Source: Ruania zhangjianzhongii | GTDB lineage: Bacteria > Actinomycetota > Actinomycetes > Actinomycetales > Beutenbergiaceae | Direction of reading: 5' to 3' | Assembly: GCF_008000995.1 (NCBI RefSeq) | Contig: NZ_CP042828.1 | Span: 3,524,882 to 3,588,881 of the forward strand | DNA length: 64,000 nt | Notes under the pieces: model-generated | The model's database searches: none | Seen by the model: only the letters and a program-made list of their open reading frames with translations | Told to the model about the DNA's origin: nothing | Shown: positions 1-64,000 of the stretch, piece after piece | How positions within the stretch are numbered: the first letter of the stretch is position 1 | How the letters are laid out: the number at the start of each line of letters is the position of its first letter | Position numbers and translations under genes: made by a program

Positions 1-983
1 ATCTCGTCCAGCACCTGCTGCGCGAACGGCATCGAAGCACCGGTCTGCGCCATGATCGACTGGAACCGGGTGAGCGAGGGCACGATCCGGAAGCCCGCGA
101 CGGCGAACAGCGCCACTGCGCTCAATGCACCCGCGGTCTCGTTCTGCAGGTAGCCGACCACGGCACCGAGTGCGAGGCCGCCGACCAACCCGGCCTCGAG
201 CACATACCGCGGGATCACGCCGAGGAAGGACATGTTCGCGCGGGCGCGGGAGGAGAGCAGGCGTTCGGCGCGGACCACCTCGGCCACCTCGGGGCCCTTG
301 TCCCGCAGGGTGATCTCTTTCAGCGAGTGCACCATCTCGCTGACCAGGCGCACGGAGCGGGTGGAGTGCTCCCGGTTGGTGCGTCCGGCGTGCACCGCTT
401 TGCGCAGCACCCACAGGTACAGCACAGCGCCGATCAGTCCGAAGTAGACGATCGCGACGGCCGCGATCAGTGGTTCGGCCACGATCAGCACTGCGAGCAC
501 GGCCACGAAGGTGAAGACCTCCCCGGAGAGCATCGCCGAGGGGATCAGCACCCCGGTGACAGTGGTGGCGACGCCGACGTCGGTGGAGCGGACCAGATCG
601 GTGGAGTTGCGGCCGAGGCGGTCGGTCCACGGGGAGCGGAAGAAGGCATCCAGCAGCTGCACGCCGAGCTCCTGCTCGAAGGTGGCGAACCGGCGGGTGG
701 CCAGCCACTGCAGACCGATCGCCAGCACACTCTTGGCCACGATCAGCGCGCCGACACCGGCGAGCAGGTAGGGCACCTGGTCGGCGGCGATCTCGCCGAT
801 CACCGGCAGGTTCAGCGGTTGGCCGGAGAGCAGCGGGGACAGGGTGAGGGCGAGCAGGCCGAGGGCAGCCACGTCCAGGATCGCCAGGGCGCCGGAGGCG
901 ATCGCGAACGCGACGATGAACCGGCTGGAGCCGCCGGGCAGCACGCCGAGCAGGGCGCGCATCATCCGCCACAGCGCACCCAT
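1..983 (-). CDS. ABC exporter transmembrane domain (partial, polysaccharide/lipid flippase type)
   Basis: The gene runs off the left edge; 327 codons are visible. They give a six-helix ABC exporter membrane domain, with hydrophobic stretches near residues 15-40, 60-80, 130-170 and 245-275 and the usual cytosolic helices between them. The ATP-binding domain would lie beyond the edge. The start is set by a strong GGAGG eight bases before ATG. It follows a glycan-biosynthesis operon on the same strand, so a lipid-linked oligosaccharide flippase of PglK type is the likely role. The substrate is inferred from context only; a drug or peptide exporter is possible. Confidence 0.75.
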   Translation of the reverse strand, partial: MGALWRMMRALLGVLPGGSSRFIVAFAIASGALAILDVAALGLLALTLSPLLSGQPLNLPVIGEIAADQVPYLLAGVGALIVAKSVLAIGLQWLATRRFATFEQELGVQLLDAFFRSPWTDRLGRNSTDLVRSTDVGVATTVTGVLIPSAMLSGEVFTFVAVLAVLIVAEPLIAAVAIVYFGLIGAVLYLWVLRKAVHAGRTNREHSTRSVRLVSEMVHSLKEITLRDKGPEVAEVVRAERLLSSRARANMSFLGVIPRYVLEAGLVGGLALGAVVGYLQNETAGALSAVALFAVAGFRIVPSLTRFQSIMAQTGASMPFAQQVLDE

Positions 984-1463
984 CTGCTCACCTCCGCTTT
1001 TTCTGGCCGCCGGCCCGGTGCTGGGCGCGGCCTCGGCTAAACCCTATGTCGAGGCAGGGTGGGCGCGGGCCCAGGCGCGCCCCGGGCCGGTGAGGGGCCG
1101 TGCTGACCCACCAGCCCGTCCCACCCCGCCCAAGCTACGCCGAACCTCCAGTCCGGCAGGGTGTTTCCGGCTCGTACCCACCACAGTTGAGGTCTCGACG
1201 CGTCAGTCGGCGCCGGCGGCCGCGTTCCAGCTCGACGGCGGGCCAGAATCCTGCTGGAACGGCCTGATCGTTCCTGCAAAACCGACATTGGCCGTCCTGC
1301 AAAACTGACATTGGCGCGGAGGAGATCATGCCCGACAGTGCTGCTCGGTATACCCCGGGGCATCGTGCCCCTTACCAGGACCACCACCAACCCGCTCGGC
1401 GAGAAGCTGTGGGCGATGCCGATCGCGGCGTTGTGGCAATAGACCACCGGAGGGGTCTGTGGG
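984..1463. other. Gene-free stretch with possible insertion-sequence remnant
   Basis: This 480-base stretch separates the exporter from the glycosyltransferase operon. No open frame here has a recognisable domain. It holds the imperfect direct repeat listed at 1272-1315. A short plus-strand frame ending at about 1442 reads TRTTTNPLGEKLWAMPIA before a stop and looks like the tail of a lost gene, but I do not recognise it. The break in an otherwise coupled minus-strand locus suggests past insertion or deletion. Confidence 0.4.
1272..1315. repeat. Imperfect 21-bp direct repeat, 23-bp period
   Basis: Two copies of a 21-bp unit (1272-1292 and 1295-1315) begin TCCTGCAAAA and end GACATTGGC, differing at one base. 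Repeated short motifs of this kind are known at the ends of some insertion sequences such as IS21-like elements, but no transposase is present here, so the assignment is a guess. Confidence 0.45.
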
Positions 1464-2912
1464 TCAGCCGGTACGCGCCGCGGCCGTGATCGCCGCTGCG
1501 CTGCGGTGCCCGACCGCGGCCAGTGACCGGTGCTCGGCCACCCAGGCGGCGAGCCGGTCCCGGTCATCGTCGGTCGGCCTGGTGCGCAGCGCGGCGATCA
1601 TCGCTTCGGCCACCTCGCCGGCGTCGTAGCCAGTGGCCCGGCCGAGGGACTTCTCCGCAATCAGGTCGGCGGCCGGCCCTACCCCGGCGAAGGTCACCGG
1701 CGTGCCGCAGGCCAGAGCGGCGAACATCTTGGTCGGCATCGCGAAGTCGTAGCCGATGCCGGGCTTCAAGCTGACAACGGCGGCGCGGGCGGCGCGCTGC
1801 CAGATCGCAGACGTGGCGGCGTCCACCGGGTCGTGCAGCTCGATCGCACCGGTAGGCAAGTCCGCCGCGAGCGCGCGCAGCGCCGGCCAGGAACTGCCCT
1901 GCCCGAGGTAGACCAGCTTCGCGTCCGGGAGCTCCGCCAGCACGCGGGCCATCGCTCGGGCGAAGATCTCCGCGCCCTGCCACTCCGAGGCAGTGCCGGC
2001 GTAGAGCAGGAACGGGACGGCAGGGATCCCGGCTGCACGATCGTCTGAGTACCCGATGGACATCGGAGTACCGAACCTTCGGCCCTCAGATGCGGTTTCG
2101 GTACTCAGACGATCGTCTGCCGGTGCCGGGTGAGGTGAGTCCGGTGCCGGGTGAGGTGAGTCCGGTGCCGGGTGAGGTGAGTCCGGTGTCGCGGGCGCGC
2201 CGCGGTGAAAGATCCCGGTGTCCACCCCGTTGCCCACAGTGACCACCTCGCCGGCGCCGAGCTCACGGACCCGGTCGGTCACGCCGTCGTTCACGCTCAG
2301 TACCGCCGCCGCACCGCGCAGCGCGAACCGCTCCATCGCCCGCACCACGCGCACCACCACTGCCGGCGCGCCGGTGGAGGCGGAGGCATCGGACCACACG
2401 TCGGCGGCGTAGTACACGTACGGGATCCGGCGCAGCGCGCAGACCGCCCGCACCACGGCCCCGGTGGTCGGCGGCGGTTCGACCACCACCACGTCCGGGC
2501 GCCGGGTGCGCAGCAGCCGCCAGGCCAGCGGCACGTCGAAGCTCAGGTAGGGCAGATACCCACGCACGTACCCGGAACCGTCCCGCAGCACCGGGGCACG
2601 CCGCACCCGCGCGGGCAACCCGGGCGAAGGTGCGCCGTCTCCCCGCTCGACCCCTGGGCCAGGTGCCGTGGTGAGCACATCCACCCGTGCGCCGTCGTCG
2701 GCAAGCGCCCGCACCAACGCGGCCAGCCGGAACGAGGCGGCAGAGGGCTCAGGCAGGAAGATCCGGGAGACCAGCGTGACCCGCACGCCGCGGCCCGCCC
2801 GCGCAGCGCTCCCGCGGGAGCGTCCGGCCCGGCCATTCGGCACCCGCCCGGCCCGGTCATCCGGCACCCGCCCGGCCCAGTCCCTGCTGCCGCGGAAGCG
2901 CCCGATGCTCAT
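1464..2912 (-). CDS. Glycosyltransferase family 4
   Basis: A 482-residue GT-B glycosyltransferase likely adding a sugar to a lipid-linked surface glycan in the cytoplasm. After an Arg/Gly-rich N-terminus comes the GT4 N-domain (RVTLVSRIFLPEPSAASFR, then a DVVVVEPPP segment), and later the C-domain (FLLYAGTASEWQGAEIF, then GTPVTFAGVGPAADL). The ATG overlaps the upstream stop as ATGA, giving translational coupling. A stretch of about 65 residues between the VGNGVDTGIFH motif and the FLLYAG strand is not typical; it is encoded by a palindromic element plus a perfect tandem repeat (PDSPHPA three times), apparently inserted in a surface loop. The extended N-terminus is also repetitive, so a later start cannot be excluded. 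Confidence 0.85.
   Translation of the reverse strand: MSIGRFRGSRDWAGRVPDDRAGRVPNGRAGRSRGSAARAGRGVRVTLVSRIFLPEPSAASFRLAALVRALADDGARVDVLTTAPGPGVERGDGAPSPGLPARVRRAPVLRDGSGYVRGYLPYLSFDVPLAWRLLRTRRPDVVVVEPPPTTGAVVRAVCALRRIPYVYYAADVWSDASASTGAPAVVVRVVRAMERFALRGAAAVLSVNDGVTDRVRELGAGEVVTVGNGVDTGIFHRGAPATPDSPHPAPDSPHPAPDSPHPAPADDRLSTETASEGRRFGTPMSIGYSDDRAAGIPAVPFLLYAGTASEWQGAEIFARAMARVLAELPDAKLVYLGQGSSWPALRALAADLPTGAIELHDPVDAATSAIWQRAARAAVVSLKPGIGYDFAMPTKMFAALACGTPVTFAGVGPAADLIAEKSLGRATGYDAGEVAEAMIAALRTRPTDDDRDRLAAWVAEHRSLAAVGHRSAAAITAAARTG
2037..2116. repeat. Palindromic element inside the GT4 coding sequence
   Basis: A perfect 17-bp inverted repeat has arms ACGATCGTCTGAGTACC at 2037-2053 and its reverse complement at 2100-2116. 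The interior holds further nested inverted repeats, such as CGATG/CATCG. The element keeps the reading frame open and encodes an extra loop in the glycosyltransferase. Confidence 0.8.
2120..2182. repeat. Perfect 21-bp tandem repeat, three copies
   Basis: Three identical 21-bp units begin CCGGTGCCGGG and end TGAGGTGAGT. On the minus strand they encode tandem PDSPHPA heptapeptides in the glycosyltransferase. The 21-bp unit is a multiple of three, so copy-number change would not break the frame. Confidence 0.9.
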
Positions 2913-3898
2913 CCCAGCGAGACGCTCTGCCCGGTGGCGGCCGATTCCAGCACAGCCTCAGCCACCCGCACCGTGTTCAGGCCCTGCGCCATCGTGACGA
3001 TGTCGGTGTCCTTGCCCAGGATCGCGTCCCGGAAGTTCTCGTGCTCGGTGCGCAGCGGCTCCGGCTTGTCGATCGCGAACCGGATCATGTCCCCCTCGGA
3101 CACACCACGGAACTGAGCGACGTCGTCCCAGCGGGTGACGATCTCGCCGTTCGCGTGGAAGGTCAGGTCGGCGAGCAGCGTGTCGGCCACGAACGCCCCC
3201 TTCTCCCCGGTCACCACGGTCACCCGCTCCTTCATCGGGGAGAGCCAGTTCACCAGGTGGTTGGTCACCACCGGGCCGGTGAGGAACCCGGTGATCGCCA
3301 CCAGGTCCTCGTGCTCGCGGCCGGACTTGTACGCGGTGCGGGCGGCCACCGAGGTGAACTCGCGCTGGGCCACCCAGGCGGTCAGGTCGATGTCGTGGGT
3401 GGCCAGGTCCTTGACCACGCCGACGTCGGCGATCCGGGACGGGAACGGGCCCTGGCGGCGGGTGGCGATCTGGTACACCTCGCCCAGCTCACCGGCCTCT
3501 AATCGCGTGCGCAGGGACTGCAGCGCCGGGTTGTACCGCTCGATGTGCCCGACCGCGCCGACCAGCCCGGCCGCCTCGAACGCGTCCGCGAGGCGCTGCG
3601 CACCGGCGGTGTCGGAGGCGAGCGGCTTCTCGATCAACGCATGCACCCCCGCTTCGGCCAACGCCAGCCCGGTCTCGGTGTGGAACCGGGTGGGGGCGGC
3701 GACCATCGCATAGTCGATCCCCGCACCGATCAGGGCCTGCACATCCGGGAGCACCTCCAGCGGGCCGGCCACCCCGTGCGGGTCCCCGGCCGGGTCGGCC
3801 ACGGCCACCAGATCCACACCCTCGAGCTGGCGCAGCACCCGGGCGTGGTGCCGGCCCATCATGCCCAGGCCGATCAGACCCGCTCTCAGGTTCGCCAT
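2909..3898 (-). CDS. Gfo/Idh/MocA-family sugar-nucleotide dehydrogenase
   Basis: 329 residues. A Rossmann motif (GLGMMGR, about residues 10-16) is followed by the EKPLA signature near residue 95 and the C-terminal Gfo/Idh sheet domain. It probably oxidises C3 of a UDP-sugar with NAD, like WlbA/WbpB, so that the neighbouring aminotransferase can act. An open frame extends further upstream, but that part lies inside the aminotransferase gene. ATG at 3898 is preferred because it sits one base after the aminotransferase stop (TGAGATG). Its own stop overlaps the GT4 start, placing it third of four coupled genes. Confidence 0.85.
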   Translation of the reverse strand: MANLRAGLIGLGMMGRHHARVLRQLEGVDLVAVADPAGDPHGVAGPLEVLPDVQALIGAGIDYAMVAAPTRFHTETGLALAEAGVHALIEKPLASDTAGAQRLADAFEAAGLVGAVGHIERYNPALQSLRTRLEAGELGEVYQIATRRQGPFPSRIADVGVVKDLATHDIDLTAWVAQREFTSVAARTAYKSGREHEDLVAITGFLTGPVVTNHLVNWLSPMKERVTVVTGEKGAFVADTLLADLTFHANGEIVTRWDDVAQFRGVSEGDMIRFAIDKPEPLRTEHENFRDAILGKDTDIVTMAQGLNTVRVAEAVLESAATGQSVSLG

Positions 3899-3899
3899 C

Positions 3900-5009
3900 T
3901 CACGCTCCTGCCTTGGCCACCGTGTTGACGGCGGTGGTGATCGTTTCCAGGTCGGCCTCACTCAGGCTGGGGTGGACCGGGAGGGAGAGCACCTCGGCCG
4001 CGGCCTGCTCGGTGACCGGTAGCTCGCCGGCCGGCGCGTACCGGGTCAGGGACTCCAGCCGGTGGTTCGGGATTGGGTAGTACACCCCGCAGCCGACGCC
4101 GCGGGCGCGCAGTGCCTCCGCGAACGCGTCCCGCTCCGCGTGGGAGGCGCCGGTGAGGCGGATCGTGTACTGGTGGTAGACGTGCGTGGCGCCCTCCCGG
4201 ACGGTGGGGGTGGCCACGCCTTCGAGGTGAGTGTCGAGGAAGGCCGCGTTCGCCTGCCGGGTGCGGGTCCAGCCGGGCAGCTTGCCGAGCTGGACCCGGC
4301 CGATAGCGGCGTGGATGTCGGTCATCCGGGCGTTGAAGCCGACGATCTCGTTCGCGTACTGGCGCTCCATCCCCTGGTTGCGCAGCAGCCGCAGCCGCCG
4401 CGCGATCTCGTCCGATTCGGCGGCGACCATGCCGCCCTCACCGGAGGTCATGTTCTTGGTGGGGTATAGGGAGAACATCGCGAAGGTGCCGAAGGCCCCG
4501 ACCGGGGTGGCTTGCCAGGTGGCGCCGTGCGCCTGGGCGGCGTCCTCGAATATCTGCAGGCCCCGTTCGGCCGCGAGCGCGGTCAGTGCGTCCATATCTG
4601 CCGGGTGCCCGTACAGGTGCACGGGCATGATCGCGCGGGTGTTGGCCGTGATCGCTGCTTCGACGCTGGCCGGGGCCAGGCAGAAAGTGTCCGGCTCGAT
4701 GTCGGCGAACACCGGGGTAGCGCCGGTCAGGGCCACCGAGTTGGCGGTGGCGGCGAAGGTGAACGAGGGCACGATCACCTCGTCCCCCGGTCCGATCCCG
4801 GCAGCGAGCAGACCCAGGTGCAGCCCGGAGGTGCCCGAGTTCACCGCCACGCAGGTCCGCCCGGCGGTGAGTGCGGTGGCGAACTCCTCCTCGAAGGCCG
4901 CAACCTGTGGGCCCTGAGCGATCATGCCGCTGGCGAGCACGGCGTCGACAGCGGCTCGTTCCTCTGCCCCGACGATCGGCTTGGCCGCAGGGATCATCGC
5001 CTGGTTCAC
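3900..5009 (-). CDS. DegT/DnrJ/EryC1 PLP-dependent sugar aminotransferase
   Basis: 369 residues with the full fold of the family. Lys185 in PTKNMTSGEGG is the expected pyridoxal-phosphate Schiff-base lysine, Asp156 in EDAAQAHGA pairs with the pyridine ring, and NSGTSGLHLGL forms the phosphate loop. It would transaminate a keto-sugar nucleotide made by the adjacent dehydrogenase, as WlbC/WbpE do. The start is GTG, overlapping the upstream acetyltransferase stop as GTGA. The exact sugar is inferred from gene order. Confidence 0.88.
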   Translation of the reverse strand: MNQAMIPAAKPIVGAEERAAVDAVLASGMIAQGPQVAAFEEEFATALTAGRTCVAVNSGTSGLHLGLLAAGIGPGDEVIVPSFTFAATANSVALTGATPVFADIEPDTFCLAPASVEAAITANTRAIMPVHLYGHPADMDALTALAAERGLQIFEDAAQAHGATWQATPVGAFGTFAMFSLYPTKNMTSGEGGMVAAESDEIARRLRLLRNQGMERQYANEIVGFNARMTDIHAAIGRVQLGKLPGWTRTRQANAAFLDTHLEGVATPTVREGATHVYHQYTIRLTGASHAERDAFAEALRARGVGCGVYYPIPNHRLESLTRYAPAGELPVTEQAAAEVLSLPVHPSLSEADLETITTAVNTVAKAGA

Positions 5010-5626
5010 CTGGTCTCCTCGTTGTTCTCGACGGCGCTGGTGTGCTCGACGGCGGTCAGTACCCCGTCATTCTCCCGGTACCGGGCATGGGTGGCCGGGC
5101 AGGCCCACTCCCCCGGGCCGTCTTCGGTCAGCGGCACCCCGGCCTTGCCCACCCAGGCGATCCGGCGGGCCGGCACCCCGGCCACCAAGGCGAAATCGGG
5201 CACATCCTTGGTGACCACGGCCCCGGCGGCCACTGTGGCCCAGGCACCGATGGTCACCGGGGCCACGCACACGGCGCGGGCGCCGACGCTGGCGCCGGTG
5301 CGCAGGGTGACCCCGACCGGTTCCCAGTCGGTGCCGGACTTGCGGGTGCCGTCCGGGTTGATCGCGCGGGGGTAGACGTCATTGGTGAGCACTGCGGCCG
5401 GGCCGATGAACACGCCGTCCTCGAGGTGGGCGGGCTCATAGACCAGTGCGTAGTTCTGCACCTTGCAGTTGTTGCCCAGCTGCACCCCGGAGCCGATGTA
5501 GGCCCCGCGGCCGATGATGCAGCCCTCGCCGAGCACAGCACTCTCCCGCACCTGAGCGAGCTGCCAGATACTGGTGCCGTCGCCGATCCGGGCAGTGGGA
5601 TCCACCTCGGCGGAATCGACGATCAT
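5006..5626 (-). CDS. Left-handed beta-helix sugar N-acetyltransferase (WlbB/WbpD type)
   Basis: 206 residues built of hexapeptide repeats (IGDGTSIW, LGEGCIIGRGAYIGSGV, IGAWATVAAGAVVTKDVP, then ALVAGVPARRI). This is the trimeric left-handed beta-helix of acetyl-CoA-dependent sugar acetyltransferases. The start is the ATG preceded by GAAGGAAG; a longer open frame lacks such a site. It is first in a coupled operon of acetyltransferase, aminotransferase, dehydrogenase and glycosyltransferase, matching the known route to 3-acetamido (or 2,3-diacetamido) sugars. The UDP-sugar 6-dehydrogenase of that route is not in the window. Confidence 0.87.
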   Translation of the reverse strand: MIVDSAEVDPTARIGDGTSIWQLAQVRESAVLGEGCIIGRGAYIGSGVQLGNNCKVQNYALVYEPAHLEDGVFIGPAAVLTNDVYPRAINPDGTRKSGTDWEPVGVTLRTGASVGARAVCVAPVTIGAWATVAAGAVVTKDVPDFALVAGVPARRIAWVGKAGVPLTEDGPGEWACPATHARYRENDGVLTAVEHTSAVENNEETR

Positions 5627-5794
5627 GGGCTTCCTTCTCGGCTGCGGCAGGGTGCCTCGGCAGTCTCCCATACCGGATACCGGGCAGCGGCGGATCTGCT
5701 CCGGACCTGCACGCGCGTCTGAGGCACCGCTGCTGCACTGAGGTAGGAAAATTGCACCTCCGTGCACCAATCGAACCTCAGCGCGTCGGTGCGC

Positions 5795-5826
5795 GGGGTG
5801 CGCGGGGCGGGGAGCGGGGCGCGGGG
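5795..5826 (+). other. G-run cluster, possible G-quadruplex
   Basis: Five runs of four G separated by loops of 5, 1, 3 and 3 bases lie in the divergent region between the sugar operon and the GT2 gene, about 50 bases before the GT2 start and on its coding strand. Confidence 0.5.
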
Positions 5827-5876
5827 AGTGGCGGGCCTGACACACGATCGCCGCCGGTGCTGGAAGAATGCTCCCC

Positions 5877-6551
5877 ATGCCGACCATCGACGACACCTGG
5901 ATCGTGGTGCCGTTGTACAACGAGGCCGCCGTGATCGCCGGCGTGGTCCGGGACCTGCACGCCACCTTCGCCCACGTGGTCTGCATCGACGACGGCTCCA
6001 CCGACGCTTCGATTCCTGCCGCCGAGGGCGCCGGCGCGCTGGTGATCCGGCACGCCACCAATTTGGGCCAAGGCGCGGCCCTGCAGACCGGCATCGACTT
6101 CGTGCTCGAGCAGACCGAGGCCCGCTACCTGGTCACCTTCGATGCCGATGGCCAGCACCAGGTCTCGGACGCCGCGGCGATGGTCACCCGCGCCCGCGAG
6201 GAAGGCCTGGCGATCGTGTTCGGCTCTCGGTTCCTGGACGAGCGCACCAAGGCCGGCTGGGCGAAGCGGATCGTGCTGAAGACCGCCGTGTGGGCCACCA
6301 ACCAGACCACCGGCCTGAAACTCACCGACGCCCACAACGGGCTGCGGGTGATCCGCCGGGACGCCGCCGCCGGGGTGATGCTGAAGCAGAACCGGATGGC
6401 CCATGCCTCCGAGATCGTGCTGCAGCTCGGACGCACCCGCCTACCGTGGGCAGAGCATCCGGTGCACGTGCTCTACACCGACTACTCCAAGAGCAAGGGC
6501 CAGTCGCTGCTGAACGCGGTGAACATCCTGGTGGACCTGGTGTTCCGATGA
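5877..6551 (+). CDS. Glycosyltransferase family 2 (DPM1-like)
   Basis: 224 residues with a GT-A fold: VVPLYNE near the N-terminus, DDGSTDAS, then the DADGQH metal-binding motif. It resembles dolichyl/polyprenyl-phosphate glycosyltransferases that charge a lipid carrier at the inner face of the membrane. Two in-frame ATGs exist. The one at 5868 abuts GGAAGA with no spacer, while 5877 has a nine-base spacer, so 5877 is chosen. DUF2304 follows 13 bases later; the GT2-DUF2304 pair is common in actinobacterial glycan loci. Confidence 0.88.
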   Translation: MPTIDDTWIVVPLYNEAAVIAGVVRDLHATFAHVVCIDDGSTDASIPAAEGAGALVIRHATNLGQGAALQTGIDFVLEQTEARYLVTFDADGQHQVSDAAAMVTRAREEGLAIVFGSRFLDERTKAGWAKRIVLKTAVWATNQTTGLKLTDAHNGLRVIRRDAAAGVMLKQNRMAHASEIVLQLGRTRLPWAEHPVHVLYTDYSKSKGQSLLNAVNILVDLVFR

Positions 6552-6564
6552 GGCGGAGGGTGCG

Positions 6565-7062
6565 ATGAACGAGGAGAAGATCTGGATCCAGCTCCTGCTG
6601 CTGCTCGGCGTCGCCGTGGTGACAGTCCTGCTGACCCGGTCCACCGCCGACGCCCGGCACCAGGCAGTGCGCCGGGTCCTGCTGGCGCTGTTCGCGCTCG
6701 CCACCGCGGCAGCGATCCTGTTCCCCACCCTCCTCGGCCGCGCCGCTGGCCTGGTCGGGGTAGGTCGCGGCGCCGACCTGGTGCTGTACCTGCTGGTGAT
6801 CGCGTTCCTGTCCTTCATCGCCACCACCTACCGGCGGATGAAGGCCACAGACCGCCAGATCACCGAGCTCACCCGCGAGCTGTCCCTCACCGAAGCCCGG
6901 CTGGAACAGGCCGGGCTGCCCACTGCGCACCAGGCCGGCGACGGCGGAACCCACCCTGGTCACGGCCACGCCCCTGCCGCTCCGCCTCAGCAGGCGCAGC
7001 CCCGGCCCGACGCAGCAGCGCAGCCGGACACTCCTCCTGACACCGAGCCCGACACGCCGTGA
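6565..7062 (+). CDS. DUF2304 small membrane protein
   Basis: 165 residues. Two or three transmembrane helices (IQLLLLLGVAVVTVLL; ALFALATAAAILFPTLL; LVLYLLVIAFLSFIA) with the VGVGRGADLVLYL signature of DUF2304 are followed by a charged helix and a Pro/Gln-rich cytosolic tail. GGAGG precedes the ATG. The family accompanies GT2 enzymes and may anchor or regulate them; its biochemical role is unknown. Its stop overlaps the next start as GTGA. Confidence 0.85.
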   Translation: MNEEKIWIQLLLLLGVAVVTVLLTRSTADARHQAVRRVLLALFALATAAAILFPTLLGRAAGLVGVGRGADLVLYLLVIAFLSFIATTYRRMKATDRQITELTRELSLTEARLEQAGLPTAHQAGDGGTHPGHGHAPAAPPQQAQPRPDAAAQPDTPPDTEPDTP

Positions 7063-8984
7063 CCAGCACGAGCATCCTCGGCGCCGGCTGGGCGTTCGTG
7101 GTGGGTGGAGTCCTGCTGTTCGCCCCCGGCATGCTGGCCCTGCGGCTGGTCCGGCTGCGCGGACTGACCCTGCTCGCGCTGGCACCGGTGATCAGCATCG
7201 CCGCCTACGGCCTCGCCGCGATCGGCGCACAGGCCTTCGGGGTGCGCTGGGGTCTGGCGCCGGCGCTGGTGGGTGCCTTCGGGGCGGTCGCGGTCGGTTT
7301 CGCCATGCGCGCGCTGGAGGCCCTTATCCGGGTGACCCCACGCAGTGGTGAGCCGCGCCTGCTCCTGGCGCTCGCCGTGGTGATGGGGAGCGTGCTGGCC
7401 ACGGCGGACATGTGGACCGGTGCGGTCAGTCCGGACGCGATCCTGCAGCGCTGGGACGCGATATTCCACCTGAGCGCACTACAGCTGGTGGAACAGAGTG
7501 GGTCCGCTTCCTCTCTCACGCTCGGGGCGCTGTCCTACGGCACCGGGCAGGACGCCATCTATCCGGCGGCGTGGCACGCGTTCACCGCACTGCTGCCCGG
7601 GGAGAGCCCGCCGGCGGCGCTGATCGTCTCCTCCTCGCTCTTCGCCGGGCCAGTCTGGGTCCTCGGCACTGCTGCGCTCGCTCGCGAGCTGTTCCCGGGC
7701 AGCCGCTGGGTACCGATGGCGACGGCGCTGCTCGCCGGGATCGTCACGGCCACCCCGGCCTCGCTGTGGGTGGGCTGGGGACATCTGCCGAACGCCGCAG
7801 CGTTCGCGATGGTCCCCGGGGTGGCGGCGTTCCTGCTCCGGATGCTGGTCCGCCAGCGGCCGACGACTGCCGGAGCCCGGGCCGGGGTGCTGGTGGTGCT
7901 GCTGGCCGCAGGCGCCGGACTCGGCCTGACCCACCCGAACGCCTTCCTGGCGCTGGTGCTGCTCACCGCACCCGCACTCGCCTGGGTGGTGGCCGATTTC
8001 GCGCAGCGGTGGTGGCGGGCCGGACGGCGGACGCGCGCCGTCGTCCTGCCCACGGTGCTCGCCCTGGCGATGGTCGCCGGTGCGGTGGTGTTCCTGGCCA
8101 GCCCGCTCTCCGCGGCGGTCACCGGGTACGAGGGCAGCCCGGTCAACCCGCCGCTGGTCGCGCTCGCCGAGACGCTCACCGGCTGGTACGACCTGTGGGG
8201 AATGCCGGCGTCGGCGATCGTGCTGGTGGTGGCGCCCTGGGGGGCTTGGCTCGCCCACCGCCGCGGTGGAACCTGGGTGCTGGCCACCCTGGCGGCGGTC
8301 TGGCTCGCCTATCTGGACGCCGCGCTCGGCAGTCCGGTCGGGCTGTCCGGGCTCTGGTACTCCAGTGCGGCGCGGCTGTCCGTGGTGGCGACGATGGTGA
8401 CCCTTCCGCTGGGCGTGATCGGCTGGTCGGACCTACTGCGCCGACTCGGCGCGTGGGCTCACAGAACGGCACCCAGCCGCGCGCGCGGTCTGCTCCGGCA
8501 GGCGGTGCTGCTCTGGGGCACCGCCCTGCTGGTGTGCGTGCTGGCCGTGATCAGCTCGGTCTACACCGCCGGCCGCGCAGAGAAAGTGTTCGACGCCGAC
8601 CGCACCGACCAGCCGCGGTTCGCTGCCACCGCCGAGCTGGAGATGATCACCTCGGTGCACCTGGACCCCGACAGTGCCGTGCTCGGCAGCCCGTTCGCCG
8701 GTACGCCGCTGCTGTACTCGCTGCGCGGGCAGCCGGTGGTGTTCCCGGTCGCGGGGCAGGTCTGGTCCCCGGAGCAGACCGCACTGATGGACAACCTCGA
8801 CGATCTGGTTGGACCTGAGGCCTGCGCCGCCCGGGCGGCGCTGAACGTTCAGTACCTGTACCAGGACACTGCCCCGTACCAGGTGGACCATCGGTTCGAG
8901 GAGCTCGACCAGATCCAGGTGCCCGGTGCCCGAGTGGTCGCCGAAGCCGGAACCGCGCGGATCCTCGAGCTGCCCGCCTGCTGA
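7059..8984 (+). CDS. Polytopic membrane protein, DUF6541-type
   Basis: 641 residues with roughly a dozen transmembrane segments in the first 490 residues and a soluble extracytoplasmic C-terminal part. This layout recalls GT-C-like glycosyltransferases that use lipid-linked sugars, and the sequence looks like the DUF6541 family; neither identity is proven. The start is GTG overlapping the DUF2304 stop, so it is coupled with GT2 and DUF2304. It probably acts in transfer or handling of surface glycan on the outer face. Confidence 0.7.
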   Translation: MTSTSILGAGWAFVVGGVLLFAPGMLALRLVRLRGLTLLALAPVISIAAYGLAAIGAQAFGVRWGLAPALVGAFGAVAVGFAMRALEALIRVTPRSGEPRLLLALAVVMGSVLATADMWTGAVSPDAILQRWDAIFHLSALQLVEQSGSASSLTLGALSYGTGQDAIYPAAWHAFTALLPGESPPAALIVSSSLFAGPVWVLGTAALARELFPGSRWVPMATALLAGIVTATPASLWVGWGHLPNAAAFAMVPGVAAFLLRMLVRQRPTTAGARAGVLVVLLAAGAGLGLTHPNAFLALVLLTAPALAWVVADFAQRWWRAGRRTRAVVLPTVLALAMVAGAVVFLASPLSAAVTGYEGSPVNPPLVALAETLTGWYDLWGMPASAIVLVVAPWGAWLAHRRGGTWVLATLAAVWLAYLDAALGSPVGLSGLWYSSAARLSVVATMVTLPLGVIGWSDLLRRLGAWAHRTAPSRARGLLRQAVLLWGTALLVCVLAVISSVYTAGRAEKVFDADRTDQPRFAATAELEMITSVHLDPDSAVLGSPFAGTPLLYSLRGQPVVFPVAGQVWSPEQTALMDNLDDLVGPEACAARAALNVQYLYQDTAPYQVDHRFEELDQIQVPGARVVAEAGTARILELPAC

Positions 8985-9026
8985 GGCGGCCCCGAGTTCC
9001 AGGAGAGAACTCACCGAACAAACCCA

Positions 9027-9050
9027 TTGACAGATCCGCACATGTGCGGA
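9027..9050 (+). promoter_or_regulatory. TTGACA box with 16-bp perfect palindrome
   Basis: A consensus TTGACA at 9027-9032 is followed at 9035-9050 by the perfect palindrome TCCGCACATGTGCGGA. The palindrome would fill most of the -35/-10 spacer, a classic repressor position. The -10 is not clear. It lies 150 bases upstream of the SARP-type regulator gene. Confidence 0.55.
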
Positions 9051-9104
9051 CAATCGAACAGATCGCCTGCTCGTTCCGACGATGAGCAGCGCCGAGGATC
9101 GTGC

Positions 9105-9163
9105 GCAGGGGGCCGCAGACACAAGCGGCAGGGGGCCTGTGGCCACGAGCCGTGCAGGGGGCC
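9105..9163 (+). repeat. Three direct repeats GCAGGGGGCC upstream of SARP gene
   Basis: Identical decamers at 9105-9114, 9128-9137 and 9154-9163 are spaced 23 and 26 bases apart and end 36 bases before the regulator start. SARP proteins are known to bind short direct repeats, so autoregulation is a reasonable guess. Confidence 0.55.
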
Positions 9164-9199
9164 ACCATCACAACGTGCATGGGCACTGGAGCAATCGCT

Positions 9200-11005
9200 A
9201 TGGGTCAACCCACCATCACCGTCTTCGGACGATTCGAGATCACCGCCGACCCCAAGCCACTGAGCCTTGCCGGCGGACTGCAACGGATGCTGCTGGCACT
9301 GCTCGCCGGCAGCCAAGGTCGCTGGGTGCCAGGATCTCTCCTCGCGGAGGGCCTCTGGCCAGGAGCACCGCCCGGGGCCGCGATGTCTCGACTGCACGTG
9401 CACGTGCACCGGCTGCGCACCCGGCTCGGCCCGGGAGTGGTGGAAGCCGGTCCGGACGGCTACCGGCTGCAGCTCGCGGCCGACAGTGTGGACGCCTGGC
9501 GGTTCGACCGTGCGGCCGGCGGCACCCTCGCCGCGCACTCCGACGGCGGTGACGAACTGGCGCTGCTGGAGCGGCTGGACGAGGCCGCGGCCTGCTGGCG
9601 CGGAGAACCCTACCCCGGTGTGGACCACCCCCTCGTCGACGCTGAACGGCACCGGCTCACCGAGCTGTACCTGCTCGTGGAGGAGACTCGCGCGCAGCAT
9701 CGTCTTGACCGGGGTGAGCACCGCGAGCTGCTCGAGCACCTGATCCCGGCTGCGTGTGCCCATCCCACCCGAGAACGCCTGCACACCCTCTGGATGACCG
9801 CGCTGTACCGCTGCGGCGACCATGCTCAGGCACTCGAGGTGTACGCGAACGGACGCGAGATACTCGCGGCCGAGCTCGGCCTGAGCCCGGGACCGGCGCT
9901 GGAGGCCGTCCACGCACTGGTCGTCGACGCCTTCGAGGGAACCGATGCGGTGCCGAACGCCTCCGGGGCGAGGCAGCCGGCACTGCCACGAGTCGACCGG
10001 ACGCCGTGCTCGGACGCGGTCAGCCTCCCGGCCGGACACGAGCAACTGCTGCGGGAGGAGCTGGCCACCACCGAGTGCCCCGATCAGCGGGCCCTGTTGC
10101 GCCGTCAGCTCGGGATGCTGCTCGGTAGCACCGGGCGGGTCCAGGAGTCCCTGGAGCTGCTGTTCCAGGCGGAGGCCCGCTATCGGCTGCACGGCCCGAT
10201 CCGCGCTCACCGCTCGGTGCTGCAGCAGCTGGCGATGGAGATGAGCAAGGTCGGCGACCTGCGCCGCGCCATCCGGCTCCTGGACGAGGCCCAGCAGACC
10301 TATCCGGGCGGTCGTGCCTCGGACCGGCTGCGGATCGTGCGCGCGATCGTGCTGACGCATATGAAGGACGCGGCCGGTGCGGAGACGGCGCTCGCCGGGG
10401 TCAGTGCACCGGGCCCGAACGACGACCCGATCCTGGCCAGCATGTGGTGGCGGGCTCGGAGCATCGTGGCCCGGTTGCGGGGTCGACACGAGGACGCGAT
10501 CGCCTCGGGGCGGGTGGCGCTGCGTCTTGCGCAGCAGGTGAACGCCGCAGCGCTCGAAGGGGTGGTGATGGTCGACCTGGCGTGCGCGCTGCGCGACGCC
10601 GGCCTGCCGGAGGCGCACCGGTGGTACCGGGCCGCGGTCCGGCTCGGTCACGAGCACGACCGGGCGCCGCTGATCGCCCTGGCCGAGGCTGCGACCGCGA
10701 AGGCCGTCCTGCTCGCTGGCGACCCGGCAGGAGCCACAGTGCATGCTCGCGAGGCGCTCCGGCACGCCCGTCAGGCCGGGGCCTGGGGACTGGCCGGGCG
10801 CGCCAGCGCAAGGCTCGCCGAGGCTGCCGAGGACCTCGGCGAGACGATGCGCGCGGGCTGGTACCGGCAGGAGAGCCTGTCTCAGTACCGGCGGGTGGAC
10901 TACCCGCTCACCGAACAGGAGCAGCGGCGAATCGCCGCCGGCCCCACATCCGGCCCCACATCCGGCCCCACATCCGGACGCACTGTGGCGGCGGCCGGGG
11001 CTTGA
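9200..11005 (+). CDS. SARP/AfsR-type transcriptional regulator with BTAD domain
   Basis: 601 residues. An OmpR-like winged helix (about 5-85: TVFGRFEITADPKPLSL, then SRLHVHVHRLRTRLG) is followed by a bacterial transcriptional activation domain (about 95-235, with ELGLSPGPALEAVHALV) and a helical, TPR-like region to about 575. There is no ATPase domain. The start at 9200 has GGAG with an eight-base spacer; the upstream extension of 33 codons looks non-coding. The C-terminus ends in a GPTS tandem repeat. It precedes two LCP genes, so it may control wall polymer genes, though SARP proteins more often control secondary metabolism. Confidence 0.82.
   Translation: MGQPTITVFGRFEITADPKPLSLAGGLQRMLLALLAGSQGRWVPGSLLAEGLWPGAPPGAAMSRLHVHVHRLRTRLGPGVVEAGPDGYRLQLAADSVDAWRFDRAAGGTLAAHSDGGDELALLERLDEAAACWRGEPYPGVDHPLVDAERHRLTELYLLVEETRAQHRLDRGEHRELLEHLIPAACAHPTRERLHTLWMTALYRCGDHAQALEVYANGREILAAELGLSPGPALEAVHALVVDAFEGTDAVPNASGARQPALPRVDRTPCSDAVSLPAGHEQLLREELATTECPDQRALLRRQLGMLLGSTGRVQESLELLFQAEARYRLHGPIRAHRSVLQQLAMEMSKVGDLRRAIRLLDEAQQTYPGGRASDRLRIVRAIVLTHMKDAAGAETALAGVSAPGPNDDPILASMWWRARSIVARLRGRHEDAIASGRVALRLAQQVNAAALEGVVMVDLACALRDAGLPEAHRWYRAAVRLGHEHDRAPLIALAEAATAKAVLLAGDPAGATVHAREALRHARQAGAWGLAGRASARLAEAAEDLGETMRAGWYRQESLSQYRRVDYPLTEQEQRRIAAGPTSGPTSGPTSGRTVAAAGA
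10939..10974. repeat. 12-bp tandem repeat, three copies
   Basis: Three perfect copies of CGGCCCCACATC encode GPTS repeats at the C-terminus of the SARP-type regulator. Confidence 0.85.
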
Positions 11006-11067
11006 GTCTCCACATAATCTCCCCGGGATGCTCGCCAGGTAGCCGCCCGATTGCGCACTTTCCGACC

Positions 11068-11073
11068 TACGAT
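11068..11073 (+). promoter_or_regulatory. -10 box for leaderless LCP transcript
   Basis: TACGAT lies seven bases before the ATG at 11081, which lacks a Shine-Dalgarno sequence. Confidence 0.5.
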
Positions 11074-11080
11074 CGTTTCG

Positions 11081-12322
11081 ATGGCTACCTCTGACACTCG
11101 CGCTGCCCCACGTGGCCCGCGGCACTCCACCGGCCGGGCGAACCACCCGTTGCTGCGCGGCCTGCTGGTCGCGCTGGTGGGTGTCGTCGCGTTCACCGGT
11201 ACCGGAGCCGCGTTCGCCTACCAGTCGCTGCAGGGCGGGATCGACCGGCATGACGTCAACGACATCCTCGGCTCGGACCGGCCCGAACGCGAGCAGGAGA
11301 ACCCGGACGACCCGAACGCCGGGAACGAGTACAACATCCTCGTGATGGGCTCGGACTCTCGTGAGGGCGATGACAACCAGGCGATCGGCGGCGGCGACGT
11401 CCAGGGCATGCGCTCGGACACGACCCTGCTGGTGCACGTGGCCGCCGACCGGTCCCGGGTGGACGTGGTCTCCATCCCGCGCGACCTGGTGGTGGACATC
11501 CCCAACTGCCCGCTGCCGAACGGCAGCGAGACCGAAGCACGGCTCGAGGGTCAGGGCTGGAGCGACGACAACCGGATGTGGAACACGGCGTTCGCGCTCG
11601 GTGCGGAGAGCGGCGACCTCGGCTACGCCGCCGGGTGCACGATCCGCACCTTCGAGAACATGACCGACATCTACGTCGACGATTTCGTGATCGTGGACAT
11701 GTCCGGGATGGAGCGAATGGTCGACGCCATCGGCGGCGTGGAGATGTGCTTCGAGGAGGACCTCTACTCCCCCCAAGCGAAGCTGGACATCGAGGCCGGC
11801 TGCCAGACCCTCGACGGTGAGACCGCCGTGGCGTTCGCCCGCGCCCGGAAGGGTCCGGGGTTGGGCGATGGCTCCGACATCGGCCGGATCGGCCGGCAGC
11901 AAGAGCTGCTCACCAACATGGTCGAGCAGGTGCTCGACCGGAACATCCTCACCCAGTCCGGTGAGCTCTACCGGTTCCTCCAGGCCGCTACGTCGTCGCT
12001 GACCACCGGAGACGAGATCGGCGACCTCACCGCGATGGCCGGGCTGGCGTACTCCCTGCGGGAGATCGACATGGAGAACGTCAACTTCGCGACCGTCCCG
12101 TTCGACTGGGCCGGGAACCGGGTGCGCCCGAACTACCTGTCCGATGAGCTGTGGGACTCGATCCGGTCCGATGATCCGATGGCGCTACCGGACGATCCGG
12201 AGGCCGAGGAGGAGTCCGAGAACGCCGACGGGGCCGAGGACGGTACTGGGCCAGAGGACGCCGACGGCACCGGTACTGAGGATGCCAACACCGACACGGG
12301 CGAGGCCGGCACAGAGGGCTAA
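11081..12322 (+). CDS. LytR-CpsA-Psr (LCP) family glycopolymer transferase
   Basis: 413 residues. A short cytosolic N-terminus and one transmembrane helix (LLVALVGVVAFTGTGAAFAY) lead to an extracellular LCP domain with NILVMGSDSREGD, the Arg-containing SIPRDLVVDIP motif, VDAIGGVEMCF and FARARKGPGLGDGSDIGR. LCP enzymes move polyprenyl-linked glycopolymers onto peptidoglycan. The mature domain ends in an acidic Glu/Asp/Thr-rich tail. A TTG start 30 bases upstream is less likely than the ATG, which sits seven bases after a -10-like TACGAT. A second LCP gene follows. Confidence 0.88.
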   Translation: MATSDTRAAPRGPRHSTGRANHPLLRGLLVALVGVVAFTGTGAAFAYQSLQGGIDRHDVNDILGSDRPEREQENPDDPNAGNEYNILVMGSDSREGDDNQAIGGGDVQGMRSDTTLLVHVAADRSRVDVVSIPRDLVVDIPNCPLPNGSETEARLEGQGWSDDNRMWNTAFALGAESGDLGYAAGCTIRTFENMTDIYVDDFVIVDMSGMERMVDAIGGVEMCFEEDLYSPQAKLDIEAGCQTLDGETAVAFARARKGPGLGDGSDIGRIGRQQELLTNMVEQVLDRNILTQSGELYRFLQAATSSLTTGDEIGDLTAMAGLAYSLREIDMENVNFATVPFDWAGNRVRPNYLSDELWDSIRSDDPMALPDDPEAEEESENADGAEDGTGPEDADGTGTEDANTDTGEAGTEG

Positions 12323-12436
12323 GACTGGCCACACTGCGTGGCGGTACCCGGCTGGGCGCACCGGCGGCTCTACTCTGTGGCGCGAGAGCCTCGCGCCAGC
12401 CGGCACTTCCCCAATCCCTGCGGAGAGCACGAGCGG

Positions 12437-13801
12437 ATGACTGACCAGAACCCACCCGGGCCCGGCGACCCGTTCGCCGACGAGCCGCGCCGCGCCCCCG
12501 GGCGGCGGCGTCCTTCGTCGGGAGCCAGCCGAGCACGCCAGGGTGGGCCGGCCCGGCCGTTGCCGACCGAGAGCGGCAACGCCCCGGCGCCCGGTCGTTC
12601 CTCCGGTGCCCCCGGGCGCCGGGTGCCTCCGCGGCCCCGGACCCAGCCGCCGGCCACCAGCCAGAAACCGCCGCCGAGCTTCGCTCCCGGCTCCGGTCAG
12701 CGGATCGACCGCGGCAGCGACTCCCCCACCGCTACCCGGGTGATGCCCACCCAGCCGGCCGGCCAGGCCCGCGGCGGCGGGCCCGCCGCCGGCCCGGGTG
12801 GTCCCGGCGGCCCGAACGGCCGCCAGCAGCCCGGGGTGAGCGCCCCGCCCCGGGACCCGCGCAGCCGAGGCAAGGTCCGCCGTCGTCGGATCGTGGTGGT
12901 CTTGGTCCTCCTGCTGGTCCTGGTGCTCGCCTGGCCGGTCGGGCTACTGATCTGGGCGAACGGCCAGATCCAGCACGTGAGCGCGCTCAGCGATGCCGCC
13001 GACACCCCCGGCACCACGTATCTGCTCGCCGGCTCCGACTCCCGCGAGGACTCGGATCTGACCGACTCCACCGAGGGGCAGCGAGCGGATACGATCATGC
13101 TGCTCTCCGCACCGGAGAGTGGCACACCGTCGCTGATCTCCATCCCGAGGGACACCTTTGCGGAGATTCCCGGGTACGGGGCGAACAAGCTGAACTCCGC
13201 CTACTCCTTCGGCGGGCCCGAGCTGCTGGTGCAGACCGTGGAGTCGCTGACCGGTATCACCGTGGACCACTTCGTGGAGATCGGGATGGGCGGTGTGGCC
13301 GACGTGGTGGACGCCGTCGGCGGGGTGGAGCTGTGCCTGGACTATGACGTGGACGACGCCGACTCCAAGCTGACCTGGACCGCCGGCTGCCACGTCGCCG
13401 ACGGGGAGACCGCACTGGCATTCTCTCGGATGCGGCACTCCGACCCCCTCGGTGACATCGGCCGCACCCAGCGCCAGCAGCAGGTGATCCAGGCGATCAG
13501 CGCCGAGGTGGCCACCCCGTCTCTCGCCGTCCGCCCGGGTGACCAGGTGGCGCTGCTGAACGCCGGTCTGGGCGCGCTGCGCGTCTCCGAGGGCACCGGC
13601 ATCATCGACCTGGGCCGGATGGCACTGAGCTTCCGCTCCACGATGAGCGAAGGGATACACGGCACGCCACCGATCGGAGTGATGGACTACCGGCCCGGTG
13701 GCGTCGGCTCGACCATTCTGCTCGACGAGGAACGCGCCCCGGGGTTCTGGCAGGCTGTGCTCGACGGCACAGTGACCGAGGACGATCTGCAGGAGTACTG
13801 A
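12437..13801 (+). CDS. LytR-CpsA-Psr (LCP) family protein with long basic Pro-rich cytosolic domain
   Basis: 454 residues. The first 150 or so are Pro/Arg/Gly-rich and disordered, ending in a basic patch (RSRGKVRRRRI) before one transmembrane helix. The LCP domain follows: YLLAGSDSREDSD, SIPRDTFAEIPGYGANKLNSA, VVDAVGGVELC and FSRMRHSDPLGDIGRTQRQQ, which carry the Arg and Asp residues known to bind the polyprenyl pyrophosphate head group. The start at 12437 has GGAG about 11 bases upstream and excludes an unlikely 33-codon extension. It is the second of two adjacent LCP paralogues and likely has overlapping function. Confidence 0.88.
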   Translation: MTDQNPPGPGDPFADEPRRAPGRRRPSSGASRARQGGPARPLPTESGNAPAPGRSSGAPGRRVPPRPRTQPPATSQKPPPSFAPGSGQRIDRGSDSPTATRVMPTQPAGQARGGGPAAGPGGPGGPNGRQQPGVSAPPRDPRSRGKVRRRRIVVVLVLLLVLVLAWPVGLLIWANGQIQHVSALSDAADTPGTTYLLAGSDSREDSDLTDSTEGQRADTIMLLSAPESGTPSLISIPRDTFAEIPGYGANKLNSAYSFGGPELLVQTVESLTGITVDHFVEIGMGGVADVVDAVGGVELCLDYDVDDADSKLTWTAGCHVADGETALAFSRMRHSDPLGDIGRTQRQQQVIQAISAEVATPSLAVRPGDQVALLNAGLGALRVSEGTGIIDLGRMALSFRSTMSEGIHGTPPIGVMDYRPGGVGSTILLDEERAPGFWQAVLDGTVTEDDLQEY

Positions 13802-13825
13802 CCGCCAGGCGGGCAAGGAGCTGGG

Positions 13826-14245
13826 ATGAGCCATCACAACGACCCCGAGGTGATCCGTCGTCTGCTCACCACCCCAGGCCGGTGGGCGGTGGTGGGCCTG
13901 TCCACGAACACCTCTCGTGCCGCCCACGGTGTGGCCCGCTACCTGCAGCGCAATCTCGGCCAGGAGATCGTGCCGGTGCATCCGAAGGCGGAGACCGTGC
14001 ACGGTGCGCCGGGATACACCGAGCTGGCCCAGGTGCCCGGCCACGTGGATGTGGTGGACGTGTTCGTGAACTCCACCCTGGCCGGTGCGGTGGTGGACCA
14101 GGCGATCGCGATCGGCGCCGGCGCGGTGTGGCTGCAGCTGGACGTGATCGACGAGGAGGCGGTCGGCCGGGCCGCGGCCGCCGGGCTGGACGTGGTGATG
14201 GACACCTGCCCGGCGATCGAGGGCCCCGGCCTCGGCCTTTCCTGA
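13826..14245 (+). CDS. CoA-binding domain protein (YccU-like)
   Basis: 139 residues with a Rossmann-like CoA-binding fold: RWAVVGLSTNTSRAAHGVARYL at the start, IVPVHPKAETVHG, VDVVDVFVN, and MDTCPAIE at the end. Stand-alone proteins of this family are widespread and of unsettled function. AAGGAG lies upstream of the ATG. It follows the LCP genes by 24 bases and converges on the AIM24-type gene with only seven bases between the stops. Confidence 0.85.
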   Translation: MSHHNDPEVIRRLLTTPGRWAVVGLSTNTSRAAHGVARYLQRNLGQEIVPVHPKAETVHGAPGYTELAQVPGHVDVVDVFVNSTLAGAVVDQAIAIGAGAVWLQLDVIDEEAVGRAAAAGLDVVMDTCPAIEGPGLGLS

Positions 14246-14252
14246 CCCCGCC

Positions 14253-15281
14253 TCAGAAGCTGCGGTCACCACCGAGGATCGATCCCAGCCCACCGAGGAC
14301 GGAGCCTTCGCCGCGGTCCTGGCCGCCGGCCTGCGGGGCAGCGGCGAGCATCCGGCCGGCCATCCGGGAGAACGGCAGCGACTGCAACCAGACCTTGCCC
14401 GGGCCGGTGAGCTTGGCCAGGAACACGCCCTCCCCGCCGAAGAACATGCTCTTCACACCGCCGACCGCTTCTACGTCCATGTCCACCGTGTCGTGGTAGG
14501 CGACCACGCATCCGGTGTCCACGTCGATCCGCTCACCGGGGGCCAGCTCCCGCTCGATCACTGTGCCGCCGGCGTGCACGAACACCCAGCCGTCGCCTTC
14601 GAGCTTCTGCATGATGAACCCCTCGCCACCGAACAGTCCGGTGAGGATCTTGCGCTGGAAGTGGATCCCGATGGAGACTCCGCGGGCTCCGGCCAGGAAG
14701 CTGTCCTTCTGGCAGATCAGCCGGCCGCCGTGGTCGGCCAGCCGCATCGGCAGCACTGTGCCCGGGAACGGGGCGGCGAAGGACACGTGGGCCTTCCCTG
14801 AGCCTTCGTGGGTGAACATCGTGGTGAACAGGGACTCGCCGGTGAGCACCCGCTTCCCGGCGGACATCAGCTTGTCCATGATTCCGCCACCGCCACCGCC
14901 GGGGCCCGCGCCACCACCCGGTGTGGAGCCGTCTCCGAACACGGTGTCCATCCGCACCGAGGCGTCCTTGACCATCAGCGCGCCGGCCTCGGCGATCGCC
15001 GTCTCGCCGGGGTCCAGCTCGATCTCGACGAACTGCATATCCTCGCCGTGGATGGTGAACTCGATATCGTCCGCTGCCCGCGCGCGACCGAGCGGCGGAG
15101 GCGGAGGCGGGGGTGCGCCCGCGTCGGCATCCAGCTCGGGCACCGAGCGGATCGGTAGCCACTCGCTGAACCCCTCCTGCCACGCGTGTCCGTCGGGCTT
15201 GCGTGCGGCCTGGGCGCGCGCGTCAGCGTCATCGAACGGACCGGACCGCTCCCCGTTGTAGCTGAAGAACCACTGGGCCAT
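14253..15281 (-). CDS. GYF_2-AIM24 (TIGR00266-type) fusion protein
   Basis: 342 residues. The N-terminal 50 residues (WFFSYNGERSGPFDD to EGFSEWLPI) match a GYF_2 domain, thought to bind proline-rich or membrane partners. After a run of seven prolines comes an AIM24/TIGR00266 beta-prism domain (about 80-310) interrupted by a glycine-rich linker with GGGAGPGGGGGG. No enzymatic role is known; homologues have been linked to membrane organisation. AAAGGAG sits seven bases before the ATG; the longer open frame upstream lacks coding features. Confidence 0.83.
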   Translation of the reverse strand: MAQWFFSYNGERSGPFDDADARAQAARKPDGHAWQEGFSEWLPIRSVPELDADAGAPPPPPPPLGRARAADDIEFTIHGEDMQFVEIELDPGETAIAEAGALMVKDASVRMDTVFGDGSTPGGGAGPGGGGGGIMDKLMSAGKRVLTGESLFTTMFTHEGSGKAHVSFAAPFPGTVLPMRLADHGGRLICQKDSFLAGARGVSIGIHFQRKILTGLFGGEGFIMQKLEGDGWVFVHAGGTVIERELAPGERIDVDTGCVVAYHDTVDMDVEAVGGVKSMFFGGEGVFLAKLTGPGKVWLQSLPFSRMAGRMLAAAPQAGGQDRGEGSVLGGLGSILGGDRSF

Positions 15282-15372
15282 CTCCGCACTCCTTTGTTGG
15301 TCGGTCGTTCGGAGCATAGCCGCGGGCGGGCCCCGGCGAGCATGCCTTTGCTCCGGTCCGGCTACGGTTTCG

Positions 15373-15378
15373 TACCCT
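15373..15378 (+). promoter_or_regulatory. -10 box for leaderless lipoprotein transcript
   Basis: TACCCT lies seven bases before the ATG at 15386. A weak -35-like TTGCTC begins at 15348. Confidence 0.45.
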
Positions 15379-15385
15379 GGAGTCC

Positions 15386-15847
15386 ATGACCGCACATCGA
15401 ACCGGGCTGATGCCGCCCGGGCGCCGAGCCCGGGTCCTGATCGCGCTGCTCGCATTCCTGCTGCCGGTGGCCGCCGTGACCGGCTGCAGCCAGGTGCGCG
15501 AACAGGCGGGAAGCGTGGTGGAGCACGCCATCGAGGAGGCGATCGAGGGTCTGGACCTGACCGACGGGCTGCCGCCGGACTTCCCGGTCGATGACGTGCC
15601 GCTGGTCGAGGGATCGGTCCGGGGCGCGTCACAGACGGATGCGGACGGGCAGGCCACCTGGGTGGTGCTGGTCGAGGCCGAGGACGCCGGCGAGAGCGCA
15701 CGCCAGGCGCTCCTCGACGCCGGCTTCGAGATCACTCATACGGTGACCACCGATGCGGGGGTGCTGGCGGAACTGGCCGGCCATGGCTTCGCCGTGAAAC
15801 TGATCGCCTCCACCAGCCGGGTGGTCTACGTGGTGACGTCGAGCTAG
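15386..15847 (+). CDS. Small predicted lipoprotein
   Basis: 153 residues. A basic n-region (RRAR), a hydrophobic core (LIALLAFLLPVAA) and the lipobox VTGC with the modified Cys at 34 predict a lipid-anchored extracytoplasmic protein. The mature part is acidic, about 120 residues, with a mixed alpha/beta pattern and no domain I recognise. Its stop shares one base with the GTG start of the PfkB kinase, so the two are probably co-expressed. Confidence 0.75.
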   Translation: MTAHRTGLMPPGRRARVLIALLAFLLPVAAVTGCSQVREQAGSVVEHAIEEAIEGLDLTDGLPPDFPVDDVPLVEGSVRGASQTDADGQATWVVLVEAEDAGESARQALLDAGFEITHTVTTDAGVLAELAGHGFAVKLIASTSRVVYVVTSS

Positions 15848-16743
15848 TGCCTACCGCCGGCGTGGCCTGGTTCATCGGGCTGACGACGCTGGACGTGGTG
15901 CACCGGGCCAGTGCACCGCCGTCGGCGAACGAGAAGGTCACCGCGAGCCGGCAGGACGTGGCAGCGGGCGGACCCGCGGCGAACGCCGCAGTGGTGGCTC
16001 GCGCCCTTGGTATCGGCGCCCACCTGATCAGCGCACTGGGCGGCTCGCCGATGGCGGCCGCCGCCCGCGCGGACCTGGAGGCGGCCGGTGTCCAGGTGGT
16101 CGATATCGCACCCGAGCATGAGCTGGCGGTCTCGGCGATCCTGGTGGACGAGGGCACCGGCGCCCGCTCGGTCACCTCTACCGACGGTGGTGCCGCGGAC
16201 CCGGCCCCGCCGGACTTCAGCGGATCGCCCGATCCGGCGGTCGTGCTGATCGACGGGCACTATCCGCGGCTGGCAGTCGCGGCAGCGCGGGCGGCGCGCG
16301 AGCGCGGAGCGCTGGTGGTGCTGGACGCGGGCCGGTGGCGGCCAGTGTTCGCCGAGCTGATCGGTCTGGCCGACCTGGTCGCCGCCTCGGCGGACTTCGC
16401 CCTGCCCGACGGCGGTCGCGGCCCGGGTGCGTTGGTGGCAGCCGGCGCCGGGGCCGGCGTGGTCACCGCCGGGTCGGGTCCGGTCCGCTACGCCACCGGG
16501 ACCGAGCACGGCGAGATTGCCGTACCGGCGGTGCCGGTGGCGGACACGTTGGCTGCCGGGGACGCGTTCCATGGCGGGCTGGTGGCCGGGTTGGTCACCC
16601 GCCGGCTCCGGGCACCCGGACCTGGTGCGTCCCTGCCCGCTGCACCGTTACGCCGTGCGCTCGACTACGCCGTCGCCGTGGCCTCTCACCGGGTGCAGCA
16701 CGTGGGACCGCGCAGCTACCTGGAGACGCTGCCCAGGCGCTGA
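15847..16743 (+). CDS. PfkB-family carbohydrate kinase
   Basis: 298 residues of ribokinase fold: the glycine-rich GGPAANAAVVARALG near residue 38, an adenine-site ending and DTLAAGDAFHGG near residue 235, which holds the anion hole and catalytic Asp. It would phosphorylate a sugar or nucleoside with ATP; the substrate cannot be told from sequence. The GTG start overlaps the lipoprotein stop by one base. It converges on purE with a 20-base gap. Confidence 0.85.
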   Translation: MPTAGVAWFIGLTTLDVVHRASAPPSANEKVTASRQDVAAGGPAANAAVVARALGIGAHLISALGGSPMAAAARADLEAAGVQVVDIAPEHELAVSAILVDEGTGARSVTSTDGGAADPAPPDFSGSPDPAVVLIDGHYPRLAVAAARAARERGALVVLDAGRWRPVFAELIGLADLVAASADFALPDGGRGPGALVAAGAGAGVVTAGSGPVRYATGTEHGEIAVPAVPVADTLAAGDAFHGGLVAGLVTRRLRAPGPGASLPAAPLRRALDYAVAVASHRVQHVGPRSYLETLPRR

Positions 16744-16763
16744 CCGCCCAGACGCGGATCGAC

Positions 16764-17291
16764 TCAGGCGTTGAAGCCGGTGCGGTGGGACCGCTGGGCG
16801 CGTAGCCGGGCCCCCTTCTCCTGAGCCGCGGTACGCAGGTCGGCCTGGAAGGTGCGCATCCGCGCCCGCAGTGCGGCGGCCTGCTCATCGGCGCCGGCAG
16901 CGAGGATCCGGGCGGCGAGCAGACCGGCGTTCTTCGCCCCGCCCACGGAGACGGTGGCCACCGGGACACCGGCCGGCATCTGCACGATGGACAGCAGCGA
17001 GTCCATCCCGTCCAGGTGCGCCAGTGGCACCGGCACCCCGATCACCGGCAGCGGCGTGACCGCGGCAAGCATCCCGGGCAGGTGGGCGGCCCCGCCGGCA
17101 CCGGCGATGATCACCCGCAGCCCGCGCTCATCGGCCTCCTGCCCGTAGCGGATCATCTCCTCGGGCATCCGGTGCGCGGAGACCACGTCCACCTCGGTCT
17201 CGATCTCGAACTCGGCGAGGACGTCCGCGGCGGCGGACATCACCGGCCAGTCCGAGTCCGACCCCATCACCACACCGACTGCAGCAGTCAT
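16764..17291 (-). CDS. purE: 5-(carboxyamino)imidazole ribonucleotide mutase
   Basis: 175 residues of class I Pur[17 protein letters not shown] phosphate-binding start, [10 protein letters not shown] with the catalytic His, and [12 protein letters not shown]. It isomerises N5-CAIR to CAIR in purine synthesis. The ATG overlaps the purK stop (ATGA) and is preceded by GGAAGGGAAC. The C-terminal 30 residues are an Arg/Ala-rich extension, somewhat longer than the usual class I enzyme. Confidence 0.95.
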
Positions 17292-18535
17292 CCTGTTCCC
17301 TTCCGACCTGAGCGTTGCGGTGCCTCACTGCGGCACAGCTCGTCCCTCGCCGTACCTCCGTGGGGGCTCCTCGCGCTCATGTCAGTTCCTTTCCTGCCTG
17401 AGCGGCCTTCCAGCAGTCGGGCCGCTTCCTGGGCCCGACGGCGTACCTCGGCCGGGTCGGTCCCGGTCACCGTGACATGTCCGAGCTTGCGCCCCGGACG
17501 TACCCCTTTGCCGTAGAGGTGCACCTTCGCGTCCGGATAGTCGGCCATCAGTTCCGGGTAGGCGATGGCCGGATCGTCGAGCTCGGAACCGAGCACGTTC
17601 ACCATCGCCGCGACCTCGGCGGTCAGGTCGGTGCTGCCCAGTGGTAGGTCCAGGACGGCGCGCAGGTGCTGCTCGAACTGGCTGGTGACCGCGGCGTCGA
17701 TGGTCACGTGGCCACTGTTGTGCGGGCGCATCGCGAGCTCGTTCACCAGCAGGATCCCGTCCCGCGCCTCGAACATCTCCACTGCCAGCACGCCGGTCAC
17801 GTCCAGGCCCTCGGCGATCGAGCGGGCAACGTCGGTGGCGTCCTCGGCCACGTGCGCGGGCAGTCCGGGGGCGGGGGCGAGCACCTCCGCGCACACTCCG
17901 CCGGCCTGCACGGTCTCCACCACCGGCCAGGTGCGCATCTCCCCCGATGGCCGGCGCGCCACCAGGACGGCGAGCTCACGGGTGAAGTCCACCTTCTCCT
18001 CCAGCAGCACCTCCCCGCGCGGGTGGCTGAACCAATCGGCCACCTCGGCGGCATCCCCAGGTCCGGCCAGCACGGCCACGCCCTTGCCGTCGTACCCGCC
18101 GACGGGGGTCTTGGCGACCACCGGCCAGCCGAGCCGTGCGGCCTCGGTGACCAGGTCCTCCTCGGTGCGCACCGCGGCCCAGCGCGGACACGGTGCACCG
18201 AGCTGGCTCATCCGCTCCCGCATCACGATCTTGTCCTGCGCGTGCCGCAGCGCGGCCGGGCCGGGCTGCACGTTCACCCCGGCGTCCACCAGCGCGGTGA
18301 GGATCTGCTGCGGGACATGCTCGTGCTCGAAGGTGAGCACATCGGCGCCCTCGGTGAGCGCGGCGATCGCCTCGGCGTCGTCGGACCGGCCCACGGTGGA
18401 TGCCGGGATCACCTGCGCGGCGGCGCCATCATCGGCCTCCACCAGGGCGCGTAGCTGGATCTGCAGGGCACCGGCGGGTTCGGCCATCATGCGAGCGAGC
18501 TGCCCGCCTCCCACCACGGCTACGACTGGTCCCAT
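17288..18535 (-). CDS. purK: 5-(carboxyamino)imidazole ribonucleotide synthase
   Basis: 415 residues of the ATP-grasp family. [13 protein letters not shown] at the N-terminus, [13 protein letters not shown] at the ATP-binding loop, and [24 protein letters not shown] at the metal site identify PurK, which carboxylates AIR with bicarbonate and ATP. The last 35 residues after LLEGR are not typical: they come from a 90-bp partial duplication that repeats RSGRKGT and a purE-like ribosome-binding region. It is coupled to purE. A -10-like TAGGCT sits eight bases before the ATG. Confidence 0.95.
17293..17404. repeat. Duplicated 22-bp block flanking a 68-bp insert at the purK-purE junction
   Basis: Two 22-bp blocks (17293-17314 and 17383-17404), alike at about 18 of 22 positions, each read on the minus strand as CGCTCAGG, then a GGAA-GGAAC purine tract leading to an ATG. 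The 68 bases between them contain short inverted repeats (GTGCC/GGCAC). Confidence 0.7.
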
Positions 18536-18543
18536 GACCGACC

Positions 18544-18549
18544 AGCCTA
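18544..18549 (-). promoter_or_regulatory. Possible -10 box for purK
   Basis: TAGGCT on the minus strand lies eight bases before the purK ATG, consistent with a leaderless or near-leaderless start. Confidence 0.35.
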
Positions 18550-18590
18550 CCGACGCTGAGAGCCTGCCGGTGCACGGCGTCCACGCCTCG

Positions 18591-18632
18591 CCGGTGGGTA
18601 GGCGTGCTGCGCCGGTGGGTGGGCGTGCTGCG
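18591..18632. repeat. 21-bp tandem repeat, two copies
   Basis: Two adjacent copies differ at one base. Each begins CCGGTGGGT and ends GGCGTGCTGCG. They sit in the gap between purK and the FadR-type regulator. Confidence 0.75.
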
Positions 18633-18663
18633 CCGGCGGGGGCCGGAGGTGTCGTGGGGCAGG

Positions 18664-19452
18664 CTACTGCTGACCGGGCCGCTTGCGGCGGGCCAGCAGG
18701 GCACTCACCTCGGCCCGGGTGGCGAACATGATCTCCGCGGACGCGCGCTGCGCCACCTCCGGCTCACCGGCGGCGACGGCCTCCGCGAGCTCGCGGTGCC
18801 GGCGGGCGGACTCGGAGTCGAGGCTCTGCGCCGTGGAGTACGACCGGGAGGCAGCAGTCCCGCGGATGTTCAGCGAGGTCATCACCGTGTCCGAGAACTG
18901 GGAGATCAGCGCATTCCCCGATCCTTCGAGGATCAGCCGGTGTAGCTGGGCGTCGGCGTCGAAGAACCGGTGCGGATCATGCTCCGCGTAGGCCTTCTCC
19001 ATCGCCTGACCGGCGGCAACGACGGCGGTGCGCTCCTCGGCACCCATCCGCTCCGCCGCGAAGTGTGCGGCCGCATGCTCGATCCCGAGGCGGAGCTCGA
19101 GCAGCTCATACATCTGCTGCAGGTAGTCGGGACCCTCGCCGCGCCAGTGCACCACCCGCGGATGCAGCAGGTCCCACTCCTGCCGGGGCAGCACCCGGGT
19201 GCCACGCTGCGGTCGCGACTCCACCAGGCCCATCGAGCTGAGGGTGCGTACGCCTTCGCGGACCACCGACCGAGAGATGTCCAGCTCGGCGCAGATCTGA
19301 TCCACGAACAGGGTGGTTCCGACCGGGATCGCCCCGTTCACGATCTGCTCCCCGATCACATCCACGACCCGGTCATACAGGCCGCGACGGCGAGTCGCTA
19401 GGCGGGTGCGGCCCGTACCCGTGACGAGAACCGCGGCAGCATCGTCGGTCAT
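18664..19452 (-). CDS. FadR-subfamily GntR transcriptional regulator
   Basis: 262 residues. A winged helix-turn-helix (about 20-90, with DQICAELDISRSVVREGVRTLSSMGL) is joined to an all-helical FCD ligand domain (about 105-240). The FCD domain shows likely metal ligands including Asp in FFDADAQLHRLI and His in ARRHRELAEAV. Such regulators respond to small carboxylates or sugar acids. It is divergent from the sugar importer and dehydrogenase genes, whose promoter contains a palindrome, so it probably represses them. The purine-rich GAAGGGGC lies before the ATG. Confidence 0.87.
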   Translation of the reverse strand: MTDDAAAVLVTGTGRTRLATRRRGLYDRVVDVIGEQIVNGAIPVGTTLFVDQICAELDISRSVVREGVRTLSSMGLVESRPQRGTRVLPRQEWDLLHPRVVHWRGEGPDYLQQMYELLELRLGIEHAAAHFAAERMGAEERTAVVAAGQAMEKAYAEHDPHRFFDADAQLHRLILEGSGNALISQFSDTVMTSLNIRGTAASRSYSTAQSLDSESARRHRELAEAVAAGEPEVAQRASAEIMFATRAEVSALLARRKRPGQQ

Positions 19453-19497
19453 GACTGCCCCTTCGCGGTCGGCTTCTCGTCAAATCTGTCTAAAGTA

Positions 19498-19527
19498 TTG
19501 ATAGAGCATACGTATCGACCCTATGGT
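19498..19527 (+). promoter_or_regulatory. Importer promoter with internal palindrome
   Basis: TTGATA (19498-19503) and TATGGT (19522-19527) are spaced 18 bases. The spacer holds the palindrome ATACGTAT at 19508-19515, a good place for the FadR-type repressor to bind and also close to the divergent regulator promoter. Confidence 0.6.
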
Positions 19528-19582
19528 GAGTCCACCGCGAGGTAGCGGTTGGGACAGTGCAAGGACGCACGGGAGGTCACTG

Positions 19583-20872
19583 ATGCAACACCGACAAGCA
19601 GTACGGGTCGCCGTCATCACGACGGCCGCAGCACTCAGTATGGGAACTCTGGCCGCGTGCAGCGGCGACGGCGATGGCGAGTCCACGACGCTGAATGTCA
19701 CGCTCGCCAACCATGTCTGGACCGACATCATCACGGAGAAGATCCCCGAGTTCGAGGAACAGTCAGGGCTCGACGTGGTGGTCACCCAGCTCAGTGAGGA
19801 CCAGCTCGTCGACAACTACAAGGTGAAGCTGAACGCCGGCTCCACCGACGTCGACGTGATGATGTACCGGCCGCTGCAGGTCGGCAAGCTGTTCGGTCAG
19901 AGCGGCTACTTCGCCGATATCACCGAACAGGTCAATGGTGCCGAGGATTGGAACTGGGACGACTTCCAGGCGGGTCCGGTCGGCCTGACCACCTACGAGG
20001 ACCAGATCGTCGGCGTCCCGATGATCACCGAGAGCGAGATGCTCTACTACCGCACCGACCTGCTCGAGGAGGCCGGGCTCGAGGTTCCGACCACGATGGC
20101 GGAGCTGGAGGAGGCGGCCCGCACCATCAAGGAGGAGAACGAGGGCACCGCCGGGATCGTGATGCGGTCCCAAGCCTCGGCCGCCGTCACCCAGTTCTCC
20201 GGTTTCCTGTACAGCTTCGGCGGTACCTGGATCGACGATGACGGAAATTCGGCCATCGACAGCCCCGAGGCGCAGGAGGCCTACGCCTACTACGGCGGCC
20301 TGCTGCACGACTACGGGCCGGACCAGATCAGCACCGACATGAGCTGGCCCGAGGCAGCCGCGATCTTCGCGCAGGGCGATGCCGGGTTCTGGATCGACGC
20401 CTCCAGCCTGTACGAGAACGTCTACAACCCGGAGAACTCCCAGGTCGGTGACCAGGTCGGGTTCGCGCCGTTCCCGGAGGGTCCGGCCGGGTCCCAGCCG
20501 TACAACGTGGCCGCATGGGCGCTGGGCATCAACTCCGCATCGGAGAACCAGGAGAACGCGTGGGAGTTCATCCAGTGGGCGACCAGCCCGGAGATGACTC
20601 TGGATATCCAGACCGAAGGTGTACCGAGCGCACGAACCTCGGTCTGGGAGGACCCGGAAGGCACAGCGAGCTTCCCCGAGGATCTCGCCGCGGCGATCGC
20701 CACCAACGGCGAGAACGGTGTCGGCCAGGACCGGCCGCTCGTGGTCGGGGTGGCCGAGGCCCGCGAGATCGTCGGTGCGCCGATCGTGGCCGCCATCACC
20801 GGAGAAGATGCCGCCGCGGCTGCCACCCAGGCCAATGAGCAGTTCCAGGCCCTGCTGGAATCCGAGGAGTAA
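19583..20872 (+). CDS. ABC sugar importer substrate-binding lipoprotein (family 1)
   Basis: 429 residues. Signal peptide with lipobox LAAC (Cys26), then a family 1 solute-binding fold: TLNVTLANHVWTDIITEKIPEF at the start and ITESEMLYYRTDLLEEAGLEVPTTM at the hinge. It captures a sugar outside the membrane for the two permeases downstream. GGAGG with a seven-base spacer selects ATG 19583 over an in-frame ATG at 19523. A strong stem-loop follows the stop, which may keep this gene more highly expressed than the permeases. Confidence 0.9.
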   Translation: MQHRQAVRVAVITTAAALSMGTLAACSGDGDGESTTLNVTLANHVWTDIITEKIPEFEEQSGLDVVVTQLSEDQLVDNYKVKLNAGSTDVDVMMYRPLQVGKLFGQSGYFADITEQVNGAEDWNWDDFQAGPVGLTTYEDQIVGVPMITESEMLYYRTDLLEEAGLEVPTTMAELEEAARTIKEENEGTAGIVMRSQASAAVTQFSGFLYSFGGTWIDDDGNSAIDSPEAQEAYAYYGGLLHDYGPDQISTDMSWPEAAAIFAQGDAGFWIDASSLYENVYNPENSQVGDQVGFAPFPEGPAGSQPYNVAAWALGINSASENQENAWEFIQWATSPEMTLDIQTEGVPSARTSVWEDPEGTASFPEDLAAAIATNGENGVGQDRPLVVGVAEAREIVGAPIVAAITGEDAAAAATQANEQFQALLESEE

Positions 20873-20895
20873 CCAACGGTCCCCCGACCCGCTGC

Positions 20896-20943
20896 GGTCG
20901 TCCGGTCCAGCGTGCGCCAGAGCGCACGCCTGACCGGACGACC
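20896..20943 (+). terminator. Intercistronic stem-loop between binding protein and permeases
   Basis: A 22-bp stem with one 2-nt mismatch and a 4-base loop (arms GGTCGTCCGGTC...GCGTGCGC and the matching complement) lies between the stop of the binding-protein gene and the first permease. There is no U-tract, so partial attenuation or 3'-end protection, as in malE-malF operons, fits better than full termination. Confidence 0.75.
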
Positions 20944-20961
20944 TCCGATCACGGGCCGGCA

Positions 20962-21912
20962 ATGACGACGACGAAGCGAGAGCCGGGTATGACATCGACC
21001 TCGACCCACGGCGTCCCGATGGCGGAGCGCCTCTCCCTCTGGGCCAACCGGAACCGGAAATGGCTGTTCGCGGCACCTGCAATGGTGTTCACGTTCCTGC
21101 TGATCTGCATTCCGATCGGGTGGACCCTCTATCTCAGCCTCACCGACGCGAAGGGCTCGGTGCGCCGGCCCGCTGACTTCATCGGCATCGAGAACTACGT
21201 CGAGGTGCTCACCGACACGGACAGGTTCTGGCCGGCGGTGGGCCGCACGGGCCTGTTCACTTTCGGCGCGCTCGCGCTCGAGCTGATCCTCGGTATGGCC
21301 ATCGCGCTGCTGCTCTGGCGCTCGTTCCGTGGTCAACGATGGGTGCGGGTATCGATTCTGCTGCCGTTCGTGGCCACGCCGGTGGCGATCGCGATGATGT
21401 GGCGGCTCATCTTCGAGCCGAACATCGGGTTCGCCAACCGGGTGCTCAGCTGGGTCGGACTGCCCGCGCAGCCGTGGCTCGCCGACCCCGGGATGACGTT
21501 ACCGACGCTGATCTTCATCGACGTCTGGGAGTTCACCCCGATGGTGGCGATCATCCTTCTCGCCGGTCTGTCCACCTTGCCGGACGACCCGGACGAAGCG
21601 GCGCGGATCGACGGCGCCGGCGTCTGGCAACGCTTCTGGTACATCACGCTGCCGCTGCTCAAACCCGTGGTGCTGGTGGCCGTGCTGCTGCGAGCGATCG
21701 ACGCGCTGAAGACCTTCGACCTGCTGTACGTGACCAAGGGGCAGGGCGGCGGTTCCTTCCACGAAGCAGAGACGCTGAACATCTACGTCTACGGACTCAG
21801 CTTCAAGTACAACGACTTCGGTGTCGCCTCTGCGGTGCTGATCCTGTTCTTCCTGATGATCCTCGCGGTGATGTGGATACTCACGTTCCGTCGGAAGGGA
21901 GCCAAGCTGTGA
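20962..21912 (+). CDS. ABC sugar importer permease (MalF-like)
   Basis: 316 residues with six transmembrane helices and the permease EAA loop (DEAARIDGAGVWQRFWYITLPLLKP, about 210-235). It forms a heterodimer with the next gene product in the membrane. ATG 20962 is taken as start; an in-frame ATG at 20989 is also possible and neither has a strong ribosome-binding site. The stop overlaps the next GTG start. Confidence 0.88.
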   Translation: MTTTKREPGMTSTSTHGVPMAERLSLWANRNRKWLFAAPAMVFTFLLICIPIGWTLYLSLTDAKGSVRRPADFIGIENYVEVLTDTDRFWPAVGRTGLFTFGALALELILGMAIALLLWRSFRGQRWVRVSILLPFVATPVAIAMMWRLIFEPNIGFANRVLSWVGLPAQPWLADPGMTLPTLIFIDVWEFTPMVAIILLAGLSTLPDDPDEAARIDGAGVWQRFWYITLPLLKPVVLVAVLLRAIDALKTFDLLYVTKGQGGGSFHEAETLNIYVYGLSFKYNDFGVASAVLILFFLMILAVMWILTFRRKGAKL

Positions 21913-22778
21913 CGACGACTTCGGCTGCGCCCGCGCGCACACCCCTGCCCCGCCGGCGCCGGCCGGCCCGCGCCCGTGCCTACACCGCGTTCCGCACCAC
22001 GATGATCATCTTCGTCGTCCTGGTGTTCGTGGTCCCGCTGCTCTGGATGGTGATGGCCTCGTTCAAGACCAACGTCGACATCCAGGACACCACCAAGACG
22101 TTCGCGTTCACCCCGATCCTGGACAACTACGCCAACGTACTGCGCAACGACAGCTACCTGAGCTTCGTCCGGAACAGCTTCGTGGTGGCCGCCGGCGCCA
22201 CCGGCATCTCCCTGCTGCTCGGCGTACCAGCGGCCTACTCGATGAGCCGGTTCAACATGCAGAAGTCGGCCCTGATGGTTCTCCTGGCGCGGATCATCCC
22301 GGGCGTGAGCCTGCTGGTGCCGTGGTACTACGTGTTCGCGAACCTCGGCCTCGTCGGTGGCTACAGCGTGCTGATCATCTCGCACATGTTCATCCTGATC
22401 CCGATCAGCGTGTACATCATGATGTCCTTCTTCGACTCGATGCCGCGCGAGCTGGAGGACGCCGCCCTGGTCGACGGCCTGACACCGATCGGCGCGTTCC
22501 TGCGCATCCTGCTGCGGCTCTCCGCGCCCGGGGTCGCGACGGCAGCGATCCTGTCCTTCATCTTCTCCTGGAACAACTTCATGTTCGCCCTGGTGCTCTC
22601 CGGTGCGAACACGAAGACCTTGCCGGTGGCCGTGTTCGACTTCGTCTCCTACGCGAGCATCGACTGGGGTGCGATCATGGCGGCTACCTGCATCATGACG
22701 CTGCCGATCATCGTGGTGGCTCTACTGGCGCAGAAATACATCGTCTCCGGGCTGACCGCGGGCGCAACCAAGGGGTGA
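21909..22778 (+). CDS. ABC sugar importer permease (MalG-like)
   Basis: 289 residues with six transmembrane helices and the EAA motif (ELEDAALVDGLTPIGAFLRILLRL). The GTG start overlaps the upstream stop as GTGA; the open frame continues further upstream but only as a shadow of the first permease. No ATPase gene is present, so the complex presumably uses a shared MsiK-like ATPase encoded elsewhere. Confidence 0.88.
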   Translation: MTTTSAAPARTPLPRRRRPARARAYTAFRTTMIIFVVLVFVVPLLWMVMASFKTNVDIQDTTKTFAFTPILDNYANVLRNDSYLSFVRNSFVVAAGATGISLLLGVPAAYSMSRFNMQKSALMVLLARIIPGVSLLVPWYYVFANLGLVGGYSVLIISHMFILIPISVYIMMSFFDSMPRELEDAALVDGLTPIGAFLRILLRLSAPGVATAAILSFIFSWNNFMFALVLSGANTKTLPVAVFDFVSYASIDWGAIMAATCIMTLPIIVVALLAQKYIVSGLTAGATKG

Positions 22779-22780
22779 GG

Positions 22781-23806
22781 ATGCCGACGACGATGCCCGC
22801 GGTGGTCAAGCACGGTCCAGGTGAGGCCGGGGTAGCGCTGCGCGAGGTGCCGGTTCCGGTGCCAAGGACCGGTCAGGTGCTGCTGCGGGTGGTGGCAGCG
22901 GGCGTCTGCGGCACCGACCTACACATCGCCCGGGACGAGTACCGCCATGAGGCTCCGGTGGTGATGGGCCACGAGCTGCTCGCCGAGGTCGAGGACGTCG
23001 GCGGCGAGGTGAGCACCGAGTGGGTCGGTGCTCGAGTGGTGTGCGAGACCTACTTCTCCACCTGCGGCAGCTGCCCCCTGTGCCGGGCCGGCCGGCCAAA
23101 CCTCTGCCCGTCCCGCCGGTCGATCGGCTCCTTCGCCGACGGCGGCTTCGCACCGCGGCTGGCGCTTCCCGTGGGCAACCTGCACCGGATCGAGCAGGGC
23201 GGGATCGGCGCGGTGCTCGCCGAACCTCTCGCCTGCGCTGCGCAGTGCCTGTGCGACCCCGCCGTGGTGAACCCGGGCGACGAGGTGCTCGTGCTCGGGC
23301 CCGGGGCGATGGGCCAGCTCAGTGCACAGATCGCCCGCGCCCAGGGCGGCACGGTCACCCTCGCCGGGCTGCCGGAAGATGCGCACCGGCTGCAGATCGC
23401 TGCCGGCCTGGGGCTGCAGACACTGGCCAGCACCCCGCCTGCGGAATCGTTCGACGTGGTGATCGAGGCCACCGGCAGCGGCGGGGGTGCCCGCGCCGCG
23501 CTCGCCGCCGCCCGGCGCGGTGGCCGGTACGTGCAGGTCGGCATCATCGGACAGGAGACACCGCTGAACCTCGACGCCGTGCTGTACAAGGAGCTGACCC
23601 TCACCAGCGGGTTCGCCTCCACCCCGCAGTCCTGGCGCCGGGCGCTCGCTCTGATCTCCGCCGGTCAGGTCCGGCTCGAACCACTGGTCACCAGCCGGTA
23701 CCCGCTCTCCCAATGGTCTGCGGCGTTCCAGGCCGTCCGGACCGGCGAAGGGGTAAAGACCATCCTGGAGCCCGAGGCGTCACCAGCCCCCGGCGTCCTC
23801 GCGTGA
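22781..23806 (+). CDS. Zinc-dependent alcohol/polyol dehydrogenase (MDR family)
   Basis: 341 residues. Catalytic zinc ligands appear in VCGTDLH and VVMGHEL; the structural zinc cysteines in STCGSCPLCRAGRPNLC; the nucleotide-binding VLVLGPGAMGQ starts the Rossmann domain. It likely oxidises a sugar, polyol or sugar acid brought in by the importer, two bases downstream of which it starts, with AAGGGGTGAGG as ribosome-binding site. Sorbitol, threonine or galactitol dehydrogenases are the closest types. Its last 27 bases overlap the convergent surface-protein gene. Confidence 0.87.
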   Translation: MPTTMPAVVKHGPGEAGVALREVPVPVPRTGQVLLRVVAAGVCGTDLHIARDEYRHEAPVVMGHELLAEVEDVGGEVSTEWVGARVVCETYFSTCGSCPLCRAGRPNLCPSRRSIGSFADGGFAPRLALPVGNLHRIEQGGIGAVLAEPLACAAQCLCDPAVVNPGDEVLVLGPGAMGQLSAQIARAQGGTVTLAGLPEDAHRLQIAAGLGLQTLASTPPAESFDVVIEATGSGGGARAALAAARRGGRYVQVGIIGQETPLNLDAVLYKELTLTSGFASTPQSWRRALALISAGQVRLEPLVTSRYPLSQWSAAFQAVRTGEGVKTILEPEASPAPGVLA

Positions 23807-26800
23807 CGACGTGACGCGGCGGCGGACCCCGAGAAGAGTTGCCCCGCCGAGGCCGAGCAGCAGCACGCTGGCCAGCAACCAGGTGGATACGTCGAGACCA
23901 GTGCTCGGCAGTCGTGGATCGACAGCGTTCGCCGGGGTCGAGTCGGGAGCCGGGTCGGCGGCGTCTGCGTCGGGAGCCGGGTCAGCGGCGTCTGCGTCGG
24001 GAGCCGGATCGGCCGGGTCCGCGGGAGCCGGATCACCCGGGTCCGCGGGAGCCGGATCGCCCGGATCCTCAGGCGTCGGGTCGACCGGCGGCACCGAGTC
24101 AGCGGTAACCGTCCAAGTCACGGCCACCGTTGACGCGAGATGGTTGGCGTCACCGCCGTAGTTGACCTCCAACGGGTAGGAACCCTCCGCCAGGTCCGCA
24201 GGTAGTGCGCACGCTGTGCCACCGTCGGACACCGGCTGGCGGCACAGCTCGGTCTCCTCGTGAGTCACGACGATCTCACCGGTGGCAGCCGCAGGAAGTC
24301 CACCGACTGCGAGTGACGTGGCCGAACCCTGGACGCTCTGCAGGTCCGATGCCGAGACCTCGGTCGGGGCCCGGGTGACCTGTAGCTCCGCGGTGATCGT
24401 CGTCGAGGCGTAGTTCGCGTCACCGGAGTAGCGGACCTCCAGGTCGTAGGACCCGGCCGCCAGATCAGCCGGCGCCGAGCACGATGTCGCCGTCGCGACG
24501 TCGTAGGAGCACAGGACTGTCGTGCCGGTGGCGACCGTGACTGTCCCCGTTGTCGCGGGAATGGCCGCGATACCGATCCCGGCGGTGTCGAACGTCCGCC
24601 AAGGCGTCGCCAGTGCGCCGGGCTCCGAAGGGCCAGCAGCCCCAGGAGCGCCGTCGGCCGCGATGGTCACCGCAAACTCGGCCGCCGTCCCGTACACCGA
24701 GGACACCGGCTCCAGGGCGAGCTCCACCTCTCCACGGCTGACGGTCCCGGTGAACTCCCGGTCGGCGAAGACCTCACCGGAGGTGACCCGCAGCGTGACC
24801 GTGTACGGACCGGCCTCCTCCGGCGCGCCACCGAGGGCCCCGGCGGACGACAGGGTCACGCCAGCCGGTAGCGCGCCGCTGAGGACCGTGTAGGTGAGCG
24901 CGCCGTCACCGGTGGCCGCGAGCTGCTGACTGACCGCGGCGCCCACCGCCATGTCGTCCAGGGCAGTGCTCTGCCACTCCGGCGGCAGCGGACCGTAGCC
25001 GGCGTAGAAGATCACGCCGAAGGGGCTGCCGTCGCTGCTGGCAGTGCTGATGCTGGTGTCGTCGCCGATCGGGGTGCCGTCGGCGGTGGGTGTCAGGTGC
25101 CAGCCGTTGAACGGGTCGTCCAGTCCTGTCGGGGTGGGCAGGTCAGCCAAGGCCAGATCTGCGCCCTCGAAGGTCTCCGAGTAGACGGTCATGTCGCCGG
25201 GCGCCCCGGTACCCCCGCTGGCGTCGAAGGTGACGGCGAAGTGATGGTCGGTGACGGTGAGGTCATCGCCGACCGCCACAGTGTGCGTGATGGACCCGCC
25301 GTTGTCGACAGCGCCCCCGCCGTTGATCGCGCCATCCCCGGTGATAGTGCCGTCGTTGACGACGGTCGTCCCGGCCGGGACGGTCATCCGGCTGTCGGAG
25401 AGGATGGTCAGGGTGCCGTGGTTGGTCAACGAGCCGAACGCGGTCGCGTCGGCGCCCGGACCGATGGCGCTCTCCTGCGCGCTGGACACTGTGACATCGG
25501 CGTCCTCGGCGATCGTCACGACCCCGCCCGGTCCGGCGTCGCCGCCGCCGATCCCGGCGCCGCGGTCCCAGGGGTTGTCGGGGTTGGCCTCGGCCGCGGC
25601 GATCACAGTGCCGCCGAGGATGTCGATGGTGCCGCCCCCGCCCTCCTCGGTGACGGGGTCGCGGCTGTAGCCACCGCCGATGCCCGCCCCCGCACCGGAT
25701 GCCGTGGCGCTCACGTGCGCAGCACCGCTGATCTCGATGGTCGGGGTCGAACGGGAGTACTGCCCGGAACCGATGGCGGCGCCGGTGCCGCTGGTCGTCG
25801 CGTCCACGGTGCCGCCGGTGATGGCGATGGTGGGTCCGGGCGAGCTGCCGTTGGACCCGATCGCTGCGGCGCCGCCGCCGGCGGTCGCATAGACCTCACC
25901 GCCGTTGATGGTGACGTCCGTGGCGGTGTTCCAGCCCTGCCCGCCGCCCAGGCCGGGACCGCTGGTACCGGTCGCGTGCACCTCGCCGCCGTTGATGGTG
26001 ATCTCGCCACTGCCGGTGTCCAGTCCGCCACCGATCCCGGTTCCCCCGGTAGCGTGCACCTCGCCGCCATTGATAGTCACCGGCTGCGGGTCGTTGCCGA
26101 CCCTGCTGTTACCGCCGCTGCCGCCGATCCCCGGGGCGTGACCGGTGCCGGTGGCGTGCACCACGCCGTCGTTGATGATGACCGTTCCGCCGTTGTCGCC
26201 GCCGCTGCCGCCGATACCGGCGCCGTTGCCGTACTCGTCGGTCGCGCTGGCGATGATCGTGCCGCCGTTGACGATCAGGGTGGCGTGCTCCGGGCGCGGA
26301 CCCAGCTCGATGCCGGCCTGCGAGGCACCGGCGGTTGCGGTCAGTGTTCCGCCGCCGACGGTGTCGTCGATCGTCAGGGTCGCGTCGGCACCCACGGCGA
26401 GCGCGGTCCGCTGCCACCGTCCGGTGGCGGTCAGGTCGTGCCCGGCCAGGTCCAGCGTGACCGATCTGCCACCGGGGACCCGGAGCTCGTTGTCGCCGGG
26501 CACGACAGTGAGGTCACCGCACAGCGTCACGGTCGAACCGTCGGTCGCCGTGCTCAGCTCCCGGGCGAACGTGGTCGCCGTGCACTCGCTGAGAGCGTCC
26601 CAGTGGGCGTAGATGGTCTGACCGGCGAGGTCGGCATCCGGGTCGACCCGCTCGCCGCCCTCTGCTGCGGTGAACCAGCCGACCAGCGCGTGGTCCGGGA
26701 GTATCGGCCAGGGCGTGGGCAGCGAGCCCACGGCCTCGATGGCCCGGCGGATGTCGGTGGTGTAGACCTCGACCGTTCCGGGTGCGTCGGCGCCATTGCC

Positions 26801-27616
26801 GTCCAGCGTCACGGACCCTCCGGTTCCACCCCATACGGGTGCGTCCGCGCCGGGAGCGCCGTCGGCGCCGGCCGGATCGCCCGCACCACCCGGGCCGGCA
26901 GCACCGCCGACGCCACCATTGACGCTCTCGGACCCGTCGGCGATCACCAGCACCGAACCGGAGATGAGGATGCCGGGTGCGGCGTCGCCGCCGTCACCGC
27001 CGTTGCCACCCGCGCCGCCGTCGGCGCCCTCTCCTCCTTCGCCGCCGGCGCCCCCGTCGCCGCCCGTGGCCGTGAGGTCGACATCCAGCAGGGAGAGGCG
27101 GGCGCCGTAGAGGGTGTAGACAGCTGGCGCTCCGTAGCCACCGTCTTCACCGTCCCCACCAGCGTCGCCCCCGGTGCCTGACGCCCCCGGCGCACCGTTC
27201 CCACCGTTCCCGCCGACGGCCGTCAGCACGCCGTTCTGGACGACCAGGTCGCCCTGGTTCAGGACCGCCACCTGCTCGACCAGGTCGTTCGGATCGGGCG
27301 GGCCGGCCGATCCGCCGGACCCGGTGACGGTCAGTTCGTGCCCGGCCAGGTCGAGGGTGAGCGCAACCCCCTCGGCCAGCACCAAGGTCTCCGAGACTTC
27401 GACATCCTGGTCGAGGGTGAGCTCGCCGCCGGAGGCGAACGCGTCCAGGACGTCCTGTCCGGTGACGGCCGCGGCTGCGGGCGAGGCCAGGGCAGTCAGC
27501 GCGCCGAAGGTAGCGACGACTGCGGCCAGGGCGGTGGTCCCGACCCTGCGGATCAGACCAGCCCGCCGGTGGTGAGGCAGCCTCCCGGCGCCGTGCGTGG
27601 TCGATCGCGTGTGCAT
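23780..27616 (-). CDS. Large LPXTG-anchored surface protein with beta-helix-like repeats
   Basis: 1278 residues. Signal peptide (two Arg pairs, then AALAAVV-type core, ending SPAAAA). Residues about 60-300 include Gly/Asp-rich collagen-like runs. An InlB-like repeat (HALVGWFTAAEGG...TIYAHW) is near 320. Residues about 420-720 hold seven or more repeats of TINGGEVHATG with GAGIGGG, likely a right-handed beta-helix. Then come a putative Ig domain (LPAGVTLSSAGALGGAP) and two Ig-like domains with YSGDANYAST and YGGDANHLAS, a Pro/Ala/Asp spacer, and the sortase signal LPSTG (1236-1240) with a hydrophobic helix and RRR tail. GGAGGT precedes ATG. Probable role is adhesion or glycan binding; ligand unknown. 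Confidence 0.88.
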   Translation of the reverse strand: MHTRSTTHGAGRLPHHRRAGLIRRVGTTALAAVVATFGALTALASPAAAAVTGQDVLDAFASGGELTLDQDVEVSETLVLAEGVALTLDLAGHELTVTGSGGSAGPPDPNDLVEQVAVLNQGDLVVQNGVLTAVGGNGGNGAPGASGTGGDAGGDGEDGGYGAPAVYTLYGARLSLLDVDLTATGGDGGAGGEGGEGADGGAGGNGGDGGDAAPGILISGSVLVIADGSESVNGGVGGAAGPGGAGDPAGADGAPGADAPVWGGTGGSVTLDGNGADAPGTVEVYTTDIRRAIEAVGSLPTPWPILPDHALVGWFTAAEGGERVDPDADLAGQTIYAHWDALSECTATTFARELSTATDGSTVTLCGDLTVVPGDNELRVPGGRSVTLDLAGHDLTATGRWQRTALAVGADATLTIDDTVGGGTLTATAGASQAGIELGPRPEHATLIVNGGTIIASATDEYGNGAGIGGSGGDNGGTVIINDGVVHATGTGHAPGIGGSGGNSRVGNDPQPVTINGGEVHATGGTGIGGGLDTGSGEITINGGEVHATGTSGPGLGGGQGWNTATDVTINGGEVYATAGGGAAAIGSNGSSPGPTIAITGGTVDATTSGTGAAIGSGQYSRSTPTIEISGAAHVSATASGAGAGIGGGYSRDPVTEEGGGGTIDILGGTVIAAAEANPDNPWDRGAGIGGGDAGPGGVVTIAEDADVTVSSAQESAIGPGADATAFGSLTNHGTLTILSDSRMTVPAGTTVVNDGTITGDGAINGGGAVDNGGSITHTVAVGDDLTVTDHHFAVTFDASGGTGAPGDMTVYSETFEGADLALADLPTPTGLDDPFNGWHLTPTADGTPIGDDTSISTASSDGSPFGVIFYAGYGPLPPEWQSTALDDMAVGAAVSQQLAATGDGALTYTVLSGALPAGVTLSSAGALGGAPEEAGPYTVTLRVTSGEVFADREFTGTVSRGEVELALEPVSSVYGTAAEFAVTIAADGAPGAAGPSEPGALATPWRTFDTAGIGIAAIPATTGTVTVATGTTVLCSYDVATATSCSAPADLAAGSYDLEVRYSGDANYASTTITAELQVTRAPTEVSASDLQSVQGSATSLAVGGLPAAATGEIVVTHEETELCRQPVSDGGTACALPADLAEGSYPLEVNYGGDANHLASTVAVTWTVTADSVPPVDPTPEDPGDPAPADPGDPAPADPADPAPDADAADPAPDADAADPAPDSTPANAVDPRLPSTGLDVSTWLLASVLLLGLGGATLLGVRRRVTSSREDAGGW

Positions 27617-27895
27617 AGAACTGGACCTCCGTCATGGACTACGTGCCATACCCCCGACCACTGGCACGGGCAGGCCCGTCGGTCTCGGTGGACCAGCGGA
27701 ACCGGACAGCCCGGCGAAGAGATCGCCAATCGTACGGGCGGCCGGCCCATCCCAGTCGCTCGTACAACAACATCCTATACAGGGAAGTAAGGAAGAGGGA
27801 AGGGGGCGCGAGGTGACCGGTTGAGGTGCGCCCACGGTGAGAAGTCCCCAGGCCCCGGCCCGCGTCGCCCCGGGACGGGTGGCTATCCTGGATCG
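27617..27895. other. Divergent intergenic region between surface protein and GtrA
   Basis: About 280 bases with an AT-richer patch near 27770-27800. It must hold the surface-protein promoter (minus) and the leaderless GtrA promoter (plus). No repeat or RNA gene is evident. Confidence 0.4.
27884..27889 (+). promoter_or_regulatory. -10 box for leaderless gtrA-type gene
   Basis: TATCCT lies six bases before ATG 27896, which has no Shine-Dalgarno sequence. Confidence 0.5.
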
Positions 27896-28426
27896 ATGAC
27901 CTTCACCGACCGGGCCCGACGCCTGCGCGCCTGGCTGGGCGAGCTCGCTCGGTTCGGCACGGTCGGTCTGCTCGCCTTCGTGGTGGACATCGGCCTGATG
28001 AACCTGCTCCGGTTCGGCCCCGGTGAGCTCCTCGGCCCGAAGCCGCTGACCGCCAAGGTCATCTCCGTCTCGGTGGCCATGCTGGTGGCCTGGCTGGGCA
28101 ACCGGTACTGGACGTTCGCCGCCAAGCGCAGTGCCCCCACCGCCGCAGCGCGCAGCCGCGAGCTGGTGCAGTTCGTCGCGGTGAACCTGGTGGGGATGGC
28201 GATCGGCGTGGGCTGCCTGGCGATCTCGCACTACCTGCTCGGGTTCACCTCACCCTTGGCGGACAACATCTCCGCCAACGGAGTCGGCCTGGTGCTGGGT
28301 ACCGCCTTCCGCTACCTGGCCTACCGGTACTGGGTGTTCACCGGCGACGGCGCCGACGCCCCACCACCACCAGAGCCCCCGGTGGCAGCACCGAGTTCGG
28401 ATCGAGACGCTTCGGAACTGCGCTGA
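27896..28426 (+). CDS. GtrA-family membrane protein
   Basis: 176 residues with four transmembrane helices and the family pattern FGTVGLLAFVVDIGLMNLLR ... WLGNRYWTF ... FRYLAYRYWVFTG. GtrA proteins are thought to help flip polyprenyl-phosphate sugars during surface glycan decoration. ATG 27896 is chosen because the family begins just before ELARFGTVG and a -10 box lies six bases upstream. The Pro/Ala-rich tail overlaps the 3' end of the convergent kinase gene by 89 bases. Confidence 0.88.
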   Translation: MTFTDRARRLRAWLGELARFGTVGLLAFVVDIGLMNLLRFGPGELLGPKPLTAKVISVSVAMLVAWLGNRYWTFAAKRSAPTAAARSRELVQFVAVNLVGMAIGVGCLAISHYLLGFTSPLADNISANGVGLVLGTAFRYLAYRYWVFTGDGADAPPPPEPPVAAPSSDRDASELR

Positions 28427-29649
28427 GGAAGATCGCGAACACCGGCGGGCGCCGCTGCGCCAGCTCCAACCGGCCACCGTCGGCGGTGACCAGATCGCGC
28501 GCCAGCGCCAGTCCCAGCCCGCTGCCGCGCCCGGCAGTGACGTGCCGTTCGAAGATCCGCGGCGCCAGGTCATCACTGACACCGGGCCCCTCGTCCGCCA
28601 CCTCGATCACCACACCGGTGTCCGATCCGGACTTGGACTCGCGCACCCGCACGCTGGTGGTGCCCTCGCCGTACTTGAGCGAGTTCTCGATCAGGGTGGC
28701 CAAGGTCTGAGCGAGCGCCCCCGGAGTAGCGAACACCGCCTCATCGTCACCGGCGTCGAACTCCAGCGAGCGCCCGTCGCGTAGATAGGTCTGCGACCAC
28801 TCGTCGGCCTGCTGAGCGAAGACCTCCTCGAGGCGCAACGCCTCGGTAGTGCCGCCGTCGGCCTTGCGGGATGCCTTCAGCAGATCGTCCACCACGTGGA
28901 CCAGCCGCTCCACCTGCTCCAGGGAGATCCGCGCCTCCTCGCGCACATCCTCATCCTCGGAGAGCAGCTGGATCTCCTCCAGCCGCATCGACAGCGCGGT
29001 CAGCGGGGTGCGCAGCTGGTGGGAGACGTTCGCGGCGAACTGCCGCTCCGCAGCGATCCGCCCGGCCAGCCGATCACTGGTACGGACCAGCTCGGCCCCC
29101 ACCAGGTCGATCTCCTCCACTCCGGAGGACTCCAGCCGTGGCCGCACCTGGCCGGACCCGATCTGCTCGGCAGTCGCGGCCAGGTAGATCAGTGGTGCGG
29201 CGAGGCGCCGGGCAGACCACAGCGCCACCATCGCCGCCAGCGCGAATGCCACCAGCGAGGCGATCACCACCAGGATCACCACCTGCGCGGCGCGCCGCCA
29301 GAACACCAGCGGACCCGCTCACTTCGAGGGTCACGGACGCCCCCGACGGCGAGGTGCTCTCCGCAGCGTAGGTGCTGCCAGGTTCGCCGACATCCGGACC
29401 AGCCGTGGTGACCGTGCCGTCCAGATCGGTGACCGTGATCCGGACCGGCATGTCCGACTCCACGTCCACCCAACGTTCCAGGAACTCCTCGTCCACGGGG
29501 TAGTTCAGGCTCACCCGGGTCTCCACGGCCCGGGTGACCGACTGGGTGCGCAGCTGCAGGTTCTGGTCGATGCTCTCCCGGGCGTTCAGAGCGCCGAAGA
29601 TTCCCATCGGCACACCAAGGAGCAGCACCGCGACGGTCACCGCGGCCAT
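28338..29649 (-). pseudogene. Sensor histidine kinase, frameshifted
   Basis: Two overlapping frames together make one kinase. The N-terminal frame from 29649 gives a transmembrane helix and an extracellular sensor (to VSGSAGV). The C-terminal frame resumes with VFWRRAAQVVILVV, the second transmembrane helix, HAMP, the H-box FAANVSHQLRTPLTALS, N-box LIENSLKYGEG and G-boxes DEGPGVSDD and GSGLGLALA. The switch at about 29306-29325 equals one extra base. No slippery run is evident, so this is either an inactivated gene or a sequencing error. It lies 28 bases after the response regulator gene, its presumed partner. The C-terminus overlaps the gtrA-type gene. Confidence 0.8.
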
Positions 29650-29677
29650 GGCAGCCGTCAGGACACGTCTGCGCAGG

Positions 29678-30361
29678 CTAGCTCACCCCGTTCTCAAACC
29701 TGAACCCCATGCCCCGCACGGTCGAGATGTACCGAGGGGCGTTCGCGTCGTCACCGAGCTTGCGGCGCAACCAGGACACATGCATGTCCAGCGTCTTGGT
29801 GGATCCGGTCGGATCGGAGGCCCAGACCTCACGCATCAAGGCGTCTCGGGAGACCACCGAACCGGCCTCACGCACCAGCACCCGGAGCAGGTCGAACTCC
29901 TTCGCGGTCAGCTGCAGCTCGCGGCTCGCCTGGAACGCCCGGTGGGCGGCGACGTCCACGCGCACGTCCTGCGCGGAGATCTCGTCGCTCTCCTCCCCCT
30001 CGGCTCCGGCCCGGCGCAGCAGCGCCCGCACCCGGGCGAGCAGCTCGGCCAGCCGGAACGGCTTGGTGACGTAGTCGTCGGCACCGGCGTCCAGGCCCAC
30101 CACCAGGTCCACCTCGTCGGCCCGTGCGGTGAGCACGAGGATCGGGGTGGTCAGCCCCTGGTTGCGGATCCAGCGAGCCACATCCAGCCCGTCCATGTCC
30201 GGGAGGCCCAGGTCGAGCACGAACAAGTCGGCCTGAGCGGCGTCGTCGATGGCTCCCCGGCCCGTGCCGTGCACGGACACGTCGTAGCCCTCACGCGTCA
30301 GTGCCCGCGCCAGCGGCTCGGCAATGGCCGGGTCATCTTCTGCTAATAGAACTCGGGTCAC
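29678..30361 (-). CDS. OmpR/PhoB-family response regulator
   Basis: 227 residues. Receiver domain with the acidic pocket EDD near residue 8, phospho-acceptor Asp in LFVLDLGLPDMDGLD near 52, Thr/Ser in VLTARAD near 80 and Lys in YVTKPF near 102; the C-terminal winged helix includes SWLRRKLGDDANAPRYISTVRGMGFRF in pieces. It would control genes in response to the adjacent kinase. The GTG start is favoured because TAGCAT lies six bases upstream. Confidence 0.92.
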   Translation of the reverse strand: MTRVLLAEDDPAIAEPLARALTREGYDVSVHGTGRGAIDDAAQADLFVLDLGLPDMDGLDVARWIRNQGLTTPILVLTARADEVDLVVGLDAGADDYVTKPFRLAELLARVRALLRRAGAEGEESDEISAQDVRVDVAAHRAFQASRELQLTAKEFDLLRVLVREAGSVVSRDALMREVWASDPTGSTKTLDMHVSWLRRKLGDDANAPRYISTVRGMGFRFENGVS

Positions 30362-30367
30362 AGTGTC

Positions 30368-30373
30368 ATGCTA
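30368..30373 (-). promoter_or_regulatory. -10 box for leaderless response regulator gene
   Basis: Minus-strand TAGCAT, six bases before GTG 30361. Confidence 0.5.
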
Positions 30374-30453
30374 ATGCCACGATCTCTTCGTTGGCGCGTA
30401 CTTTCGAAATTGCGGTGCGCGCCACACCTGCCCCGGCCCGGCTGCACCACTGG

Positions 30454-31548
30454 CTAGTCGGTGGTCGTGCTCCTCTGGCGCTGCACCTGCACCGGGCGCA
30501 CCTCCCCCAGGCCCTGCACCTGGGCCGGAGCACTGTGCACCATCTGGAACTCCTGCCCCGCCGGCAGGCTCTCCAGTACCGCTGCGGAGACGTCGTCCAT
30601 CAGGATCGTGAACGGGTCAGCCAGGTCGGTCAGCCGGGAGGCGAGGTTGACCACCGGGCCGAAGACGTCCCCGGACCGGGAGAGCAGCCGCCCCCAGACC
30701 ACGGCACCGCGCACCGGAAGGTTCTGGGCGGCCATCACCTGCACCAGGCTGGTAGCCACCCGTGCACCGGCAGGCAGGTCGTCGGCCACGAACAGCACGG
30801 CGTCACCGATGGTCTTCACCACCCGGCCGCCGTAGCGGGCCACCACGTCCCGGGCGGCGGACTCGAAGTCCTGCACCAGCGTGGCCAGCGCCTTCGGGGT
30901 CAGGTCCGCCGACCGGGTGGTGTAGGAGACGATGTCGATGAACCCGATCGCGCGCTCCAGCGGCAGCTGGTCCGGTTCGCCGACCTCGGACCCGAGCCGC
31001 GCGATGTCCCGGTCGATCCGGCCCAGCAGGGCGATCAGCTGGCGCCGCCAGGCATAGTCGAGCTGTTCGCGCAGCAGCGGGCTGAGCTCGACCATCCGGT
31101 CCAGCACCACCAGCCGGGCGCTGACGTCGTCCAGCCGGTAACGGGCGGACAGGTCCTGCACCATCGCCTCCACCTGCCAGAGCACCAGCCGGTCCATCGA
31201 GTGCCCCAGCCCGCGGACCAGGTCCTGGGCTGCATTCAGGCTCACCGTGTCGGACTCGACGGCCTCGGCCAGCGCGCGCAGCGCCGCCACGTCGGTATCG
31301 GTGAACCACTGCTCGTCGCCGGGCACGTCCGGGAAGCCGAGCGAGCGCCAGTACTGGCGGGCGATAGATTCCTCCACCCCGGCCCGGGAGGCGAACTCGG
31401 CGGCGGTCAGCTCCGGTGGACCGCCGAGCAGGCGTTCATGGTGGCGGTTCACCGTAGTGCGGCCCTCATCGCCCGACGGCGCAGCGTGCGCTGCGTGGGG
31501 TCGCTCACCGTCCGTAGGGGGCGGGGCGGTACCAGGCGGGGCGTTCAC
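30454..31548 (-). CDS. Class III adenylate cyclase with N-terminal regulatory domain (Rv1264-like)
   Basis: 364 residues. An N-terminal helical domain (about 40-180, with the MerR-like TAAEFASRAGVEESIARQYWRSLGFPD) resembles the autoinhibitory, pH-sensing module of mycobacterial Rv1264. The catalytic domain (about 195-345) shows the first metal Asp in ERAIGFIDIVSYT, the second in KTIGDAVLFV, and the Asn-Arg pair in VVNLASRL. It should make cAMP from ATP in the cytosol as a homodimer. The GTG start lies seven bases after a -10-like TACCCT. The canonical Lys and Asp that select adenine cannot be placed with certainty. Confidence 0.87.
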   Translation of the reverse strand: MNAPPGTAPPPTDGERPHAAHAAPSGDEGRTTVNRHHERLLGGPPELTAAEFASRAGVEESIARQYWRSLGFPDVPGDEQWFTDTDVAALRALAEAVESDTVSLNAAQDLVRGLGHSMDRLVLWQVEAMVQDLSARYRLDDVSARLVVLDRMVELSPLLREQLDYAWRRQLIALLGRIDRDIARLGSEVGEPDQLPLERAIGFIDIVSYTTRSADLTPKALATLVQDFESAARDVVARYGGRVVKTIGDAVLFVADDLPAGARVATSLVQVMAAQNLPVRGAVVWGRLLSRSGDVFGPVVNLASRLTDLADPFTILMDDVSAAVLESLPAGQEFQMVHSAPAQVQGLGEVRPVQVQRQRSTTTD

Positions 31549-31555
31549 AACGCCG

Positions 31556-31561
31556 AGGGTA
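31556..31561 (-). promoter_or_regulatory. -10 box for leaderless adenylate cyclase gene
   Basis: Minus-strand TACCCT, seven bases before GTG 31548. Confidence 0.5.
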
Positions 31562-31606
31562 ACGGGTATGGCCGCCAGATCCGCAGAAGGACGGCCTCGG
31601 CGCGGA

Positions 31607-31950
31607 TCAGGCGCCGTGGATAGCGGCGGCTACCTGCTCGTCCAGCACGGCACGAACACAGGCGGCGGCCAAGCGGATCACGTCCGCTCGGGAACCAGGC
31701 GTGCCAGGCGGTCCGAGGCCTCGGGCAATCCGGCCCGCTTCGCCCCCTGCAGCGCCTTCCTGTCCAGGTACGGCACCAGCTCCGGCCAGACGGCCTGCGC
31801 CTCCCGGCAGAAGATCTGCGCACCGGCCGGGCCGATGCCGGGCAGCTCCTGGAGTCCGGTGCGCAGCGCCGCGGCACCCTCCAGGTGGTCGCCACCCTCC
31901 TGGTCGTCGCCTCGTAGTCCGCGCAGGTCACCGCCTCGTAGTCCGCGCAG
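31607..31950 (-). pseudogene. Remnant of helix-hairpin-helix DNA endonuclease (EndoIII-like)
   Basis: The minus strand still encodes the C-terminal part of a HhH protein: GLQELPGIGPAGAQIF, then REAQAVWPELVPYLDRKAL and GAKRAGLPEASDRLARLVP. A one-base deletion near 31685 then throws the frame; the next frame continues with VIRLAAACVRAVLDEQ to a stop at 31607. The N-terminal two thirds of the usual roughly 220-residue protein are missing, replaced by a repetitive segment (CCGCCTCGTAGTCCGCGCAG occurs twice in tandem). This is a decayed gene. Confidence 0.75.
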
Positions 31951-32011
31951 CACCGCTCGGCGCGTGCATCACTCGCGCGCCGATCTCGCCTCCGCTACGC
32001 CGGCCACCGCC

Positions 32012-32062
32012 GATCGGAGGCACTTTGCGGGATCGGAGGTCAGGTAGAAGGTGCCTCGGATC
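32012..32062. repeat. Imperfect inverted repeat
   Basis: Arms GATCGGAGGCAC (32012-32023) and GTGCCTCGGATC (32051-32062) pair with one mismatch; a second GATCGGAGG lies between them. Confidence 0.6.
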
Positions 32063-32075
32063 CCGGAAGTTACCT

Positions 32076-32175
32076 CGGTCGGGCTGGGTGGTCGGGCTGG
32101 TGGTCGCGCTGGGTGGTCGGGCTGGTGGTCGCGCTGGGTGGTCGGGCTGGTGGTCGGGCTGGTGGTCGGGCGGAC
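32076..32175. repeat. Minisatellite of alternating 12- and 13-bp units
   Basis: Units of the form GTGGTCGGGCTGG and TGGTCGCGCTGG alternate, giving a higher-order period of 25 bp for about three rounds, then decay. Such arrays often vary in copy number between strains. Confidence 0.85.
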
Positions 32176-32304
32176 TGCGGCGCGCCAGTCGGTCGCGGCA
32201 CTGATCTCACCGCGCAGCCCGCGGCGTTCGTGGTTAGCGTGGAAGGCGAGCCAGGGGCGGGCCGATGGCTGAACAGACATCCAGAATCGCGAAGGGAGCC
32301 CATC

Positions 32305-32853
32305 ATGGCTGATCTCACCGGAACGACGGTGGCATTCCTGCTCACCGACCACTACGAGGACAGCGAGCTGACCAGTCCCTGGGAAGCCGCCACGAACGCG
32401 GGCGCTACCGCCGTCCTGGTCTCACCGGCCAAGGGCACAGTGTCCGGAAAGAAGGGACACAGCCAGTCCGTCGACCTGCGCGTCGAAGAGGCGAACGCGG
32501 CGAATTTCGACGCGCTGATGCTGCCCGGCGGTACCGGGAATGCCGATGCGCTGCGGATGAACGCTGACGCCGTCGCCTTCACCCGGGACTTCTTCGCCCA
32601 GCACAAGCCAGTGGGTGTCATCTGCCACGGCGCGTGGATCCTCACCGATGCCGGGGTGCTCGCTGGCCGCACGCTCACCTCGTTCCCGAGCTTGCAGACC
32701 GATCTGCGCAACGCCGGTGCCGCATGGGTTGACGAGGAAGTGGTGGTGGACCAGGGACTCGTCTCCAGCCGCACCCCGGACGATCTACCGGCGTTCAATG
32801 CGAAGTTCGTGGAGGAGCTCGGCGAGGGCAAGCACTCCGGGCAAACCACCTGA
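32305..32853 (+). CDS. DJ-1/PfpI-family protein (type 1 glutamine amidotransferase-like)
   Basis: 182 residues with a flavodoxin-like core: TVAFLLTDHYEDSELTSP at the start (conserved Glu), DALMLPGGTGNADALR, and the nucleophile elbow VGVICHGAW with the catalytic Cys and His. Family members act as proteases, deglycases or stress chaperones; the activity cannot be told apart here. AGGGAG precedes the ATG. Confidence 0.9.
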   Translation: MADLTGTTVAFLLTDHYEDSELTSPWEAATNAGATAVLVSPAKGTVSGKKGHSQSVDLRVEEANAANFDALMLPGGTGNADALRMNADAVAFTRDFFAQHKPVGVICHGAWILTDAGVLAGRTLTSFPSLQTDLRNAGAAWVDEEVVVDQGLVSSRTPDDLPAFNAKFVEELGEGKHSGQTT

Positions 32854-32919
32854 GCCAGCCCGCGAGGCCTCAGCGCCCCGCAGGGCGTGCCGCACCCGCT
32901 CAGGCCGGGCCGCCGAACC

Positions 32920-33828
32920 TCAGGCCGGGCGCAGGTGAGTCACGTCGCCGGCGCGGACCACACGGTCGGTGCCGTCGTCCAGGCGGACCACCAGGGCCCC
33001 ATCCTCGGCGAGGTCGACGGCTTCACCTTCCAGTGCGCTCCCGTCCGGGCGCCCGACCCGCACTGCGGTGCCCAGCGTCAGGCACATCGGGGCGACGAGC
33101 TCGCGCGGGTCGGTGCCGGCGGCCCAGTCGGCCAACGTCGCGGAGAGCTTGCCCCGGATGGCCCCTGCCAGGCGGGTCGGATCGGTGCGCACGCCGAGGT
33201 CGGCGGCGGTTCCCGCCCAGGGCACCGGCAGCCGGTCCCCCACCAGGTTGATCCCGATACCGAGCACCAGCGAGCGCCCGTCCGGCAGGACCTCGGCCAG
33301 CAGCCCGCCGACCTTGCGCAGGCAGCCCCAGTCCTGCAGCACCTCGGTACCGCCGAGATGCACCACATCGTTGGGCCACTTCAGTCCGACAGCCACCTCA
33401 CGGGTGACCGCACCCACTGAACCGGCAGCAGTGGTGGAATCGCGGGAGAGGTGACCTGCGCCGTCGGCCGAGGCCTGCGACAAGCGGGACTCCCCCGCCA
33501 GGTCAGTTCCGGCGTCGGCGGCGGGCATCGCCGCTCGCAACGCCTGCACCACGGCTGCCCCACCGAGCAGCGGAATCCATCCCCACCGCTCGCGAGGTTC
33601 CTCCGGGCGCAACAGGATCGAGAAGGTCAGGGCCGCGTGCTCGTCCGTGGTCCAGGTGCGCCCGGACCTGCCCCGCCCGGCGAGCTGGCGGCGGGCCAGG
33701 AGCGCGGACAGGTGCGGCCAGGCACCCGGATCGCTGCCGGCCACCCGGGCGAGGTCAGCGTTGGTGGAGCCGGTAGCCTCGACGATCTCCAGCCGCGGCT
33801 CCGGACGGTCTTCCGGGCCCATTCCCAT
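32920..33828 (-). CDS. birA: Biotin-[acetyl-CoA-carboxylase] ligase
   Basis: 302 residues. The biotin/ATP site reads [16 protein letters not shown] (GRGRxGRxW), then GLKWPNDVV, and a C-terminal SH3-like domain. There is no N-terminal DNA-binding domain, so it is a monofunctional ligase. It attaches biotin to the carrier lysine of acyl-CoA carboxylase; the beta and epsilon subunit genes are divergently adjacent and the biotinylated subunit is at 50,995. ATG at 33828 (or 33822) is preferred; the upstream extension overlaps the divergent promoter. Confidence 0.92.
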
Positions 33829-33961
33829 CTGCCCAGCCTGCCATCGCGGCCCCCGCCATGGCGAACTGGCGCGCCCGACCCAGGAAGAGTTGTGGACATT
33901 CCACAACGAACCACGCGACGCGCGCGGGCTTGCCGCCAGCAGATTGGCGGGTGGACACAAC

Positions 33962-33967
33962 TACAGT
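33962..33967 (+). promoter_or_regulatory. -10 box for leaderless carboxylase beta gene
   Basis: TACAGT lies six bases before GTG 33974. The ATG at 33972 is out of frame and can be ignored. Confidence 0.55.
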
Positions 33968-33973
33968 GCCTAT

Positions 33974-35569
33974 GTGACCTCCGAGATTCACCCCGACACC
34001 TCCACCACTGCCGGCAAGCTCGCCGACCTCGCCGGGCGCACCGAGACCGGTCCCCAGGCTCTGGCGGCGACAGCGACCGAGAAGCAGGGGGCCCGCGGCA
34101 AGCTCTCCGCGCGGGACCGCATCGACCAGCTGCTCGACGAGGGCAGCTTCACCGAGCTGGACGCCTTCGCCACTCACCGCTCGGTGAACTTCGGCCTGGA
34201 CGCCAAGCACATCCCCGGTGACGGCGTGGTGGTCGGCTACGGCACGATCGACGGCCGCCAGGTGTGCGTCTACTCCCAGGATTTCACCGTGTTCGGTGGT
34301 TCGCTCGGTGAGGTGCACGGGCAGAAGATCACGAAGGTGATGGATCTGGCGCTGCGCACCGGGGTGCCGCTGATCGGGATCAGCGACGGCGGTGGTGCGC
34401 GGATCCAGGAGGGGGTGGCCGCGCTGACCCAGTTCGCGGAGATCTTCCGCCGGAACGTGGCTGCCTCCGGGGTGATCCCGCAGATCTCGCTGATCCTCGG
34501 CCCGAGTGCCGGCGGTGCGGTCTACTCCCCCGCGCTCACCGACTTCATCGTGATGGCCGATCAGACTTCGAACATGTTCATCACCGGCCCGGACGTGATC
34601 CGGGCGGTCACCGGCGAGGACGTCGGCTTCGAGGAGCTCGGCGGCGGGCGCACGCACAACGAGCGCTCCGGGGTGGCGCACTACCTGGCCGCCGACGAGG
34701 AGGACGCCTTCGACTACGTCAAGGCCCTGCTGCACTACCTGCCCAGCAACAACCTCTCCGACCCGGAGACCTACCCGGAAGAGGCGGAGCTGGAGATCAC
34801 CGACGCCGATGCCACGCTGGACGAGCTGGTGCCGGACTCGGACAACCAGCCCTATGACATGCATGCGGTGATCGAGCAGGTCCTCGATGACGACGAGTTC
34901 CTCGAGGTGCAGCCGCTGTACGCGCCGAACGTGATCGTCGGGTTCGGGCATGTGGAGGGGCACCCGGTGGGGGTGGTGGCCAACCAGCCACAGCAGATGG
35001 CCGGCACCCTGGACATCGCGGCCTCGGAGAAGGCCGCCCGGTTCGTGCGCACCTGCGACGCGTTCAACATCCCGGTGCTCACCTTCGTGGACGTGCCGGG
35101 GTTCCTGCCCGGTACCGACCAGGAGTGGAACGGGATCATCCGCCGCGGTGCGAAGCTGATCTTCGCCTACGCCGAGGCCACGGTGCCGCTGATCACCGTG
35201 ATCACCCGTAAGGCCTACGGCGGGGCGTACATCGTGATGGCCTCCAAGCAGCTCGGCGCGGACCTGAACCTGGCCTGGCCCACCGCGCAGATCGCGGTGA
35301 TGGGCTCGGGTGGGGCGGTGAACATCCTGCAGCGGCGCACGCTGAAGAAGGTCGCCGAGGATGGTGGTGACGTCGAGGCGGAGCGGGCCCGGCTGGTGGC
35401 GGAGTACGAGGAGGCGATCGTGAACCCGTGGGACGCCGCCCAGCGCGGCTACGTGGACGCGGTGATCCGCCCGGCCGAAACCCGGGTGCAGATCGTCAAG
35501 GGACTGCGGGCGCTGCGCACCAAACGGGCGTCGCTACCGGCGAAGAAGCACGGGAACATTCCGCTATGA
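33974..35569 (+). CDS. Acyl-CoA carboxylase beta subunit (carboxyltransferase, AccD/PccB type)
   Basis: 531 residues of the crotonase-fold carboxyltransferase family: [17 protein letters not shown] at the start, the oxyanion [14 protein letters not shown] and [14 protein letters not shown] in the N-half, then VDVPGFLPG and [13 protein letters not shown] in the C-half, where the biotin carboxylate is held. It moves CO2 from carboxybiotin to acetyl- or propionyl-CoA. The GTG start fits the family N-terminus and the leaderless promoter. Its stop overlaps the epsilon gene as ATGA. Substrate choice between acetyl and propionyl cannot be read off. Confidence 0.93.
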
Positions 35570-35814
35570 GCGCGCCGAGCCACTTCTCCGGCCAGGGTGA
35601 GGTGCCCGCCGGCCTGGTGCGCGTGCTCCGGGGTGCCCCAGACGAGGCGGAGCTTGCCGCTCTTGTCGCCGGGATCGTCGCTGCACGAGCCGACGACGGC
35701 GCCGCGGAGTCCGAGGAGGACCTCACCTCGGTCTGGGGTGACCATGGCAGGCGGCTGGGCCTGGCGGCCCGGCCCGGTGGTGCGGCCTGGCGGTGGAGCG
35801 CGCGGGCGTACTGA
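35566..35814 (+). CDS. Acyl-CoA carboxylase epsilon subunit
   Basis: 82 residues. The central [20 protein letters not shown] matches the family core and the C-terminus has the usual [10 protein letters not shown] ... WRWSARAY. Epsilon subunits, found in actinobacteria, tie alpha and beta subunits together and raise activity. The ATGA overlap with the beta gene supports the start, and an upstream in-frame extension can be ignored. Confidence 0.9.
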
Positions 35815-35835
35815 GCAGACGACCCGCAATGTGGT

Positions 35836-36624
35836 TCAGGCGGTGACCTCTGTGATTGCCTCGTCGACGGCTTCGATGGCGGCCTTGAGCTTCTCCAGAA
35901 TGGCAATCGCCTTCTTGATAGCGTCGGTGAGCGTGCCGGTCCACTTGAGTGCACTCGTTGCCGTATCGGCGATCGCGATCGATGCCTGGCCGATCACGAC
36001 CGGCAATGCCGCGCCCAAGGTCGCCCCAGTTTCGATCACATAGGAGATCAATCGGCCGACCAAATCGGCGATCAGGTCGCGGACGATCGTCCGGACAAAC
36101 TCCACCACTGTGCTGGCGACGGCGAAGCCGCACCCGATCCCCATGGCGGCAGAAGAGAGCCCAGTGGTCAGACCGATAAGGAACTCCATCCGCGCGCGAT
36201 ACGCGTCTGCAGCTGCGCCGCGCCACTTGGCCAGCATCTGACTCATCGCAGCCTCGAGGGCAGCAGCCCTTTCGGTGAGCGCCCGCGAGACATTCACCCA
36301 GGTCTCACCGATGCTCATCACCAGCGCTGGGTTACCGGCCAGCACATCCAGCATCTGCGGCAACGGCGGCATGTAATCGAGCAGGAAGGCAGCACAGGAG
36401 GACATCAAAGTGCCCAGTGGATCTGAGACAGCCGCTGCGATGGCTGTGCCCGCACTGGCGGCCGCTTGCAGCCCACCGGCCCAGTCCCCTTCTCCGAACG
36501 CTTTCGCTGCGTCGTAGCAGTCCCCGACGACCGGGGCATAGTCGAGCATCTTCGTCGGGTCTTCGACGGACGCGGCGAACTGGTGGAACGCCTCTGTGCC
36601 GTCGACAGCAATGAGGTCATTCAT
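35836..36624 (-). CDS. WXG-motif protein A, putative ESX/type VII substrate
   Basis: 262 residues, all predicted helical. The middle has a WXG100-like hairpin: helix GETWVNVSRALTERAAALEA, turn KWRGAAADAYRA with the W-x-G at 134-136, then a second helix. Hydrophobic stretches lie before (about 50-85) and after (about 150-215). The first 30 residues are nearly the same as protein B at 38037. GGGGGAG precedes the ATG. No signal peptide is present, consistent with type VII export. The function is unknown; a pore-forming or effector role is possible. Confidence 0.7.
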   Translation of the reverse strand: MNDLIAVDGTEAFHQFAASVEDPTKMLDYAPVVGDCYDAAKAFGEGDWAGGLQAAASAGTAIAAAVSDPLGTLMSSCAAFLLDYMPPLPQMLDVLAGNPALVMSIGETWVNVSRALTERAAALEAAMSQMLAKWRGAAADAYRARMEFLIGLTTGLSSAAMGIGCGFAVASTVVEFVRTIVRDLIADLVGRLISYVIETGATLGAALPVVIGQASIAIADTATSALKWTGTLTDAIKKAIAILEKLKAAIEAVDEAITEVTA

Positions 36625-36788
36625 CTCGGCTCCCCCTGACGATCGCCTGCACGTTCCCCTTGCTCCCCATCGGTACTCCCCTGTCTCTGGGTCTGTCGTC
36701 AGCGTCTCGGACGACCCACCGCCATCGGAAGGAGCCGTCCCTCGTTCACCACGTTAGGGGAGTGAATCAGTCCCGGCGATGGGCAGAT

Positions 36789-37583
36789 CTACCCCGTGGC
36801 GCCAGCCTCGAGCAGACCCGCCACGTGGTCGGCCAGATCCAGTCGGCGCAGGGCTGCCGCGGTGCTCGCATCACGATCTGCGCTGATCAACACCCAGCGA
36901 CCGACACAGACGATCTTCAGCCAGTCCTCGTGCCGGACCTCCAACGCCGGCCGCAACGCAGTCGCGATCACGGCCTCCAGACCTGCCGGCGTGAAGAGCG
37001 CTGTGCTGGTGCCGAAGGGTTGCGGTACCCGGGACAGGCCCACGGCCGGCTGGACGCGCACCGTCCGGGCGCCGGCAGCATTCATGCGGGTGAGGACGAC
37101 GGTGCGGGGCAGCTCGATTCGCGCTTCCACCCCCACTACTTCACGACGGCTGGTGTCCAACCGGGACATCACGCGGACCCACGTGTCTCGGGAGTGGACG
37201 AAGGCTCGGCGGCCTCGGTGCTGACCGGTCGCTTCGTCGGTGATCCGGATCGGGTCCGCGCGCTGGCTCGTCTCTACCTCGCTCAGTGCGTCCGGTGGGA
37301 TCTCCCTCGGTCGCGGGTGGTAGGACCAGCCCACCGAGTGGGCCCACGCCGTCCGCTGCTGACCGGTGGCAGCGTGCACGCGCTGCTGCCCGCCACGGCG
37401 AGCGAGCGATGCCACCACGATCACCACCACCAGGACCACGCCGATGATGGCCAGCACGATGGGCGGATCGTCGGCGATCCGCTGGAACGAGCCGCGGGCG
37501 CGCGCGAAAGCGATGGTGACGACCACGAACAGCCCGACCCAGCCGAGCAGGACGATCAGGAACGCACGCCGACGCGCCCGCAC
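36789..37583 (-). CDS. Membrane protein of ESX-type island, two TM helices
   Basis: 264 residues if it starts at GTG 37583. Two adjacent transmembrane helices (FLIVLLGWVGLFVVVTIAFA and IVLAIIGVVLVVVIVVASLA) near the N-terminus are followed by a soluble domain of about 180 residues of mixed alpha/beta character that I do not recognise. The start is uncertain: no ATG is available after the upstream gene's stop, and a CTG at 37631 would add 16 codons. It follows a YbaB-type gene closely and lies before WXG protein A, so a role with the secreted proteins is likely. Confidence 0.65.
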   Translation of the reverse strand: MRARRRAFLIVLLGWVGLFVVVTIAFARARGSFQRIADDPPIVLAIIGVVLVVVIVVASLARRGGQQRVHAATGQQRTAWAHSVGWSYHPRPREIPPDALSEVETSQRADPIRITDEATGQHRGRRAFVHSRDTWVRVMSRLDTSRREVVGVEARIELPRTVVLTRMNAAGARTVRVQPAVGLSRVPQPFGTSTALFTPAGLEAVIATALRPALEVRHEDWLKIVCVGRWVLISADRDASTAAALRRLDLADHVAGLLEAGATG

Positions 37584-37635
37584 CGCGCCAGCGGCACGGG
37601 CCGGGTCGGGCGACGAGGGGTCGTCGTTCAGGCGG

Positions 37636-38034
37636 CTACTCCGACTCCTCGTCGTCCAGGTCGACCGGCATGGCCTCCTGGACTGCTGCCTTCGTCGCGA
37701 CACGGAGCTCTTCGGCGTCCGCGTACTCCTCGTCGGCGATCGTGTCCATGCCCTCCTTCCACTTGCGGAGGGCATCGTCATGGGCCTTCTGCACGGCCCG
37801 GCTGAGGGTCATCGGTGACTCCGTCGGTGCCCACTCGGCGAACTCGAGGTCGGCCACCAGGCCCTTGGAGTCCAGAGCCACCCGGACCTCGCGCCGCGTC
37901 GACCACGCTTCGACGGAGAATTCCTCCATCCGCGCTACGGCCCGCTCGGCCGCCGCACCGCGCTTCTGCGCCATCTCCCGGAACTGGTCGATCTGTGCCT
38001 GGGCTTCTTCCGGACTCTGGAAGATGTCAGCCAT
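37636..38034 (-). CDS. YbaB/EbfC-like protein of ESX-type island
   Basis: 132 residues. Helix 1 (QSPEEAQAQIDQFREMAQKR), a beta-sheet core (EFSVEAWSTRREVRVALDSKGLVADLEF in part), then helices rich in acidic residues (AVQKAHDDALRKWKEGMD). This is the YbaB/EbfC fold, of which members (EspL-like) sit in mycobacterial ESX loci and probably bind secreted partners rather than DNA. ATG 38034 lies two bases after the upstream stop; a GTG one codon earlier overlaps it. Confidence 0.75.
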   Translation of the reverse strand: MADIFQSPEEAQAQIDQFREMAQKRGAAAERAVARMEEFSVEAWSTRREVRVALDSKGLVADLEFAEWAPTESPMTLSRAVQKAHDDALRKWKEGMDTIADEEYADAEELRVATKAAVQEAMPVDLDDEESE

Positions 38035-38036
38035 CA

Positions 38037-38858
38037 CTATCCCCCTCCTGCACTCTGTGCTTGTGAGTTACCGCTGTTCAGCGCACCGATCACCGTCTGG
38101 ATGTGACCCAGTGCGTCCTTGAGTTGCTCGGTCATCTCGGCGCCGGTCTTGATCGTCTTCACCAGGTCGTCGCTCCACTTGGCCGCCTGCGTGACCGTGT
38201 TGGTGATCGCCGTGACCGCTTGTCCGATCACCACCGGCAACGCGACGCCCAACGTGGCACCGGTCTCGATGATGTAGGCGATCAGACGCCCGACCAGGTC
38301 GGCGATGATGTCACGGGTGATCGTCCGGACAATCTCCACCACCACGCTGGCCACCATGAAACCTGCGCCGATACCCATCGCGCCCGCCGAGAGCGCGGTG
38401 GTCATCCCGATGAGGAACTCCATCCGGGCCTTGTAAGCATCGGCCGCGGCCCCCCGCCAGTTGCTCAGCATCTGCGCCATCGCCGCCTTCAACTCTGCGG
38501 CGCGTTCGGTCAGCGCACCGGCCACGTTGGTCCAGGTCTCACCGATGCTCTGCACCAGCGCGGGGTTACCGGCCAACGCATCCAGCATCTGCGGCAACGG
38601 CGGCATGTAGTCGATCAGGAACGCAGCGCAAGAGGAGAGCAGCGTACCGAGCGGGTCGACGGCGGCCGTGACGGCACCGACCACGGCGGCGCCTCCACTG
38701 AGTATGGCCCCTGCCCAGTCACCATTGCCGAGCGCCTGGGCGTACCCGACGACGTCCCCGACCACGGGCACGTACCCGAGCATCGTGGAAGGATCTTCGA
38801 CGCTGGCGAAAAACTGGTGCGCGATCTCCGTTCCATCGACGGCGATCAGATCGTTCAT
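38037..38858 (-). CDS. WXG-motif protein B, putative ESX/type VII substrate
   Basis: 273 residues, a paralogue of protein A: both begin MNDLIAVDGTE, share the YMPPLPQML segment near 84-92 and place W-R-G at residues 134-136. Differences concentrate in the 40-70 region and the C-terminal 50 residues, where B ends in a polar Ser/Asn/Gly tail. The ATG shares a base with the upstream stop (TGATG), so it is coupled to the EspC-like gene. Probably secreted as a folded helical hairpin. Confidence 0.72.
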   Translation of the reverse strand: MNDLIAVDGTEIAHQFFASVEDPSTMLGYVPVVGDVVGYAQALGNGDWAGAILSGGAAVVGAVTAAVDPLGTLLSSCAAFLIDYMPPLPQMLDALAGNPALVQSIGETWTNVAGALTERAAELKAAMAQMLSNWRGAAADAYKARMEFLIGMTTALSAGAMGIGAGFMVASVVVEIVRTITRDIIADLVGRLIAYIIETGATLGVALPVVIGQAVTAITNTVTQAAKWSDDLVKTIKTGAEMTEQLKDALGHIQTVIGALNSGNSQAQSAGGG

Positions 38859-39221
38859 CAGACGCTCACCGCGCCGCCCGGAAGACCCTGCCAGCTCTGA
38901 CCGGCGTCGTTCTGCGCCAGCTTGGTGTAGCGGCGGGCGGCATCGTCATCCACCTGCACATAGTCGGTGTGGCACTGCTCTACTGCCTGGGCAGTCTTCT
39001 CGATGCCCTGGGCCAGTACGTTTCAGCGCAGCGATCTCGATCCCCTGCACCAGCTGGGCCGGCGGGGTGAAGAACGAACACAGGATGCCGAACGAGAGGG
39101 GTGCGAGGCCGTTGCTCACATTCGCTGCTTCCAGGATGTCGCCGAACCCGCCGCGAATCCCCTGCAGCTCGGAACAGCCTCCGGTCAGCGCGCTCAGCTC
39201 CACCTCTACTGCGTCGCTCAT
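38858..39221 (-). pseudogene. EspC-like (DUF2580-type) ESX-associated protein, frameshifted
   Basis: The first frame from ATG 39221 reads to LLxF-type text: VSNGLAPLSFGILCSFFTPP and VQGIEIAALK. A shift near 39018-39024 is needed to reach the second frame, which continues VLAQGIEKTAQAVEQCHTDY and QVDDDAARRYTKL to a stop at 38858. The total of 364 bases is 3n+1, so one base is extra. The intact product would be about 120 residues and resembles the EspC-type family with its PLSFGILCSFF signature. Real mutation or sequence error cannot be separated here. It overlaps both neighbours by stop-start coupling. Confidence 0.7.
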
Positions 39222-39589
39222 GCCTGTCCCTTCATCTCGGTGAAGATCGCGTCCAACTGGTCGGCGACCGTACTGTCATGGAGCGCAGCGGCCGGGGACC
39301 GTCCACTGCTCGGCGGGCGCACCTTCTCCTGCGCCGCCTGCAGGGCGTCCATGGTGACCGTCCGCAGCTCCTCGGCATCCAGGTCTGCGACGGCATGGTC
39401 GAACTGGACAGCGCGGAGCAATCCCTTGCCGTCCACGGTGACCGTGGCCTCACCACGTTCGGACCGGCCGGTGCCGGTCTTCGCTGGTTCTTCCGCGGTG
39501 TACTCATCGGACGCCGCCATCGCGTCCGCCAAGCTCCGCTGGATCTGCTCGTGCAAGGCCGCGAACTGGGCCCCCGCGTCTTGACTCAT
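39218..39589 (-). CDS. YbaB/EbfC-like protein, first gene of ESX-type island
   Basis: 123 residues with an N-terminal helix (FAALHEQIQRSLADAM), a strand pair (EATVTVDGKGLLRAVQFD) and C-terminal helices, as in the YbaB fold. It heads the coupled minus-strand operon of the island and overlaps the EspC-like gene as ATGA. A -10-like TAGAGT lies seven bases before ATG 39589. A chaperone role for the EspC/WXG proteins is a guess. Confidence 0.72.
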   Translation of the reverse strand: MSQDAGAQFAALHEQIQRSLADAMAASDEYTAEEPAKTGTGRSERGEATVTVDGKGLLRAVQFDHAVADLDAEELRTVTMDALQAAQEKVRPPSSGRSPAAALHDSTVADQLDAIFTEMKGQA

Positions 39590-39596
39590 GCTGCTG

Positions 39597-39602
39597 ACTC
39601 TA
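39597..39602 (-). promoter_or_regulatory. -10 box for leaderless ESX-island operon
   Basis: Minus-strand TAGAGT, seven bases before ATG 39589; no Shine-Dalgarno sequence is present. Confidence 0.5.
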
Positions 39603-39651
39603 CGAGCCGCGGGCCGTCCAACTCAATGGGAAGGACTCCCCATCGTGCTTC

Positions 39652-40512
39652 TCACAGCATCGAGGCGTAGCCCAGCTCCACCAGCGCGGCCCGAGAGGCG
39701 GCGAGCGCCTCGAACGGATCCCGGCCGTAGGTGCTGTCCTGCTCGATGAACAGATACTCGGCGCCGGCGGCAATTCCGGCTTCCACGATCGGGCCCCACT
39801 CCAGGTTCCCGGAGCCGACCTCGGCGAACTGCACCGGGTTGCCCCAGAACTGCCCGAACGCTTCGCGGTCGCCGGCGGCCGCGGCGTCGATCACCTCGGC
39901 CGGTGGCAGGGTGAGGCGGAAGTCCTTCAGGTGCACCAGGTCCACTCTGGGTGCGAACCGTTGCAGCGTGCGCACTGGGTCCGCGCCGCCGCGAGCCACC
40001 CAGTGCACGTCGATCTCCCAGGCCAGCGACGGCGCCTCGTCGTTGATCAGGTCCATCACCTGGCGTCCGCCGATGCGGGCGAACTCCACATGGTGGTGGT
40101 GATAGGAGAGCTGGATACCGTCCTCGGCGAGCCGCTGTGCCGTCTCTTCAGCAGCCCGGCAGAAGGCGAGGATGGAGTCCAGGTCGCGCATCGCCGTCAG
40201 CGGCATCATGCCGATCCGCACACGCGAGGCGCCGAGACTACGGCACTGGGCCACGACGTCGTCGTACTCCTCGACCAGGGAGGGGTTCGCCCCGGGCCGG
40301 GCGGCCTCCATCGTGCCGGACAGCGCGCCGAACTCGACGCCATGCTCGCCCCGGGCACGCACCATCGCGGCCACGTTCTCCTCGGTCATCGCCACCTGGG
40401 AGACCTCGATCACCGGCAGTCCCGCGGCGGCCAGGCGGCGCAACACCTCAGCCACGCCGAGCTCGGTCACCTTCTCGCGCACGGTCATCAGCTGGACACC
40501 GATGCGGGCCAT
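39652..40512 (-). CDS. Sugar phosphate isomerase/epimerase (xylose-isomerase-like TIM barrel)
   Basis: 286 residues. The barrel carries the metal ligands expected of AP-endonuclease-2-like enzymes: Glu in VIEVSQV, His in SYHHHHVEF, Asp/His in WEIDVHWV and Glu in YLFIEQDS. It likely acts on a sugar, inosose or hydroxy-acid from the neighbouring sulfatase and transporter genes. Two close ATGs exist; 40512 has AAGGAG with a six-base spacer and is chosen over 40518, which abuts it. Confidence 0.82.
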   Translation of the reverse strand: MARIGVQLMTVREKVTELGVAEVLRRLAAAGLPVIEVSQVAMTEENVAAMVRARGEHGVEFGALSGTMEAARPGANPSLVEEYDDVVAQCRSLGASRVRIGMMPLTAMRDLDSILAFCRAAEETAQRLAEDGIQLSYHHHHVEFARIGGRQVMDLINDEAPSLAWEIDVHWVARGGADPVRTLQRFAPRVDLVHLKDFRLTLPPAEVIDAAAAGDREAFGQFWGNPVQFAEVGSGNLEWGPIVEAGIAAGAEYLFIEQDSTYGRDPFEALAASRAALVELGYASML

Positions 40513-40648
40513 GGTCATCTCCTTCGAGTCAGGGGCGCAGATTCCGTCCAGTCTGGCCATGCCCGACGGCGCAGCGTCAGTAGTTGCTCTCAGTTGCCGC
40601 CCGTTGCGGGTACCTGGGGCGTGCGCTGGGCTGCTGACCGGGGGCGGA

Positions 40649-41461
40649 TCATCTCATCCGGGTTCCACCCAACCGTGCGGAGATCGCCTCGCCGGCGGCG
40701 AGAAGCCGCGGCAGGGTGCCCTCGGCGCGTGCACCGGCCAGCCGCTCGGACGGACCGGAGACCGAGAGAGCGGCCAGAACCCGCCCAGAACCATCGTTGA
40801 TCGGAACTGCCAACGAACTGATGCCGCCGATCGCCTCGTCCGCGGCCTCGGCGTAGCCGTCCCGACGGATTTGTGCGAGTCGGTCCCGCGTCTCCTCAAC
40901 GGAGAGCGGGTTCTGCACTGCGGCGTCGTACTCCCGCGAGCCCAGCGCCCGCTCGACCTCAGCCTCCGTCATCCCGCTGAGCAGCACTCGGCCGTTGGCC
41001 CCAGACCAGAGCGGGTACATCCTGCCGAGCTCGGAGGCGAAGCGGAGCCCATGGGTGCTCTGCACCTCATCGATGAACACCCGCGCCGTCCCAGCGGCAA
41101 TCGAGATCCCGACAGTCTCACCCGTCTCATCACGCAAGGCGACCATCTGTGGACGAGCCTCGTTCAACAGCGTGGTCGCCCCGTTGTAGCCGAGACCGAT
41201 CAACAGTGCCTGCGGGCCAACGCGGTAACGCTGGGTCTGCAGGTCCTGGATGACCATCCCCGTCGCCTCCAGGGTGGTCAGGATTCGCTGGGTCGTACTG
41301 CGGGGGACCCCGGTGGTCGCTGCGAGCTCCCGGGCGCTACCCCCGTCGGCCAAGGTGCGCAGAGCACTCAGCACATGCACAGCCTTGGTGATCGCGTTGT
41401 CCCGGCCGGCCTCCATGCGCGGCAGTGTATCTGCCACCGCCGTCACGGAGTCGACCCTCAC
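40649..41461 (-). CDS. IclR-family transcriptional regulator
   Basis: 270 residues from a GTG that overlaps the sulfatase stop (GTGA); ATG 41416 would give 255. The winged helix-turn-helix (ARELAATTGVPRSTTQRILTTLEATGMV) precedes the GAF-like effector domain with VFIDEVQSTHGLRF and SSLAVPINDGSGRVLAALSVSGPS. It probably controls its own operon; a 15-bp palindrome lies before the MFS gene, the first gene of the set. Confidence 0.87.
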   Translation of the reverse strand: MRVDSVTAVADTLPRMEAGRDNAITKAVHVLSALRTLADGGSARELAATTGVPRSTTQRILTTLEATGMVIQDLQTQRYRVGPQALLIGLGYNGATTLLNEARPQMVALRDETGETVGISIAAGTARVFIDEVQSTHGLRFASELGRMYPLWSGANGRVLLSGMTEAEVERALGSREYDAAVQNPLSVEETRDRLAQIRRDGYAEAADEAIGGISSLAVPINDGSGRVLAALSVSGPSERLAGARAEGTLPRLLAAGEAISARLGGTRMR

Positions 41462-43068
41462 TCGGACGGGAGGCCGCCACCCCGTGCCGCGTACAGGTCG
41501 AGGATCTGCTCGCGAGGGACAACTCCGCATCGTTGCGCCCACGCGGTGTACGCGGCGCTCAGTTCGGCGACGATCTGCGGATGCTCCGCGACCTTGTCGT
41601 CGAGCTCGGTGCGGTCAGCAACCAGGTCATACAACTCCCACGGCTGAGCGTGCTTCTTCACCAGCTTCCACTGCCCGCGGCGCACACCACAGTTGCCCTC
41701 GTGCTCCCAGTACAGCAGCCGGTCAGCATCGGTGGCTCCCGCCTGCAGCGTCGGCAGCATGCTGACTCCTTCCAGCGGTAATGGCGTGCCCTGGGGGCCG
41801 GCGGCGGGGTACTCCACACCTGCCGCGTCCAACAAGGTCGCCATCACATCGGGGAGCTGGTGCGGCTGCTCGCGCTGCACACCACGCGGTAGTCCGGCCG
41901 GCCAGTTCACAATCAGTGGAGTGGCGTTTCCGCCTTCGTGGATCCAATGCTTGTACTCGCGAAAGGGTGTGTTCGAAAGGTTCGCCCACGACCGGCCGTA
42001 GGTGGTGTAGCTGTCCTCACCCCCCGGCTCGATGCTCGGGTCGTTGCCAGCGTGTACCTCGCGGCCGTCGCGGGTCTGAGCGTCGAAGCTGACGTACGTG
42101 GTGACAAAATCCTTGGCGGTCTCCACGGGCATCTCCTCGGCGCACCCGCCGTTGTCGGAGAGGAAGAGCACGATCGTGTCGTCGCTGATCCCTTGTGCGT
42201 CGAGCTCGCCGAGGATCCGACCTACTCCCTGGTCCATCCGGTCGATCATCGCCGCATACACAGCCATCCGGCGTGCCTCCCACCCCTGGTCGGCGACGTC
42301 TTCCCAGGCGGGTACGCGCGGGTCCCGGTCGGTGAGGGGCCAGGTCTCGTCGATGATGCCCGCGTCGACGAGGCGGCGTAACCGCGCGCGGCGTAGCTCG
42401 TCCCAGCCAGCATCGAATCGACCGAGATACTTGCGAACATCCTCCTCCAGGGCGTGCAACGGCCAGTGCGGAGCCGTATAGCCGACATAGAGGAAGAACG
42501 GGTCCTCGGCGTGCTCCGCGCCGTGCCGACGGACGAACTCGACGGCGTTGTCACTGATCGCGTCGGTGTAGTAGTAGCCCGGGTCCGCGGCCGCCTCATG
42601 CTCGATGTTGTTCTCATCGCGAGTCAGAGTTCGGGGCAGGAAGTAGCTGCCGGCACCTTCCAGCGTGCCGTAGAACTCGTCGAAGCCGCGGCGGGTCGGC
42701 CAGGAGCGAGACGGCGTGTGGATGTCCCTGGCGACGTGCCACTTGCCGGCGAGGTAGTTCCGATAGCCCGCTGGCTTGAGCGCCTCGGCGATCGTGACGC
42801 ACCGGTCGTTCAGGTCACCGGGATAGCCCTCGGGTGAGTCGTCGTAGTTGAGGATGCCGATCCCGGTCTGGTGCGGGTGCAGTCCGGTCAGCAGCGAGGC
42901 ACGGGAGGGGCTGCACCGGGCCGTGTTGTAGAACTGCGTGAGCGAGACGCCCGTCGCTGCGAGCTGATCGATGTTCGGTGTCTCGATCTCCCCGCCGAAG
43001 CAGCCAATATCGGAGAAGCCCATGTCGTCGGTGAGGATCAGGACGATGTTGGGCCGCGTGTGAGTCAT
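41458..43068 (-). CDS. Arylsulfatase-family hydrolase (type I sulfatase)
   Basis: 536 residues. Metal ligands in NIVLILTDDMG and the formylglycine signature C52-S-P-S-R (ARCSPSRASLLTG) mark a type I sulfatase that needs conversion of Cys52 by a formylglycine-generating enzyme. Later elements include FLSDNGG and an HEGG-type loop (WIHEGGNATP). No signal peptide, so it works on imported sulfated substrates. It lies between an MHS-type transporter and an IclR regulator, probably one operon. Confidence 0.9.
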   Translation of the reverse strand: MTHTRPNIVLILTDDMGFSDIGCFGGEIETPNIDQLAATGVSLTQFYNTARCSPSRASLLTGLHPHQTGIGILNYDDSPEGYPGDLNDRCVTIAEALKPAGYRNYLAGKWHVARDIHTPSRSWPTRRGFDEFYGTLEGAGSYFLPRTLTRDENNIEHEAAADPGYYYTDAISDNAVEFVRRHGAEHAEDPFFLYVGYTAPHWPLHALEEDVRKYLGRFDAGWDELRRARLRRLVDAGIIDETWPLTDRDPRVPAWEDVADQGWEARRMAVYAAMIDRMDQGVGRILGELDAQGISDDTIVLFLSDNGGCAEEMPVETAKDFVTTYVSFDAQTRDGREVHAGNDPSIEPGGEDSYTTYGRSWANLSNTPFREYKHWIHEGGNATPLIVNWPAGLPRGVQREQPHQLPDVMATLLDAAGVEYPAAGPQGTPLPLEGVSMLPTLQAGATDADRLLYWEHEGNCGVRRGQWKLVKKHAQPWELYDLVADRTELDDKVAEHPQIVAELSAAYTAWAQRCGVVPREQILDLYAARGGGLPSE

Positions 43069-43097
43069 CGGTGTTCCATCCCTTCTGGTGGTGCGGG

Positions 43098-44465
43098 TCA
43101 GTGGTCGGCGCGAGCGGTGATGCGCAACTCTTCAGCCCTGGCCCGTAGCTCGGTGTCGATCTCCTCGTGCGCGGTCTCTCGCAGGAAGTACAACGAGACG
43201 AGCGCGATAGCCGCGGCCGCCATCACATACACCGCCACCGGCCAGGCCGATCCGGTGACGGAGACGAGCCATACCGACAGGGCCGGCGCCACGGCACCGG
43301 AGGGCAGCACGCCGAACTGGTACACGATGGACATACCGGTGTAGCGCACTCGCGCGGGGAACAGCTCCGCGAAGGTTGCCGCTTCAGCGCCGAACATCGT
43401 GCAGGCACCGAGCGACCAACCGAGCACGACCGCCACCCAGATCAATTGCTGTACTCCGGTGTCGATCAGCATGAAGGCGGGGAACGCCGTGACGAGCGCC
43501 ACGAGTGCTCCCGCACCGAAGATCGGCCGACGACCGAACCGGTCGGACATCTTGCCCGCCACCGGGATGATGACGAAGCCGATCACGCTCGCGATCAGCA
43601 GCGCATTGAGCGCGTAGCTGTTGTCCAGGCCCAGCACCGTGGTGGTGTAGGTGACGATGAAGGCGTTGTAGACATTGAACGTGATGCTCTCACTGAAGCG
43701 CGCGCCGATACCGAGAATGATCTGTTTCGGGTAGTTCCGGAGCACCTCAAACATCGGCACCTTGGCTCGGGTGTCCGTGGCCACCATGTCCCGGAAGGAC
43801 TGCGGCTCCTGGACCTTCAGTCGCACCAGCAGACCTACGACGACCAGGAGGATGCTCGCCAGGAACGGGATTCGCCAGGTCCACGACTGCAACGCCTCGT
43901 CCCCGGGGAGGCTGACCAGGTTCACCGCCAGGGTCGAGAGCAACAAGCCCAGTGGCACACCCGTCTGTGGCCAGGAGGAGAACAGCCCGCGCTTGCCGCG
44001 TGGCGCGTGCTCGAAGGTCAGGACCGCTGCCCCGCCCCATTCGCCACCGAGGCCGATTCCCTGCAGCATCCGCAGTACGAGCAGCAAGATCGGCGCCAGG
44101 ACGCCGATCTGCTCATAGGTCGGGAGAGTACCCATCAGGAACGTCGACCCGCCCATGATGAGCATGGTGATGACCAGGATCTTCTTCCGGCCGATGCGAT
44201 CGCCGAAGTGACCGAAGATGACCCCGCCGATCGGTCGCGTGATGAACCCAGCAGCGAAGGTCGCGAAGGCGACCATCGTGCCGATCAGCGGGTCGAACTC
44301 GGGGAAGAACTGCTTATTGAAGACCAGCGCCGCCATCGTCCCGTAGAGGAAGAAGTCGTACCACTCCACCACCGAGCCGAGCATGCTCGCGATCACGGTG
44401 TTGCGGTTGTGTGTGCGGGTTCCACCCGGCGAAGGCACGGCCGAAGCGTCATTACCTGCGTGCAT
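43098..44465 (-). CDS. MFS transporter, metabolite:H+ symporter (MHS) type
   Basis: 455 residues with twelve transmembrane helices. GSVVEWYDFFLYG near the N-terminus and FITRPIGGVIFGHFGDRIGR between helices 2 and 3 are typical of the MHS group (ShiA, ProP, citrate carriers); LQGIGLGGEWGGA follows in helix 4-5. It likely imports an organic acid or sulfated small molecule with protons. AAGGAG lies seven bases before ATG 44465, favoured over ATG 44468 with a four-base spacer. It is first of a four-gene set. Confidence 0.9.
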   Translation of the reverse strand: MHAGNDASAVPSPGGTRTHNRNTVIASMLGSVVEWYDFFLYGTMAALVFNKQFFPEFDPLIGTMVAFATFAAGFITRPIGGVIFGHFGDRIGRKKILVITMLIMGGSTFLMGTLPTYEQIGVLAPILLLVLRMLQGIGLGGEWGGAAVLTFEHAPRGKRGLFSSWPQTGVPLGLLLSTLAVNLVSLPGDEALQSWTWRIPFLASILLVVVGLLVRLKVQEPQSFRDMVATDTRAKVPMFEVLRNYPKQIILGIGARFSESITFNVYNAFIVTYTTTVLGLDNSYALNALLIASVIGFVIIPVAGKMSDRFGRRPIFGAGALVALVTAFPAFMLIDTGVQQLIWVAVVLGWSLGACTMFGAEAATFAELFPARVRYTGMSIVYQFGVLPSGAVAPALSVWLVSVTGSAWPVAVYVMAAAAIALVSLYFLRETAHEEIDTELRARAEELRITARADH

Positions 44466-44479
44466 CATTGAACTCCTTC

Positions 44480-44506
44480 TGTCCCGTAGACTGGGACAGT
44501 GTCCCA
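44480..44506 (-). promoter_or_regulatory. Candidate IclR operator (TGGGACA palindrome)
   Basis: A perfect 15-bp palindrome with central base, TGGGACAGTGTCCCA (44492-44506), is preceded by a further TGTCCC (44480-44485) that makes a second inverted pair with the same GGGACA. It ends only 15-27 bases before the MFS ATG, where a bound IclR-type repressor would block elongation. Confidence 0.65.
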
Positions 44507-44547
44507 TCTGTGAGCTGTTCTGACAGTAGGCGAGGCTGCGGCGCTCC

Positions 44548-44588
44548 GTCAACCGGCCACCACCGAGCTCACGGTGTGGCCGGTTGAC
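44548..44588. repeat. Long hairpin in divergent intergenic region
   Basis: Arms GTCAACCGGCCAC and GTGGCCGGTTGAC, extended inward by CACCG/CGGTG with one bulge, form a stem of about 17 bp around the loop AGCTCA. No T-run follows, so it is not a clear terminator. Confidence 0.7.
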
Positions 44589-44734
44589 CGGGCCACCGAG
44601 GAGCACCGGGGCACACGCTCTCGCGTTCACCATGTCGTGGATCGCTCGTCGGTCGGCGTTCCTGACCACGCTCGCCGTATCGGACGCGAGCCGGCCGGCA
44701 GCAGGAACCAGGTGCCGACTGCCGGAGTGCCGGT

Positions 44735-44740
44735 TAGGGT
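44735..44740 (+). promoter_or_regulatory. -10 box for leaderless DUF885 gene
   Basis: TAGGGT, six bases before GTG 44747. Confidence 0.5.
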
Positions 44741-44746
44741 CGGCGG

Positions 44747-46432
44747 GTGAGCCACGCATCGACGCCCCGCACTCCCACCCCCACCGATGTCCTCGCCGAC
44801 GAGTACGTCGCCACGCTCACCCGGCTGAGCCCGATGACAGCCACCGCGATCGGGCTTCCCGGCGCCGAGGACCAGCTCGACGACTTCTCCCCCGGCGGGT
44901 ATCAGGCCGGCACCGACGCCGCACGACGGGTGCTCTCCGACCTGGCCGAGATCACCCCGGTGGACGAGACCGACCGCATCACCCAGCACGCGATGCGCGA
45001 GCGGATCGGGCTGGAGATCGAGCTGGCCGAGGCCGGGGAGGACCTGGCGGACCTGAACGTGATCGCCTCACCGGTGCAGCACGTGCGCGAGGTGTTCGAC
45101 CTGATGCCCACCGACACCCCGGAGCAGTGGGAGACGATCGCGGCGCGGATGGAGGCGGTCCCGCAAGCCCTGGCGGGGTACATCGAGTCGCTGCAGGTGG
45201 CCGCCGAACGGGGCCAGGTGGCGCCGATCCGGCAGGTCGAGGCGTGCATCGCCGAGGCTGAACAGCTGGCCGGGCCGGACTCGTTCTGGCGCACCTTCGC
45301 CGCCGGAGCAAGCGTGGACGGCAAACCGGTGAGCAAATCGGTCACCACGGCACTGAGCACAGGCGCACAGAGCGCGGCAAGCGGGTACGCCCGGCTCGCA
45401 GATGCACTGCGTGAGCTGGCCCCCCAGGCACCGGCCGACGACGCTGCTGGCCGGGAGCGGTACACCCGGTTCTCCCGGATGCACATCGGTGCCGAGGTGG
45501 ATCTGGACGAGACGTACGAGTGGGGGCTGGCCGAGCTGGCCGCGATCACCGCCGAACAGGAGCAGGCCGCCGCACAGATCTCCGGGCCTGGGGCGAGCGT
45601 CGAGCAGGCGATGGCGGACCTGGACGCGGACCCGGCCCGCACCCTGCACGGCACCCAGGCGCTGCAGGAGTGGATGCAGACCACCGCCGATGCGGCCCTG
45701 GCGGCGATGGCCGGCACGCATTTCGACATCCCGGACCCGGTGCGCACGATCGAGTGCAAGATCGCCCCGACCACCTCGGGCGGGATCTACTACACCCCGC
45801 CGAGCGCAGACTTCTCCCGGCCCGGACGGATGTGGTGGGCGGTGCCAGCGGAGGTCACCGAGTTCAACACCTGGCGGGAGACCACCACGGTCTACCACGA
45901 AGGCGTACCCGGACATCACCTGCAGCTCGGTCAGACCATCTACCGCGCCGAGCTGCTGAACACCTGGCGCCGGCTGGCCTGCTGGGTGAGCGGGCACGGC
46001 GAGGGCTGGGCGCTGTATGCCGAGCGGCTGATGAAGGACCTCGGCTTCCTCGACGACCCCGGTGACCTGATGGGCATGCTCGACGGGCAGCGCCTGCGCG
46101 CCGCCCGGGTGGTGATCGACATCGGCGTGCACCTGGGCAAGCCCTGCCCGCCGGAGTGGGGCGGCGGCACCTGGGACGCGGCGAAGGCCTGGCCGTTCCT
46201 GACCGCGAACGCGAACATGGCCGAGGGGTTCCTCGCGTTCGAGCTGAACCGGTACCTGGGCTGGCCCGGGCAGGCGCCCTCGTACAAGGTCGGCCAACGG
46301 CTCTGGGAGCAGCTGCGGGACGAGACCAAGGCCCGCGAAGGCGCCGGCTTCGACCTGGCTGCCTTCCACCGCCGCGCGCTGGACGTCGGCTCGGTCGGCC
46401 TGGACACGCTGCGCGCCGCTCTGCTGCCCTGA
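44747..46432 (+). CDS. DUF885 family protein (putative zinc metallopeptidase)
   Basis: 561 residues, mostly helical. The YHEGVPGHHLQ motif near residue 383 and GHGEGWALYAERL near 415 are the conserved His/Glu clusters of DUF885, which resemble a thermolysin/M3-like zinc site. No signal peptide, so a cytosolic peptidase or hydrolase. The GTG start fits both the leaderless -10 and the family N-terminus (ADEYVATLTRLSPMTAT). Substrate unknown. Confidence 0.85.
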   Translation: MSHASTPRTPTPTDVLADEYVATLTRLSPMTATAIGLPGAEDQLDDFSPGGYQAGTDAARRVLSDLAEITPVDETDRITQHAMRERIGLEIELAEAGEDLADLNVIASPVQHVREVFDLMPTDTPEQWETIAARMEAVPQALAGYIESLQVAAERGQVAPIRQVEACIAEAEQLAGPDSFWRTFAAGASVDGKPVSKSVTTALSTGAQSAASGYARLADALRELAPQAPADDAAGRERYTRFSRMHIGAEVDLDETYEWGLAELAAITAEQEQAAAQISGPGASVEQAMADLDADPARTLHGTQALQEWMQTTADAALAAMAGTHFDIPDPVRTIECKIAPTTSGGIYYTPPSADFSRPGRMWWAVPAEVTEFNTWRETTTVYHEGVPGHHLQLGQTIYRAELLNTWRRLACWVSGHGEGWALYAERLMKDLGFLDDPGDLMGMLDGQRLRAARVVIDIGVHLGKPCPPEWGGGTWDAAKAWPFLTANANMAEGFLAFELNRYLGWPGQAPSYKVGQRLWEQLRDETKAREGAGFDLAAFHRRALDVGSVGLDTLRAALLP

Positions 46433-46612
46433 CCCAGCACCCCACCGCGCACCGGCCGACCTCGTCGCCATCTATCTGGACCGAGTGTTCGCCCGGCCGC
46501 CACGCCCTGGCGACCTACCGGCTGATCGGCTGCAGTGCCGAGTTGTTGACGTGAGCCGGACACCGGCTGCTCCGATCACGATCAGAGATCGCCACCCCAC
46601 CGGCGAACCGGT

Positions 46613-46618
46613 TACGGT
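46613..46618 (+). promoter_or_regulatory. -10 box for leaderless maf gene
   Basis: TACGGT, six bases before GTG 46625. Confidence 0.5.
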
Positions 46619-46624
46619 CGCCCC

Positions 46625-47350
46625 GTGCCCACTATGCGTCCCCGTCTGATCCTCGCCTCCGCCTCCCCTGCCCGCGCCGGACTGCTGCGCGGTGCCGGGG
46701 TGGACCCGATCATCCAGGTGGCGGACGTGGATGAGGAGGCGCTGACCGCCGCGCACACCGCCGCCCACGGGCCGATCTCTGTGGCCGAGTCCGTGCAACT
46801 GCTCGCGCGGGCGAAGGCGGAGAAGGTCGCCGCCGAGATCTTTGCTGCGACTGAAGGGCCCACTGACGGCGGTGCTCCGCTACCCGCCGCTTTCCCCGCC
46901 GATGGGCCCACCGCAGTACTCGGCTGCGACTCGCTACTCGAAGTCGACGGCGAAGCGCTCGGCAAGCCGCACACCCCGGAGCGCGCCCGCGAGCGCTGGC
47001 AGCGGATCCGGGGCCGCTCCGGAGTACTGCACACCGGTCACCACCTGATCACCGCCTCCTGCGAGGCGGGCGCCACCTCGCACACTACGGTGGACTTCGC
47101 CGAGATCACCGACGCCGAGATCGAGGCCTACATCGCCACCGACGAGCCGCTGGAGGTGGCCGGGGCGTTCACCATCGACGGCTACGGCGGGGCGTTCATC
47201 CGCCGCATCGAGGGCGATCACCACGGGGTTATGGGGATCAGTCTGCCGCTGCTGCGCGACCTGCTCGGCCAGGTGGGCCTGACCTGGGTCGACCTGTGGA
47301 GGCATCGACCCGCACCCGGTCTCACGCACCCGATCAGCGTGGATCCGTGA
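46625..47350 (+). CDS. maf: Maf-family nucleoside triphosphate pyrophosphatase
   Basis: 241 residues. ILASASPARAGLL near the N-terminus, the central GCDSLLEVDGEALGKP with catalytic Asp, and GGAFIRRIEGDHHGVMG-type C-terminus match Maf enzymes, which hydrolyse modified or canonical nucleotides and affect septation. It has an insert around residues 65-95 rich in Pro/Ala. GTG 46625 is chosen over ATG 46634 because of the -10 spacing. Confidence 0.92.
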   Translation: MPTMRPRLILASASPARAGLLRGAGVDPIIQVADVDEEALTAAHTAAHGPISVAESVQLLARAKAEKVAAEIFAATEGPTDGGAPLPAAFPADGPTAVLGCDSLLEVDGEALGKPHTPERARERWQRIRGRSGVLHTGHHLITASCEAGATSHTTVDFAEITDAEIEAYIATDEPLEVAGAFTIDGYGGAFIRRIEGDHHGVMGISLPLLRDLLGQVGLTWVDLWRHRPAPGLTHPISVDP

Positions 47351-47418
47351 GCTCTGCCAGCGGCGGGCCGACTGCGCCACCACCACCGAGCACCAGGAAT
47401 GGGCTCGACACCCGGCAG

Positions 47419-47424
47419 TACTGT
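47419..47424 (+). promoter_or_regulatory. -10 box for leaderless tricorn-like gene
   Basis: TACTGT, seven bases before GTG 47432. Confidence 0.5.
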
Positions 47425-47431
47425 TGACGAG

Positions 47432-50400
47432 GTGACTTCCGCCTACCTGCGTGATCCCGATGTCCATGCCGAGCTGGTCACCTTCGTCGCCGTCGACGAT
47501 ATCTGGCTCGCCCCCGTCTCCGGTGGCCGCGCCTGGCGGCTGACCCACGACCGTGCCCCGGCCCGTACGCCCCGGTTCTCCCCGGACGGGCAGCGACTCG
47601 CCTACGTCTCGCATGCGGGCGGCCACCCGGAGCTGATGCTCACCGACATCGAGTCGGGTCGGCCGGTCCGGCTGACCTGGTGGGCCGGCTCGGTGATGAT
47701 CGTGCTCGGCTGGGCGGACGAACACACGGTGCTGGTCGCTTCGAACGCCGGGGAGGCGAGCATCCGGCACACGGTGGTCAAGGCCGTGCGCACCGACGGC
47801 ACCTGGCAGCGGCTGCAGATCGGTGCCGCCGGTAGCCTGGCCATCCACGCTGGCGGCGCGATCGCGCTGAGCACCTTCAACTCCCGCGGGCCCGCCATCT
47901 GGAAGCGCTACCGCGGCGGGACCGCCTCCCGACTGTGGCTGGACCGCACCGGCGACGGGGACTGGCAGCGCCTGTTGCCCGAGGAGCGAGCCGCGCTGGT
48001 CAACCCGCTCTGGCTGGGCGATGCTCTGGCGTTCGTCTCCGACCGGGCCGCCGGGTTCCCGGACCGCGCCGATGAACAGGCGAACCTGTGGCTGTGGGAG
48101 ACACCGGGCGTGGGCGAGCCGCGGCAGATCACCCATCAGGGCCCGGAACAGGGGTACGTGCGCGATGCCAGCACGGACGGCACCCGCCTCACCTGGCACA
48201 GCCGCGGCCGGATCTGGCTGCTCGAGGATCTCCATGCGCAGCCGCGCATGCTCCCGATCACCCTGCCCGGCAGCACGCCGGCGCCGGTCGCTCTCGACCC
48301 GACCGTCCGGCTGGAGGCGCTGGCCCCGGACCACACCGGCACCGCCAGCGTGGTCAACTGGCGCGGGAAGGCGTTCTGGCTGACCCACCGCGACGGCCCG
48401 GCCCGGGCGCTGGCGGCCGAATCCGGGGTGCGGGTGCGCGAACCGGTGCTGCTCGGCCGAACCGGACGGGTGGTACTGGCCACCGACGCCGAGGGTGCGG
48501 ACACCCTGGAGGTGCACACCATCGACGGCTCGGCGCCTGCGCACCGGATGCTCAGCGGGCAGCTGGGACGCGTGCTGCACCTGGCCTCCGACCCGGCCGG
48601 GAATCGCCTGGCGGCGATCTCCCACGATGGCTCGGTGCGGCTGATCGAGCTGGCCAACGACGGCGCAGCCCCGGTGGTCCAGGATGTCACCCGGTCCAGC
48701 TATGGGGAGCCGATGGGCCCGGTGTTCTCCCCGGACGGGCGCTACCTCCTCTGGTCCGAGCCCACCGATGCCGAGAGCAGCCAGCACCGGGTGATGGTGC
48801 TGGACACCCGCCACGGCGGGGAGCCGGTGGCGCTGACCAGCGGCCAGTTCCACGACCGTTGCCCGGCGGTCACCGACGACGGCAAGTTCGTGGTGTTCCT
48901 CTCCGACCGGACCCTGGACCCGGAGTACGACACCCAGGCGTTCGATCTGTCCTTCACCGGCGCCACCCGGCCCTGGCTGATCCCGATCGCGGCCCGGGAA
49001 CCGGCACCGTTCGGACCGAGCGTGACCGGCCGGGCGCCCGCGGCGACGACCCCGGAGCACGGTGCTGGTGACCAGACCCCGGCGAGCTCCGCCGTCGCCA
49101 GCCCGGAGCTGGACGCCACGGACGCCGAGCAGCGGATCATGCCGTTCCCGGTGCCCTCCGCCAGCTACCGCGACCTGAAGGCCGCCTCCGGTGGGGTGCT
49201 CTGGATCAAGGCCGCCGAGGAAGTGGGCGTGCTCGGATCGCGGCGCGCGGGAGTCAGCGGTGAACCCGCCACGGATGTGGTGCAGCGCTGGTCCTTCGCC
49301 GACCACGAGGTCACCACGATCGTGGCCAAGGCGGACTCCTACGCCGTCTCCGGTGACGGGCAGCAGCTGGTGGTGCTGCACGAGAAGGAGGTCACGCTCA
49401 CGCCGGCCACCCGCAAGCCCGCCGAGGGTGGCGACTCCGCCGTGGTGACCGTGGACACCGGCCGGCTGCGGTTCGACCTGGACCCGGCGGCAGAGTGGCA
49501 GCAGATGTTCGCCGAGACCACCCGGCTGATGGCGGAGCACTTCTGGCGCGCGGACATGGACGGGGTGGACTTCGCTGCGGTCACCGAGCGGTGGCGCCCG
49601 GTGGTGGATCAGGTGCGCAGCCACGACGACCTGGTGGATCTGCTCTGGGAGACGGTCGCGGAGCTGAACACCTCGCACGCCTATGTGATGCCGGCCGATC
49701 CGCCGGGTGATGCCGCCCGCCGCCTCGGGCTGCTCGGCGCGGACCTGGCGCCCGCCAAGGACGGTTGGCGGATCGAACGGATCCTGCCCGGCGAGTCCAG
49801 CGACCCGGGCGCGCGCTCCCCCCTGCTCGCCGCCGGGGTGGGAGCCCGCCCCGGCGACCTGATCGTGGCGGTGGACGGGATCGCCGTGGACCCGGTGGCC
49901 GGCCCGGGGCGGCAGCTGGTGGGGGCCGCGGACAAGCCGGTGGAGCTGACCCTGCGGCGCGACGGCGCCGACCGCCGGGTGGTCGTGGTGCCGCTGGCCG
50001 ACGAGGAAGCCCTGCGCTACCAGGACTGGGTGCGTTCGCGCCGGGAGTACGTGCGGTCCGCCAGCCAGGGTCGGTTGGGATACCTGCACGTACCGGACAT
50101 GATGAGCGCCGGCTGGGCCCAGCTGCACCGGGACCTGCGCAGCGCCAGCCACGCCGAAGGCATCATTGCCGATGTGCGGTACAACCGCGGTGGGCACACC
50201 TCTCAGCTGGTGATCGGCAAGCTCGCCGCCCGGGTGATCAGCTGGAGCCGCACCCGGTACGAGGACCGGCCCGCCGCCTACCCGGACAGCGCTCCGCGCG
50301 GGCCGGTGGTGCTGGTGGCGAACGAGTACTCCGGCTCCGACGGGGACATCGTCAACGCCGCTGCCCAGGCGTTGGGCGTGGGACCGGTGGTCGGCGTGCG

Positions 50401-50677
50401 CACCTGGGGTGGTGTGGTCGGCATCGACGGCCGCTATGACCTCGTGGACGGTACCGAGGTGACCCAACCCCGGTACGCCACCTGGATGCAGGGCAAGGGC
50501 TGGGGCGTGGAGAACTACGGTGTGGATCCGGACATCGAGGTGGTGCACACGCCGGCGGACCTGTTCAGCGACGCGGACCCGCAGCTGGACCGCGCGATTA
50601 CCGAGGCGCTGGCTCGACTGGAGCAGGCTCCGGCGGCCGCTCCGCCGCCGTTGCCTGAGCCGAAGGTCCGGCCCTGA
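47432..50677 (+). CDS. Tricorn-like S41 serine protease
   Basis: 1081 residues. The N-terminal 640 residues form two WD/TolB-like beta-propellers (ARTPRFSPDGQRLAYVSH; GPVFSPDGRYLLWSEP). A linker and C1-like helical region follow, then a PDZ domain (about 764-840, PGDLIVAVDGIAVD) and the S41 core with the nucleophile in YSGSDGDIV near residue 966. It probably degrades peptides from the proteasome or Lon in the cytosol. The ATG at 47399 is passed over: GTG 47432 has a -10 box seven bases upstream and gives the usual family start (SAYLRDPDVHAELVTFVA). Confidence 0.92.
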   Translation: MTSAYLRDPDVHAELVTFVAVDDIWLAPVSGGRAWRLTHDRAPARTPRFSPDGQRLAYVSHAGGHPELMLTDIESGRPVRLTWWAGSVMIVLGWADEHTVLVASNAGEASIRHTVVKAVRTDGTWQRLQIGAAGSLAIHAGGAIALSTFNSRGPAIWKRYRGGTASRLWLDRTGDGDWQRLLPEERAALVNPLWLGDALAFVSDRAAGFPDRADEQANLWLWETPGVGEPRQITHQGPEQGYVRDASTDGTRLTWHSRGRIWLLEDLHAQPRMLPITLPGSTPAPVALDPTVRLEALAPDHTGTASVVNWRGKAFWLTHRDGPARALAAESGVRVREPVLLGRTGRVVLATDAEGADTLEVHTIDGSAPAHRMLSGQLGRVLHLASDPAGNRLAAISHDGSVRLIELANDGAAPVVQDVTRSSYGEPMGPVFSPDGRYLLWSEPTDAESSQHRVMVLDTRHGGEPVALTSGQFHDRCPAVTDDGKFVVFLSDRTLDPEYDTQAFDLSFTGATRPWLIPIAAREPAPFGPSVTGRAPAATTPEHGAGDQTPASSAVASPELDATDAEQRIMPFPVPSASYRDLKAASGGVLWIKAAEEVGVLGSRRAGVSGEPATDVVQRWSFADHEVTTIVAKADSYAVSGDGQQLVVLHEKEVTLTPATRKPAEGGDSAVVTVDTGRLRFDLDPAAEWQQMFAETTRLMAEHFWRADMDGVDFAAVTERWRPVVDQVRSHDDLVDLLWETVAELNTSHAYVMPADPPGDAARRLGLLGADLAPAKDGWRIERILPGESSDPGARSPLLAAGVGARPGDLIVAVDGIAVDPVAGPGRQLVGAADKPVELTLRRDGADRRVVVVPLADEEALRYQDWVRSRREYVRSASQGRLGYLHVPDMMSAGWAQLHRDLRSASHAEGIIADVRYNRGGHTSQLVIGKLAARVISWSRTRYEDRPAAYPDSAPRGPVVLVANEYSGSDGDIVNAAAQALGVGPVVGVRTWGGVVGIDGRYDLVDGTEVTQPRYATWMQGKGWGVENYGVDPDIEVVHTPADLFSDADPQLDRAITEALARLEQAPAAAPPPLPEPKVRP

Positions 50678-50994
50678 CCGTCCGGCGCGGGCGCGGGCGC
50701 CGGCCCCGCTGGGTGCCGGGCGGGCGCCGCCAGCCGCGCCGCACGGCACCTACTCGGCTTTGTGTGACCTGGACTACGGCAGACGGGTCCGGATGCGCCA
50801 TGCCGGGCTCGTCCTTGTAGGAAACCTACAAACTGAGCCGGGTCGGGTTGCCAGGGCGTACAGACTTCTCCGGCACCCGGTGCGGTGGTTGGGCCCGAAG
50901 GGCATCGCGGTATTAGCGTGGACCGACGCCGTGTGTGTCACCGTCCCGGCTCACCCCACGGTGCACGGGCCCCAAAGAACTTCGAGGAGAGTGC
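50678..50994. other. Intergenic region upstream of carboxylase alpha subunit
   Basis: 317 bases between the tricorn-like protease and the biotin carboxylase gene. It starts with a very GC-rich stretch that can fold in several ways, then holds the palindrome at 50815-50831 and, at its end, the GAGGAGA ribosome-binding site. No gene is supported. Confidence 0.5.
50815..50831. promoter_or_regulatory. Palindrome TTGTAGG-AAA-CCTACAA, candidate operator
   Basis: A perfect 7-bp inverted repeat with an AAA spacer, about 165 bases before the biotin carboxylase start and in an AT-richer patch. The shape suits a TetR- or GntR-type regulator; no such gene is adjacent. Confidence 0.55.
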
Positions 50995-52836
50995 ATGTCG
51001 ACGAGCGCGGCGCCGCAACCAGCAGTCCGTCCGGTGCGCAAAGTGCTCATCGCCAATCGGGGCGAGATCGCTGTCCGGATCGTCCGCGCCTGCCGGGACG
51101 CCGGTCTGACATCGGTGGCGGTGTACGCCGACCCGGACCGGGAGGCACTGCACGCCGCACTGGCCGACGAGGCCTACGCGCTGCACGGTTCGCGTGCCGC
51201 GGAGACCTACCTGGACATCAACAAGATCCTCGATGTAGCCCGCCGAGCCGGTGCCGACGCTGTGCACCCCGGCTACGGGTTCCTCGCTGAGAACGCCGAG
51301 TTCGCCCGTGCCATGATCGCCGCGGGCCTGACCTGGGTGGGTCCCCCGCCGGAGGCGATCGAGGCCCTCGGGGACAAGGTCAGTGCCCGGCACATCGCCG
51401 AGCGTGCCGGTGCGCCTCTGGTGGCCGGCACCCCCGAACCGGTCACCGGAGCGGAGGAGGTGCACGCCTTCGCCGCGGAGCACGGACTGCCGGTGGCGAT
51501 CAAGGCAGCGTTCGGTGGCGGCGGTCGCGGGCTGAAAGTAGCGCGGACCAGCGACGAGATCGACGACCTCTACGAATCCGCTGTTCGCGAGGCAACGGCG
51601 GCGTTCGGCCGCGGGGAGTGCTTCGTGGAGCGGTTCCTCGACCGCCCCCGGCACGTGGAGACGCAGTGCCTGGCCGACGACTTCGGCACCGTGGTGGTGG
51701 TCTCCACCCGAGACTGCTCGCTGCAGCGGCGCCACCAGAAGCTGGTGGAAGAGGCCCCGGCACCGTTCCTCACGCAGGAGCAGGACACTCAGCTGCGCGA
51801 GGCCTCCCAGGCGATCCTGGCCGCCGCCGGCTACCGCGGCGCAGGTACCTGTGAGTTCCTCATCGGCGCCGACGGCACCATCTCCTTCCTCGAGGTGAAC
51901 ACACGGCTGCAGGTGGAGCACTGCGTGACCGAGGAGGTCGCCGGGATCGACCTGGTCCGCGAGCAGTTCCGGATCGCCGCCGGTGAGCCACTGGGGTACA
52001 CCGAGGTGACCACTCGCGGGCACTCGATCGAGTTCCGGATGAACGGCGAGGACCCTCATCGCGGGTTCCTGCCCTCCCCCGGCACGATCGGCACGCTGCG
52101 CTGGCCGGGAGGCCCCGGTGTGCGGATCGACTCCGGGGTCAACGCCGGGGACGTGATCTCCGGTGCGTTCGACTCGATGCTCGCCAAGGTGATCGTCACC
52201 GGTGCCACCCGCACCGAGGCGATCCAGCGGGCCCGGCGGGCGATGGCCGAGACCGAAGTCACCGGGATCCCCACGGTGCTGCCGTTCTTCCGCGCAGTGC
52301 TCGGCGATGAAGACTTCGCGGCCACCGAGGCCGCCAGCTTCGGCGTGTACACCACCTGGATCGAGAGCGAGTTCGCCGAGCGGCTCGCCTCCTATGCCGA
52401 CGGCGCAGCCACCCCTGCGCCTGTTCCGGCACCCGCCGCTTCGGCCGAGGAGGCCATGGAGCGCGTGGTGGTCGAGGTGGGCGGTAAGCGCCTGGAGGTC
52501 GTGCTGCCGGCCGGGCTGAGCATGGGCAGCGGTGGCCGCAGCAAGTCGAAGAGCAAACCCTCTCGCCGCAACGGTGGCCGCACGGCGGCCGGCGCTTCCG
52601 GTGGCAACGGGCTGGCCTCGCCGATGCAGGGCACGATCGTCAAAGTCGCTGTGGCCGACGGTGAGCTGATCGCCGAGGGCGACCTGGTAGTCGTGCTGGA
52701 GGCGATGAAGATGGAACAGCCGCTGGTGGCGCACCGCGCCGGCCGCATCCACGGACTGTCCGCCGGTGTCGGCGAGACGGTCAGCGCCGGCACGGTGATC
52801 TGCCAGATCGACGCGGCCGAGGACGCAGCCGACTGA
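50995..52836 (+). CDS. Acyl-CoA carboxylase alpha subunit (biotin carboxylase + biotin carrier)
   Basis: 613 residues. Biotin carboxylase domain (about 15-465): [20 protein letters not shown]-grasp loop [11 protein letters not shown] near 174, and [12 protein letters not shown] near 299. A Lys/Ser/Arg-rich linker with [15 protein letters not shown] precedes the biotinyl domain, whose EAMKMEQ (near 568) carries the biotin lysine. It carboxylates its own biotin with bicarbonate and ATP. The beta and epsilon subunits and birA are 17 kb away. GAGGAGA fixes the ATG; an upstream in-frame extension is not coding. Confidence 0.95.
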
Positions 52837-52943
52837 CCTGACCGGCGCCGCGGAGGCCGAGGACATCGACCAGGAACCTGCCGACCGACGTCGCGAGCGA
52901 CCGGTCCCCGTGAGGCCCACCCAGGGGCGGGCCCCACGACGGC

Positions 52944-54257
52944 TCACCGCATGAACTCTTCCGGGTCGAAGAGTTCCTGCTCGATCCCGCGGTCCCAGGC
53001 TTCCTGGTAGCGCTGCTGAAGTGCGTCGAGCTCGGTGGCGATGTCAGTCGACGGCTCCAGCAGAATTTGCTCGATGGCCTCCGTCGCGGTTGCACCCTCG
53101 ACGGGAATGACCCCGCCCGGCTTCTTCGGCCACTGCTCGTCGGTCTCGTTGATGGTGAACTCCTCGAGGAGCGGGTTTGCTTCGACCGCAACCTCCCAGG
53201 CGTCCTGACTGGCTGGCGGCACGCCGCCCTCGGCCAGCGCGGACTGCATCTCGGTACCCGCGATCACTTCGAGGACCGTGGCCGCGGCCTCCTGGTCCTC
53301 GGCGGTCGAGGAGATCGAGTACGGGAAGCCCGCGTTCATCGGGGAACGCACCAGTTCTGTGCCGTCGGCGACCGGGATCGGTCCGGCGGCGAGATCGATG
53401 TCGGCATTCAGCGCGTGTACTGCCGACGTCGTGCCCGAACTGCCCATCAGCATGCCGACTTCACCCTCGGCGAATGCGGAGACTGCGCCGGAGATGTCCA
53501 TCGTGGAGGCACCCGGGAACGCCCAACCCTCCTCGAGGAGCGTCCGGTAGTGCTCCATCACCTCTTGGTATTGCTGCGACTCGAACTCGCCGGTGGCGAT
53601 GTTGAACAGACCATTCTGTGTCAGGTCCGGGTTGGATGCCATCACGTGCAGGTCGACGAACCAGTCCCGGAAGCCCACCCACGCAATCGGCAGGGCGGTT
53701 CCGTACACCTCGCCACCGCTGTTCTCCGCGATCTGCTGCGATGCCTCCTCCACCTCGGAGAACGTCTGAGGCGGGTCATCTGGATCGAGACCCGCTTCCT
53801 CGAACACCGCACGATTGATCATCAGTCGGTTCGAGAACGTGGTGGTCGGGATCGCATACGGCTGGCCGCCCCAGACCAGCTCACTCGTGTCCGGCAGGAA
53901 CTGCTCGGCCGAGGCCAGGGTTTCCTCAGCGATCAGGCCGTCAAGGGGAGCGACCCAGCCGGCGGCCACATAGGCGCCGATCTGTGAGCTCGGGCCGTGA
54001 AAGATGTCCGGTGCCCGGCCAGTCTGGAAGCCCTGATTGATCAGTTCCTCGTACCGGTCGATCGCCTGGGGGACGTACTCGACCTCGATGCCGAGATCGG
54101 CACCCTCCGTCTCGTTCCATTCCTCGAAGAACGGCGCGCGGACATCGGCCTCCGCGCCCGCTCGGTCCCAGACGGTGACGACGGTCGTATCGCCATCGCC
54201 TCCGCCGTCGTCGCTACCACCGCAGGCGGCCAGCAGCATCGATGCCGCCACCACCAC
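52944..54257 (-). CDS. ABC sugar importer substrate-binding lipoprotein of the GH78 locus
   Basis: 437 residues from GTG 54257. Lipobox LAAC (Cys12) is followed by a family 1 solute-binding fold (VVTVWDRAGAEADVRAPFFEEW; PDIFHGPSSQIGAYV). The annotated start leaves an n-region without any basic residue, which is odd for a lipoprotein. An ATG at 54297 in another frame would give a proper basic n-region (MTPKR, then RRAIRTAS) if one base were removed, so a frameshift near 54285 is suspected. It is last in the operon, converging on the carboxylase gene. Confidence 0.85.
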   Translation of the reverse strand: MVVAASMLLAACGGSDDGGGDGDTTVVTVWDRAGAEADVRAPFFEEWNETEGADLGIEVEYVPQAIDRYEELINQGFQTGRAPDIFHGPSSQIGAYVAAGWVAPLDGLIAEETLASAEQFLPDTSELVWGGQPYAIPTTTFSNRLMINRAVFEEAGLDPDDPPQTFSEVEEASQQIAENSGGEVYGTALPIAWVGFRDWFVDLHVMASNPDLTQNGLFNIATGEFESQQYQEVMEHYRTLLEEGWAFPGASTMDISGAVSAFAEGEVGMLMGSSGTTSAVHALNADIDLAAGPIPVADGTELVRSPMNAGFPYSISSTAEDQEAAATVLEVIAGTEMQSALAEGGVPPASQDAWEVAVEANPLLEEFTINETDEQWPKKPGGVIPVEGATATEAIEQILLEPSTDIATELDALQQRYQEAWDRGIEQELFDPEEFMR

Positions 54258-54316
54258 ACTCGCTGTACGGATCGCCCTTCGATCTCTTCGGTGTCATCTG
54301 ACTCAGTCCTCTTCTC

Positions 54317-54926
54317 TTACTCATCGAGATACTTCTCTTGGACAGTTGCGAGGCAGCGCAGCGGAACCTGCGCCATCACTGGCGGCGCCACCAGGGCCGC
54401 CAGCAGGGCGACCGGTGCTGGCATGAGCCAGAGGAGGGCAGCGCCGGCAAGCAGCGACGCCAGGGTGAGGGTGGCTGCCGCGGGTCGGCGCAGTGCGCAC
54501 AGGTACGAGGTGCGGATCGCATCCCATGCCCCGCGGGACCGGCGCTCCAGCAGCAGGAAGGACCAGGGGGCGGTGAGCAACCAGGTGGCGAGGACGGAGA
54601 ACACGACAACGCGGATCGCCTGGCCGGCCGGCCCATCCGGTACCGCACCTGTTCAGGCTCACCAGGAAGTAGACACCGACGGCGAGGTGAATCAGCGCCA
54701 ACCGCAGCGCGGGCCACGTGCGCGCCACGATGTACCGGCCCACCTCGCGCGCGCCCTCGCCCGCGTCGCCGACAGTCTGTCTGCGCACGGCGTGCACCAG
54801 CCAGATCGTGGCTGCCGGTGCGGTCAGCACAGGCAGGCAGCCCAGCCACCAGAGCAGCCCGAGCCGTGCGTAGGCCCAGACGACGTCGACCGCGCGGAAG
54901 ATGCCGGTGCTTGCAATGACCAGCAT
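54317..54926 (-). pseudogene. DUF624 (YesL-like) membrane protein, frameshifted
   Basis: The first frame from ATG 54926 gives FRAVDVVWAYARLGLLWWLG and WPALRLALIHLAVGVYFLVSLNR; after a shift near 54640-54650 a second frame gives VVVFSVLATWLLTAPWSFLL and RGAWDAIRTSYLCALRRPAAA to a stop at 54317. The whole, 610 bases or 3n+1, matches the five-helix YesL/DUF624 family often linked to rhamnogalacturonan and other oligosaccharide importers. One extra base explains the break. The ATG shares a base with the permease stop (TGATG). It could be a real loss or a sequence error. Confidence 0.72.
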
Positions 54927-55873
54927 CAGCCCTTCACCGCCCCTTCGGTCCAGCCCCGCACGAAGTAGCGCTGGAGGAAGACGAACACCACGATGATGGG
55001 GATCAGGGCGATGTTCGCGCCGGCAAGGACGGTGTTGTAGTTCGCCAGACCTTCGACGGCGTCGTACTGCAGGGCGTTGACGCCGACCACCAGGGTGCGT
55101 AGCTCCGGCGCGGACAGCGAGAACGTCAGGGGCACCTGGTAGTTGTTCCAAGACGCCTGGAAGCCGAGGATCACCGTGGTGGCGATGATCGGCGTCATCA
55201 GGGGCAGCACGATGCGGCGGTAGATGCCGAAGAAGCCACAGCCGTCGATCCGGGCGGCATCCTCGATCTCCTCTCCCTGGCCCTGCAGGTAGCTCTTCAT
55301 CAGCAGGATGTGCACGACCATCACGCTGGCGAGCTCGACCAGGGTCATGCCCATCAGATTGTCGAGGCCGAGGGACTGCGCGATTCGGTACTGGGGGTAG
55401 AGCACCGCGGTGGTCAGGCCGATGAACAGCGTGGTCATGTACAGGCCCTCGAGTGCACGTTGACCACGCATCCGCCGCCGGGCCAGCACATAGGCGGTCA
55501 TGCTCGATGCCACCGTGTCCAGCAGGACCACTCCGGCAGTGATGATCACACTGTTGACGAAGTACCGGCCAAAGTTGCCTCGGGTCCAGGCCTCGGCGTA
55601 GTTGCTCCACTGCCAGGTCTCCGGGATCACCTGCAGGCTGGAGCTGAGCAGCTGCTCCAGGGGGGTCACCGAGGCCAGCAGCGAGAATGCGATCGGCGTC
55701 ATCATCACCACGGCGAGCAGCACGAGGCCCGCGAACAGCAGTGCTCGGGTGAGCTTCCGGCGCCGCGAGCTCTTCTTATCGGCGAGCACTCGGCGCGGCG
55801 TGGCGTCCTGCGTCAGGCCCGCCGCGGCGTCCCTGTTCGTCGTGGGGATCGGGGAGGTCGGTCCGGATGTCAT
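54926..55873 (-). CDS. ABC sugar importer permease (MalG-like) of GH78 locus
   Basis: 315 residues, six transmembrane helices, EAA loop EIEDAARIDGCGFFGIYRRIVLPLMTP. The ATG shares one base with the stop of the first permease; the open frame continues upstream only as a shadow. The N-terminal 40 residues are polar. It pairs with the next-listed permease. Confidence 0.9.
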   Translation of the reverse strand: MTSGPTSPIPTTNRDAAAGLTQDATPRRVLADKKSSRRRKLTRALLFAGLVLLAVVMMTPIAFSLLASVTPLEQLLSSSLQVIPETWQWSNYAEAWTRGNFGRYFVNSVIITAGVVLLDTVASSMTAYVLARRRMRGQRALEGLYMTTLFIGLTTAVLYPQYRIAQSLGLDNLMGMTLVELASVMVVHILLMKSYLQGQGEEIEDAARIDGCGFFGIYRRIVLPLMTPIIATTVILGFQASWNNYQVPLTFSLSAPELRTLVVGVNALQYDAVEGLANYNTVLAGANIALIPIIVVFVFLQRYFVRGWTEGAVKG

Positions 55874-56784
55874 CACTTGCCCTCCCGTGACAGCCGCAGG
55901 TGCACCAGGGCCACGATCGCGATGATCACGCTGGCCACGACCCCCAAAGCTGCCGCATAGCCGATCTGGGGGATGGTGTCGGGATTGAAGAAGAAGCGGT
56001 ACAGATGCGTGAACATCACCTCGGTGGCGCCGGCGGGGCCGCCGTCGGTGAGGGTCTTGACGATGTCGAAGCTGCGCAGGATGCCGATGATGGTGATGAG
56101 GATGACGATGCGGGTCATCGGCGCGAGCATCGGAAGCACGATGTGCCGGAACAGCTTCCACTCCCCGGCGCCCTCGAGCGCGGCGCTCTCCATCACCTCC
56201 TTGGGGATCTGCGTCAGACCAGCGAAGAAGAGCAGCATGATGATTCCGACGTTCGCCCACGACCCGACGCCGATGATGCTGCGCAAGGCGTTCTGCGCAT
56301 CACCTAGGAAGTTGATCGCGTTGTCGGTCAGCCCCAGTCCCATCAGGAACTGGTTGAGCGGGCCGCCGACTTCGGCAAGGAAGAAGGAGAAGATGATGCC
56401 GATGATCGCCGGGGCCAACACATGGGGCAGGAAGTAGAAGGTGCGCAGCGCATGGGCGCCACGAATCCCGCGGAACATGATGTAGGCGAGTCCCAGACCC
56501 ACGGGGATCTCGATGAGCAGCCGGCCCCCGCCGTAGATCAGCGTCGTCAGAACCGAGCCCCACCACTGGTCGTCCCGTAGCACTCGGGCGAAGTTGTCGA
56601 CTCCGATGAAGACCGGATCGGTGTATCCGTTCCAGCGAAAGAAGCTGTGGTACACCAGCCAACCGATGGGAATGATCGCGAACAGCAGGTACGGCACGAA
56701 GGCTGGGAGCAACATCAGGTAGCCGATCAGGTCCTCCCGCGCGCGCCACCCTCGAGTGCGTAGCGTGTCGACCTTGCTCTTCAC
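55873..56784 (-). CDS. ABC sugar importer permease (MalF-like) of GH78 locus
   Basis: 303 residues from GTG 56784, which follows AGAGGAGA by about eight bases; an ATG 72 bases upstream lacks a site. Six transmembrane helices, first YLMLLPAFVPYLLFAIIPIGW, and the loop EVMESAALEGAGEWKLFRHIVLPMLAP. The locus has no ATPase gene. Confidence 0.9.
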   Translation of the reverse strand: MKSKVDTLRTRGWRAREDLIGYLMLLPAFVPYLLFAIIPIGWLVYHSFFRWNGYTDPVFIGVDNFARVLRDDQWWGSVLTTLIYGGGRLLIEIPVGLGLAYIMFRGIRGAHALRTFYFLPHVLAPAIIGIIFSFFLAEVGGPLNQFLMGLGLTDNAINFLGDAQNALRSIIGVGSWANVGIIMLLFFAGLTQIPKEVMESAALEGAGEWKLFRHIVLPMLAPMTRIVILITIIGILRSFDIVKTLTDGGPAGATEVMFTHLYRFFFNPDTIPQIGYAAALGVVASVIIAIVALVHLRLSREGK

Positions 56785-56890
56785 GGCGATTCTCCTCTGA
56801 ATCGTGTCGGGACAGATCGTGCTCGGCCGCGGGGCTGCGACGCCGGATGTGGACACCTGCGCCGGTGCGGAACGCCAACGGCGGCGGTCA

Positions 56891-58411
56891 TCATGCCCAG
56901 CCCGCCTCGGTCACGGTCTGGAGAACCTCCGAGGGATCGTCAGGAAAACCGGTGACGCCCCGGGACCGATCGAACTGGTAGATCCGCTCCCTGGGCCAGA
57001 TCTGGTACGGCACGGTGCGGAGTGAGTTGCCGTCAAACGCGTCCGTGAGGTCCTCGGCTCTGAGCTGTTCTACCAAGAGGTCGTACAGGCGAGCGGCTGT
57101 CGCGGAGTGCTCCACCCCTAGCGGGTGGCACTCGTCCGGATCGGCCTTGAGGTCGAAGAGCAGCTGGCTGTCCCCGTTCGCCATCCAGATCAGCTTGTGA
57201 TCGCCTTGGCGCACCATCGCCTTGAATCCGCGCGTGCCCGGCTCTCCGTGGAATCCGAAGAGCACCTCTCGGGCCGGTCGCCCGGTCTCGAGGCAGCCGA
57301 GGATGTCTACCCCCTGCCGGAGCTCGGACCGGCCGGCCGCGGAAGTCGCGACACCAAAGAGGTCGGTGAGGCAGACCAGATCCTCGCGTACCTGTTCGTG
57401 GGGAAGGCGCTCTGGCCAGCTCAGCAGGAACGGGACGCGGGTGGAGGCTTCGAAGAAGCTCTCCTTCTGCCAGGCGTGATGATCGCCCATGTGATCGCCG
57501 TGGTCGGCGTAGAAACAGATCAGCGTGTTGTCGGCGTCTGCGCGGGACTCGACAGCATCGAGTATTCTCCCGATGCAGTGGTCGATGTAGGAGATCTCGC
57601 CGTAGTACCGGGCGGTCAGTGTCCGAGCGAGCGAGTCGGGTACATCCTCAGCAAACACCGCGTGGTTCATCCACGGGATCTGCTGGTCCAGATGATCATT
57701 CTCGAGGGCGCCCTTGACCGGGACGGGCATGCGGTCCGGGTCGTACATGCGGTTGAACGGTAGCGGTGGCGCCAGTGGCGGATGGGGTCCGATAAATGAC
57801 ACGAACCCGAAGTAGGGCCGATCGTCGGACTGGCAGATCAGCTCTGCTGCCTGGTCGGCTGCCCACGCTTCAACCGTCAGCGACGGGGGCAGGGGGCTCA
57901 TCTGCGGCGCATAGTACATTTCCGTACGTTCGCCCATCAGGGCCTCGATCCACGCGTACTCCGGGTGCTCCTCAGCGAGCCATGAGGCGTAGGCGTCACG
58001 CTGGCGCTGATCGGCGGACTCATAGAGCTCTTCGCTGTGCATCTGGGTCTCGAACCCTTCGTCGGCATCCCAGGGCAACGTATGGAACTTGCCTACTCCG
58101 AAAGTCCGGTAACCGAAGCTCTGCATGCGATCGGCGAGATACGGACCGCACCGCTTGGCGACCTTCTCGTGTGTACCCGGGTCCGCTGTATTGGCGAAGA
58201 CGCCCGTGCGGGTGGGTTCGCATCCCGACCGGATGGTGTAGCGGGCGGGCATACACACCGGGCAGGTCGAGTACGCATTGTCGAAGGTCACCCCCCGTCG
58301 AACCAGACGATCGATGTTCGGCGTGCGGATGCGGTCATTGCCCAGGGAGGCGATGGTGTCGAAACGCTGCTGGTCTGTCATCACGAACAACACATTTGCT
58401 GGGCTGTCCAT
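56891..58411 (-). CDS. Type I sulfatase (choline-/glycan-sulfatase-like)
   Basis: 506 residues. NVLFVMTDQQRFD holds the first metal ligands; C53-M-P-A-R57 (PVCMPARYTIRSG) is the formylglycine signature; FYADHGDHMGDHHAW is the second metal cluster. No signal peptide, so desulfation is probably cytosolic after import. GAGGAG sits before ATG 58411. It lies between an alpha-L-rhamnosidase and an importer, so the likely substrate is a sulfated rhamnose-containing oligosaccharide. Confidence 0.9.
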   Translation of the reverse strand: MDSPANVLFVMTDQQRFDTIASLGNDRIRTPNIDRLVRRGVTFDNAYSTCPVCMPARYTIRSGCEPTRTGVFANTADPGTHEKVAKRCGPYLADRMQSFGYRTFGVGKFHTLPWDADEGFETQMHSEELYESADQRQRDAYASWLAEEHPEYAWIEALMGERTEMYYAPQMSPLPPSLTVEAWAADQAAELICQSDDRPYFGFVSFIGPHPPLAPPLPFNRMYDPDRMPVPVKGALENDHLDQQIPWMNHAVFAEDVPDSLARTLTARYYGEISYIDHCIGRILDAVESRADADNTLICFYADHGDHMGDHHAWQKESFFEASTRVPFLLSWPERLPHEQVREDLVCLTDLFGVATSAAGRSELRQGVDILGCLETGRPAREVLFGFHGEPGTRGFKAMVRQGDHKLIWMANGDSQLLFDLKADPDECHPLGVEHSATAARLYDLLVEQLRAEDLTDAFDGNSLRTVPYQIWPRERIYQFDRSRGVTGFPDDPSEVLQTVTEAGWA

Positions 58412-58519
58412 CGCGTACTCCTCTTTCCTGCAACGTGATTGTCGGTGTCCACCGGTCAACGGGTGCCATGCCCGCCGCGGCTCGCTTCTCCTGCTGCGGC
58501 CCACGGCACCAGCGGGAAG

Positions 58520-61087
58520 CTACTGCGGCGCCTCCTGCGCCCGCCTGTCCGGAATCGACCACTCGTGCCTGCCTGAGCCAACCTGGATGATGTCCTCACC
58601 AGGGAGCTCGACCACTGCTGTGGTGTTCGGTGGCAGGACGGCATGGATGCGGATCTGGCCGTCGGAGGCCTGCCACCCGGCCTCAGCCGGTCCGTAAGGC
58701 GTCTCGTGCCGTGCGTTGGCAGAGGACAACCCGCTGATCGGGACCGGCGCGATCCGCAACCGCTGGTAGCCGGGCGTGTCCGGGCCCAGACCGGCCAGTC
58801 GGCGATAGAGCCAGTCGGCGACAGCCCCGAAGGCATAGTGGTTGAAGGAGGTCATCTCGCCGGGGTTGATGGTGCCGTCCGGCAGCATCGAGTCCCAGCG
58901 CTCCCAGATCGTCGTGGCACCCATCGTGACCGCGTACAGCCAGGACGGGACGTCGGTCTGCAGGAGCAGAGCGCCGGCCACTTCAGGATGTCCGGTGGTC
59001 GTCAGCGCGTCGGCGATGATGGGCGTCCCGACGAAGCCGGTCCCCATGCGATATCCGGACTCACGGACGAGCTGCGCGAGCCGGTGGCCCATCACCGTGC
59101 GCAGCTCAGCGTCGACCAGTTCGTAGGCGATCGCCATCGCATAGGCAGTCTGTGCGTCGGAGACGATCCTCCCCTCGGACGTCGTGTACGCACGCACCCA
59201 GGCGCCTCGCGCTTCCTCAGCGAGCGCGCCGTACCGGTCTGCGTCCTGATCGTGACCCAGCTCAGCGGCTGCTCGAGCCACTAGCCGCGTCGACCGGACC
59301 AGGTGGGCGCTGGCCACGATGTCGCTGTCGACCTTTGCCGCTCCGGGCCGGTCCGCCGGGGCGTCCGGGTCCAGCCAGTCGCCGTACTGGAACATGCCTT
59401 CCCAGAGTTTCTCTTCACCGGCGAGCTCCAGCAGCACGTCGACCCAGGCGCGCATGCTCGGATACTGATCAGCCAGCGCACGCCGATCGGCGAAGCGCTC
59501 AAAGAGGACGGTGGGCACCACCGTGGCTGCGTCACCCCAGGCTGCTGCCGGCTGGTCTCCGTCCGGTAGCACCTGGGGCACCACGAACCCACAGACACCC
59601 CCGGCCGCTGCTTGCTCAGCCGCGACGTCCTTCAGCCACGCGGCAAGGAAGGCGTCCGCATCGAAAAGGGTGGCCGCGGTCGGGCTGAACACCTGGATGT
59701 CCCCCGTCCAGCCCATCCGCTCATCCCGTTGCGGACAGTCGGTCGGGATCGACAAGAAGTTGCCGCGCATGCCCCACACGACATTCTCGTGCAGGCGATT
59801 GACCATCGGCTCGGAACACTCGAACCACCCGGTGCGGCGCATATCGCTGCCGACCACGACCGCGGTGACCGCCGCAGGGTCACACTCACCTGGCCAGCCG
59901 TCGATCTCCGCGTAGCGAAAGCCGTGAAAGGTGAACTCTGGTTCGAACAGGTCTTCGCCTCCGGACAGCACGAACTCGTCGGTGGCCCGCGCATGGCGCA
60001 GCGGACGAACCCCGAGTTCGCCGTGCTCGAGCACCTCAGCGTGACGGACGACGATCTCCTGGCCGCGAGGTCCACGAACCCGCAGTCGCAGCCAACCGAC
60101 GAGGTTCTGGCCGAAGTCCAGGACCGTGCGCCCGGCCGGAGTAGTGATGACCTCGCGCACCGGCAGCTCCTGGGTCCGGCGTACCGGCTCAGCCACGGCG
60201 GCCTCCGGGACGGTCGCCACCTCACGGACGGCGACGGCCGACCAGTCGCTGTCCTCGAAACCTGGCTCATCCCATCCGGGGAGGGCACGACGGGCATCGA
60301 TGCGCTCACCCTGGTAGATACCGCTGCGCTCCACCTTTCCGAGCGCAGCACCCCGCCAGTGCGCACCGGTGGTGATGAGGTCCTCAGTCCCGTCCGTGTA
60401 GGCGATGTGGATCTGCGCGGCGGCCGCCGGCTGATCGCCGTAGACACGGCGGGCCTGACCGTGGAACCCGTACTCCTCGGTGAACCATCCGCCGGCAAGG
60501 CGGATGCCCAGGGCGTTGCCGCCGGTGGTGAGCATCGCTGTGACGTCGGTGGCTTCATGCTCGAGCCGGTACTGGTAGCTGGTCCAGCCCGGCTTGAGGA
60601 CGGAGTCGTCGACGTCACTGCCGTTGATGCTCACCTGGTAGAGACCGTGAGCCGTCGCGTAGAGCGTAGCCGCCCGGACTTCCTTCGCGATCTGGACCTC
60701 GGTCCGCAGCAGACCCGGCTGGGCCTGCCTGGTGTGGTTGCCGAGTTCGATGAACTGCGCCTGCCACGCGCCGTCTGCCAGAAACCCGCTCTGCATCTCC
60801 ACGGGGCTGCTCCAGCTGGAGACGTCGCCATCGGGGCCGAACACGCGGACCTCGAGAACATGCCGCGAGTGTGGTGCCAGGGGCGGAAATGGCCAGTCGA
60901 CGAAAACCGACTGGTCGCCCTCCAGGCGAACGACCTGCTCTTCGTCCAAGCGGACCTCGGCAGCGGTCTGGTTCCAGCCCGAGATTGTGGTGGAGATCGT
61001 CCAGGACAGCCTGGGTGCCGGTGTGTCGGCAACGGCACGGTCGCGACGCCGCTCGACTCGGACATCGCTGACCTGGGTGGACACCAT
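58520..61087 (-). CDS. Alpha-L-rhamnosidase, glycoside hydrolase family 78
   Basis: 855 residues without signal peptide. N-terminal beta-sandwich domains (SWTISTTISGWNQTAAEV; LKPGWTSYQYRLEHEATDVT), then the (alpha/alpha)6 barrel with the family signature DCPQRDERMGWTGD near residue 450 and TTIWERWDSM near 732, the places of the general acid and base, and a C-terminal sandwich. It removes terminal alpha-L-rhamnose from oligosaccharides by inversion. First gene of the operon, with a promoter at 61230-61258. Confidence 0.93.
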   Translation of the reverse strand: MVSTQVSDVRVERRRDRAVADTPAPRLSWTISTTISGWNQTAAEVRLDEEQVVRLEGDQSVFVDWPFPPLAPHSRHVLEVRVFGPDGDVSSWSSPVEMQSGFLADGAWQAQFIELGNHTRQAQPGLLRTEVQIAKEVRAATLYATAHGLYQVSINGSDVDDSVLKPGWTSYQYRLEHEATDVTAMLTTGGNALGIRLAGGWFTEEYGFHGQARRVYGDQPAAAAQIHIAYTDGTEDLITTGAHWRGAALGKVERSGIYQGERIDARRALPGWDEPGFEDSDWSAVAVREVATVPEAAVAEPVRRTQELPVREVITTPAGRTVLDFGQNLVGWLRLRVRGPRGQEIVVRHAEVLEHGELGVRPLRHARATDEFVLSGGEDLFEPEFTFHGFRYAEIDGWPGECDPAAVTAVVVGSDMRRTGWFECSEPMVNRLHENVVWGMRGNFLSIPTDCPQRDERMGWTGDIQVFSPTAATLFDADAFLAAWLKDVAAEQAAAGGVCGFVVPQVLPDGDQPAAAWGDAATVVPTVLFERFADRRALADQYPSMRAWVDVLLELAGEEKLWEGMFQYGDWLDPDAPADRPGAAKVDSDIVASAHLVRSTRLVARAAAELGHDQDADRYGALAEEARGAWVRAYTTSEGRIVSDAQTAYAMAIAYELVDAELRTVMGHRLAQLVRESGYRMGTGFVGTPIIADALTTTGHPEVAGALLLQTDVPSWLYAVTMGATTIWERWDSMLPDGTINPGEMTSFNHYAFGAVADWLYRRLAGLGPDTPGYQRLRIAPVPISGLSSANARHETPYGPAEAGWQASDGQIRIHAVLPPNTTAVVELPGEDIIQVGSGRHEWSIPDRRAQEAPQ

Positions 61088-61180
61088 CGTTCCTGCTCTC
61101 GTTCGCTGCCGTGACCCGTGCAGGGCCGTACCGGCGACTGTCGGTGCGGCGGATTCACTCTGCGGTCCGGCACTCTGAGC

Positions 61181-61198
61181 CGTGTCAACCGATCTACG
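61181..61198. promoter_or_regulatory. Operator-like repeat, copy 1
   Basis: CGTGTCAACCGATCTACG, identical to the copy at 61251-61268. It would lie about 25-42 bases downstream of the predicted start point of the GH78 transcript. Confidence 0.65.
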
Positions 61199-61229
61199 TT
61201 TGTAGACTGAATCCTTTCATGTTTCGGAC

Positions 61230-61258
61230 ACGATAGTGTTGCCTTAGGGTCGTGTCAA
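61230..61258 (-). promoter_or_regulatory. Promoter of the GH78-sulfatase-importer operon
   Basis: On the minus strand, TTGACA (61258-61253) and TATCGT (61235-61230) are separated by exactly 17 bases, an unusually good match for this GC-rich genome. The predicted leader is about 135 bases. Confidence 0.75.
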
Positions 61259-61268
61259 CCGATCTACG
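61251..61268. promoter_or_regulatory. Operator-like repeat, copy 2, overlapping the -35 box
   Basis: Second exact copy of the 18-bp element, 70 bases from the first. Its reverse complement contains the TTGACA -35 box, so a bound repressor would exclude RNA polymerase. Confidence 0.7.
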
Positions 61269-61281
61269 AAGCGGAGTCGTG

Positions 61282-61371
61282 ATGACTGAGCATTCACCTG
61301 CCGGCCGGCACCAGGAGCGGCCTGAGGCGGGTTCAGCAGCGTCTGAGAACCACGATCGGCCGAGGCGTTGA
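61282..61371 (+). CDS. Possible 29-codon leader ORF coupled to the LacI gene
   Basis: ATG 61282 follows CGGAG by about six bases. The frame runs 29 codons and its TGA overlaps the TTG start of the LacI gene (TTGA). The peptide is polar and has no family. It may be a translational coupling leader, or the true N-terminus of LacI separated by a frameshift. Confidence 0.4.
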   Translation: MTEHSPAGRHQERPEAGSAASENHDRPRR

Positions 61372-62405
61372 GCGGCAAGGCGGCCACCATCCAGGACGTG
61401 GCCGCGGCAGCGGGAGTCTCTCGTGCCGCCGTCTCGAAGGTCATTCGGAACGCCTATGGTGTCTCACCACAGATGCGAGATCGGGTCGAGTCGGCAATCG
61501 CGCAGCTGGACTACCGTCCGCGTATCGCCGCGCGGGCGATGCGCGGCTCCACGTTCACCCTGGGGTTGGAGATCCCGCAGATCGCCAACGACTTCCACTC
61601 GGTGATCGCGGAGAGCGCGACCGACGTGCTGGCCGGCACGAAGTACCAGCTGGTGATCGCGCCGATCCGCAACCCCGAGGAGGGTGACCTGGCCATCCAG
61701 AGCCTGGCTGACCGGCAGGTGGACGGCATCGTCGCGATCGCGCCGGTGGTGAGCACCGACTGGCTCGACCAGCTGGCCGCGCGCATTCCGATCGTGATGA
61801 TCGGCCACCACGACATCTCAGCCCGCTACGACACCATCGCCGGTGACGATGCGAGCGGTACCGACGCGGTGATGTCCCACCTCATCGACCTCGGGCACCG
61901 GCGGATCGCCTTCCTGGACTCCACCGGGATGCAGTATCAACCGCCCGGGAGCTCGGAGATGTCCCCCGGCCGCGATCCGCTCGCGGTCCGGCGGCGCGTC
62001 TACTCCGAGCGCATGCACGCACTCGGCCTCCCTCCCCAGCTGGTCCGAACCGCAGGCAACATGGAGGAGGACGCGCGGGTCGCCGTCGCCGATCTCCTGG
62101 CGAGCGAAGCCCGTCCGAGCGCGATCTTCGCCGGGCACGACACCCTCGCCATCGGCGCGCTGCGCGCTATCGCCCACGCAGGTCTGGACGCCCAGGACGT
62201 GTCGGTTGCCGGGTTTGACGACATCCCGATCGCCAGCCACCCGATGATCTCCCTGACCAGCGTGGACCAACAGGGCTATGCCATCGGGCAGGAGGCGATC
62301 CGGCTCGTGCTGGAACGCATCGACGGACGCACCGAGCCGGTACGGCTGCAGATGCCCACTGAGCTCAAGGTCCGGCGCTCCACCGCGCCGCCCCGCCACC
62401 CCTGA
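61368..62405 (+). CDS. LacI-family transcriptional regulator
   Basis: 345 residues from TTG. Helix-turn-helix TIQDVAAAAGVSRAAVSKVIR (residues 7-27, in parts) and hinge region, then a periplasmic-binding-protein-like effector domain (ITLGLEIPQIAND-like strand; SAIFAGHDTLAIGALRAI; DVSVAGFDDIPIASHP). The TTG gives exactly the usual N-terminal length before TIQDVA. Divergent from GH78, it is probably the repressor of that operon, released by a rhamnose-containing oligosaccharide. Confidence 0.9.
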   Translation: MSGKAATIQDVAAAAGVSRAAVSKVIRNAYGVSPQMRDRVESAIAQLDYRPRIAARAMRGSTFTLGLEIPQIANDFHSVIAESATDVLAGTKYQLVIAPIRNPEEGDLAIQSLADRQVDGIVAIAPVVSTDWLDQLAARIPIVMIGHHDISARYDTIAGDDASGTDAVMSHLIDLGHRRIAFLDSTGMQYQPPGSSEMSPGRDPLAVRRRVYSERMHALGLPPQLVRTAGNMEEDARVAVADLLASEARPSAIFAGHDTLAIGALRAIAHAGLDAQDVSVAGFDDIPIASHPMISLTSVDQQGYAIGQEAIRLVLERIDGRTEPVRLQMPTELKVRRSTAPPRHP

Positions 62406-62490
62406 CCCGCGGGCGGGGAGCGAGCGCGAAAGTACCTCTGCGCACGGCGCGCAGACCTACCCGCGGTGAGCTCCGCCGTCGGGTGACAGC

Positions 62491-62496
62491 TACGGT
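62491..62496 (+). promoter_or_regulatory. -10 box for leaderless Nudix gene
   Basis: TACGGT, six bases before GTG 62503. Confidence 0.5.
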
Positions 62497-62502
62497 GAAG
62501 TA

Positions 62503-63381
62503 GTGACGGGTGAAGAGTGGGTCGAGTGCCGGTGCGGGATGCGGCACTGGGGTGCATACGGCGCTGCTGGCCTGCTCCTGGTGGACCGGGTGCCCGCGCA
62601 GCAGGTGGTGCTGCAGCACCGCGCCAGCTGGACCCACTTCGGCGACTCCTGGGGCATACCCGGCGGTGCCCGCCACCGGGGCGAGGACGCGACCGCCGGC
62701 GCGCTGCGCGAGGCCGAGGAGGAAGCCGGGATCGCGGCGGCCCACGTGCAGTTGCTGGCCACCCGCGTGCTGGCTCACCCGGACTGGAGCTACACCACTG
62801 CCCTGGCGCGAGTGGCCGGGCCGGTGGACCCGCAGGTCACCGACTCCGAGAGCGCCCAGATCGAGTGGGTGGACCTCGGCGCGGTTCCTGAGCTGCCGTT
62901 GCTTCCCGCGTTCGCCGACGCCTGGCCGGAGCTCGCGGCGATGGCCGCCACCACCGCCACCCTGATCGTCGATGCCGCGAACGTGGTGGGCTCGCGCCCG
63001 GACGGGTGGTGGCGCGACCGGGCCGGCGCCACCACCCGTCTGCTCGCACAGCTGGAGACCTGGGCCGGGCACGGAGTGGCCGCGGACCTGCTCGACCTCC
63101 CGGGGCAGCGGTGGTGGCCGCAGATCGTGCTGGTCACCGAGGGGCAGGCCCGGCGCGTCCCGGCGATCGAGGGCGGCCAGGTGCAGGTTGTGGCGGCCGA
63201 GCGCGACGGCGATACTCAGATCGTCGCCGAGGTCGCCGAGCGTATCGCGGGAGCGGGCACGCAGGCGGTCTGCGTCGTCACCGCCGATCGCGAGCTCGGC
63301 CAGCGCATCGAGGCACTCGGCGCTCGCCGCATCAGGCCCCGTGCGCTGCTGGACCTGCTGGGCCGGTCCGCCGCCAGGTAG
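62503..63381 (+). CDS. Nudix hydrolase fused to NYN/PIN-like domain
   Basis: 292 residues. The Nudix box is complete, from Gly55 through Glu61, Arg69-Glu70, Glu73-Glu74 and Gly76-Ile77. After residue 150 a second domain begins with TLIVDAANVVGSRPDGWW and ends with CVVTADRELGQRIEALGARRI, resembling NYN/PIN-type nucleases of the YacP group with conserved Asp residues. The protein might remove nucleotide caps or damaged nucleotides and also cut RNA; this is inference. The GTG start follows a leaderless -10. Confidence 0.87.
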   Translation: MTGEEWVECRCGMRHWGAYGAAGLLLVDRVPAQQVVLQHRASWTHFGDSWGIPGGARHRGEDATAGALREAEEEAGIAAAHVQLLATRVLAHPDWSYTTALARVAGPVDPQVTDSESAQIEWVDLGAVPELPLLPAFADAWPELAAMAATTATLIVDAANVVGSRPDGWWRDRAGATTRLLAQLETWAGHGVAADLLDLPGQRWWPQIVLVTEGQARRVPAIEGGQVQVVAAERDGDTQIVAEVAERIAGAGTQAVCVVTADRELGQRIEALGARRIRPRALLDLLGRSAAR

Positions 63382-63446
63382 CCCGCCCCCGGCCCCTCCG
63401 CCGTGGACCGCCCCTATCGCGCACCGTCCTGCCCCGCAGGTCGGTG

Positions 63447-64000
63447 CTACTCGAGCAGATCATCCGGCGGACGAGGGGCCGATTCCGCACCGACCCCCAC
63501 CCCGACGAATGCGTACTCGACCTGCGCTCCGGCGGTGAAGTGCATGACGCCGATCCGGCCCTCGTCGAACGAGCGGCTCTGCGCCAGCACAGACCAGTGC
63601 TCAGGTTCGTCGGTGCCGGCAGGCCACAGCTTCGCCCGAAGCTCGTCACCGTCGCGTTGGAGCACCACGTGGTACCAGGTGTCCTCGTCCACCGAGAACG
63701 GTAGCGGTGCGCTGGCCAGCGTCCCGAACGAACCGTCCTGGTGCTGGTTGATCCGCAGATGGTTGGCGGACGAGCCGTTCACTCGGGCGTCGACGTAGAA
63801 GGCGTTCGCCTCCCCCGGCCCGGTACCGGAGACATTCAGACCGAGCTGGAACAGCGTGGTGTCACCTTCGCCGCGAACCATCGCCGCGACCTCCACATCG
63901 CCGCGGACCACGCCATCCTCCCCGACGGCGTCGAGCACCAGGGCCTGCCGCCCGTCGCCGGGCTCACGGTCCTGGACGTCGTGGTGCAGTCGGCTCGGGT
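63447..64000 (-). CDS. C-terminal LamG/concanavalin-like domain of a larger protein (partial)
   Basis: The gene enters from the right edge; about 184 codons are visible. The visible part is a beta-sandwich of laminin-G/concanavalin type: ALVLDAVGEDGVVRGDVEVAAMV, then INQHQDGSFGTLASAPLPF, TWYHVVLQRDGDELRAKLWP and IGVMHFTAGAQVEYAFVGVG. Such domains bind glycans at the C-terminus of secreted glycoside hydrolases or adhesins. Catalytic parts lie outside the window. Confidence 0.75.
   Translation of the reverse strand, partial: PSRLHHDVQDREPGDGRQALVLDAVGEDGVVRGDVEVAAMVRGEGDTTLFQLGLNVSGTGPGEANAFYVDARVNGSSANHLRINQHQDGSFGTLASAPLPFSVDEDTWYHVVLQRDGDELRAKLWPAGTDEPEHWSVLAQSRSFDEGRIGVMHFTAGAQVEYAFVGVGVGAESAPRPPDDLLE

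Follow-up and report, generated by a model that had tools for sequence, protein, structure and literature searches.

A putative substrate-chaperone module for a distant ESX apparatus in Ruania zhangjianzhongii

Introduction

Six genes at positions 35836-39589 of the 64,000-nucleotide stretch of the Ruania zhangjianzhongii chromosome analysed here (the window), all on the minus strand, encode proteins reminiscent of type VII secretion, which raises the question of which machine they could serve and in what capacity. The initial annotation took them for an orphan ESX-type island and for the best candidate of an undescribed system. The former view is refuted by a predicted ESX apparatus elsewhere in the same chromosome, about 1.4 Mb away, while the latter is too strong, as the components recall the EspACD/EspEFH-type sets of substrates and chaperones in mycobacteria. 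Such a distant substrate-chaperone layout is best known from mycobacterial ESX-1. The operon is probably a dedicated substrate-chaperone module of this remote ESX (type VIIa) apparatus.

Composition of the operon

Gene calls confirmed all six genes. The operon opens with YbaB1 (39218-39589, 123 aa), followed by a split EspC-like gene (38858-39221, in the pieces 39221-39024 and 39022-38858), the tail-less, WXG100_2/PPE-like protein WXG-A (38037-38858, 273 aa), a second YbaB-fold protein, YbaB2 (37636-38034, 132 aa), a membrane protein with two hydrophobic helices and a TtfA-like domain (36789-37628), and WXG-B (35836-36624, 262 aa), a WXG-A paralogue that constitutes an extra copy in the R. zhangjianzhongii genome. 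The start codon of the membrane-protein gene is uncertain; the gene caller picked GTG at 37583. Tight stop-start packing, as originally described for the whole set, applies to YbaB1 and the EspC-like gene (4 bases), the EspC-like gene and WXG-A (1 base), and WXG-A and YbaB2, but not to WXG-B, which starts 164 bases past the end of the membrane-protein gene. Compared with Candidatus Ruania gallistercoris, dN/dS amounts to 0.28-0.43 for YbaB1, WXG-A, WXG-B, YbaB2 and the membrane gene and to about 0.58 for the 5' piece of the EspC-like gene, ratios from which the genes look protein-coding. Scans for sigma-70 promoters and terminators gave no match, with patterns that may not suit this host.

Families and predicted folds

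Both YbaB-like proteins exceed the Pfam YbaB_DNA_bd (PF02575) cut-off of 25.5 bits (YbaB1 31.7, YbaB2 29.2), in agreement with their first assignment, and among solved structures their family profiles match YbaB 1pug (E 2.4e-4 and 0.0026, respectively). With the NCBIfam equivalog for nucleoid YbaB, YbaB1 stays below the cut-off (22.7 vs 49.45) and YbaB2 gives no match.

The EspC-like gene is related to its family by profile but is not intact, since a one-base frame change near 39023 splits it across two frames. The first frame yields a 91-aa ORF (39221-38946) that has no Pfam match, and the C-terminal family part lies in the next frame. A profile built from eight EspC-like relatives gives the separate pieces 61.0 and 24.8 bits, whereas none of 300 randomly drawn window pieces exceeds 5.7 bits; three intact relatives (L030, L031 and L037, with 25.8, 37.0 and 33.2 bits) exceed the PF10824 (T7SS_ESX_EspC) cut-off of 23.5, and one weak match was returned when the EspC-like profile was compared with solved structures. 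The second piece holds YVQVD, which conforms to the YxxxD export motif. Among 69 EspC-like proteins, YxxxD/E is present in 55, compared with 24% of shuffled tails. It is missing in the other 14, including all six from Nocardioides, which counts against the proposed module, and many of these 14 carry FxxxD/E at the same place. Since the assembly shows the EspC-like gene as split, this strain may carry a damaged module; alternatively, the frame change may have been introduced by sequencing.

The two WXG proteins are indeed paralogous, being 68% identical over 257 aa, with dN 0.281 and dS 1.221 (dN/dS about 0.23); alignment identity is 66% between them and only 56% to Candidatus R. gallistercoris. 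Their length of 262-273 aa compares with about 100 residues for the WXG100 family. Both stay below the cut-offs of WXG100_2 (PF25547; WXG-A 26.8, WXG-B 19.0, cut-off 27), WXG100 (PF06013; 23.7 and 19.3, cut-off 27.3), the NCBIfam WXG100 family TIGR03930 (23.8 and 18.3, cut-off 44.85) and EspA_EspE (PF18879; 14.5 and 13.5, cut-off 27), and a long relative, L139, exceeds that of WXG100_2 with 33.3 bits. W-x-G occurs in 21/21 short proteins, two of which (L097, L105) are cut at contig ends. The structure model of WXG-A, of middling confidence (pLDDT 64.2, pTM 0.51; low at 48-87), predicts a hairpin of helices 99-133 and 137-202 around this motif. It resembles EsxA 3zbh (TMt up to 0.89) and PPE15 5xfs (TMt 0.63) at E-values >0.1 (best Foldseek E-value 0.14), and a similar Z is reached by unrelated helical proteins. 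By helical hairpin, W-x-G turn and fold match, the modelled WXG-A belongs to the WXG100/PPE fold superfamily. The WXG profile mainly retrieves viral fusion/spike proteins and coiled coils among solved structures (best E 2.2e-5), taken as chance helix matches, as well as the ESAT-6-like chain 4i0x (E 0.0088). A hairpin flanked by hydrophobic segments, as first noted for both proteins, is borne out for WXG-A, with 19-residue hydropathy peaks of 1.82 (49-67), 1.90 (159-177) and 1.84 (193-211), while the peaks of WXG-B are somewhat lower. The early suggestion of effectors or pore-forming partners holds in part: both proteins resemble ESX substrates, yet the searches detected no effector domain in them. 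A toxin operon was ruled out for the window copies, as neither WXG-A nor WXG-B holds an above-cut-off domain outside the WXG region (for example, Mce4_CUP1 in WXG-A scores 19.3 vs 32.6).

For the membrane protein, the predicted fold of the soluble domain matches that of TtfA at 12% identity. TtfA is a partner of MmpL3 required for trehalose monomycolate transport. The next fold matches are ribosome-translocon chains (7tm3_4, 9i78_4 and 6w6l_7), presumably CCDC47, along with SycT, a chaperone of type III secretion; the sequence profile gave one weak match to solved structures.

Distribution and association with EccC

A homologue survey, as recommended in the initial annotation, placed WXG homologues in 32 genomes of 396, and the module is hosted by Ruania, Occultella, Microbacterium, Cellulomonas, Nocardioides and two further relatives. 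A tree separates 18 tail-less WXG proteins from 21 long homologues by a 100/100 branch, at which, according to a warning of the program, long branches meet. Recognised tails are present in five of twelve scanned long homologues, namely two nucleases, RHS, TNT and an ADP-ribosyltransferase. YbaB1 accompanies the WXG gene at 18/18 tail-less loci and at 0/64 other WXG matches, and in the same comparison the membrane gene is likewise confined to the tail-less kind; the other matches have an EspC-like neighbour at 48/64 and a YbaB-like neighbour at 41/64. Seven of 78 scanned loci, at which the simple gene caller gave no WXG-labelled gene, were left out of these counts (L080, L082, L099, L111, L125, L141 and L144).

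The reported lack of a secretion ATPase, EccB-E and mycosin holds for the operon and the surrounding called genes but not for the whole genome. Searching the latter, as had also been proposed, revealed EccC (867 bits) and EccD (112.8), both over cut-off, EccB at 152.5 (cut-off 154, on a cut locus), mycosin at 230.6 (cut-off 278.75), as well as two WXG100 proteins that pass the Pfam threshold. Judged by these profile scores, an ESX/type VIIa apparatus is present in the same genome. EccC passes the cut-off in 32/32 genomes with a homologue, compared with 96/396 overall. All 32 hold the higher-scoring of two EccC kinds (59 genomes) and none the lower-scoring one (37), an association that is also seen within the seven homologue-holding families (p about 1e-6), with the two kinds split after the scores were seen and the genomes not independent. 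No homologue occurs in 27/59 genomes with the higher-scoring EccC, so the module does not belong to the core of the apparatus. In same-genus genomes without an above-cut-off EccC, the module is absent from its site in 6/6. The accD DNA tree requires two changes to account for this joint absence, while the accD protein tree is compatible with one and the isomerase tree (Occultella left out) needs one. Five of these six genomes encode an EccC-like ATPase that is more remote and some 1,500 residues long (281-293 bits, below cut-off), so that a different type VII-like machine may be present in them. In one genome (G013), a five-gene module adjoins mycosin-EccB-EccD and a WXG100 pair. The EspG profile found nothing in 24 family genomes and gave no signal in controls either, so this is not evidence of absence. 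Taken together, profile matches, predicted folds, the order of the genes and their occurrence alongside EccC support a relationship to type VII secretion.

Proposed role and alternatives

EspC-EspA, EspF-EspE and PE-PPE are thought to pair as helical bundles, and EspD, EspH and EspL to keep their partners soluble in the cytosol. By analogy, the EspC-like protein with its YxxxD export signal would pair with the WxG turn-bearing WXG-A, its proposed partner, as a helical bundle, which YbaB1, a putative substrate chaperone, and YbaB2, a putative dedicated chaperone, may keep soluble and unassembled in the cytosol. The TtfA-like membrane protein could then deliver this pair to EccBCD or keep it tethered to that complex, before EccC would read the C-terminal YxxxD signal and export the folded pair. 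Once outside, the pair may play a structural or membrane-active role as a partner; being without a toxin tail, it would not act as a toxin. A special case of this module, which we regard as possible though doubtful, is that the exported pair forms a channel or pore, as proposed for EsxE-EsxF, either in the envelope or across the membrane of a neighbour, while the YbaB proteins block insertion at home. Moderately hydrophobic WXG-A helices at 49-67, 159-177 and 193-218 and the membrane-spanning EsxEF channels described in PMC7810871 would suit such a role; yet the segments are only moderately hydrophobic, and model confidence is low at 48-87. More speculative, and rather unlikely, is the proposal that the TtfA-like protein is a new type VII component, a dedicated membrane receptor that takes the YbaB-chaperoned tail-less pair and delivers it to EccC, with the exported pair serving as a structural conduit for the toxin-tailed cousins.

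There is a slim chance that the membrane protein acts in lipid or glycolipid transport, like TtfA, with the module serving to remodel the membrane or to export a complex of lipid and protein, but an identity of 12% and a shared fold show no function, and the translocon-chain and SycT matches fit protein handling equally well. It is equally improbable that the WXG proteins are degenerate, "empty" polymorphic toxins that lost their tails and are retained as platforms for new ones: relatives with an EspC-like partner do bear nuclease, RHS, TNT and ADP-ribosyltransferase tails, and the EspC-like gene of the window is split, but the 18 tail-less proteins lie on one side of the 100/100 branch, so that losses are not scattered, the genes are under purifying selection, and YbaB1 and the membrane gene are found only with the tail-less kind. 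Less probable still would be a non-secreted membrane or nucleoid complex, with YbaB bound to DNA, the membrane protein as an anchor and the WXG proteins acting as scaffolds in the cytosol. In its favour, the Pfam name of YbaB/EbfC denotes a DNA-binding family, and the missing Sec signal was judged by eye only; against it stand the joint absence of module and EccC within the genus, the position of the module next to ESX core genes in G013, and the EspC and WXG100/PPE relationships.

Comparison with known systems and implications

The substrate-chaperone module shares with EspACD and EspEFH of ESX-1 an EspC-family partner with YxxxD/E, a WxG partner and a dedicated YbaB-like chaperone, but it differs in its two YbaB proteins flanking the pair, in its TtfA-like membrane protein, in WXG proteins that score higher with WXG100_2 than with EspA_EspE, and in its hosts, which are other than mycobacteria. 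According to PMC6107294, espACD is likewise far from its own ESX locus (more than 260 kb), the YbaB-like EspH binds EspE and is needed for secretion of EspE/EspF, and EspH-like proteins are termed unique to mycobacterial ESX-1. EspL, as described in PMC6319747, is also a YbaB-fold protein of small size whose gene accompanies those of type VII substrates; it is proposed as a chaperone and stabilises EspE, EspF and EspH, while here two different YbaB proteins share one operon. PE-PPE pairs similarly combine a small YxxxD/E partner with a long WxG helical one, and the modelled WXG-A fold matches chains from the PPE15, PPE4 and PPE41 complexes, but YbaB proteins are encoded here, where PE-PPE pairs have the EspG chaperone. 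Polymorphic toxins (GH-E nuclease, RHS, TNT, ADP-ribosyltransferase) have a homologous N-terminal WXG region, but a long C-terminal part, and small downstream genes replace YbaB1 and the membrane protein. The LXG toxins and Lap partners of type VIIb systems likewise combine a long substrate of helical fold with small helical partners for targeting (PMC11217815), but belong to Bacillota and use another apparatus, and the chaperones named in that paper are of EspG-like rather than YbaB fold.

Of the papers in which at least two of the subjects type VII secretion, YbaB and EspC-like proteins come together, three concern mycobacteria and one a Granulicatella secretome; among the matches listed, subscription papers being outside the scope, such a module outside mycobacteria is not described, and the eight listed of 1,117 matches to a further search do not mention TtfA. 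No earlier description of the tail-less lineage, the second YbaB, the TtfA-like membrane protein or these hosts was found in the literature searched.

If the receptor role of the TtfA-like protein were true, the TtfA fold would be active in protein export in bacteria without mycolic acids, which to our knowledge these hosts do not make, and TtfA itself might be a descendant of a substrate hand-over factor. If other actinobacteria, with a simpler ESX locus, share this kind of arrangement, EspC-WXG pairs with YbaB chaperones would seem to predate ESX-1, and such environmental organisms would allow experiments on how the machine is supplied by YbaB-fold chaperones and by a membrane protein of the TtfA-like type.

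Operon Layout and Encoded Proteins

The host genome of 5.1 Mb is assembled in two contigs, with the window at C2:3524882-3588881 and the operon on the minus strand. In transcription order, its genes encode YbaB1 (39589-39218), an EspC-like protein whose gene is split (39221-38858), WXG-A (38858-38037), YbaB2 (38034-37636), a TtfA-like membrane protein (about 37628-36789) and WXG-B (36624-35836). Both YbaB1 and YbaB2 pass the Pfam YbaB cut-off, while the WXG100_2 and WXG100 matches of WXG-A and WXG-B all fall below theirs. The two WXG proteins are 68% identical over 257 amino acids (dN 0.28, dS 1.22). Alignment identities are 66% between them and 56% to the protein of Candidatus Ruania gallistercoris, a member of the same genus, which suggests that the duplication postdates the split from R. 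gallistercoris.

The EspC-like gene carries one frame change in this assembly at about 39023 (39015-39030), which reflects either a sequencing or assembly error or a real lesion. When the two pieces are scored separately with a profile built from eight EspC-like relatives, they reach 61.0 and 24.8 bits, compared with at best 5.7 bits for 300 random pieces of the window. YVQVD, an instance of the YxxxD/E export motif, lies in the second piece, whose stop codon shares one base with the start of WXG-A; the same overlap is seen at locus L030. If the frame change is real, the EspC-like partner would be left without its export signal. YxxxD/E occurs in 55 of 69 EspC-like proteins, and in most of the other 14, which include proteins of Nocardioides and Microbacterium-type hosts, it is replaced by FxxxD/E.

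An ESX Apparatus on the Same Chromosome

The initial annotation was largely right in what it observed at this island. Its designation as an orphan was wrong, since an ESX locus lies on the operon's own chromosome at about C2:2.154-2.169 Mb. EccC with both its halves (867 and 818 bits), EccD (112.8 bits, cut-off 94.95) and, by Pfam, two WXG100 proteins exceed their cut-offs there, accompanied by an EccB-like protein at 152.5 bits (cut-off 154; the locus is cut) and a mycosin-like protein at 230.6 bits (cut-off 278.75). The genes that follow the mycosin gene, at L029:1994-4400 (C2:2166493-2168899), encode another Esp-like set of a different kind, which consists of a YbaB-domain protein scoring 35.0 bits and a 548-residue protein with an EspC-like N-terminus (20.3 and 25.1 bits in two scans). 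Distant from both the operon and the ESX locus, a single WXG100 protein (63.5 bits) is encoded at C2:1037831-1038082.

In the two genome sets below, the WXG family was found exclusively together with EccC above the cut-off; more distant EccC-like ATPases below it, present in many other genomes, are left out of these counts. Among 24 genomes of the family, nine have a WXG-family match (E 1e-10 or better; a short partial one in G016), all of them within the 18 with EccC. Similarly, when 396 genomes were sampled from the order, all 32 genomes with a match (E 1e-15 or better), which include toxin-tailed relatives, fell within the 96 with EccC (Fisher p 2e-22, uncorrected for kinship). The EccC scores in this sample are bimodal, with 59 genomes at 734 bits or more and 37 at 697 bits or less. 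All 32 WXG-matching genomes belong to the higher group and none to the lower, a confinement with a chance of about 1e-6 within the seven homologue-bearing families; 27 genomes of the higher group lack a match. This division, made post hoc, suggests two ESX subtypes, only one of which accompanies the WXG family.

Presence and Absence within the Genus

The operon likewise adjoins accD-accE in R. gallistercoris and in genus g4, there in four genomes, of which three match Occultella. Six genomes of the window's own genus (G001-G006), none with EccC above the cut-off, all have accD, accE and the isomerase-like gene, the flanking genes of the operon, and their accE-isomerase interval of 64-338 bases holds no called gene in any of the six. 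The presence pattern of EccC above the cut-off in the genus is identical to that of the module. The number of gains or losses of the module depends on the tree: the accD DNA tree groups the module-less G005 with the two carriers, away from the other five, and therefore forces two changes, either two losses or one loss and a later return to its old site. The tree of the accD protein is also compatible with a single change, and the isomerase tree (without Occultella) requires one only.

In five of the six module-less genomes, open frames of 1,516-1,540 amino acids encode an EccC-like ATPase that is only distantly related (281-293 bits), at G001:C1:408457-410520, G002:C1:686261-688324, G003:C1:734972-737035, G005:C9:14294-16357 and G006:C38:55492-57555; the best match in the sixth, G004, reaches 195 bits. 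Therefore, this kind of EccC is absent together with the module, but not necessarily every type VII-like machine, which slightly lowers the confidence in the explanation preferred below.

Tail-less Proteins and Their Long Relatives

A profile scan of genome contigs yielded 78 loci from the best 80 of 97 confirmed matches; with the window and nine earlier loci, and minus the repeats L068, L069, L074 and L076, these make up 84 sources. These sources contain 83 WXG matches, with no WXG-labelled gene at seven scanned loci. Nineteen are tail-less proteins of 262-308 amino acids, i.e. without a C-terminal toxin part. Seventeen genomes encode them at 18 loci, which belong to the window, to Ruania, to Occultella and kin, to G009 and G013, and to Microbacterium, Nocardioides and Cellulomonas. 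YbaB1, YbaB2 and the EspC-like gene (split in the window) are present at all 18 loci. Seven of these contributed to the first profiles; nine others (L070, L071, L072, L073, L075, L077, L078, L090 and L104) did not, and all nine have the three genes. The membrane gene was detected at 15 of the 18 loci, twelve by the first profile and L071, L072 and L077 by a profile built without them; none was found by profile at L073, L090 and L104. Outside the module, Nocardioides terrigena encodes an additional protein that is more distantly related to the membrane protein (L075:10831-11514, 61.6 bits), and G009 another EspC-like gene with a distant 241-residue WXG protein and a 107-residue protein (L032:1641-3000).

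The other 64 matches include longer proteins and some truncated at contig ends. EspC-like neighbours accompany 48 and YbaB-like neighbours 41 of them, with YbaB1 and the membrane gene at none of the 64. Recognised Pfam tails were found in five of twelve long relatives scanned: GH-E nuclease (L037), non-specific endonuclease (L095), RHS (L130), TNT (L135) and ADP-ribosyltransferase (L142). A tree built from 39 N-terminal regions, 18 of them from tail-less proteins and 21 from the others, places the tail-less proteins on one side of a 100/100 branch, recovered in 100% of bootstrap trees; the program flagged a meeting of long branches at this point. By this position, a single old lineage without tails is a more probable history than recent losses of the tail.

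ESX core genes occur at four of the 84 sources (L036 of G013, L133, L138 and L141), and in G013 the five-gene module adjoins mycosin, EccB, EccD and a WXG100 pair. The same genome encodes longer relatives at L037:7092-9053 (with the GH-E nuclease tail) and L038:6607-8811, each with an EspC-like partner; small genes downstream of both may be immunity genes.

Proposed Function

Taken together, the operon is probably an Esp-type substrate-chaperone module of an ESX apparatus. It represents a tail-less variant that combines two YbaB proteins with a membrane protein of TtfA-like type, and the literature matches listed contain no description of such a variant. Models for the YbaB proteins are provided by EspH, described in PMC6107294 as an EspE binder required for EspE and EspF secretion, and further by EspD and EspL (PMC6107294, PMC6319747). 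By analogy, YbaB1 and YbaB2 could act as cytosolic chaperones of the EspC-WXG pair, which would be handed over at the membrane protein, with EccC as the motor reading YxxxD. Outside the cell, a putative channel or scaffold role of the pair is favoured because of the missing toxin tail and the moderately hydrophobic helices.
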